Below, one piece after another: positions 1-35,865 of a stretch of 35,865 nucleotides of DNA (its first letter is position 1; the number at the start of each line of letters is the position of its first letter). This DNA comes from an uncultured archaeon (GTDB lineage Archaea > Nanobdellota > Nanobdellia > Pacearchaeales > GW2011-AR1). Below the pieces are notes generated by a model, which saw only the letters and a program-made list of their open reading frames with translations, made no database searches and was not told the origin of the DNA. The stretch lies in assembly GCA_903831045.1 (NCBI GenBank), contig CAIKWG010000004.1:1-35865 (forward strand). Reading direction: 5' to 3'. The position numbers and the translations under genes are program-made.

Positions 1-1
1 A

Positions 2-3000
2 ATTGTTGGAAGTAAATTAACAACTCCTGGAAATTATGGATGTACTTTCTATGCAACAGATGCTGCTGGAAATACTAATTTAACTTCAACAACTTTTAGC
101 GTTAGTGATGTAACTGCTCCAGTTATTACTGTTACAAGTCCTACTAGTGGGGGAGTTTATAATCAGAATACTATTGAGCTTTCTCTTGTAACAAATGAGG
201 ATGCAAATGCTGCTTGGTATTCTCTTGATGGAGGAACAACGAATGTTTCGATGGGAAATACAACAAGAACAAATTGGAATTATTCCGTATTATTAATTAA
301 TAATCCTTATTCAATCATCTTCTGGGCAAATGATAGCTCTGGGAATATTGGTACCTCTGGGACTAGAGCATTTACTATCAGTGATATCGCTCTAGATACA
401 ATTCCTCCAGTAATTACAATAACAAGTATTTCCAATGCTTCCTACAAGGGGTTGACTGGAGTTGCATTAAATATTACCACTAATGAAAATACTAGTGCTG
501 CATTCTATTCTCTAAATGGTGCTGCAAATGTTTCAATGGTAAATACCTCTCTTACTCATTGGGGTACAATTCTTCCAAGTTTAACTCAAGAGTTTACAAA
601 CACTCTTATTGTTTATGCAAATGATTCTACAAATAATAATGGAAGTTCTATAATTACTTTCTATTCAGATAGTCTAGCTCCTAGATTTAATGATGTTTCT
701 GCAACTTCTGTAAATGAAACTCAAAATGCTGTTTGCAATGCTTATGTTAATGATAGTTTTTCTTTTTCAAGCGTAAAGATTTCTGAAAATGCAACAACTC
801 CTGGAACCTTCATGAATCATACAATAGATTTAGCTTCTGCAGGCTATGCAAATTATACAATTCTAAATGTTGTAAAGGGAAATTATAGCTGTATATTCTA
901 TGCAACCGATGCTGCTGGAAATTCTAATTTAACTTCAACAACTTTTCTTGTTAGTGATGTAACTGCTCCGACTTTAACTGTTACAAGTCCAAGTAATTCT
1001 AGCTATGGGGATTCTTCTATTGCCGCAAGTTTAGTTACAAATGAGAATGCAAGTTCCGCTTGGTATTCTCTGGATGGTGCTGTAAATATTAGTCTTGCTG
1101 GTTCTGGAACTAGTTGGAGTTCTAATTTAGCAGCTCAAACAATTGGAAGTCATAATATTAAATTTTACGCAAATGATAGTTCTGGAAATACTGGTAATTC
1201 TAGTTTGATATATTTCAGTGTAGCTGCTTCAGATACAATCGCTCCGGTTTTAACTTCTACTCTTGCCAATGCAAGTTATAAAACAGCTTCGACAATTGAG
1301 TTTAATACTTCTAGTAATGAGAATTTAATCTGGGCGGGATATACTCTTAATGGAGGAGTTTTAACTAATCTAACAAACCTATCTGCTATTTTGTGGAATG
1401 GAACTTTGAGCAGTTTAACTTCTGGTTCAACAAATACTCTTGTTATTTATGGTAATGATAGCTCAAATAATAGAGGTAATCTTACAATAATTTTTTACTT
1501 TGATAATGAGAAGCCTCAGTTTAGTGATATTTCTGCAACTTCTGTAAATGAAACTCAAAATGCTGTTTGCAATGCTTATGTTAATGATAGTTTTTCTTTT
1601 TCAAGCGTAAAGATTTCTGAAAATGCAACAACTCCTGGAACTTTTATGAATCATACAATTGATTTAACTTCTGCTGGCTATGCAAATTACACAATTTTAA
1701 ATGTTGTAAAAGGAAATTATAGCTGTATATTTTATGCAACTGATGCTGCTGGAAATTCTAATTTAACTTCAACAAATTTTCTTGTTAGTGATATTACAGC
1801 TCCGGCTCTCACAATTAACTCTCCCATAGCACAGAATTATTCTAGTAATTCTATTCTATTCAGTTTAACTACTAGTGAAAGTGTTGTTGCTGCAAATTAT
1901 AGTCTGAATGCAGGGGTTACAAATGTTTCTTTGACTGGAAGCGGAGTTAGCTGGAGTAAAATTACAACCGTGACCGATGGAACATATACTGTAAGTTTTT
2001 CTGCAATTGATTCTTCTGGAAATATTGGAACTTCTAGTGTTTCAATTATTGTCGATACATCGGTAAACGATTTGGTTGCTCCAGTGATTACAATCTGGTC
2101 TCCAATTAACGGAACCTATGATTTGGATGGAAGTGTTTTATTAAATATAACTTCTGATGAAATTTTATCCTGGGCTGGCTACAGAAATAATTCTGGAGCA
2201 TTGGTTAGTCTTGGCAATACTAGTTTGACAACTTGGAATAAAACTGTGGATTTGCCTGAAGGAACAAATGTAATTACTTTCTATGCTAACGATAGTAGAA
2301 CTGCTCCTCAAAACCAGGGAACAAGAAATGTAACTGTTTATGTTGATTTAACCAATCCAGCAGTTAGTTCTTTTGTTTGTGATTCTTCTGTAAATAATTC
2401 TGTTAATTTAATTTGTAATCTGAGTGCTTCGGATGCTGTTGGATTAGATTATGCAATTTTGAGTTATAATTTTTCTGGAAGTTTTGTTAATTCTTCTACA
2501 ATTGATTTAACTGGAACAAGCGATAGTTTAAGTTATAGTTTTAATGAGGCTAATTATACTCCTGGAAATTATGCAGTGAGAGCCTATGTGGTGGATTTGG
2601 CTGGAAGAATAAATGATAGTAACATTGATTATGTGACTGTTCTTGATGATAGAGCTCCATTGGTTGAGAATATTAGTTATTTCCCGAATAGTTCTGCACA
2701 ATTAGATCCTACAATAGATGTTATAATTAATTCTTCAATTAGCGAAGATTATTTAATTTCAAGTGTAAAAGTTTATTATAAAAATGTTTCAGATTCTTCT
2801 TGGACTTCTGTGACTATGACTAATACCAGTTCTAGTGCTTATAATGTTACAGTTAATTTTGATGCAGGAAATTGGACTTTCTATGTAAATGCAACAGATG
2901 CTGCTGGTAATTTTAACAGGTCTTCTAATTATAGTTTTGTTGTGGCTGATGATATATCTCAAAATGTTACAACTAATATAACTTCTATTGAATCTTTTAC

Positions 3001-4999
3001 ATACGCACAGAGAACTTCTGCCAATGAATTGGGGTATATTGTTTTGAATACTACTTCTGATACTTCTTTAAATTATAATATTACAATTTCCGCTGCTAGT
3101 GCGGTTTTATCTAGATTTAATTTAAATAATACTCTTAATCAAACTGAAAATTATAGTGCTGCTTCAGGAGATATTTTGAATATCCCTCTTTATGCTAATT
3201 TAACTGATTTAACTTCCGGGTTATATTCTTTTAACATAACTGTTATTTCTGAAGCTGGAACTCAATTATTTGAGAGAAGTTTGAATATTCAAACTGCTGA
3301 AGGCCCATATTTTGTTTTAACCTATGATAGTTATTCTTCTTCTGTAACAAGAGGGCAATCAGATGTTGAATTTATTGTTTCTGTTACAAACCTTGGAACT
3401 CAAGATGCGCAGGATGTTTATTTATATTGGACTTTGCCTTCTGGATTTAGTTTAAGCTCTGGAAGTTTAACAAGATCTTTTGGAAATTTAGCTGTAGGAG
3501 TTGCTGGTACCAATTCAATTAAGATTAATGCTAGTTCTTCAATCAGTGCTTCTAGTTTAACTATCAGTGCAACTGCAAATGCAACCAATGCTAATTCTTC
3601 AACTAGTTCTAAGTCCATTAGTATTAGTAATCCTATAACTGTGATCGAAACTGTTACAACTAGTGGGGGCGGTGGAGGAGGCGGAGGCGGAGGAGGCGGT
3701 GGAGGAGCTGAAGCTGTGGTTTATTCAAAAACAATTGAAATTGTAAGAGGAGAAGAAGATAGTTTTTATCTTGATGTGACGAATAAATATATTAACAAGA
3801 CTCTTTCAAATTTGAGTTTATCTGTAACTGGATTCTTGGCTCAATATACTGAGGTTAGCCCAGCAGTTATTAATAATTTGAAGTATAATCAATCTAATAG
3901 ATTTAATGTTAAATTAAGTGTTCCTGCTTACAAAGAATCCTATGAGGAATATACTCTAAAGGCAGTGATTAAAGGAAATTTAATTTTAGAAACTGGTGCT
4001 AGTGCTTCCTATACTGAAACTCAAAACATTTTACTTATAATCGAAGAGATTAGTAAAGAAAAAACTAAGAATGCTCTGTTTGAAGCTGAAAAAGCAATTG
4101 AATCCATGAAAAATTCTGGATTTAATGTAGATGAAGCGTCTAAACTTTTATTACAGGCAGAAGAGAAATTGGCAATTAGAAAGAATATGGAAGCTTACAC
4201 TCTTGCTCAGCAAATTTTAGATATTAAAACTAGAGCAGTTGAAACTATGAAACTCATAAATAAATTAGATGATGCTATTAAAAATCCTAGTAAAATGTAC
4301 TTGCTTACTGGAGGGTTTACCAATACAGAAAATTTAACTGCTTTATCTGGTTCTGGAATGAAACTTGAAGCTGGTTCTTCTCAAGAATTACTTGACTTGG
4401 CTAGAGCTGCTTTTAGTCGTGGGGATTATTCTCTAGCGTTGGATAGAGCTAGGTCTGCACAATTGATGTTGGTTCTTGAAAGAAAAGGAGATCTTGGAAT
4501 TTTCTTTAGTCTCTATTGGAAGATAATTTTATTTGTTTCAATAGTGGTGTTTGTATTTGGTTTTCTGACAATTAGAAGACTTAAGAAATTTGGTTTAATA
4601 AAAAGAGTTAGAAGATTAAATGAAGAAGAACTTGTTATACAAAAGGCATTATCTTCAAGTCAGAAAGAATATTTCCATGGAACTTTATCTGCTGGAAATT
4701 ATCATGTTGCTCTTGCGCAGCATCAGAAAAAACTTGCTAAGATTAAAAAAGAGAGAATCACTCTAAGAAATAGAAGAATTAAACTTTTGAAGGCCGAAGA
4801 CATTAGAAAAGAACTTCATAGTGAAGTGGGTCAAGTTGAGAAAGAAATTAAAATGCTACAGGAAAAGTATTATCAAAAGAGAACAATCTCTGAGCAAGCT
4901 TATAAGACTGAATTTAAACTTCTGCAAGGAAGACTAGCCGAAATAAATTCAGAGGAAACATCATTGGATTTAAAGGAGGACAAAAAAAAGAAAAGATGA
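2..4999 (+). CDS. Giant cell-surface protein (5' end outside window): repeated Ig-like domains, poly-Gly linker, coiled coil, C-terminal TM helix and cytoplasmic tail
   Basis: Frame is open from base 2, so the listed start at 251 is internal. Repeated 'C.FYATDAAGN(S/T)NLTST.FLVSD.TAP' modules, many N-X-S/T sequons, G14 run, TM helix 'IILFVSIVVFVFGFL' near the C-terminus. Confidence 0.85.
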   Translation: MVGSKLTTPGNYGCTFYATDAAGNTNLTSTTFSVSDVTAPVITVTSPTSGGVYNQNTIELSLVTNEDANAAWYSLDGGTTNVSMGNTTRTNWNYSVLLINNPYSIIFWANDSSGNIGTSGTRAFTISDIALDTIPPVITITSISNASYKGLTGVALNITTNENTSAAFYSLNGAANVSMVNTSLTHWGTILPSLTQEFTNTLIVYANDSTNNNGSSIITFYSDSLAPRFNDVSATSVNETQNAVCNAYVNDSFSFSSVKISENATTPGTFMNHTIDLASAGYANYTILNVVKGNYSCIFYATDAAGNSNLTSTTFLVSDVTAPTLTVTSPSNSSYGDSSIAASLVTNENASSAWYSLDGAVNISLAGSGTSWSSNLAAQTIGSHNIKFYANDSSGNTGNSSLIYFSVAASDTIAPVLTSTLANASYKTASTIEFNTSSNENLIWAGYTLNGGVLTNLTNLSAILWNGTLSSLTSGSTNTLVIYGNDSSNNRGNLTIIFYFDNEKPQFSDISATSVNETQNAVCNAYVNDSFSFSSVKISENATTPGTFMNHTIDLTSAGYANYTILNVVKGNYSCIFYATDAAGNSNLTSTNFLVSDITAPALTINSPIAQNYSSNSILFSLTTSESVVAANYSLNAGVTNVSLTGSGVSWSKITTVTDGTYTVSFSAIDSSGNIGTSSVSIIVDTSVNDLVAPVITIWSPINGTYDLDGSVLLNITSDEILSWAGYRNNSGALVSLGNTSLTTWNKTVDLPEGTNVITFYANDSRTAPQNQGTRNVTVYVDLTNPAVSSFVCDSSVNNSVNLICNLSASDAVGLDYAILSYNFSGSFVNSSTIDLTGTSDSLSYSFNEANYTPGNYAVRAYVVDLAGRINDSNIDYVTVLDDRAPLVENISYFPNSSAQLDPTIDVIINSSISEDYLISSVKVYYKNVSDSSWTSVTMTNTSSSAYNVTVNFDAGNWTFYVNATDAAGNFNRSSNYSFVVADDISQNVTTNITSIESFTYAQRTSANELGYIVLNTTSDTSLNYNITISAASAVLSRFNLNNTLNQTENYSAASGDILNIPLYANLTDLTSGLYSFNITVISEAGTQLFERSLNIQTAEGPYFVLTYDSYSSSVTRGQSDVEFIVSVTNLGTQDAQDVYLYWTLPSGFSLSSGSLTRSFGNLAVGVAGTNSIKINASSSISASSLTISATANATNANSSTSSKSISISNPITVIETVTTSGGGGGGGGGGGGGGAEAVVYSKTIEIVRGEEDSFYLDVTNKYINKTLSNLSLSVTGFLAQYTEVSPAVINNLKYNQSNRFNVKLSVPAYKESYEEYTLKAVIKGNLILETGASASYTETQNILLIIEEISKEKTKNALFEAEKAIESMKNSGFNVDEASKLLLQAEEKLAIRKNMEAYTLAQQILDIKTRAVETMKLINKLDDAIKNPSKMYLLTGGFTNTENLTALSGSGMKLEAGSSQELLDLARAAFSRGDYSLALDRARSAQLMLVLERKGDLGIFFSLYWKIILFVSIVVFVFGFLTIRRLKKFGLIKRVRRLNEEELVIQKALSSSQKEYFHGTLSAGNYHVALAQHQKKLAKIKKERITLRNRRIKLLKAEDIRKELHSEVGQVEKEIKMLQEKYYQKRTISEQAYKTEFKLLQGRLAEINSEETSLDLKEDKKKKR
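697..969 (+). repeat. Near-identical ~273-bp intragenic direct repeat, copy 1 of 2 (period 834 bp)
   Basis: ttctgcaacttctgtaaatgaaactcaaaatgctgtttgcaatgcttatgttaatgatag... recurs at 1531 with few substitutions. Confidence 0.85.
1531..1803 (+). repeat. Near-identical ~273-bp intragenic direct repeat, copy 2 of 2
   Basis: See copy 1 at 697. Confidence 0.85.
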
Positions 5000-5874
5000 A
5001 AAAACAAATATTTATTCTCTTGTGTTTTGGAATTTTAATTAATCTTAATTTTGTTCTTGCTCTGAATGAAACTATTGATAGAAATTATGCTATGAACGAA
5101 ATAAATAATTCGCAGGGAATAATTTCTGAATTTATTGTTAATAATTTTTCTACTCAATATTTGGAAGATACTCTTTTTGAAGCTCAAACTATCTTTAAGC
5201 AGGTGGATTATGCGGAGATACTTAGAGGAAATATCAATGCTTCTGCAAGTGATATAAAAGAGGCAACTTTAGCTTTACAATTAATTAAATGGAAAAATTT
5301 GAGTTATGCAGATGTGGTGGCTTCTACGGACAAGATTAGAGAAAGAAGAGTTCAAGCTTTTTTACTCTATGATAAACTTGTAATCGCTAAACAAAAAGGA
5401 AATACTTCTGAAGCATTGACTATCCTAACTAATGCTGAAACTTCTTTTTATAATGGAAGATATAATGAGACAGACAGTTATTTACAAGATTTTGCTAATT
5501 ATTTAGAAGCTCAGAGAATTGAACAAAGCACAATTAATGTTTTTTCTAGAAATACTAAAAACTTCTTCCAAAAGTATTGGATAGAAATTATTGGAGTTCT
5601 TTTGGCTCTTGTGGTGATAATCTATATTTTGGAAAAGATAAGAATGAAAAAAAATCTTCGTAGTAAAATTGAAAAGATGAAAGCTGAAAAAGAATCTCTG
5701 GATAAATTAATAAAGAAAGCACAGAGAGATAGATTTGAAAAAAATAAGATATCTGGGCTGGTTTATAACATTCAAATGGAAAAGTATAATGAAAGGCTTC
5801 AGGCTATCAATGATGAACTTCCTGTTTTAACAAAAGAATTGAAGAATGGAAAGAAAATTAAGAAGAGAAAATAA
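4996..5874 (+). CDS. Secreted/membrane protein with C-terminal TM helix and cytoplasmic coiled coil; partner of the giant surface protein
   Basis: ATGA overlap with upstream CDS; N-terminal signal peptide; C-terminal TM plus Lys/Glu-rich tail resembling the upstream protein's C-terminus. Confidence 0.8.
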   Translation: MKKQIFILLCFGILINLNFVLALNETIDRNYAMNEINNSQGIISEFIVNNFSTQYLEDTLFEAQTIFKQVDYAEILRGNINASASDIKEATLALQLIKWKNLSYADVVASTDKIRERRVQAFLLYDKLVIAKQKGNTSEALTILTNAETSFYNGRYNETDSYLQDFANYLEAQRIEQSTINVFSRNTKNFFQKYWIEIIGVLLALVVIIYILEKIRMKKNLRSKIEKMKAEKESLDKLIKKAQRDRFEKNKISGLVYNIQMEKYNERLQAINDELPVLTKELKNGKKIKKRK

Positions 5875-5877
5875 GAG

Positions 5878-6123
5878 TTAATATTTTATTTCTATAAGCT
5901 GTTTTAAATCATTATAGCATAGCTGTGAATCTGGTCTTGCATTCATAAATACTACTTTATATCTTCCCAGACTTCCATTTGCATCTGTAATTACTACGTG
6001 CTGCCAATTTAGATGACTGTCCTTTAGAATTATTTGTTTTCCTATATAATCCTCTATTACTTTTTTCTTTTCATCATCTGTTTTGCCAAGAACTATTTCT
6101 GTAAGTATCATCTTAGAATGCAA
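5878..6123 (-). CDS. Hypothetical protein (start may be at 6111)
   Basis: ORF overlapping the end of lemA on the same strand. Confidence 0.55.
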   Translation of the reverse strand: MHSKMILTEIVLGKTDDEKKKVIEDYIGKQIILKDSHLNWQHVVITDANGSLGRYKVVFMNARPDSQLCYNDLKQLIEIKY

Positions 6124-6667
6124 CTTTAGGTAATTTTCTATCTGCTTCTACAATTTGAAAGAATTCTTTTTCTTTTCTTCCAAACATACTAGCAAATATC
6201 TTTCCTGGGAAAGTTGTGCATAGATTGTTGTATGTTAGAATAGAATCATTGTAGAACTGTCTTGAATATGCAACCTTATCTTCTGTTGTTGTTAATTCTT
6301 TTTGCAATTCTAGAAAGTTTTCATTTGCTTTTAGTTGAGGATAATTTTCTGCAACAGCGAACAATTTACCCAATGCTGATTCAAGAGCATTATCTGCTTT
6401 AACTTTAGAAGTTATATTCTTTGCACCAACCAAAGCTTTTCTTGCATCACTAACTTCTTTCATTATTTTAGCTTCATGCTTTGCGTATCCTTTTACTGTT
6501 TCAATCAAATTTGGAATTAGGTCTGCTCTTCTTTTTAGTTGAACATCAATTTGTGACAGAGAATTAGCTATTCTATTTGCCAAAATTGCAAATCTGTTAT
6601 AATAATTGAAGATAATTAATGCTACAAGAACTACTATCATTAATGGTATCCAAATGATTGCAAGCAT
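6113..6667 (-). CDS. lemA: LemA family protein
   Basis: N-terminal TM, 'YNRFAILANRIANSLSQIDVQLKRRADLIPNLIETVKGYAKHE', 'QKELTTTEDKVAYSRQFYNDSILTYNN'. Confidence 0.93.
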   Translation of the reverse strand: MLAIIWIPLMIVVLVALIIFNYYNRFAILANRIANSLSQIDVQLKRRADLIPNLIETVKGYAKHEAKIMKEVSDARKALVGAKNITSKVKADNALESALGKLFAVAENYPQLKANENFLELQKELTTTEDKVAYSRQFYNDSILTYNNLCTTFPGKIFASMFGRKEKEFFQIVEADRKLPKVAF

Positions 6668-6718
6668 AGATTAGAAAATAAGATTATATTTATAAAACTA
6701 TCTTTCTTATATTAGGTT

Positions 6719-6889
6719 ATGACTAAAGTGAATAAAAAAAAGTGCATCGGATGTGGAGCTTGTGTTGCAACCTGTCCCGAGGTTTTTGAATTGGATGATG
6801 ATGGTAAAGCACAGGTTAAAGCAGATAAGAAATTACCTTGTGTGAAAGAAGCTATTGCAGATTGTCCCGTTGGTGCTATTAGTAAATAA
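6719..6889 (+). CDS. Small (56 aa) 4Fe-4S ferredoxin
   Basis: Manual translation MTKVNKKKCIGCGACVATCPEVFELDDDGKAQVKADKKLPCVKEAIADCPVGAISK; CxxCxxCxxxCP motif; below the ORF-track length cutoff. Confidence 0.92.
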   Translation: MTKVNKKKCIGCGACVATCPEVFELDDDGKAQVKADKKLPCVKEAIADCPVGAISK

Positions 6890-6955
6890 TAGTTCAATAG
6901 AATCAAAATTTCTTTGTTACAAAACCTTTATTAATTCTTTTTCTCTATCTTATTT

Positions 6956-9601
6956 ATGCAAAAAAAGAGGGTAGATGCAGGTATAGATTTTGTTAAATGG
7001 TTTTCTGAATTAAATAAAAATTCTGGTCCTATTGCTGGAGGAAAAGGAGCAAATCTTGGAGAAATTTATAATGCAGGAATTCCAGTACCAAATGGATTTG
7101 TTATAACGGCTCAAGCTTACAATTATTTTATTGAAAAAGCTGGAATTAAACCAAAAATTATGTCTATGTTATCTGCTATTGATTATGAAAATACAGATCA
7201 ACTAAATAGTGTTGTTGCAGACGTTAAAAAATTAATTATTGAAGCGCAACTTCCTGAAGAACTTAAGGAAGATATTCTTGATGCCTATGAAACTCTTGGA
7301 ATGGGAAAGCTTGATTTAACAAGTGGCAGTGCTAAAGACATTTTGAATGTTTCTGCCGAGCCTGTTTTTGTTGCTGTTCGTAGTTCTGCAACAAGTGAAG
7401 ATCTTGCCGAGGCTAGTTTTGCAGGACAGCAGGAAACTTTTTTGAATACAAAAGGTAATGATGATCTTTTGGAAGCAGTTAAGAAATGTTTTGCTTCACT
7501 TTTTACTCCTAGAGCAACCTATTATAGAAATAAAACTGGATTCAAACATGAATCTGTAAGCTTGGCAGTTGTTGTTCAAAAAATGGTCCAATCGGATAAG
7601 TCTGGGGTTATTTTTTCTAAAAGTCCAAGTTATAACGATGAAAATATAATTATTGAAGCAGTTTATGGCCTTGGAGAGGGAATTGTTTCTGGGCAAATTA
7701 CTCCTGATCACTATCTTGTTTCACGTGAATTAAAAGTTTTGGAAGCTACGGTTTCGGATAAGAAAATTGCTTTTTCAAGAGATTCTTCGGGTAAAACTAA
7801 AATTTTTAAATTAAAACCGGAAATTTCTAGTGCTCAGGTTTTGAAAGAGCATGAACTTAGAAGACTTGCAGATTTAGCAATTCAACTTGAAATTCATTAT
7901 GGTAAACCTCAGGATATAGAATTTGCAATTGAAAAGGGAGAGGTATTTATTGTGCAAACAAGGCCAATAACTACAATTGAAAAAAGAATTGAGTCTGGAG
8001 ATAAGGGAAGTGTTAAAGATAAGGGAGATGCTATTCTTAGCGGGCTTGCTGCTTCTCCAGGTGTAGCCTCTGGAGTTGTAAAGATTATTCATGACCTGAA
8101 AGATTTGGACAAAATAAAAACAGGGGATGTACTTGTTACTGAAATGACTAATCCAGATATGGTTGTGTCTATGCAAAAGTCTTCTGCTATAATAACTGAT
8201 GAAGGGGGGTTAACTGCACATGCTGCAATTGTTTCTCGTGAAATGGGTATTCCTTGCGTTGTGGGCACTCGTTTGGCTACTCAAAAATTAAAGGATGGAG
8301 ATATTGTGACGGTGGATGGTTATAATGGAAAAGTTTACATGGGTGCAACCCAAAAAACCGAGAAAAAAGAAATTATGCCTGTGGATGCTGTTACAAAAAC
8401 AAAAATTAAGGTTATTGTAGATTTGCCTGACTTTGCTGAACGTGCTGCTAAATCTGGAATTAGAAAAGTAGGTTTGACCAGAATTGAAGGAATCATTGCT
8501 GAATCTGGAAAGCATCCTAATTTATTTTTGAATGGAGGAAATATTAAAGATTATGAAGATATTATCTTTAAGGGGATTACCGGAATTGCAAAATATTTTG
8601 ATGAACTTTGGATAAGAACTTCTGATATTAGAACGGATGAATATCAAAATTTAGAAGGAGCTCCTAAGACCGTTGAAGCAAATCCAATGTTAGGTATGCA
8701 TGGTATTAGATTTAGTCTGAAATATCCAGCTATTCTAAAAGCTGAATTAAATGCTCTAAAAAGAGTTGCGGAGAGCGGGAAAACAATCGGAGTTTTGATG
8801 CCTCAGGTTATTTTGGTTGAAGAATTACAAGCAGTTAAAAAGATGATAAAAGAAATTGGATTTGAAGTAGCAAAAGTTGGAATAATGATTGAAACTCCTG
8901 CGGCTGTTCAACTCATTAAGGAATTTTGTGAAGAAGGAATTGATTTTATCTCATTTGGAACAAATGACCTAACTCAATACATGCTTGCAATTGATAGGGG
9001 TAACGAGGCTGTTCAGAGCTTATACAATGAAATGCATCCTGCAATTTTAAGACAAATGGAATATGTCATTAGAACTTGTAAAAGATATGAAGTTGAGTCA
9101 AGCATCTGTGGGCAATCTGGAAGTAAAAAAGAGATGGTTAAATTTTTAGTTGAGACTGGTATTGATAGTATTTCTGTTAATGCAGATATGGCTAAAGAAA
9201 TATCGGACTATGTCGCTGAATTAGAAAAAGGTACCGATAAGGATATGAGAGATTATGAAAAACATAAGGAAAAAGAGCAAACAAATTTGCTCAACGATTC
9301 AAGCAAGAAGCCCTTGAATAAAGAAGAGCAAACAAATTTGCTTAATGAAGGAAATAAAAAATTAGAAACCTATGAGATTGAAGAAGACATTAAACCATTA
9401 AACAACGATAGAGATGGATGTGAAGATGAGTCTGTCGATTCCAATGATGAGGAAATTGTAAAAGATGTGGATAAAGCAGTAAGTCTAATTGAAAAAGAAA
9501 AACAAGATTATATTAAGAAAAATCCTAGTGCAAAAGAAGATGAAGATTCTTCCTATGAAGATGAACTTCTAGGGCTTCTTAATGAGGATAAAACTTTATA
9601 A
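6956..9601 (+). CDS. ppsA: Phosphoenolpyruvate synthase (pyruvate, water dikinase) with a C-terminal acidic extension
   Basis: GGKGANLGE N-terminus, VRSSATSEDLAEASFAGQQET, GGLTAHAAIVSREMGIPCVVGT, SFGTNDLTQYMLAIDRGNE, SICGQSG. Confidence 0.95.
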   Translation: MQKKRVDAGIDFVKWFSELNKNSGPIAGGKGANLGEIYNAGIPVPNGFVITAQAYNYFIEKAGIKPKIMSMLSAIDYENTDQLNSVVADVKKLIIEAQLPEELKEDILDAYETLGMGKLDLTSGSAKDILNVSAEPVFVAVRSSATSEDLAEASFAGQQETFLNTKGNDDLLEAVKKCFASLFTPRATYYRNKTGFKHESVSLAVVVQKMVQSDKSGVIFSKSPSYNDENIIIEAVYGLGEGIVSGQITPDHYLVSRELKVLEATVSDKKIAFSRDSSGKTKIFKLKPEISSAQVLKEHELRRLADLAIQLEIHYGKPQDIEFAIEKGEVFIVQTRPITTIEKRIESGDKGSVKDKGDAILSGLAASPGVASGVVKIIHDLKDLDKIKTGDVLVTEMTNPDMVVSMQKSSAIITDEGGLTAHAAIVSREMGIPCVVGTRLATQKLKDGDIVTVDGYNGKVYMGATQKTEKKEIMPVDAVTKTKIKVIVDLPDFAERAAKSGIRKVGLTRIEGIIAESGKHPNLFLNGGNIKDYEDIIFKGITGIAKYFDELWIRTSDIRTDEYQNLEGAPKTVEANPMLGMHGIRFSLKYPAILKAELNALKRVAESGKTIGVLMPQVILVEELQAVKKMIKEIGFEVAKVGIMIETPAAVQLIKEFCEEGIDFISFGTNDLTQYMLAIDRGNEAVQSLYNEMHPAILRQMEYVIRTCKRYEVESSICGQSGSKKEMVKFLVETGIDSISVNADMAKEISDYVAELEKGTDKDMRDYEKHKEKEQTNLLNDSSKKPLNKEEQTNLLNEGNKKLETYEIEEDIKPLNNDRDGCEDESVDSNDEEIVKDVDKAVSLIEKEKQDYIKKNPSAKEDEDSSYEDELLGLLNEDKTL
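9275..9343 (+). repeat. Two copies of gagcaaacaaatttgct(c/t), 51 bp apart, each a small hairpin, in the ppsA 3' extension
   Basis: 9275-9292 GAGCAAA-caaa-TTTGCTC and 9326-9343; encode repeated (K/E)EQTNLLN. Confidence 0.8.
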
Positions 9602-9623
9602 ATATAAACTTCCTATATAACAT

Positions 9624-10223
9624 ATGGCTGAAAAAAAGGTGACAACTAAAACAATTACAACTGAAGAACTCGTTAAGAAAAAACCTGTTAAACGGAAAAT
9701 GATTGTGAAGGATTCTGAAAATGCTGAGCTTAATAGAATGCTCGTTGAAAATTTTGTTTCTTTGCAAAAAGTTTTAACTTCTTTAAGTTCTAAATTTGAT
9801 GATATGACTAAAAAACTTTCTGAAGTTTTAGATTTATTTGAAGAATCAGCGAAGGCATTTGTTAAAAAAGATATTCCAAAAGAACAATCTTCAGCAATAT
9901 GGCAAAAAGAAATTACTGATAAAATTGATAATCTCTTTGAGCAGAACAAAATATTAGCAAGAGGACTGACTCTTATTCATGAGGAAGCAACTAAAGTAGA
10001 AAATGTTTCTGTTACTATGTCCCCTCCGCCAACTTCCCCTTCAATTATGAATTATATGTCAATGGCTCCTTCTCCTCCTAGAGGTGAAATGATTAAACCT
10101 CCTATGAGAACTGGAGTTCCTGAAAAAGTAGAAGGCATCCCTTTGAATGCGAATAAAAGAGTAAAAGAAGAAGAGGAACCTGTTTTTAACATTCAAGAAT
10201 CTCCATTTTCTGCAAAAAAATGA
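9624..10223 (+). CDS. Hypothetical protein, predicted coiled coil
   Basis: Intact ORF in operon-like overlap with next gene; Lys/Glu-rich. Confidence 0.75.
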   Translation: MAEKKVTTKTITTEELVKKKPVKRKMIVKDSENAELNRMLVENFVSLQKVLTSLSSKFDDMTKKLSEVLDLFEESAKAFVKKDIPKEQSSAIWQKEITDKIDNLFEQNKILARGLTLIHEEATKVENVSVTMSPPPTSPSIMNYMSMAPSPPRGEMIKPPMRTGVPEKVEGIPLNANKRVKEEEEPVFNIQESPFSAKK

Positions 10224-10453
10224 TTAGGAAAGAAAAGTTAGAAATTTTTGGTAAAATTCTAATGTTCCTTGGGTTTATTATCATAATTTTTAATGCAGTT
10301 ATTTATCTCTTTAGACTGTGGTTTAGCTGGTCTTGGCTAAGTCTTATTGGGCTTGTTCTGGTAATTATAGGAATGAGGCTCATGCGAATTTCTAGGGAAA
10401 CAAAGAAGCAAGAATCTATTCCATCTAGAAAAATTTCTGGGAGAAAAAAATGA
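10220..10453 (+). CDS. Small two-TM membrane protein
   Basis: Overlaps both neighbours by 4 nt (ATGA); two hydrophobic helices. Confidence 0.75.
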   Translation: MIRKEKLEIFGKILMFLGFIIIIFNAVIYLFRLWFSWSWLSLIGLVLVIIGMRLMRISRETKKQESIPSRKISGRKK

Positions 10454-11244
10454 TTGAACAGGTTAGTGTAGAAAAGAAAGCTTTGTTTATTGAAGCATTT
10501 ACGGAAGAACTGATTAAAAGTTCATTTAAGAGAGTTGGGCTTTTTAGAATTCAAAAATTAATACAGGACAGCGAGGGATTTCAAGATCCTAGAGAAAGAA
10601 GAGAGTTGGTTAAAAAAATTGTTGAATCCAAAGAAAAAGAGAGAGAGGAAATGGTTTCTTCTTTGCATGAATTATCAAAACCGGTTGGATTTACAAGAAG
10701 TTTTTCTGTCTATGAAAAACCTACTGTAAAAAAGGCTCCTCCTAGTTTTTTTAGTGTTTTCAAACCTAAAAAAGTTGCAGAAGTGCAACCTATTAGGAAA
10801 TTTGCAAAGGTTCTCAAGGTTCCAGAACCAAGATTGCCTTCTAGGTTGAGTTATCTAACTCCCGTTAAAACCAATGAAGAAATTGATTTGGGTAAGTTAA
10901 ATCTTCTTGTGCAAGACCCAAATGTTGTTTCTATTGAGGTTGAGGGACCAAATAAGAATGTATTTGTTTCTGGGAAGATGGGAACAAAAAAAACTGGTGT
11001 TATTTTGACCAGCGAAGATATAGATAAGGTTTTGAATGATTTTTCTTCCAGTACTAAGATTCCAGTTAATAATGGATTGAATAAAATGGCTTTTGGAAAA
11101 TTGATATTAAATGCAGTTGTTTCTGGGAAGATGGATAAAAGATTAAGCCTGAAGAAGATTCTTGAAAATCCTAATATTGTTCCTCGTCCGGTTTCTAACG
11201 ATAAAATAAATCCTGTTCGTAAAAGAAGAGTGTTTTCAACCTGA
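10450..11244 (+). CDS. Protein with a domain resembling the N-terminal domain of TadA/CpaF/GspE-type secretion ATPases, lacking Walker A
   Basis: 'LLVQDPNVVSIEVEGPNKNVFVSGKMG...SEDIDKVLNDFSSSTKIPV...GKLILNAVVSGKMDKRLSLKKI' matches the pattern of that N-domain. Confidence 0.55.
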   Translation: MIEQVSVEKKALFIEAFTEELIKSSFKRVGLFRIQKLIQDSEGFQDPRERRELVKKIVESKEKEREEMVSSLHELSKPVGFTRSFSVYEKPTVKKAPPSFFSVFKPKKVAEVQPIRKFAKVLKVPEPRLPSRLSYLTPVKTNEEIDLGKLNLLVQDPNVVSIEVEGPNKNVFVSGKMGTKKTGVILTSEDIDKVLNDFSSSTKIPVNNGLNKMAFGKLILNAVVSGKMDKRLSLKKILENPNIVPRPVSNDKINPVRKRRVFST

Positions 11245-11290
11245 ATTCTAAAATATAAATTTTTATAAAACCTCAAATATACCTTTTACT

Positions 11291-12007
11291 ATGAAATCAG
11301 AAATTAGCTATCTACCAATAGACGTTGCTCGAAAAAAAGCAATTGTTGTAGGACCAGAACTTAAACAAGAGAATCTAGAATCATTTTCAATGTTTAGGGA
11401 ACAATACGTGGGAGCTCTAAAAGAGATAGAATCACGTTTTGGCAAACATGGATTGGCTCTTAAATCATTTTGTGAAGGTATGGATTTTGAAAATTTAACG
11501 GGATCTAATTTTCTCTTTGCAAATTATCTTGCTTCCTTTAGTGGGAAGAAAATAATTAATCTTCCAGAGTTAGAAGGAATTCTTAATCAAAATACAAGTT
11601 TTTTTTCTTCTTTTTATTTAGATGTTTCTGAGGTTGTTCTTTTATCAAATAAAACTTCTTATGCAAAAAATAAATATTTATTGGAACATCTTGTTAATCA
11701 GGTTGAATATTATGGATATGAACTCAATTCTGAAAAACCTTTGATTATTCCTTCTCCTAAGATTGTATTGGATTCTGAAAATTTTGATAAAGGTTATGGT
11801 CTTTTATTAGAATTAGATAAGGATGCCTATTATGATTCCTCTTTTATTCCTCATAGAGAAAGTGTTTTTCTTGGGGGAGTTGAAAATGCATTGTCTTCTT
11901 CAAAAAATGGAATAAATCGTATAAGTTTTATGGAAAATGAAATCAATATTGGTCCTAACCTAAATGAATCCTATGAAAATGGAAGAATTGTTTTTATTGA
12001 AAAATAA
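11291..12007 (+). CDS. Hypothetical protein
   Basis: Long intact ORF, AT-rich upstream region with TATA-like sequence. Confidence 0.65.
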   Translation: MKSEISYLPIDVARKKAIVVGPELKQENLESFSMFREQYVGALKEIESRFGKHGLALKSFCEGMDFENLTGSNFLFANYLASFSGKKIINLPELEGILNQNTSFFSSFYLDVSEVVLLSNKTSYAKNKYLLEHLVNQVEYYGYELNSEKPLIIPSPKIVLDSENFDKGYGLLLELDKDAYYDSSFIPHRESVFLGGVENALSSSKNGINRISFMENEINIGPNLNESYENGRIVFIEK

Positions 12008-12010
12008 AAT

Positions 12011-13621
12011 TTAGAATAAATTTTCACTTTTTGAATAGTTAACTAGTGGGGTTGATGCAGAACTTGATTCTTGTAGGGTGTAAGCAATGTCCTTAAGCCA
12101 GTTTATTTTATCTCTCTCAATATAATAATCCATTGTTGTTGAATTAAGTGAAGCTTGGTAGGAATATTCTACTTGATAGGTTTCTAGTGTGAATTTAACT
12201 ATTACCCAATCTCTGTAATCTTTTGCTTCTTGTTTGATTGTTGCATTTCCAAAGTATGCTAATAAAGTTGATTTTTCTGTTGTAGTTAATTTTTGTAATT
12301 TAGATTCTTCTGGTATTGTTGCATTTTGTTCTGGAGTAAGAGAAACATTTTCTTCTGCAATTGGTTTTTCTTTAACTCCAATTGTAACATTTTCTCCTAA
12401 TTTCATACTAGTTGAGTCTATTTCTACATCTCCATAAACTAATCTTACATCTAAATTTCCTTTTTGTAGGCTAAGATTCAGGTTAGTTAAATCAATAGGG
12501 AATGAAACCAGTTGATCCTTGAGATAGTTAGCTCCGAATCCTTCTGTTGAAGTATAATAGGAAGTTGTTATGGTTACTTTATTTCCTGTTTGTTCTAATT
12601 TAATGTAAGAATCATCTAGTTGTTGATTTTCTGTTGCAACACTTCCTGGAACCAATTCCAGCTTTTCTCCTTCTTTTAGAGTATATGTCAATTCTTCTGG
12701 ATATGTTAGGTCTTTTGACATTTCTTCTGTTGAGCTAATAACATTTCCTGTTGGATTTAGAGATAAAAAGAATTTTGAAACTCCTCCTACTATTCCTCTA
12801 ATAATATTTCCTGTTATTGTTGTTTCTGTCTGTGTCTCTGCTGTGGGTTCTAGTGGAGCTGATTCTGTAGATGTTTCAGGAACTATTTCTGCAGGAATCT
12901 CTTCAGTTGTAGGTTCTACAACTGCAGGTTCTGTTGGAATTTCAACTGATTGTTCTGCAGGGATTTCTTCTGTTGTAACATTAGTTTCAGTATTGGGAGT
13001 TGTTGTCTCATTGGATGTTGGTGTTTCACTGGAAGGGGTTTGATTTTCTGTTGGGGTTTCTCCAGCTGGAACTTCTGGTTCAGCTGTTTCTGTTGTAGTC
13101 TTTAATTTGAAATAAACTCTCTCGGCTTGAATTTGAGAACCCGCAACTCCATAACCTTCACCTTCACCGGTGATATCTTTACCTTGAACGTAAAAATCTC
13201 CCAATTCTAGTTGAGCAGTAGTTAATTTATTGATTAGGAATTCATAGGTTTTATCATTGTTTTGAATAATTAATTTTGAATCTGCAGGTAAAAGTTCACC
13301 TTGATTTAATTTTATATTTAAAAGACCTGAAAGGATTTGCCCTTCCACATAGTTTCCTTGTAAATCCATTGTAACTTTACCAGTTGGGCTAAGTTTAGGT
13401 ATTACAAATATTAATAATAAAGTTATTATTGCCAGAGGAATTAAAAATTGAAATAATCTTTTGTTTTTATTATGTTTAGAATGGCCTGCTGAAGAAAGAG
13501 TCGGTACTTTGTTGTTTCTTCCATGATATTCAGATACTACTTTTCCATCTACCCTTTTACTTTCGTAAAGGTATGGACCGTATAGTTTTCCGTTTCTCTC
13601 GATATATTTTTTATAAGCCAT
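12011..13621 (-). CDS. Membrane-anchored surface protein with short N-terminal cytoplasmic domain, TM, and Thr/Pro/Glu-rich low-complexity stalk
   Basis: MAYKKYIERNGKLYGPYLYESKRVDGKVVSEYHG, then TM 'FLIPLAIITLLLIFVI', then PTENQTPSSETPTSNETTTPNTE... stalk. Confidence 0.8.
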   Translation of the reverse strand: MAYKKYIERNGKLYGPYLYESKRVDGKVVSEYHGRNNKVPTLSSAGHSKHNKNKRLFQFLIPLAIITLLLIFVIPKLSPTGKVTMDLQGNYVEGQILSGLLNIKLNQGELLPADSKLIIQNNDKTYEFLINKLTTAQLELGDFYVQGKDITGEGEGYGVAGSQIQAERVYFKLKTTTETAEPEVPAGETPTENQTPSSETPTSNETTTPNTETNVTTEEIPAEQSVEIPTEPAVVEPTTEEIPAEIVPETSTESAPLEPTAETQTETTITGNIIRGIVGGVSKFFLSLNPTGNVISSTEEMSKDLTYPEELTYTLKEGEKLELVPGSVATENQQLDDSYIKLEQTGNKVTITTSYYTSTEGFGANYLKDQLVSFPIDLTNLNLSLQKGNLDVRLVYGDVEIDSTSMKLGENVTIGVKEKPIAEENVSLTPEQNATIPEESKLQKLTTTEKSTLLAYFGNATIKQEAKDYRDWVIVKFTLETYQVEYSYQASLNSTTMDYYIERDKINWLKDIAYTLQESSSASTPLVNYSKSENLF

Positions 13622-13688
13622 ATTCTTGGTTTAACTAAGTTTGTTTTTGATTTAATTTATGAAAAATAAAAAAATAAAAAAAGTGTTT

Positions 13689-13958
13689 TTATTCAGCGGT
13701 CTGCTGTTGTTGTGGTGTATATGGAACTAACACTAATGTCTGATTTCCAATTGCCAATTGATAAGCTCCTGTTGAATTTAACTGTGCAATCATATTTGCA
13801 AAGATATATTGTTGAGCTTCAATTTGCTTGTTTAGAACATAGTTGTCCATACTTGGTTTGATTACAAAAAAGTAAACTAGTACTAATGCAAGTAATATTA
13901 TAATTGCAACTAGAATCTTTATAACCAATCCTTGTTTGCTTTTTTCTCCGTCTCTCAT
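13689..13958 (-). CDS. Small single-TM protein
   Basis: N-terminal TM 'ILVAIIILLALVLVYFFVI', RBS-like ggaggt upstream. Confidence 0.7.
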   Translation of the reverse strand: MRDGEKSKQGLVIKILVAIIILLALVLVYFFVIKPSMDNYVLNKQIEAQQYIFANMIAQLNSTGAYQLAIGNQTLVLVPYTPQQQQTAE

Positions 13959-13977
13959 TTTGTTTTACCTCCTTTCA

Positions 13978-14679
13978 TTATTCGTTTGTTGAAATCTCTA
14001 TAAGAGTATTTATATCTTGTAATTTAACGTCACCATTTACTTTCACATATATTGAGATTACATCTCCTGCTTCAAATGTGATTGTATCTGTTGATTGTAC
14101 ATCATAATCGTTCTTTACTCCTTTTGAGTCCGCAACTATATCGTTTCTAAATCCAACTTCTTTTTGATTTCTATAAACAATTATTTCTACGTCCCCATTT
14201 CCATCTAATATTTCTGCATTGGTAGATAATCCAGTTATACTTCCGCTTCTCATCATTACATATCCTTTCTCAAGACTTCCTTTAATTCCAACTGCTGATT
14301 CTAGGAATTGAGATTCTTTAACTTCTCCCTTAAGTCCGAAATTAATTAACATCTTTGTAAGGATTATTTTATCTTTCTTGAATCCTTTAATTGCTTCATC
14401 GGATACTGTAATAACATAAACTGGTTTTTCTGTTCCCATGTCTACTTGATACATTGCAACATTTGTATTATCAATATTTTCAATATTAATTTGATCTGGT
14501 AAATCACTGAAATTTACTTTTTCAACAGACTGAACTTGAGTTTCATCAAGTCCTCTTTCTTTAAGAATATCTTTTACTATCCTTTGCGAACTTTCAGAAG
14601 TCACAACAGTTTCAGCTAGAACTCCTACTGCTAAAATCACCATTGTTACTATCGCAAAACTAAGTAATATCTTTTTCAT
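13978..14679 (-). CDS. Secreted hypothetical protein
   Basis: Clear N-terminal signal peptide; RBS-like sequence upstream. Confidence 0.75.
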   Translation of the reverse strand: MKKILLSFAIVTMVILAVGVLAETVVTSESSQRIVKDILKERGLDETQVQSVEKVNFSDLPDQINIENIDNTNVAMYQVDMGTEKPVYVITVSDEAIKGFKKDKIILTKMLINFGLKGEVKESQFLESAVGIKGSLEKGYVMMRSGSITGLSTNAEILDGNGDVEIIVYRNQKEVGFRNDIVADSKGVKNDYDVQSTDTITFEAGDVISIYVKVNGDVKLQDINTLIEISTNE

Positions 14680-14811
14680 TTAATCCCCTTTCTTTTCTTG
14701 TAAGTAAATAAGAAATTTCTTGTATTTAAAGGTTTCTTCTGTAGGTAAACTCTCTTGCCAAAACATCATTTCGAGAGGTAAATTTATAATCCTGTTTTTA
14801 TTAGACTGATT

Positions 14812-15096
14812 ATGGTAAACAATATTATTACAGATGAAAAACTTGAAAGCTATCTTGAATTGACTTCTAAAGCTCTGAGTATAGTTAAGGAGAATATTAT
14901 TCCTGGACGCGAGAACGATGCAAAAGAAATAATCGAAATGGCTGAGAATTATCTATCTGATGCGGATCATTTTAAATCTAGAAAAAATTTTGTTCTAGCT
15001 TTTGGAGCCTTAAATTATGCTCATGGTTGGATTGATGCAGGAGTTAGACTTGGAATTTTTGATGTACATGATGATAAACTTTTTACAGTAAAATGA
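14812..15096 (+). CDS. DUF357-like archaeal protein
   Basis: 'AENYLSDADHFKSRKNFVLAFGALNYAHGWIDAGVRLGIFDV' pattern. Confidence 0.75.
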   Translation: MVNNIITDEKLESYLELTSKALSIVKENIIPGRENDAKEIIEMAENYLSDADHFKSRKNFVLAFGALNYAHGWIDAGVRLGIFDVHDDKLFTVK

Positions 15097-15410
15097 AAAT
15101 TAAAAATTTGGAAAATGCTTTTGATGAAAGAATAAAAGAGATTGATAGTCAACTTTATATGAATCTTATTGATAATGTAACCTATGAGGTTGAAAGAAAT
15201 TATGCTGAAACTGCTTTTAATCATCTAAAAAAAGAAGGAAAAGAAAGAGTTTGGGAAAGATTTTTTGGAAAATTTGATGTTGGAGAATATGAACAGGACA
15301 AGGGAGTTTATAATAGTGTAATATCTTTTATTCGAGAAGGAAGAAAATATCTTCAAGATTTTGCTGAGAAGGAAGGATTTTCTGAGGCTGATTTCTTTCC
15401 TGGAAAATAA
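15093..15410 (+). CDS. Hypothetical protein
   Basis: 4-nt overlap with DUF357-like gene. Confidence 0.65.
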   Translation: MKIKNLENAFDERIKEIDSQLYMNLIDNVTYEVERNYAETAFNHLKKEGKERVWERFFGKFDVGEYEQDKGVYNSVISFIREGRKYLQDFAEKEGFSEADFFPGK

Positions 15411-15444
15411 TAAGTTTTATATAACAACTTGATTTTATTTAGTT

Positions 15445-16134
15445 ATGAAGAAAAAGGTGATTGTGATTAGTCTTGGAGGAAGTCTGATTGTTCCGGAGGA
15501 AGTGGATTATAAATTTTTAACTAGCTTTAAAAAAATTATTTTAAAAAATCAAGAGAAATATAGATTTGTAATTGTTTGTGGTGGGGGAAGTGTTGCTCGT
15601 AAGTATATAAACGCTCTTAGAGAATCAGGGAAAAATGAATATTCTCAAAGTTTAGCAGGCATCTCTGTGACGCGTATGAATGCTAGATTTATGAGCTATT
15701 TTTTTGATTTTGATCCTTCAAAAGGGATTCCTCATAAAATGAGTACGCTTAAAAAATATTTAAGAAAGAGGGGGATTGTTTTCTGTGGGGCTCTGGAATA
15801 TAAACCTCATCAGACTTCGGATTCAACTTCGGCTCAAATTGCTAGTTATTTTGGAAGTGATTTTATTAATTTAACAAATGTTCCCGGATTGTATGATAAA
15901 AATCCTCTAAAATTCAAAAATGCAAAGCACATAACTGAAATTTCTTGGAAAAATTTTGATAAAATGGCCCAGAAAATTAAATTTGAGCCAGGTCAGCATT
16001 TTGTGCTAGACCAAACTGCTTCTAAAGAGATTATGAATCATAGAATAAAAACTTACATTCTTGGACAAGATATGAAACAGTTGGATAATTTGCTTAATGG
16101 AAAGAAATTTATAGGTTCAATTATTAATGGATAA
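15445..16134 (+). CDS. pyrH: Archaeal-type UMP kinase
   Basis: MKKKVIVISLGGSLIVPEE, VIVCGGGSVARKYI, DSTSAQIASYFGSDFINLTNVPGLYDKNP. Confidence 0.92.
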   Translation: MKKKVIVISLGGSLIVPEEVDYKFLTSFKKIILKNQEKYRFVIVCGGGSVARKYINALRESGKNEYSQSLAGISVTRMNARFMSYFFDFDPSKGIPHKMSTLKKYLRKRGIVFCGALEYKPHQTSDSTSAQIASYFGSDFINLTNVPGLYDKNPLKFKNAKHITEISWKNFDKMAQKIKFEPGQHFVLDQTASKEIMNHRIKTYILGQDMKQLDNLLNGKKFIGSIING

Positions 16135-16575
16135 ATGGAACAGATTATTCTTAGAGAAGAAAATTTTAGTAGACTGAAAGAACTTGTTAAAAAAAATTCT
16201 GACAAAGAAATCATTTTCAGTTCGAATGATGATGATTTAAATTTGAAGATACTTGAAAAACTTAAAATTTCTATTCTTCTTTTAAATCTTGAAGGAAGAA
16301 AGGATTTTGCAAAACAGAGAAATTCTGGGTTTAATCAGGTTATGGCTAAACTTGCTAAGAAGAATAGTATTACTCTTGGAATAAATTTGGATGAGCTTGT
16401 TTTATCCCCGGATAAGGTAAGAATTATTGCACGTCTTAGACAAAATGTAGAAATTTGTAATAGAAATAAAATTCAAATGAAATTTGTAGGACAAAAGATT
16501 AATAGAGATACCTATGATTTGAAAGCGCTTGGTCTTGTTTTAAAAATGCCAACTTGGATGACTAAGAATTTGTAA
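16135..16575 (+). CDS. rnp3: RNase P protein component 3 (Rpp30 family)
   Basis: 'LEGRKDFAKQRNSGFNQVMAKLAKKNSITLGINLDELV', abuts pyrH. Confidence 0.82.
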   Translation: MEQIILREENFSRLKELVKKNSDKEIIFSSNDDDLNLKILEKLKISILLLNLEGRKDFAKQRNSGFNQVMAKLAKKNSITLGINLDELVLSPDKVRIIARLRQNVEICNRNKIQMKFVGQKINRDTYDLKALGLVLKMPTWMTKNL

Positions 16576-16598
16576 TCTAATTTTTTAAAAATTTTCTT

Positions 16599-17879
16599 TT
16601 AAATTAGTGTGCAACTATAATCTGTTTCCCAAATTTCATAATGGTCACCATTAGTGATATTAGTAACTAATTTACTTAATCTTACATATGCATTTGCACC
16701 GGTTTTATTTGGATAAACATGGGATATAATAGTAAGGCATTCTAGTTGTTGACTTCCAGGAAAGATGATGTATCTTCCAGCATAACTTGTGTTTGCTGTG
16801 GGTAAATCTGGACTATCAAAATATTCTCCTACAAAAAAAGGCCATATTGATGCAACTGTTCCTGTACTCAAGGCTGTTTCAGCAGTACAATTTCCTTCCT
16901 TACAAACAAATCCTGGGCCGAATAATCTTTCACAATCATCGTTTGATGCACATTCAAGAGGAACATAACATTCAGCTCCTGTGAGAGTTAATCCACAAGT
17001 TTCTCCTTCTGGGCAGGTTTCTAGCGTTTGAGTTATTGCACTTTCATTACATGTTCCGGAGTTACAAATTCTAGTTCTGTAATCTTGAACAATTGCATCC
17101 TTATCTCCATTACATCTTGGGCTTCCCATAAACCCGCTTGGACCACAGGTTTGTTCTACATTCTGTGCAGTACAATTTATTGATTCTGCAATGCATTCTC
17201 CATTATAGCAAGTTGTTCCTCCTGCACATGTTGTTTTTAATAATAAATCTGCTGAATCAGTACAAATTCCAACTAGACATTTGAATGTTCTATAATTTTG
17301 ATAAACCTGGGTTGCATCTTGACTACAACGAGCTGTTCCATCAATCCAATTGTCTGCTCCACACATTAAATCTGAATTACATGAATCTTCTCCTCCAATT
17401 GTGCTTGTTCTATTTAATTTTGAATTTAATCCTCCGATTGGTTTTGACTGGAGTCCAATAATTTCTTCACCAGATTCTAAAAGAATAATCGGGGCTACAG
17501 ATATTTTTTCTACATCATATAATATTAGTTCTGAACTTTCTGAGAGATTTATTGTAAATGTTTTTGATGACCCTTCGTTAAACATTGTGAATCTTCTATC
17601 AAATACTTCCACTGTTTTTCCGTCGTCCACCATTATTTTTATTCCGGTAACATTTCCTGAACCAACGTTTCTAGTTACCCTTACCGTTGCTATTCCTGAA
17701 GTGAAATTAACGTTTGCAGAATCTGTTTGTACATCTACAGTTATTCTTGCCAAAGATATTTGTCTTGTACTAGTGTCCATTACACTTCTTACAACCCCCC
17801 AGACAATAAGAATTGCTACAATTGTTATAGCTATTATTATAACAGTAGTAACTACACTGGATAAACCTCTCTTTTGCAT
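16599..17879 (-). CDS. Type IV pilin-like surface protein with Cys-rich repeats
   Basis: MQKRGLSSVVTTVIIIAITIVAILIVWGVV class III signal peptide; Cys-rich repeats 'CGADNWIDGTARCSQD..VYQNYRTFKC' / 'CGPSGFMGSPRCNGDKDAIVQDYRTRIC'. Start reassigned from 17945 to 17879. Confidence 0.8.
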   Translation of the reverse strand: MQKRGLSSVVTTVIIIAITIVAILIVWGVVRSVMDTSTRQISLARITVDVQTDSANVNFTSGIATVRVTRNVGSGNVTGIKIMVDDGKTVEVFDRRFTMFNEGSSKTFTINLSESSELILYDVEKISVAPIILLESGEEIIGLQSKPIGGLNSKLNRTSTIGGEDSCNSDLMCGADNWIDGTARCSQDATQVYQNYRTFKCLVGICTDSADLLLKTTCAGGTTCYNGECIAESINCTAQNVEQTCGPSGFMGSPRCNGDKDAIVQDYRTRICNSGTCNESAITQTLETCPEGETCGLTLTGAECYVPLECASNDDCERLFGPGFVCKEGNCTAETALSTGTVASIWPFFVGEYFDSPDLPTANTSYAGRYIIFPGSQQLECLTIISHVYPNKTGANAYVRLSKLVTNITNGDHYEIWETDYSCTLI

Positions 17880-17983
17880 GGAATCTAAACGCAGAATTAA
17901 TTTATAAACATTCTTAAAAATACATTGCAATCTTAAAATAAGCAAAACATATGTTTTTTAAAACCCATTGATTTAATGTTTTT

Positions 17984-19501
17984 ATGATTGAAAAACAAAA
18001 GATTGCTGAATCTCTAAGCCCGCATGAGAGAAAGATTTTGCCTTATTTAGAAGAGGGAATCTCTGATATTTGTCAAAAAACTAATCTTGACAGGGTTGCC
18101 GTGCTAAGAGCTCTTGAATATTTACAAAATAAAGGATTGATTAATCTGGTTGTTACACGAAAAAAGATTGTTGATGTGGGAGTTAATGGGGCTCTTTATA
18201 GAAAAAAAGGGTTACCAGAACGTAGGCTTTTGAATATTGTTGCTGAAAGAAGAATTGTTTCTCTTGAAGATGCTCAAAAGGAAAGTGAACTTAGTGATGA
18301 TGAGTTCAAGGCATCTCTTGGAGCGCTAAAAAGAAAAGCAATGATTGATTTGAAAAATGGTAAGTTGGTTTTAAGTGCTAGTTCAGAAGAAATTTCTAAA
18401 AAAACACTGGAAGAATTATTTTTAGAAGATTTACCTCTAGCCTATGATGAACTTGGTCCTGAACAAAAGTTTGCTTTAAAAATTCTAGAGGGAAGAAAAA
18501 ACATTATAGATTATAGTGAAGAAAAAGAAACTAAGATTGAAATATTGGACTTGGGAAAATCTTTGATTAAAGATGGAATTAAAGTAGGAGAAATGATTGA
18601 ACAGATTAGTCCTGAAATATTAAAGAAAGAACAAAATTGGAAGGGCAAAAAGTTTAGAAGATATGATCTGACTGTTCCTGTTTCTAGAGTTTATGGGGGA
18701 AAAAGACATTTTGTTAATCAGGCAATTGATTATGGTAGGAAATTATGGACCGAGATGGGTTTTGAAGAAATGAAGGGAGATATGGTTCAAACTTCTTTCT
18801 GGAATTTTGATGCTCTATTTACTGCTCAAGATCATCCAGTTAGAGAAATGCAAGATACTTTCTTTTTGAATCTAAAGGGAGAATTGCCAGATAAAAAGTT
18901 GGTTAAGGCAGTTAAAGATTCTCATGAAAAGGGTGTTGCTGGAAGTAAGGGTTGGAAATATAATTGGAATGAAGAAGAAGCAAAGAGGCTGGTTCTTAGA
19001 ACTCATACAACTAGTTTATCTGCTCATACTCTTGCTGGATTAAAGCCAGAAGATTTACCTGCAAAGTTCTTTGCAATTGGAATTAATTTCAGAAACGAAA
19101 CAATTGATTGGTGTCATGGTTTTGAATTCTTACAAACAGAAGGAATTGTAGTTGACCCTAATGCTAATTTTAGAAATTTGCTTGGTTATTTAAAACAACT
19201 TGCCAAAAAAATGGGATTCGAAAAAGTTAGGTTCAGACCTTCTTATTTTCCATACACTGAACCAAGTGTAGAGGGGGATGTTTGGAATGAAGATAGAAAA
19301 GAATGGGTTGAAGTTTTTGCCGCTGGAATTTTGAGACCAGAAGTTGTTGAACCTTTGCTTGGAAAATCAATTCCTGTTTTAGCCTGGGGTCCTGGTTTTG
19401 GAAGAATGATTATGGGATATTATGATATTAAGGATTTGAGAGATTTGTATAAAAATGATTTAACTCAATTGAGAAATATAAAAGGGTGGGTGAAGGTTTA
19501 G
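17984..19501 (+). CDS. pheS: Phenylalanine--tRNA ligase alpha subunit
   Basis: FDALFTAQDHPVREMQDTFFL, LRTHTTSLSAHTLAGL, FRPSYFPYTEPSVEGDVW, GPGFGRMIMGYYDIKDLR. Confidence 0.97.
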   Translation: MIEKQKIAESLSPHERKILPYLEEGISDICQKTNLDRVAVLRALEYLQNKGLINLVVTRKKIVDVGVNGALYRKKGLPERRLLNIVAERRIVSLEDAQKESELSDDEFKASLGALKRKAMIDLKNGKLVLSASSEEISKKTLEELFLEDLPLAYDELGPEQKFALKILEGRKNIIDYSEEKETKIEILDLGKSLIKDGIKVGEMIEQISPEILKKEQNWKGKKFRRYDLTVPVSRVYGGKRHFVNQAIDYGRKLWTEMGFEEMKGDMVQTSFWNFDALFTAQDHPVREMQDTFFLNLKGELPDKKLVKAVKDSHEKGVAGSKGWKYNWNEEEAKRLVLRTHTTSLSAHTLAGLKPEDLPAKFFAIGINFRNETIDWCHGFEFLQTEGIVVDPNANFRNLLGYLKQLAKKMGFEKVRFRPSYFPYTEPSVEGDVWNEDRKEWVEVFAAGILRPEVVEPLLGKSIPVLAWGPGFGRMIMGYYDIKDLRDLYKNDLTQLRNIKGWVKV

Positions 19502-19502
19502 G

Positions 19503-21137
19503 ATGGCAAATATAAAATTTTCAAAAAAACTATTTGAGAAAGAAATAGGAAAGCTTGATGAAAAAATGCAAGATAGAATCTCAATGTTTGGAACTCCTCT
19601 TGACAAGGTTGGGGCTGAAGAAATGGAAGTTGAGATTTTTCCAAACAGACCAGATATGTTATCCTATCACGGATTTAAAAGAAGTTTTTTGAGTTTTATT
19701 GAAGAAACTAAGGGACTTAAAGAATACAAAGTTGAGAAAGCTCTGAAAGATTATGAAGTGGATATTGATAGTTCTGTTAAAGATGTTAGACCATTTACTG
19801 TTTGTGCAATTGTTAAAGGGTTGAAATTTGATAATGATAGAATTAAAGAAATAGTTGATTTGCAAGAAAAAATTCATGCAACCGTTGGACGTAAGAGAAA
19901 AAAATTAGCAATTGGAATTTATCCTCTTGAAAAAATTAGTTTGCCTATTAGTTACAAGGCACTTGAACCAGACAGAATTAAATTTCTTCCTCTTGAAAGT
20001 GAAAAAGAAATGACTGGACTTGAGATTTTGCAAAGACATCCTACTGGAAAAGAATATGCCCATCTACTTGCTGGAAAAGCAAAGTTCCCAATATTTGTTG
20101 ATGCTAAGGGTGCTATTCTAAGTATGCCCCCAATAATTAATTCAGAAATGACTGGAAGAATTACAGATAAAACTAAAGATGTTTTTATTGAATGTTCTGG
20201 TTCTGAAATGGAAGTTCTAAAAAAATGTTTGAATATTATTGTTTGTACTCTTGCAGATATGGGTGGAAAAATTTATGAAATGAAAATAAAAGGGAATTAC
20301 AAAGAAACAACCCCCGATTTAAAATCTGAAAAAATAAAAGTTTTTCTTGAAAATGTGAATAAATTACTTGGGTTAACATTGACTGAAAAAGAATTGAAAA
20401 CTTTATTAGAAAAGATGGGGCATAATTATCTAAAAGGAGAAGCTGAAGTTGCTTCTTGGAGAGTTGATGTTTTGCATGAAGTAGATTTAATTGAAGATGT
20501 TGCAATTGCCTATGGCTATGAAAATTTCGAAGCTGAAATTCCTCAAATTTCTACAATAGGAAAAGAAAATCCAGAAGAAATAATTAAGAGAAAAATTGCA
20601 GAAATTTTAGTTGGACTGGGTCTTCTTGAAGTTGTGAACTATCATTTGATTCCAAAAGCAGATCTACTTGCTAAGATGGGTGAAAAAGCAGATAAAGATA
20701 TTATTGAAGTTGAAAATTCTAAGACTGAATATAATATTCTTAGAAAGAATTTAAGTTCATATATTCTTAAAAATTTTGCAGACAATGTTGATTCTGAATA
20801 TCCTCAGAAGATTTTCGAATTGGGAAGAGTGTTCAATTTGGTTGGGGGAAAAATTGTTGAATCAGAAAAATTAACAATTGGAATTAGCCCTGGAAATTAT
20901 ACAGATGTTAGACAGGCTTTTGATTTTTTAATGAAGATGCTTGAACTTGAAATTAGCGTCAGGGAAAGTTCTGTTAATGGAATTTATGTTGATGGAAGAG
21001 TTGGAGAGATTTATCTGGGAAAGAATAAAATTGGTGAAATCGGAGAAGTTCATCCTAGAGTTCTTAGAGATTGGAAAATTAAAATGCCAGTTGCTATGCT
21101 TGAAATTGATCTAACTGAAATTTTTAAGAAGTTTTAA
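19503..21137 (+). CDS. pheT: Phenylalanine--tRNA ligase beta subunit
   Basis: Follows pheS; 'EVEIFPNRPDMLSYHGFKRS', 'MPPIINSEMTGRIT', 'WRVDVLHEVDLIEDVAIAYGYENFE'. Confidence 0.97.
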   Translation: MANIKFSKKLFEKEIGKLDEKMQDRISMFGTPLDKVGAEEMEVEIFPNRPDMLSYHGFKRSFLSFIEETKGLKEYKVEKALKDYEVDIDSSVKDVRPFTVCAIVKGLKFDNDRIKEIVDLQEKIHATVGRKRKKLAIGIYPLEKISLPISYKALEPDRIKFLPLESEKEMTGLEILQRHPTGKEYAHLLAGKAKFPIFVDAKGAILSMPPIINSEMTGRITDKTKDVFIECSGSEMEVLKKCLNIIVCTLADMGGKIYEMKIKGNYKETTPDLKSEKIKVFLENVNKLLGLTLTEKELKTLLEKMGHNYLKGEAEVASWRVDVLHEVDLIEDVAIAYGYENFEAEIPQISTIGKENPEEIIKRKIAEILVGLGLLEVVNYHLIPKADLLAKMGEKADKDIIEVENSKTEYNILRKNLSSYILKNFADNVDSEYPQKIFELGRVFNLVGGKIVESEKLTIGISPGNYTDVRQAFDFLMKMLELEISVRESSVNGIYVDGRVGEIYLGKNKIGEIGEVHPRVLRDWKIKMPVAMLEIDLTEIFKKF

Positions 21138-21499
21138 AAGTCTATCTCAAAAAGACTATTACCTTTCTTTTTGTTTCCCAATCCAAGAATATTTGTTGTA
21201 TTAGACTTGTTAGTTGTTTTTCTTTTTTTATCTATACTCTTTGCTCTTTCTTCATTATGCAATTCATCATGACAATCAGCATGTAATGCAATTAAATTAT
21301 CAGTTGTAGTTTTTCCGCCTCTACTATGAAATTTTATAGAACTTAATTTTAAATGTTTCTTGCATTTCCAACATTTTCCTTTTTGGTCATCAAACACTTT
21401 CTTTTTTTGAGATTCTGTTGGATTTATCCTTTTATCTTTAATTTTATTGTTTCCAAAAAGATTTGGAAGTTCAGGATTTCCAAAAATATCTTTAGCCAT
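21134..21499 (-). CDS. HNH endonuclease-like protein
   Basis: 'GKCWKCKKHLKLSSIKFHSRGGKTTTDNLIALHADCHDELHN'; convergent with pheT, stops share TTAA. Confidence 0.82.
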   Translation of the reverse strand: MAKDIFGNPELPNLFGNNKIKDKRINPTESQKKKVFDDQKGKCWKCKKHLKLSSIKFHSRGGKTTTDNLIALHADCHDELHNEERAKSIDKKRKTTNKSNTTNILGLGNKKKGNSLFEIDF

Positions 21500-21546
21500 T
21501 AGTAATCTCAGAATTGTTTAATTTAAATATTTTTATGTCAATGAAT

Positions 21547-21753
21547 TTATCTACTGCAACAGTTTGGGTCTGGGCCATATACTTTATCATAACAAGTTTT
21601 GCACAATTGTCCTGCTCCTTCAACATAATGATCTCTAATGTCAATTGGGGTGTGGATTGAATATTCTGTGGGTGTTCCGCATGAAACACAAGAATCATGG
21701 TCATCTAGTCCTTCTTTTCCTGCTATTTTTTCAAGTGAGTTCTCTATACCCAT
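21547..21753 (-). CDS. Small Cys-rich (putative zinc-binding) protein
   Basis: CVSCGT...CKTCYDKVYGPDPNCC in a compact 68-aa ORF. Confidence 0.65.
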   Translation of the reverse strand: MGIENSLEKIAGKEGLDDHDSCVSCGTPTEYSIHTPIDIRDHYVEGAGQLCKTCYDKVYGPDPNCCSR

Positions 21754-21847
21754 GATTATTCAAGTAGTTTGAATTTTATAAAGATTTATGTGATAACAGT
21801 CACAGCTGAGTTTTTGGAATTAGTTGATTTTTTAAGAGTTTTAAAAT

Positions 21848-22030
21848 TTAATAAATAGACATAGATGCAGGAAACCAAATTAAGATTAGAATAATAAAGA
21901 TAATAAGTGTAATAATACCTGTAATTAAATAAACTTTTTTCTTTGTTTTTTTGTATCGAATAAAGAAAAAAATACTTCCAATAAGCATAATTATAATTAA
22001 AATAAAAAGGTAAGTTAATATCGACAACAT
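21848..22030 (-). CDS. Small two-TM membrane protein
   Basis: Two hydrophobic segments separated by a basic loop. Confidence 0.5.
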   Translation of the reverse strand: MLSILTYLFILIIIMLIGSIFFFIRYKKTKKKVYLITGIITLIIFIILILIWFPASMSIY

Positions 22031-22098
22031 ATTTTAATGAATTGTTTCTTATTTATAAATTTATATTCTTAATTCTCATTTTCAAAATTAAAATATCA

Positions 22099-22173
22099 AG
22101 CCACAGCTGAGATTTGAACTCAGGACCTCCACCTTACCAAGGTGGCGCTCTACCAGACTAAAGCTACTGCGGC
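22099..22173 (-). tRNA. tRNA-Thr(GGT)
   Basis: Cloverleaf: acceptor gccgcag/ctgtggc, anticodon arm ccacc-ttGGTaa-ggtgg, T arm ctgag-ttcaaat-ctcag. Confidence 0.95.
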
Positions 22174-22246
22174 AGTATTAATCTAATAGAAATTAAGTGT
22201 TAAAAATCTAACTAAACTATAAAAAGAACCAATGTTTAATCATTAA

Positions 22247-22369
22247 ATGGATATTGCAAATTTTATCTCTAACATCGACCCTTTTTGGGGTGTTGTAATC
22301 TTTTTACTTGTGATTACTTTTGGTCTTATAATTTATAAGATTATTTCTTGGATAAGTGAAATTAACTAG
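22247..22369 (+). CDS. 40-aa single-TM microprotein
   Basis: MDIANFISNIDPFWGVVIFLLVITFGLIIYKIISWISEIN; AT-rich promoter-like upstream. Confidence 0.45.
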   Translation: MDIANFISNIDPFWGVVIFLLVITFGLIIYKIISWISEIN

Positions 22370-22423
22370 AACAACGTCTAATCAGATTTAAAATAAATAA
22401 AAAAATATTTTTTAAAGATTAAT

Positions 22424-22711
22424 TTATAATCTTTTTCTTGCAAGAATAACTCCAATCAGTACAAGAACTAAGGTTAGTGTTGAAATTCCCGTAAGTATTG
22501 CTATTATTGCAAAAATTGTCTCTGCTAATGATTCCTGTAGGAACCAAGATAAAAGACCTGAAGCAATAAATACTGGTAGGAAAAAGATCAATCTTGCTAA
22601 AATTCTTGCTTCTTTTGTTACAAGTTCATGATGTTCTTTGAAAGTCTTAGATTCATGCTTGTTACCTTTTTTAGGAGCTTTCTTTTTAGAATTCTTTTTT
22701 ACCATTTTCAC
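22424..22711 (-). CDS. Small membrane protein with Lys-rich N-terminus
   Basis: Two TM segments after basic N-terminus. Confidence 0.6.
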   Translation of the reverse strand: MKMVKKNSKKKAPKKGNKHESKTFKEHHELVTKEARILARLIFFLPVFIASGLLSWFLQESLAETIFAIIAILTGISTLTLVLVLIGVILARKRL

Positions 22712-22747
22712 CTCTTAAAATTAATAAGCCTAATGTATTTTTAAACT

Positions 22748-22972
22748 TTACTTATTAGTTTGATTAGAAATTTCCGCTTTTGGAAGCCAATCCATCTGTA
22801 TAACATTTCCTGTTAGAGTTCTTGCATTTTGAAATACTTGATTTACCCATCCAAGATAGAGTGTTCCAAATGTTTTTAGGTCATCTTTCTGGGAAAAATA
22901 AAGAGTGTTATTGTTTACAATTACTAATCCACAAATTATCAGAAACATTAAGACAAAAACAAGTGTTTTCAT
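22748..22972 (-). CDS. Small membrane protein, paralogue of the adjacent upstream gene
   Basis: 'LYLGWVNQVFQNARTLTGNVIQMDW' resembles neighbour 'LYVSWLGTVFKNLKSVTAYASQQDW'; ATGA overlap. Confidence 0.65.
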   Translation of the reverse strand: MKTLVFVLMFLIICGLVIVNNNTLYFSQKDDLKTFGTLYLGWVNQVFQNARTLTGNVIQMDWLPKAEISNQTNK

Positions 22973-23409
22973 AGTTTATCCCAGATAGCTTGTAGTGGGT
23001 CTGTTTCATTTAGATTAGTAGAATTTGTTGAATTGCTAATTGTTTGATTAGTTATGGTTGAATTCAATGGTTCTTGAACGGTTTGATTTTCTGGTGGAGG
23101 AGAATTATTATTTGTTTTGTTTGCTCCTCTCCAATCCTGTTGTGAAGCATAGGCTGTTACAGATTTTAAATTTTTAAAAACAGTTCCAAGCCAGGACACA
23201 TAAAGTTTTCCAGCAGTGGTCAATCCATTTACTGTTTTAAAATCAGGATTTGTACCTTTTAGCACGGCTGTAAAACTGATATAAGTAAATAAGATTAAAG
23301 CGATTAGAACAATTGCAAGCATTTTATGTTTTAGTCTTTTAGCTTCAATAATTATCCATACTGCTATAATCGCAATTGCCACAACAAAAAACATCACCCC
23401 GAGTGCCAT
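22969..23409 (-). CDS. Membrane protein with Asn/Thr/Pro-rich C-terminus
   Basis: Two N-terminal TM segments; paralogous motif with 22748..22972. Confidence 0.65.
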   Translation of the reverse strand: MALGVMFFVVAIAIIAVWIIIEAKRLKHKMLAIVLIALILFTYISFTAVLKGTNPDFKTVNGLTTAGKLYVSWLGTVFKNLKSVTAYASQQDWRGANKTNNNSPPPENQTVQEPLNSTITNQTISNSTNSTNLNETDPLQAIWDKL

Positions 23410-23466
23410 GATTTATTGAAGAGTTAGTGGTATAAAAAGTTTAGGGTGGTAGAGGATAATCTAAGA

Positions 23467-23591
23467 TGATCCTGCACGGATTTGAACCGTGGACCCCTGC
23501 CTCTCTTAGAATTTCTTCTGTGAGAAGATATAACCCTAATGGATTACACTCATATAAGAGCAGTGCTCTAACCAGGCTGAGCTACAGGATC
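23467..23591 (-). tRNA. tRNA-Ile(TAT) with 50-nt intron (intron 23503..23552) at canonical position 37/38
   Basis: Acceptor gatcctg/caggatc + A73; D arm gctc/gagc; anticodon stem ctgct/ggcag; ctta pairs with intron taag giving a bulge-helix-bulge; T arm cacgg/ccgtg. Confidence 0.88.
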
Positions 23592-23685
23592 TTCTATCTT
23601 TTTCAATAAATTTTCATATATAAAACTTCCTTTAGTTAATAGTTACTTTTTTAAACCAATTTCGGTAATTAATCTTGTCTTATAC

Positions 23686-23758
23686 GCCCCGTTAGTACAG
23701 AGGCCAAGTATACGGCCCTTTCACGGCCGGGACTCGGGTTCGAATCCCGAACGGGGCG
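23686..23758 (+). tRNA. tRNA-Glu(TTC)
   Basis: Acceptor gccccgt/acggggc, anticodon arm cggcc-ctTTCac-ggccg, T arm tcggg-ttcgaat-cccga. Confidence 0.95.
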
Positions 23759-23776
23759 CTTATTTTCTCTTCTTTT

Positions 23777-23830
23777 CTTACCCCCGCACTTTTTCAAAAA
23801 GCAAATATTTAAATAGTTTGTGGGGGTAAG
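23777..23830 (+). promoter_or_regulatory. Inverted repeat CTTACCCCC(G)CAC ... GTGGGGGTAAG flanking a TATA-like aaatatttaaat; putative operator/promoter of the Fic gene
   Basis: Arms at 23777-23789 and 23820-23830, TATA-like sequence between, ATG at 23837. Confidence 0.5.
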
Positions 23831-23836
23831 TATTAT

Positions 23837-24694
23837 ATGAAGATTATTAAGAAAAAAAAGGGAAAAGCAACTTACTATTATCTCAAGCATAACATCAGAA
23901 AAAATGATAAAACAATAACAAAATAAAAATATCTTGGTTTGGAAGTTCCTAAAAATATTGATAAGATTAAGGAAGAATTTTTACAGGAAATTAAGAAGGA
24001 TTTGAACGCTAAATTAGTTTTAATTAGAAAAAATTTTCAGGAAGAATGGAAAAGAATTCCTTCTAGTGCTAAAGAAAAAGAGCTTCAAGAGATTGCAATC
24101 GCTTTTACTTATAACACTAATGCAATTGAAGGTTCAACTATAACTCTTGAAGAAACAAGAGAGATTATCCAATCCAATGTCTCCCCCAATAAATCTCTGA
24201 GAGATGTTAGAGAAACTGAGGCTCATTCAAAGACTTTTTTAAAAATGTTGGATTCGAAAAGTAAGCTGGATGAAAAATTGTTACTTTCTTGGCATAGAGA
24301 TCTTTTTAATGAAACTAAGCAGGATATTGCAGGGAAATATCGTGATTATTTAGTGCGAGTTGGTTCTCATCTAGCTCCAGACTGGCAAGATGTTGAAGAT
24401 TTAATGAAGAATTTTTTAAAGTATTTGGATAATAAGGATAGTCTAAATCCGGTTGAATTTGCTGCTAGAGCACATTATAGATTTGAAAAGATTCATCCTT
24501 TTGGAGATGGTAATGGAAGAATAGGAAGATTGCTTATGAATTATATTTTGTGGAAATCTGGCTATCCTATGATTATCATTGAGTACAAAAATAGAAAATC
24601 CTACTACTCTGCATTTAAGGGAGATGAAGAAAAATTTGTCAATTATTTCATCAGAAGATACCTCTCTGTTCATAGAAAGAGATTTCTTAAATAA
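23837..24694 (+). CDS. Fic family protein (HPFGDGNGRIGR) with an in-frame TAA at 23924-23926 in its N-terminal extension; uninterrupted part starts at 23939 (TTG)
   Basis: HPFGDGNGRIGRLLMNY Fic motif; TNAIEGST inhibitory-helix-like motif; upstream in-frame MKIIKKKKGKATYYYLKHNIRKNDKTITK*KYLGLEVPKNI. Confidence 0.88.
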
Positions 24695-25144
24695 TCATTC
24701 TGGTTTTGTAATTTTCCAATAATCTTGATTTATTCTGTTTATTTCTTCCAACTCTAGTTTTATTTTACCTTCAAAATATATTTCTAAAAGTAAATCATCA
24801 AGTACATGTCTGAATAAAGAGCTTGCTGGAGAAGGCATCTCTGAATCATTTGGATCTGTGTAATATGGATAAATTCTTCTATCCTTTTCATCTCTGTATT
24901 CTAGCTTAAATCCTCCAGAATAATTCTTTAATGGAAGTTTAATTATTTCAATATTATTTATAAAAAAGGTTACTCCTCTTTCTCTTACAAAAGATAAATT
25001 TTTGTTTTCTAGGCTTTCTGTGATTAATGTTTTTTCATGGCCTAAACTAAATGGACTTATATGAAAACGAGTTGCTTTATAATTATCAAGTGCCATTTGA
25101 AGGTTCTTAAAATCGCTTTCTTTTTTCATTAAATATTGTGTCAT
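24695..25144 (-). CDS. Hypothetical protein convergent with Fic gene
   Basis: Intact 149-aa ORF; stop codons adjacent. Confidence 0.6.
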   Translation of the reverse strand: MTQYLMKKESDFKNLQMALDNYKATRFHISPFSLGHEKTLITESLENKNLSFVRERGVTFFINNIEIIKLPLKNYSGGFKLEYRDEKDRRIYPYYTDPNDSEMPSPASSLFRHVLDDLLLEIYFEGKIKLELEEINRINQDYWKITKPE

Positions 25145-25248
25145 GTTTTACCAAAATATCTTCAGTTTAAATAAGTTTTTTTATTATATTTTTTTTATAG
25201 GAAGTTTTTTTGCTGATTTGTTTTCCAAATGTAGGGAAAAAAAGTTTC

Positions 25249-25261
25249 TTACCGTCGGTAA
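25249..25261. promoter_or_regulatory. Palindrome TTACCG-t-CGGTAA upstream of TATA-like sequence (25285-25292) of fibre operon
   Basis: Perfect 6-bp arms; ~25 bp upstream of tttatata; fibre A ATG at 25346. Confidence 0.45.
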
Positions 25262-25345
25262 ATGTAAGGTAAATGAAAGTAACATTTATATAGTTAAAAT
25301 CCTTAGATTTCTCAGTTAAAAGTTACGTAATATTAGCTCGAAAAG

Positions 25346-27058
25346 ATGGTGTTTAAAAAATATTTCTTAGTGGTAGGTTTGTTGCTAATTGTTTCTATAA
25401 ACTTTGCTTCTGCAGTTTTGATTTCAGATGATCTACATTTGAATATTCAGGTGCTCGATTCTGGTGGCGATGTTCTAACCGGAACCTATAATTTTGCTTT
25501 TAATATTTCAACAACTTCAAATTGTGCAAGTGTAATTTATACTGATTCTCCAACTTTAACAACTGATTCAAGAGGGATAATTTCTTATTATCTTAGAAAT
25601 GTTTCCTTGGATTATAATAATCAATATTGGCTTTGTTATTACAGAAATAATTTGTTGATTAACACTTCTCAAATTGCGAGAGTGCCTTATGCTTTTAGAG
25701 CTAGAAACGTAACTATGTCTGGTATTGAAGTAGACCAGAATTTAAACATGGGCAGTTACAACATAACTGCCCCCTACTTCTTTGGAGATGGCTCTAGTTT
25801 AACTGGAATAACTGGAAATCAAATAAATAATACTTTGAATTGGATAAATGCTTCAGCTGTTAATGGAAGTTATTACCTAATTTCAAATCCCTATGGATTT
25901 TATAATTCAACTAGTCTTGCCAATCTTTCTCAACTAGTGGATGATTTGGGAAACAGAGGTTATACTTCTCTTTCTAATTTCACAGATAATCTTGGAAGCA
26001 GAGGATACACTCATCTGACAAATTTTACAGATAATTTGGGAAACAGAGGTTATACCTCTTTGAGTAATTTTTCAAATAATCTTGGTTTTTATAATTCTAC
26101 TAATTTACCATCTTCTGTTAGTGGAGAAGGGGTTGCAGGATATGTTGCCCTTTGGAATGGGACAAATAGTTTGAATAGTTCGGTTGTTTCTCAACTTGGA
26201 GTAAATGTGGGTATTGGAACTGCTTCACCCGCTGCAAGATTGGATGTTAGAACTGGAGCAAATGATTCTATTTTGGCTAGTTTTGGTGTTGATGCAAATA
26301 ACAGGATTTCTCTTTATGATTATGAAACTGGAGGCTTTAGGTCTATTTATGCGATTGATGATGGAAACTATGGAAGCTTGAATCTAGGTCATGGTACTTC
26401 TCCCTACTTGTTTATTAAAACTGGGGGAAATGTTGGTATTGGAACAGCAAATCCTTTGGAAAAATTAGAAGTTTCTGGTAGAGTTAATTCTTCTGTTGAT
26501 TTTTGTATTACTGGTGGAAACTGTTTGAGTGACTCAATTATGGGTGGTTCTGAAACAGACCCACTTTGGACTTCTAACTCAAGTACTGTTTTAAATTGGA
26601 ACAAAACTTATGCAGATAATCTTTATTATGGACTGGCTAATTCCTATGGCTATTACAATTCAACTAGTTTGACTAGTTTATCTCAACTTACAGATAATCT
26701 AGGGAATAGAGGTTATACACATCTATCAAATTTCACAGATAACATTCTTTGGACTTCTGGATTTAATTCAACTGGAGATTCAAGATGGTTGACTTCCTAT
26801 ACTGAAACTGACCCGCAGTGGAGTTCTAATTATTCCAATGTTGCTTTTATTAACAAGGCAAACAGTTTCGGAGCTTATAATCAATCCTTCAATACTAATA
26901 CATTATTTATTGATTCTTCAAATTCAAAAGTTGGAGTTGGAACAACCAATCCTCAGCAACAATTAGATGTTGTTGGAAATGCAAATGTAACTCAAAATTT
27001 GAGTGTTGGAAATTCTACAATTTATACAAGAGGGGGGGACATGGTTTTTAGAGTTTAA
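25346..27058 (+). CDS. Fibre A: secreted tail-fibre/adhesin-like protein
   Basis: Signal peptide; 'FGDGSSLTGI'; 'NVGIGTASPAARLDV', 'NVGIGTANPLEKLEV', 'KVGVGTTNPQQQLDVVGNANVTQNL'. Confidence 0.85.
   Translation: MVFKKYFLVVGLLLIVSINFASAVLISDDLHLNIQVLDSGGDVLTGTYNFAFNISTTSNCASVIYTDSPTLTTDSRGIISYYLRNVSLDYNNQYWLCYYRNNLLINTSQIARVPYAFRARNVTMSGIEVDQNLNMGSYNITAPYFFGDGSSLTGITGNQINNTLNWINASAVNGSYYLISNPYGFYNSTSLANLSQLVDDLGNRGYTSLSNFTDNLGSRGYTHLTNFTDNLGNRGYTSLSNFSNNLGFYNSTNLPSSVSGEGVAGYVALWNGTNSLNSSVVSQLGVNVGIGTASPAARLDVRTGANDSILASFGVDANNRISLYDYETGGFRSIYAIDDGNYGSLNLGHGTSPYLFIKTGGNVGIGTANPLEKLEVSGRVNSSVDFCITGGNCLSDSIMGGSETDPLWTSNSSTVLNWNKTYADNLYYGLANSYGYYNSTSLTSLSQLTDNLGNRGYTHLSNFTDNILWTSGFNSTGDSRWLTSYTETDPQWSSNYSNVAFINKANSFGAYNQSFNTNTLFIDSSNSKVGVGTTNPQQQLDVVGNANVTQNLSVGNSTIYTRGGDMVFRV
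25938..26083 (+). repeat. ~45-bp tandem repeat (15-aa unit GYTSLSNFTDNLG[SN]R) in fibre A
   Basis: NRGYTSLSNFTDNLGSRGYTHLTNFTDNLGNRGYTSLSNFSNNLG. Confidence 0.8.
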
Positions 27059-27059
27059 A

Positions 27060-27653
27060 ATGGAAGAAAAGGAATTTATCATTTTTGGCAGTAAGAAAAT
27101 AAGAAGAGTTTTGCATAATGAAGAATGGTTTTTTTCTATTGTTGATATAATTGAAGTTTTAACTGATAGCGATAGGCCAAGAAAATATTGGAATAAATTA
27201 AATCAAAGGCTGAGAGAAGAGGGAAGTGAGTCGGTAACATTTTGTCACCAACTGAAGTTAAAGGCTTCAGATGGAAAGGAATATCTAACAGATTGTGCAA
27301 ATTTGAAAGGAATATTTAGAATTATTCAATCTGTTCCTTCTAAGAAAGCTGAGCCTTTGAAAAGATGGTTAGCTAAAGTTGGTTATGATAGAATTCAAGA
27401 ATATAGATTAAAAAATAATAAGAAAAAAGCCATTAAAATAGCTTCAATGGTAAAGCATAAAGTCTCCACAAACTTTAATTTTAATAGAGACAATAACTAT
27501 ATAAATTTTTCTGTTTATACTAATTTGCAGAGGCAAGCCCTGATAGCTTCAATGGTAAAGCACCGATCTAATGAATCGGGTCTCCACAGACATCTGGGTT
27601 CGATTCCCAGTCAGGGCGCCTCTGTTTTTTCTATTGTTGGAGGTGAAAAATGA
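27060..27653 (+). CDS. BRO1: Bro-N domain antirepressor-like protein, C-terminally truncated and replaced by tRNA-derived sequence
   Basis: Homologous to BRO2 until 'KRWLAKVGYDRIQE', then diverges into frame across two tRNA-like segments. Confidence 0.8.
   Translation: MEEKEFIIFGSKKIRRVLHNEEWFFSIVDIIEVLTDSDRPRKYWNKLNQRLREEGSESVTFCHQLKLKASDGKEYLTDCANLKGIFRIIQSVPSKKAEPLKRWLAKVGYDRIQEYRLKNNKKKAIKIASMVKHKVSTNFNFNRDNNYINFSVYTNLQRQALIASMVKHRSNESGLHRHLGSIPSQGASVFSIVGGEK
27438..27473 (+). repeat. Degenerate tRNA-derived copy lacking the anticodon arm
   Basis: atagcttcaatggtaaagca (20/20 identical to 27543-27562) + taaa + gtctccaca (9/9 identical to 27580-27588). Confidence 0.8.
27496..27505 (+). 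promoter_or_regulatory. TATA-like box for the tRNA-like gene
   Basis: ctatataaat, ~32-40 bp upstream of the tRNA-like 5' end. Confidence 0.45.
27537..27618 (+). tRNA. Type II tRNA-like gene, apparent anticodon AAT, G73, long variable arm; isotype uncertain (Ser-like body)
   Basis: gccctga/tcagggc 7 bp; gctt/aagc; ccgat-ctAATga-atcgg; variable arm gtct-ccac-agac; ctggg-ttcgatt-cccag; flanks cagaggc/gcctctg extend the stem; followed by tttttt. Confidence 0.75.
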
Positions 27654-29587
27654 ATAGCCAAAGGTTACAAGGACCTCTGCGAGGAACTAAATTAATCTTT
27701 TCTTTAGTTTTTGGAATGTTCTTGATTGGAATGGTAAGTGCTGGAAATTATGTTTTTGAGAATACTTCTGGAACTGAGCTGATGAAGATTTATGGACAAA
27801 ATGGAAATGTAAGTATTTTGGGAGACTTGAATGTTGGGGGAGATATTTATGGAGCAGTTTATGGTGTATGGAATGGTTCTTCTGATTATTATCTAAAATC
27901 AAATCCTTTTGGATTTTTTAATTCAACTAGTTTGAATAGTTTATCTCAACTGATAAACGATTTGGGAATTGGAAATTGGACTCTTGACAAATCAAATTAT
28001 TATAATTCTAGTCAAGTTGATAGTGCTATCTCAAGTGCAAATACTTCAATAAAAAATTATGCTGATGGAGCTTTCATCACTAAAGCAAATGAAGGAAATC
28101 TAAATGTTAATAGTTCTACCTATTGGGCAGGATTAAATTCTGTTTATGGTATTAGGGGTTCACAAATTAATAACGACTTGAATTGGGTAAATGCTTCAAC
28201 TGTTGGAGGAAGTTATTATTTAATCACAAACCCCTACGGATTTTATAATTCAACAACTCTTCAAAATTTATCTCAGTTAAATGATAATCTGGGAAATAGA
28301 GGTTATACCTCTTTGAGTAATTTTACTAATAATCTTAATTTTATTAATTCTACATACAATTCAACCTACGATTTAACTTCAAGAGATGTTACAGCAAATA
28401 GGAGTATTTGGGAGTCAACATACAATGCAACTTATAATACCTGGGCATACAATCAAACAACCGCTGCAATGTTAATTGCGAATGATACTTTCATAAAAAA
28501 GACGGGAGATAATGGAACAGGAGAATATAATTTTAATAATGGTTGGACAAATGGTGGACTGAGTATTAGAAGCGGAGATTTGTATGCACAAAGTCTGTAT
28601 GTTTATAACATTAGTTCATTACAAGTTTCTAATTTGAATATTAATGGTTCTCTTTTACCTTACAACGGATTTGATAATCAATTTGATGTTGGTTCTCCTT
28701 CTCTAAGATGGAATGATGCATATTTTGGGGGGAATCTATACATCAATGGAACAATTTACAATTCAAATGGGTTGCCTGTTAATGGAAATGTAACTGGAGC
28801 TGGAAGTGCGAACAGAGTTACTTTCTGGAATGGAGGAAGTTCAATAACTTCTGAAGATAATTTAACTTGGGATAGCACAAATAAAAGATTGGGAATTGGA
28901 ACTACGAGTCCTTCTTATTCTTTACATATTTCAAAATCTCAAGATTCTCTTACCAGAATAAAATTAGATAATGATAATAATGGAACTTCGGCGCAAGTTG
29001 GTTTAGAATTAGATAATAACGTTGGACAAAGTTTGTGGACATTGTATAGTTCTAATTATGCTACTACTGCATTACAAAATACTACTCTTTTTGGAAGCGG
29101 TGTTGGAGGATATATCTTTAGAGGATACACTGGAAGTTCTATTAAATTTGGAATAGGTGCAACTACTGCTGGGATGTCTAATGCCCTAACAATTGATTCA
29201 AACAGTAATGTAGGTATTGGAACAACAAATCCTCAAAACACATTAAATGTTGTTGGAACAGCAAACGTAACCACAAATCTTACCTCTCCTCTTATTTATA
29301 CTTACAAAGCTTCTGGAGGAACATATTGGAATAATGGATTGAAAGTTATTAGAGATGGAACTCCAACTCAATATGGTATAATTAATTATGACGGGGGAGC
29401 ATTAAGATTGGGAGCAATTGTTGAGGGTGGAGGAGCTTCTGGAGAAATTTATTTTGATAGACATAATGCGGGTTCTGGAACTGTAAGTACAAGTATGGTA
29501 ATTAATGGAACTGGTTCTGTGGGAATCAATACAACTTCGCCTTCGGCGAAATTACATGTAAAGGGGGATGTAATAATTGAATTGTAA
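27650..29587 (+). CDS. Fibre B: secreted tail-fibre/adhesin-like protein
   Basis: MNSQRLQGPLRGTKLIFSLVFGMFLIGMVSAGN leader; 'RLGIGTTSPSYSLHI', 'NVGIGTTNPQNTLNVVGTANVTTNL', 'SVGINTTSPSAKLHV'. Confidence 0.87.
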   Translation: MNSQRLQGPLRGTKLIFSLVFGMFLIGMVSAGNYVFENTSGTELMKIYGQNGNVSILGDLNVGGDIYGAVYGVWNGSSDYYLKSNPFGFFNSTSLNSLSQLINDLGIGNWTLDKSNYYNSSQVDSAISSANTSIKNYADGAFITKANEGNLNVNSSTYWAGLNSVYGIRGSQINNDLNWVNASTVGGSYYLITNPYGFYNSTTLQNLSQLNDNLGNRGYTSLSNFTNNLNFINSTYNSTYDLTSRDVTANRSIWESTYNATYNTWAYNQTTAAMLIANDTFIKKTGDNGTGEYNFNNGWTNGGLSIRSGDLYAQSLYVYNISSLQVSNLNINGSLLPYNGFDNQFDVGSPSLRWNDAYFGGNLYINGTIYNSNGLPVNGNVTGAGSANRVTFWNGGSSITSEDNLTWDSTNKRLGIGTTSPSYSLHISKSQDSLTRIKLDNDNNGTSAQVGLELDNNVGQSLWTLYSSNYATTALQNTTLFGSGVGGYIFRGYTGSSIKFGIGATTAGMSNALTIDSNSNVGIGTTNPQNTLNVVGTANVTTNLTSPLIYTYKASGGTYWNNGLKVIRDGTPTQYGIINYDGGALRLGAIVEGGGASGEIYFDRHNAGSGTVSTSMVINGTGSVGINTTSPSAKLHVKGDVIIEL

Positions 29588-29588
29588 A

Positions 29589-30443
29589 ATGAAAAAAGAA
29601 ACTCATATAGCAATTTTTAATGGAAAATTAATAAGAAGAAAATTTATTGGAAATAAATGGTTTTTTTCTATTATAGATATTGTTGGAGCTTTAACAGATA
29701 GTACTCTTCCTAAAAGATACTGGGCTGATTTAAAAACAAAATTAGAAGAAGAAGGTTTTGAATCGTACGATAAAATCGTACAGTTGAAATTATTAGCAGA
29801 GGATGAAAAATTAAGAGAAACGGACTGTGCAGATACAGAGGGGATATTTAGAATTATTCAATCCATTCCTTCTAAGAAAGCCGAACCTTTCAAAAGATGG
29901 TTAGCTAAAATGGGTTATGAAAGGGTTCAGGAGATTGAAAATCCAGAATTAGCTCAGGAAAGAATGAAAAAACTTTATGAATTAAAAGGATATTCTAAAG
30001 ATTGGGTTGATAAAAGATTAAGAGGTATTGCAATTAGGCAAAATCTCACTGATGAATGGAAGGAAAGAGGATTAAAAGAAGAAATAGAATATGCAATTTT
30101 AACTGATGAAATAAGTAAGGCAACATTTGGTAAAACTGTGAAAGAATATAAAGCAATTAAAAATCTTGATAAAGAAAATTTAAGAGATCATATGGATGAA
30201 CTTGAATTAATCTTTGGGATGTTGGGTGAAAAGGTTGCCACAGAAATAACTGTGACTAAAGATGCTCAAGGATTTGTTGAATGTGCTGTTGCTGCAAAAC
30301 AAGGTGGAGAAGTTGCAGGAAATGCAAGAAAAGAAGCAGAAGGAAAAATAGGACATTCAGTTGTTTCAGAAGATAACTTTCTTTCAATTTCTGAACGGAA
30401 GAAGAAAAAGAAGAAAATTTTAATTGAGGTGAAAAATGAATAA
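29589..30443 (+). CDS. BRO2: full-length Bro-N domain / phage antirepressor-like protein
   Basis: 'NKWFFSIIDIVGALTDSTLPKRYWADLK', 'DTEGIFRIIQSIPSKKAEPFKRWLAKMGYERVQEI', C-terminal 'VAAKQGGEVAGNARKEAEGKIGHSVVSEDN'. Confidence 0.87.
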   Translation: MKKETHIAIFNGKLIRRKFIGNKWFFSIIDIVGALTDSTLPKRYWADLKTKLEEEGFESYDKIVQLKLLAEDEKLRETDCADTEGIFRIIQSIPSKKAEPFKRWLAKMGYERVQEIENPELAQERMKKLYELKGYSKDWVDKRLRGIAIRQNLTDEWKERGLKEEIEYAILTDEISKATFGKTVKEYKAIKNLDKENLRDHMDELELIFGMLGEKVATEITVTKDAQGFVECAVAAKQGGEVAGNARKEAEGKIGHSVVSEDNFLSISERKKKKKKILIEVKNE

Positions 30444-33400
30444 CCAACGGTTACAAGGACCTCTTCGAGGAAATAAATTAATTATTTTGATTATTGGAAT
30501 TATTTTTAGTATTTTATTATTAGGGATGATAAGTGCTGCAAATGATTTTATAATTAGAAATCAATCTAATTCTGCACAGAATTATCTTGTTGTTAATGGA
30601 ACAAATGGAAACACCTATGCAAATCTTTACGGAACATGGAATGGTTCTTCGGATTATTATTTAAAATCAAATCCTTATAATTTTTTGAATGCTACAACTG
30701 TATCTGGAGTTTATGTTCCATACGTTGGCTCAAATGCAAATGTTGCTTTAGGAGATTATAATTTTTCTGTTGGAACTTCTGATTTTTTTGTTAATAGTAA
30801 TATAGGAAATGTAGGTATTGGAACTACTAGTCCAGGAACACCACTTCAAATTTCAAATACTGCTGCTTATGGTTCTGCTACAAATGATATAATTTCTATA
30901 CGTTCAACTTTTACTGGTGGTACAGCAAGTAATCCAAGTAGTTTAGGTGGAATATATTGGCAAGGTTTAGGAGATACTGGAACAAAAGCTAGAATAAATG
31001 TTGTAGCAGATGACTTGACTACTGATTCATCAAGTCATATGGAGTTATGGACCACTAATGGTGGAACATTAGCAGAGAGAATGAGAATATCAGCAACTGG
31101 AAATGTTGGAATTGGAGCAACAGCTCCGCAGCAAGCACTTGATGTACGAGGAGTTGCAGCAATTAATGGGGGGGCTCTTTATGCCTCAACTAATAATAAA
31201 TTATTACCTGGAGCATTAAATATTGGAGATACTGGTCGTAGTTATGGTGGGGGAACTAATTGGAATACAAATACTGCAGGTTTATTAATGGAGACATTAG
31301 AGAACACAGAAATAGCGGTTCATGATAATGGAGACCGAATTGCAAGTTTAATGTATTTTGAGGGGGGTAGTACAAATAAAATTACTCTTGGTAGAGATAT
31401 GGGTTGGGGAGTAACTCCAGTAACTATTGCTGGAGCTTTAACTGTTACTGGAACTTTTGATCCTAATGGAGCAATTACTTTGCCGACAACAGGAATTAGT
31501 GGAGCTGGTGCAGGTTCTGGTCTAGACGCCGATACATTAGATACATTACATGCATCTTCTTTTACAAGAGAATATGTTACAAGCATTGGAGGATTTAGTA
31601 GTGCGGGTTATACTAACATTGCGTATGTTGAAGGAGGAGCATTAAACAGTAAAATAAAATTAACCTTGGGAGGAACAGCAAACGGAGTTGTAGTAGATAT
31701 GACTGCAGATATTATTGTTCAACATAGTTATGATATATATGTTCGTTCTGAATCTGGAAGTTATACTATCGTGACTTTGAAAATTACAAGTGATGCAAAT
31801 CAAAATTTTTATATTCAAGCAAAAATAGACAGTGCCCAATCAACAACTTTAGCTTGTAGAATTTATACTTATGGTGGGGAAACAGTTACATGGGCTCCAG
31901 GTTCTGTTAGTGGGGTAACTTCTCTTGAACACGTTGCTTACTCGATGCAACTTAGTATTTCTGCCTCTGGAGGAGATGCAGCCGGAATGAAAATAAGTGG
32001 AAATACTGTTTGGCATGCAGGTAATGATGGAACAGGAACTGGTCTCGACGCGGATTATTTAGACGGGCATGATACTTCATATTTTCAAACAGCAATTACA
32101 AATTTAGATATTACTGGATATATTAGAACAAGTCAAGGTTCTGGAGGAGTTACTTTATCTGGTGATTCATCTCCTGATTTAGGATTTGTAGGTTATAATT
32201 ATCTTAATAACGCTGGAACAGAAACAGTTGGACAATCAGGAAGAACATCCTGGAGATGGAAATTTGCTAATGGTGCAAGTCCTGGAGCGTACTTAGATTA
32301 TCGTGCGGCTAGCGCTGCTCCTGGAACTTTTTCAAATTATATGTTTGTTGCAAATGATGGTAAGGTTGGAATTGGAACAACTGCTCCAGGAGCATTGCTT
32401 GATGTTGCTACTGCTTCTTATCTTTCTACAAATTATCCATTTAGAGTAAAAAATAGTGGATATTCATATCCTCATGTTGCTTATGATACTGCTGTTATCC
32501 AACAAGATGATGTGACAACAATGAGATTAGTAGAATATAACAACGGAGGGACAAATCAAGAATTGGGGTTGAGCGTAGGAGATGGTTACAGTGAAATAAC
32601 TTCAACTGTTCCATTAAGATTTTATGGAAGTGCTACCCCCGGTGGAACAATTTATAGTGGGTCTGGGGGTACACTTGCTTTGGCGATAAATGGTGGGAAT
32701 GTTGGAGTTGGAACAACTGCTCCATTAAATAAATTAGATGTTGTTGGAACAGCTAATGTAACAAATGGTGTTCATGGAAATGTATATGAAAGAATTAATT
32801 CTTATGGTACTAGAATTGTAAATCCTATGGGAGGGACTTATTTTACAACAGCAGATACAGTTACTGGAGCTATTGCAATTTCACTTCCAACTAAAGTATC
32901 TGATGCAATGATTAGTTTTTGGGTAGATATTTATGATTATTCAAATCAAGAAACATTTTCTGTGTTTGTATCTGGTTATCCTTATTCAAGTGCTGGGGTT
33001 TGGTCTTATACTAGTGCAATGATTTTAGGTACTAATTCAAACAGAAATTTTAATGTAAGATTTGGGGGTTCTAATGATAATCTTCATTCTATTGTTTATA
33101 TTGGAGAAACTACTTCTACTTGGAATTATCCTCAGATAACTATAAGAGATGTTACTTCGGGATATAATACTGCTGTAAATGAAATGGATAATCTTCCTTG
33201 GGCAATTACTTTTGAAACAACTTTATTAAATGTTGGTGCTACTCAAACTGCTAATTTCCCATACGCTGATTGGAATAAAATTGTTAATATGCCTGCAGTT
33301 ATAGATGGTGCTGGAACAGCTAATTACATTCCTAGATGGACTGATGCTAATACTCTGACTAATTCTATTATTTATGATAGTGGAACAAATGTTGGTATTG

Positions 33401-35865
33401 GAACAACTGCCCCGAGTTATTTGCTTCATCTTAAAAATACTGCTGATGCCGCACAAATAGCTCTAGATACAACTGGTCGTTGGTCACAGATTGATTTTAC
33501 AAATGCAGGAGTACAAAAGGGAGCAATATGGTATGATAATGTTAATAATGAAGTTGTTATTGATGCTGCAGTGGCATCGTCGAAGTTGAAATTTTATACT
33601 GCAAATTCAGTCAGAATGACTCTAGATGCAGCAGGAAATGTTGGTATCGGAACAACTGCACCTGGTGCTAAATTAGAAGTTGAAGGGATTTCTGCTGCAT
33701 GGAATCCTACAACCCCCGGTTTAGGAACTGGTTCAATACATATTGATCCAGGTGTGGATACAGACAATTATGGTGGTGCAATTACTTTTGGTGCAAGTGA
33801 TAGTAGTTCTGGTGATACTGCTCAAGCTGGAATTTATACTCGTACCGACGGAAGTTATGGAACAAAAATGTATTTTGCAACTACTAATTCTTATTCTGCT
33901 GGTTCAACTACCGCGATGATGATCAATGAGGCAGGTAACGTCGGTATTGGAACAACTGACCCTGGAGTTTTTAAAACTAAAATTGTTCAACCTCCTAGTT
34001 CTGGAGCCTATGGATTGCAAGTTATTGCAGGAAATACAGTGACAGATGTTGTGGCTCAGTTTAGTGGAAATGCTGGAGTTCTATCACAAGGTATGACAAT
34101 TATGCAAGATGGAAAAGTTGGAATTGGAACAGACACCCCTGGAAAATTATTATCTTTATACAGCGCGGGAAATAATATTGACACCGGTGGTGTGTTTAGG
34201 ATAGTAGGAAATTCTGCAGGAGATACACTAGAATTGGCAGTTCAAGATACATTAACAAGATTACAACATACAGAAAGTGCTGCAGATGCAGCGGCGGGTT
34301 ATGGACTTATACAATTTAAAACCAATGCTGTTTCTACTCCTGCTAGTCCGACAATTGGAGGTTTTAGATGGACAACAGGTAGTGCTGATGTTATGGCTAT
34401 TACTAATACGGGAAATGTAGGAATTGGAACAACTGCTCCTGATTATACTTTGGATGTTGCAGGAAGTATTGGAGCTGATGGAGGAATTTATTCTGGAGGA
34501 TATTTGGTTGCAACTGCTGGAACGGATAATCTTTTATTAAACGGAGATTTTGAAATGGGTCTAACTGGATGGAGTGGATTTCAAGCTACTACAACTACTG
34601 CTTATTCGGGAAATCTTGCAGGACAGGCAACTGGAGACCGAACTATTTTGAGTGAAGATTATATTCCTGTTGACCCTAAGTATGATGTTTTCCAACTTGA
34701 AGCGTATTTTAGAAAAACAGTTGCTGGTTCAAGCCCGGGAGTTATGTATTTTGGTTATATTGCCTATGATGCGAACAAAGCTGGAATTTATACTTCTCCT
34801 TGTGGGACTTATTGTTATTTTGGTGGAGCGGGTTATGCAATTCCTGCCGACGGAAACTGGCATAAATTTAGTGCAACAACAACTGGTGAAGGAACTGCAT
34901 CTCCAAATTTCCCTGTTGGAACAAAGTTTATTCGAGTTCTTGTATTAATTAATTATCAATCATCAGCGGATTCAGTAACAGTGATGGATCATGTTTCATT
35001 AAAGAAAATAAATAATGGACCTTTATTTGTTGGAAATAATTTTGCTTCAACTAATATGCTTGATCAATATCAAGTTACACAGTTATATACAGATAGTTCA
35101 AGTCAATTAAACATTGATACTCCTGGAACTGGTTTAGTAAATATTCTTGGAGGCGGATTGAGTGTTTCAGGAGAAAATAAAGAAATAAGATTAACTGGAG
35201 GGACATACACTGCCACATCTCTTACCGACGGTGGAACAGGAGATCCAGGATATCTCTCTTTGTATTATTATGGAACAAAATATTTTAGTATTGGAGCTGG
35301 GGATACTTATTTTAATTATGGTAGCGTTGGAATTGGAGATGCAACTCCAGATTATTTATTAGATGTTGCAGGAACAATTGGTGCTGATAATTATATTTAT
35401 TCTGCTAGTTATGTCCAAGCTGCTGGAGCATTATATACTGGTGGTCCAATATATCGTACTGCTGCTGGAACAGGTTATCTAAATGGGGGATATCCTACTT
35501 ATGAATCAGCAACTACTTCTGGTGCAATTTATACAATTGGAGGAAGTTATGTTCCTGGAGCTTCAGATTTAGGAAATATGTATGGTATTGGATATGGTTA
35601 TAGTGGACAAGCAGGAATTGGAGCTACAGGAGCTGTTGCTAGTCATTGGGGAATGTATGTAGCCAGCAACGGTAATTCTAGAATATTTTTAGATTCAGAT
35701 GTAGGAAGCATTTATCTTAATGGTGCTTATAATGGTGCAGGAACCGGATTGACTGGAACTGCTGCAAGTTTGACTGCAGGTTATGCAACAAATTCTGCTG
35801 CGCAAGATATTTCTTTAGTTACCACTGGGGGAACAGTCGTAACAGGTAATACTGTAACATATACT
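30436..35865 (+). CDS. Fibre C: giant tail-fibre/adhesin-like protein, >=1810 aa, continues past window end
   Basis: Read manually: ATG at 30436 with MNNQRLQGPLRGNKLIILIIGIIFSILLLGMISAAN leader, coding continues to the last base; about ten '(N/K)VGIGTTAP...LDV' motifs. Absent from the ORF track, presumably because there is no stop in the window. Confidence 0.85.
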   Translation, partial: MNNQRLQGPLRGNKLIILIIGIIFSILLLGMISAANDFIIRNQSNSAQNYLVVNGTNGNTYANLYGTWNGSSDYYLKSNPYNFLNATTVSGVYVPYVGSNANVALGDYNFSVGTSDFFVNSNIGNVGIGTTSPGTPLQISNTAAYGSATNDIISIRSTFTGGTASNPSSLGGIYWQGLGDTGTKARINVVADDLTTDSSSHMELWTTNGGTLAERMRISATGNVGIGATAPQQALDVRGVAAINGGALYASTNNKLLPGALNIGDTGRSYGGGTNWNTNTAGLLMETLENTEIAVHDNGDRIASLMYFEGGSTNKITLGRDMGWGVTPVTIAGALTVTGTFDPNGAITLPTTGISGAGAGSGLDADTLDTLHASSFTREYVTSIGGFSSAGYTNIAYVEGGALNSKIKLTLGGTANGVVVDMTADIIVQHSYDIYVRSESGSYTIVTLKITSDANQNFYIQAKIDSAQSTTLACRIYTYGGETVTWAPGSVSGVTSLEHVAYSMQLSISASGGDAAGMKISGNTVWHAGNDGTGTGLDADYLDGHDTSYFQTAITNLDITGYIRTSQGSGGVTLSGDSSPDLGFVGYNYLNNAGTETVGQSGRTSWRWKFANGASPGAYLDYRAASAAPGTFSNYMFVANDGKVGIGTTAPGALLDVATASYLSTNYPFRVKNSGYSYPHVAYDTAVIQQDDVTTMRLVEYNNGGTNQELGLSVGDGYSEITSTVPLRFYGSATPGGTIYSGSGGTLALAINGGNVGVGTTAPLNKLDVVGTANVTNGVHGNVYERINSYGTRIVNPMGGTYFTTADTVTGAIAISLPTKVSDAMISFWVDIYDYSNQETFSVFVSGYPYSSAGVWSYTSAMILGTNSNRNFNVRFGGSNDNLHSIVYIGETTSTWNYPQITIRDVTSGYNTAVNEMDNLPWAITFETTLLNVGATQTANFPYADWNKIVNMPAVIDGAGTANYIPRWTDANTLTNSIIYDSGTNVGIGTTAPSYLLHLKNTADAAQIALDTTGRWSQIDFTNAGVQKGAIWYDNVNNEVVIDAAVASSKLKFYTANSVRMTLDAAGNVGIGTTAPGAKLEVEGISAAWNPTTPGLGTGSIHIDPGVDTDNYGGAITFGASDSSSGDTAQAGIYTRTDGSYGTKMYFATTNSYSAGSTTAMMINEAGNVGIGTTDPGVFKTKIVQPPSSGAYGLQVIAGNTVTDVVAQFSGNAGVLSQGMTIMQDGKVGIGTDTPGKLLSLYSAGNNIDTGGVFRIVGNSAGDTLELAVQDTLTRLQHTESAADAAAGYGLIQFKTNAVSTPASPTIGGFRWTTGSADVMAITNTGNVGIGTTAPDYTLDVAGSIGADGGIYSGGYLVATAGTDNLLLNGDFEMGLTGWSGFQATTTTAYSGNLAGQATGDRTILSEDYIPVDPKYDVFQLEAYFRKTVAGSSPGVMYFGYIAYDANKAGIYTSPCGTYCYFGGAGYAIPADGNWHKFSATTTGEGTASPNFPVGTKFIRVLVLINYQSSADSVTVMDHVSLKKINNGPLFVGNNFASTNMLDQYQVTQLYTDSSSQLNIDTPGTGLVNILGGGLSVSGENKEIRLTGGTYTATSLTDGGTGDPGYLSLYYYGTKYFSIGAGDTYFNYGSVGIGDATPDYLLDVAGTIGADNYIYSASYVQAAGALYTGGPIYRTAAGTGYLNGGYPTYESATTSGAIYTIGGSYVPGASDLGNMYGIGYGYSGQAGIGATGAVASHWGMYVASNGNSRIFLDSDVGSIYLNGAYNGAGTGLTGTAASLTAGYATNSAAQDISLVTTGGTVVTGNTVTYT

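Follow-up and report, generated by a model that had tools for sequence, protein, structure and literature searches.

A serine-type tRNA with an isoleucine anticodon and a predicted antisense partner: a candidate all-RNA toxin–antitoxin unit in archaeal genomes

What is a tRNA gene with an isoleucine anticodon and a serine-like body doing inside a truncated BRO gene of an archaeon? We examined this question in a 35,865-nucleotide stretch of archaeal DNA (hereafter the window, meaning the whole stretch analysed), in which a first-pass annotation had described a type II tRNA-like gene with an AAT anticodon. That description was upheld. The sequence at 27537–27618 on the plus strand formed a complete cloverleaf, matched Rfam RF00005 with 53.1 bits (E = 7.6e-9; gathering threshold 29) and was called tRNA-Ile(aat) by ARAGORN. 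All stems paired as claimed (acceptor GCCCTGA/TCAGGGC, D GCTT/AAGC, anticodon CCGAT/ATCGG, the 4-bp variable arm GTCT/AGAC, T CTGGG/CCCAG), base 73 was G and the anticodon loop was CTAATGA. The TATA-like box and the run of six T residues reported on either side were also found, the latter at 27625–27630. None of the alternative pairings of the anticodon arm yields an ordinary anticodon, and a score at pseudogene level was absent; the compensatory changes in the stems of homologues rule out a decayed pseudogene. G73 and the Ser-type variable arm likewise exclude the possibility that the software misread an ordinary tRNA-Ile or tRNA-Leu. The AAT tRNA occurs as a single full copy in the 821-kb, 83%-complete genome, and AUU makes up 5.0% of the codons in ten ORFs of the window.

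The Ser-like body was corroborated by G73, by the pairs G1:C72 and C2:G71, and by a variable arm of Ser geometry. The same bases were present in all 22 units of the family described below and matched host tRNA-Ser; host tRNA-Leu has A73. No unit carried a Ser anticodon (0/22), and all had T at position 33. In the aligned sequences the variable stem directly follows the anticodon stem and is itself followed, in most units, by two unpaired bases, a layout that we read as the host’s Ser geometry. In E. coli and Thermus, the identity of tRNA-Ser is carried by the discriminator base, the acceptor stem and the variable arm; charging is not specified by the anticodon, and in yeast a tRNA-Ser with a proline anticodon was lethal (PMC6827378). 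Because the identity elements are kept and the anticodon is not read for charging, charging with serine is expected for the window’s tRNA, and likewise for the tRNAs of the other units; serine at AUU, which had been foreseen for a Ser-charged molecule, would be the expected consequence.

Whether the host has its own tRNA-Ile(GAT) and a full serine set had been raised at the outset, and the answer was mixed. The window’s genome contained tRNA-Ile(GAT), an intron-containing tRNA-Ile(TAT), tRNA-Ser(GCT) and tRNA-Ser(TGA). The genes for tRNA-Ser(GGA) and tRNA-Ser(CGA) were not recovered from this assembly and, since it is 83% complete, may simply be unassembled. The tRNA-Ile(TAT) gene (23467–23591, minus strand; Rfam 54.3 bits) has an intron of about 50 nt and was missed by an ARAGORN run without introns; AUA in archaea is usually decoded by a CAU anticodon.

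Searching 200 genomes of the order at the DNA level returned clear homologues of the unit, and covariance models were built from seven sequences and then, for promoter plus tRNA, from 17. In all, the 183 genomes of the window’s family (Pacearchaeota/Nanoarchaeota) yielded 22 units in 18 genomes, the window’s own and 21 others. None turned up outside the family in a sample of 371 genomes taken from across the phylum, and the unit was absent from the 10 other genomes of the window’s genus. The host genomes are MAGs of uncultured archaea. The anticodons were AAT (five units), CAA (four), GAT (four), CAT (three), GAA (two), TAA (two) and GTC (two), such that 20 of the 22 units read NUN codons (Ile, Leu, Phe or Met). 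In the seven-sequence alignment, 98% of cells were paired and 14 of 25 pairs showed two-sided changes; for the 17-sequence alignment the values were 96% and 20 of 25, compared with 35–44% and 3–6 pairs in slid controls. The anticodon stem was among the most freely covarying parts. Lower covariance-model matches that we inspected (G046, G082, G194, G220, G337 and others) were plain tRNA-Ser genes. One unit, G032, was degenerate, as were G170c and G173, which carry inserts in the T arm of 54 nt (locus L107, 8937–9090, contig G170:C19) and about 18 nt (L159, G173:C39), respectively; these are decayed copies or introns. A viral source found no footing: the only D-arm match in viral contigs was an ordinary phage tRNA-Lys, two further patterns found nothing there, and phage records gave weak tRNA matches only.

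The annotated extent of 27537–27618 held for the tRNA, whereas the whole unit is larger and runs from about 27408 to 27632 (Table 1). In a repeat search, the D arm (20/20 bases) and the variable arm (11/12) proved to be duplicated about 100 bp 5' of the tRNA, with the anticodon arm missing between the two copies. This arrangement recurred in the family. In 20 units the D copy was located between -89 and -99 relative to the tRNA. In G099b, where it stands at -113, a copy of the anticodon arm is retained, and the copy in G109 is rearranged and covers that arm. Each upstream copy was closer to its own tRNA than to the tRNAs of most other units, and this held for the variable loops as well. In minus-strand orientation the copy resembles a short gene for an antisense RNA. 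The first-pass annotation had overlooked this putative minus-strand gene, the promoter region common to both genes, the family with its seven wrong anticodons and the insertion-like distribution.

Table 1. Positions of the unit’s predicted and observed features within the window.
Feature	Position	Strand	Basis or remark
Truncated Bro-N ORF, the 3' part of which is the element	27060..27653	+	PF02498, 42.9 bits
T tract on minus (A-rich on plus) after the terminator hairpin; left end of unit	27408..27429	-	Boundary via empty site at another locus
Predicted antisense RNA (candidate antitoxin), about 55 nt; start near 27477, end at hairpin and U tract	27420..27477	-	
Terminator hairpin of the antisense RNA, CCATTGAAGCTATTTTAATGG on minus	27430..27450	-	
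Anti-D segment, copy of D arm, 20/20 identical	27438..27457	-	Anticodon arm absent between anti-D and anti-V
Anti-V segment, copy of variable arm, 11/12 identical	27462..27473	-	Sole difference G.U-compatible
TATA box, TATATAAA / TTTATATA, placed for both strands	27498..27505	.	Host promoter and spacing comparison
BRE-like sequence CAGAAAAA adjoining TTTATATA	27506..27513	-	Fits common host promoter form
Extended helix, 5' strand GCAGAGGC; predicted tRNA transcription start about 27526–27527	27527..27534	+	Own-versus-swapped pairing
Ser-body type II tRNA, anticodon AAT, predicted toxin RNA	27537..27618	+	ARAGORN, RF00005, compensatory changes across homologues
Anticodon AAT within loop CTAATGA (27568–27574)	27570..27572	+	AAT also in four other units
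Extended helix, 3' strand (G73 and CCTCTGT), then T run	27618..27625	+	

We compared the predicted antisense RNAs with the tRNAs of their own and of other units. In 18 of 18 units tested the antisense RNA paired best with its own tRNA (0/20,000 permutations were as good), although this test largely restates the sequence similarity of copy and tRNA. Mean duplex energies were -46.4 kcal/mol for own pairings and -28.4 kcal/mol for all pairings, and the gains on cofolding were -17.6 and -2.7 kcal/mol; for the window’s antisense RNA the gain was -26.3 kcal/mol with its own tRNA and -11.3 kcal/mol with the best host tRNA. Differences between copy and tRNA in the D region were mostly those that preserve G.U pairing (tRNA G to copy A, T to C) rather than the opposite transitions (23:8, p = 0.004, for 31 changes with units taken as independent and the misplaced G109 alignment included). 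Such a bias points to pairing with a minus-strand RNA and is predicted neither by a sense-strand function nor by plain duplication. When D and V regions were pooled in trimmed local alignments of 19 units the bias was weaker (23:13, p = 0.13), mainly because C>T changes, which make up ten of the 13 contrary ones, recur at the end of the variable arm by the predicted start.

The evidence specific to an antisense gene is this wobble bias together with the form of the minus-strand promoter and the terminators. The block CAGAAAnnTTTATATAGT, as read on the minus strand, was present in the majority of the order’s genomes, clearly more often than its reversed control. Its orientation was taken from 30 loci, at which a minus-strand ORF started within 110 nt in 16 and scattered plus-strand starts were found in nine; several of the minus-strand starts lay at 37 nt from the block, as for leaderless genes. 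A role of the TTTTCTG block in a plus-strand promoter is therefore less likely. From the minus-strand promoter, the antisense RNA is predicted to begin a few bases ahead of the anti-V segment. The TATA box also lies about 28–30 bp before GCAGAGG on the plus strand, the spacing expected for a tRNA transcript that starts there, and the TATA boxes of host tRNAs are mostly at -29 to -38 from the tRNA. The TATA region between the two putative genes has TATA-to-start spacing on both sides. A minus-strand terminator was scored where a hairpin of 4 kcal/mol or more preceded a tract with 7 or more T in 10. Terminators of this kind were found in 14 of 22 units, compared with 3 of 300 windows placed at random in these loci, and the remaining eight units had no terminator hairpin by that criterion.

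The tRNA side of the unit has a further structure. Outside the acceptor stem a second helix, GCAGAGG/CCTCTGC, joins leader and trailer, and it recurs in compensatory versions (GCCGAGA/TCTCGGC, GCGGATG/CATCCGC). The leader and trailer of the same unit paired better than swapped ones (0/20,000 permutations), and a T-rich stretch follows the helix on its 3' side in many units. We read the helix as part of a structured precursor.

We then considered the sites at which the units are found. The tRNA had been placed inside a BRO gene, and the ORF is indeed a truncated Bro-N: its similarity to an intact paralogue (29577–30443) stops at residue 114, just before the unit, which replaces the 3' part of the gene. 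A conserved link with BRO genes was nevertheless ruled out because the neighbours differ between units, the others lying in or beside unrelated genes. Several were in or beside large surface-protein genes, and several lay in frame inside such ORFs. We also rejected a conserved encoded peptide; one frame is open inside several ORFs, but the intergenic copies in G031 and G097 have frameshifts or stops, indicating that the constraint is not on a protein. The G031 unit adjoins a small gene, which we take to be UPF0235-like, on one side and an ASCH-domain gene on the other. G030, a close relative of G031 (neighbouring protein 92% identical), has an empty site at that locus. The 8-bp sequence AATGAAAA, present in a single copy in G030, flanks the G031 unit as a direct repeat; this is suggestive only, because the sequence is A-rich. 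At the same locus a decayed unit seems to persist in G028, and the interval is missing from G033. In two different genera, units with a TAA anticodon (L084/L137 in G031, L088/L139 in G097) come after what is apparently one and the same small gene, and this points either to an old insertion that was kept or to repeated homing to one site.

Solitary copies of the antisense type, with no tRNA of their own, were seen at L134 (G013:C54), L073 (G014:C35), L156 (G138:C34) and L159 (G173:C39). These orphan copies pair better with the tRNAs of other loci than with the adjacent tRNA, and the one in G014 best fits the tRNA of G104 and that of the window. They may be remnants or protective antitoxins.

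That a conserved unit of tRNA and antisense gene exists is, in our judgement, very probable, and the parts that the sequences support are a Ser-body tRNA, its wrong anticodon and a putative divergent antisense gene specific for that tRNA. Both components are predicted to be non-coding RNAs. We consider it probable that the unit is a self-contained all-RNA (type VIII-like) toxin–antitoxin element of about 200 bp. On the fuller proposal our opinion is evenly divided: a mobile addiction element of that size, in which a Ser-charged tRNA with the wrong anticodon would be the toxin and a divergent antisense RNA the antitoxin, spreading by insertion within one DPANN family and diversifying through changes of anticodon and pairing sequence. 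Both RNAs would be transcribed, and SerRS, reading G73 and the variable arm but not the anticodon, would charge the tRNA with serine. The charged tRNA would insert serine at AUU, and in the relatives at Leu, Ile, Phe, Met or Asp codons; miscoding of mostly hydrophobic codons would poison the proteome. The antisense RNA would invade the D and V arms, unfold the tRNA and bulge out the anticodon arm, so that the tRNA could be neither charged nor used. If the unit were lost, the stable tRNA would outlive the short antisense RNA, and the cell would therefore be addicted to the unit.

Other readings of the tRNA share part of this anatomy. It could be a structured RNA with no part in translation, controlled by the antisense RNA and acting as a decoy for an anticodon nuclease, as a serine carrier for another enzyme or as part of a mobile element; the extended leader/trailer helix, unusual for a tRNA, and the insertion-like behaviour fit such a role. 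We consider it unlikely, since the anticodon stem-loop is intact, with T33 in all units and covarying stem pairs, and the Ser identity elements are kept in every unit. Regulated and possibly useful mistranslation would predict the same anatomy as a toxin: the antisense RNA would release the Ser tRNA under some condition, and serine at hydrophobic codons would tune or diversify proteins. Some systems are reported to tolerate mistranslation by tRNA-Ser or even to benefit from it, and several units are found within or next to large surface-protein genes, which speaks for this reading. The patchy occurrence (18/183 genomes, with 10 genus-mates lacking the unit), the seven anticodons, the decay and the one empty site nevertheless favor a selfish module, and we consider regulated mistranslation unlikely.

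The upstream copy, too, can be read in other ways. It could be functionless, left behind when a mobile tRNA gene underwent local duplication or gene conversion; its resemblance to the downstream tRNA and the extra copies in G013, G014, G138 and G173 fit such an origin. This reading is made improbable by the nearly constant spacing, by the lack of the anticodon arm in almost all copies, by the terminator hairpin with U tract, by the promoter form and by strand-asymmetric substitutions. Least credible, and in our view very improbable, is a sense-strand RNA mimic or DNA operator for a protein that also binds the tRNA. Many copies do retain a palindrome and the V hairpin; however, the copy varies between units and yet tracks its own tRNA, loops included, where a protein site would be conserved, and the wobble bias again speaks for pairing with a minus-strand RNA.

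Several known systems come close to the unit. CreTA of haloarchaea, of type VIII, is an all-RNA toxin–antitoxin with translation as its target, in which CreT acts through tRNA by sequestering a rare one and CreA, a crRNA-like guide, needs Cascade to repress the creT promoter (PMC9458426, PMC8501985). The present unit would likewise combine an RNA toxin and an RNA antitoxin in an archaeon and strike translation. In contrast to CreT, its toxin candidate is the intact tRNA itself. Its antitoxin candidate appears to be a plain antisense RNA, predicted to consist of anti-V, anti-D and a terminator hairpin that varies between units; a handle derived from degenerate CRISPR repeats, as in CreA, was not apparent. 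Type I and cis-antisense antitoxins (hok/sok type; SdsR/RyeA) are short antisense RNAs with an intrinsic terminator that pair with the toxin transcript, and type I toxins are proteins made from mRNA. The predicted short antisense RNA and terminator are alike here, whereas the target is a tRNA and the pairing skips the anticodon arm. The unit’s tRNA also resembles the mistranslating tRNA-Ser variants of yeast and fly in its Ser body and in a foreign anticodon that SerRS does not read. At full strength mistranslating tRNA-Ser is lethal (PMC6827378). Those variants are engineered or mutant alleles, whereas the unit is a conserved locus with its own predicted antisense gene. Allo-tRNAs have 8/4 or 9/3 upper stems. 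They had been cited as a precedent, which proved a loose one: the long Ser-like variable arm and the odd anticodon are shared, whereas the unit alignments show the 7-bp acceptor and 5-bp T stem of an ordinary Ser tRNA, with neither allo-tRNA geometry, as well as a paired leader and trailer and an antisense partner.

A literature search of incomplete coverage returned neither a tRNA described as a toxin nor an antisense gene dedicated to a tRNA gene. If our proposal is true, it adds a toxin principle to all-RNA modules, namely harm through rewriting of the genetic code at a dose set by an antisense RNA. It would also provide a set of naturally occurring Ser tRNAs that bear foreign anticodons, and would allow a test of which mistranslations are selected in nature for doing the most harm, given that 20 of 22 units target NUN codons. 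Annotation would be affected as well, as such genes, which software calls tRNA-Ile or tRNA-Leu, may not be ordinary decoders.

Two observations concern the surroundings of the units. At L070, L071, L107 and L142 the units lie in frame in very large surface-protein ORFs, in which Hint- or intein-like motifs such as LEDGSELVVSEKHRVYV were noticed by eye. In the window, 25346–35865 (plus strand) holds repeated cassettes of tail-fibre- or adhesin-like ORFs (GIGTTxP repeats) that alternate with Bro-N genes, and over 62 nt the start region at 27640 shares 90% identity with the one at 30426.
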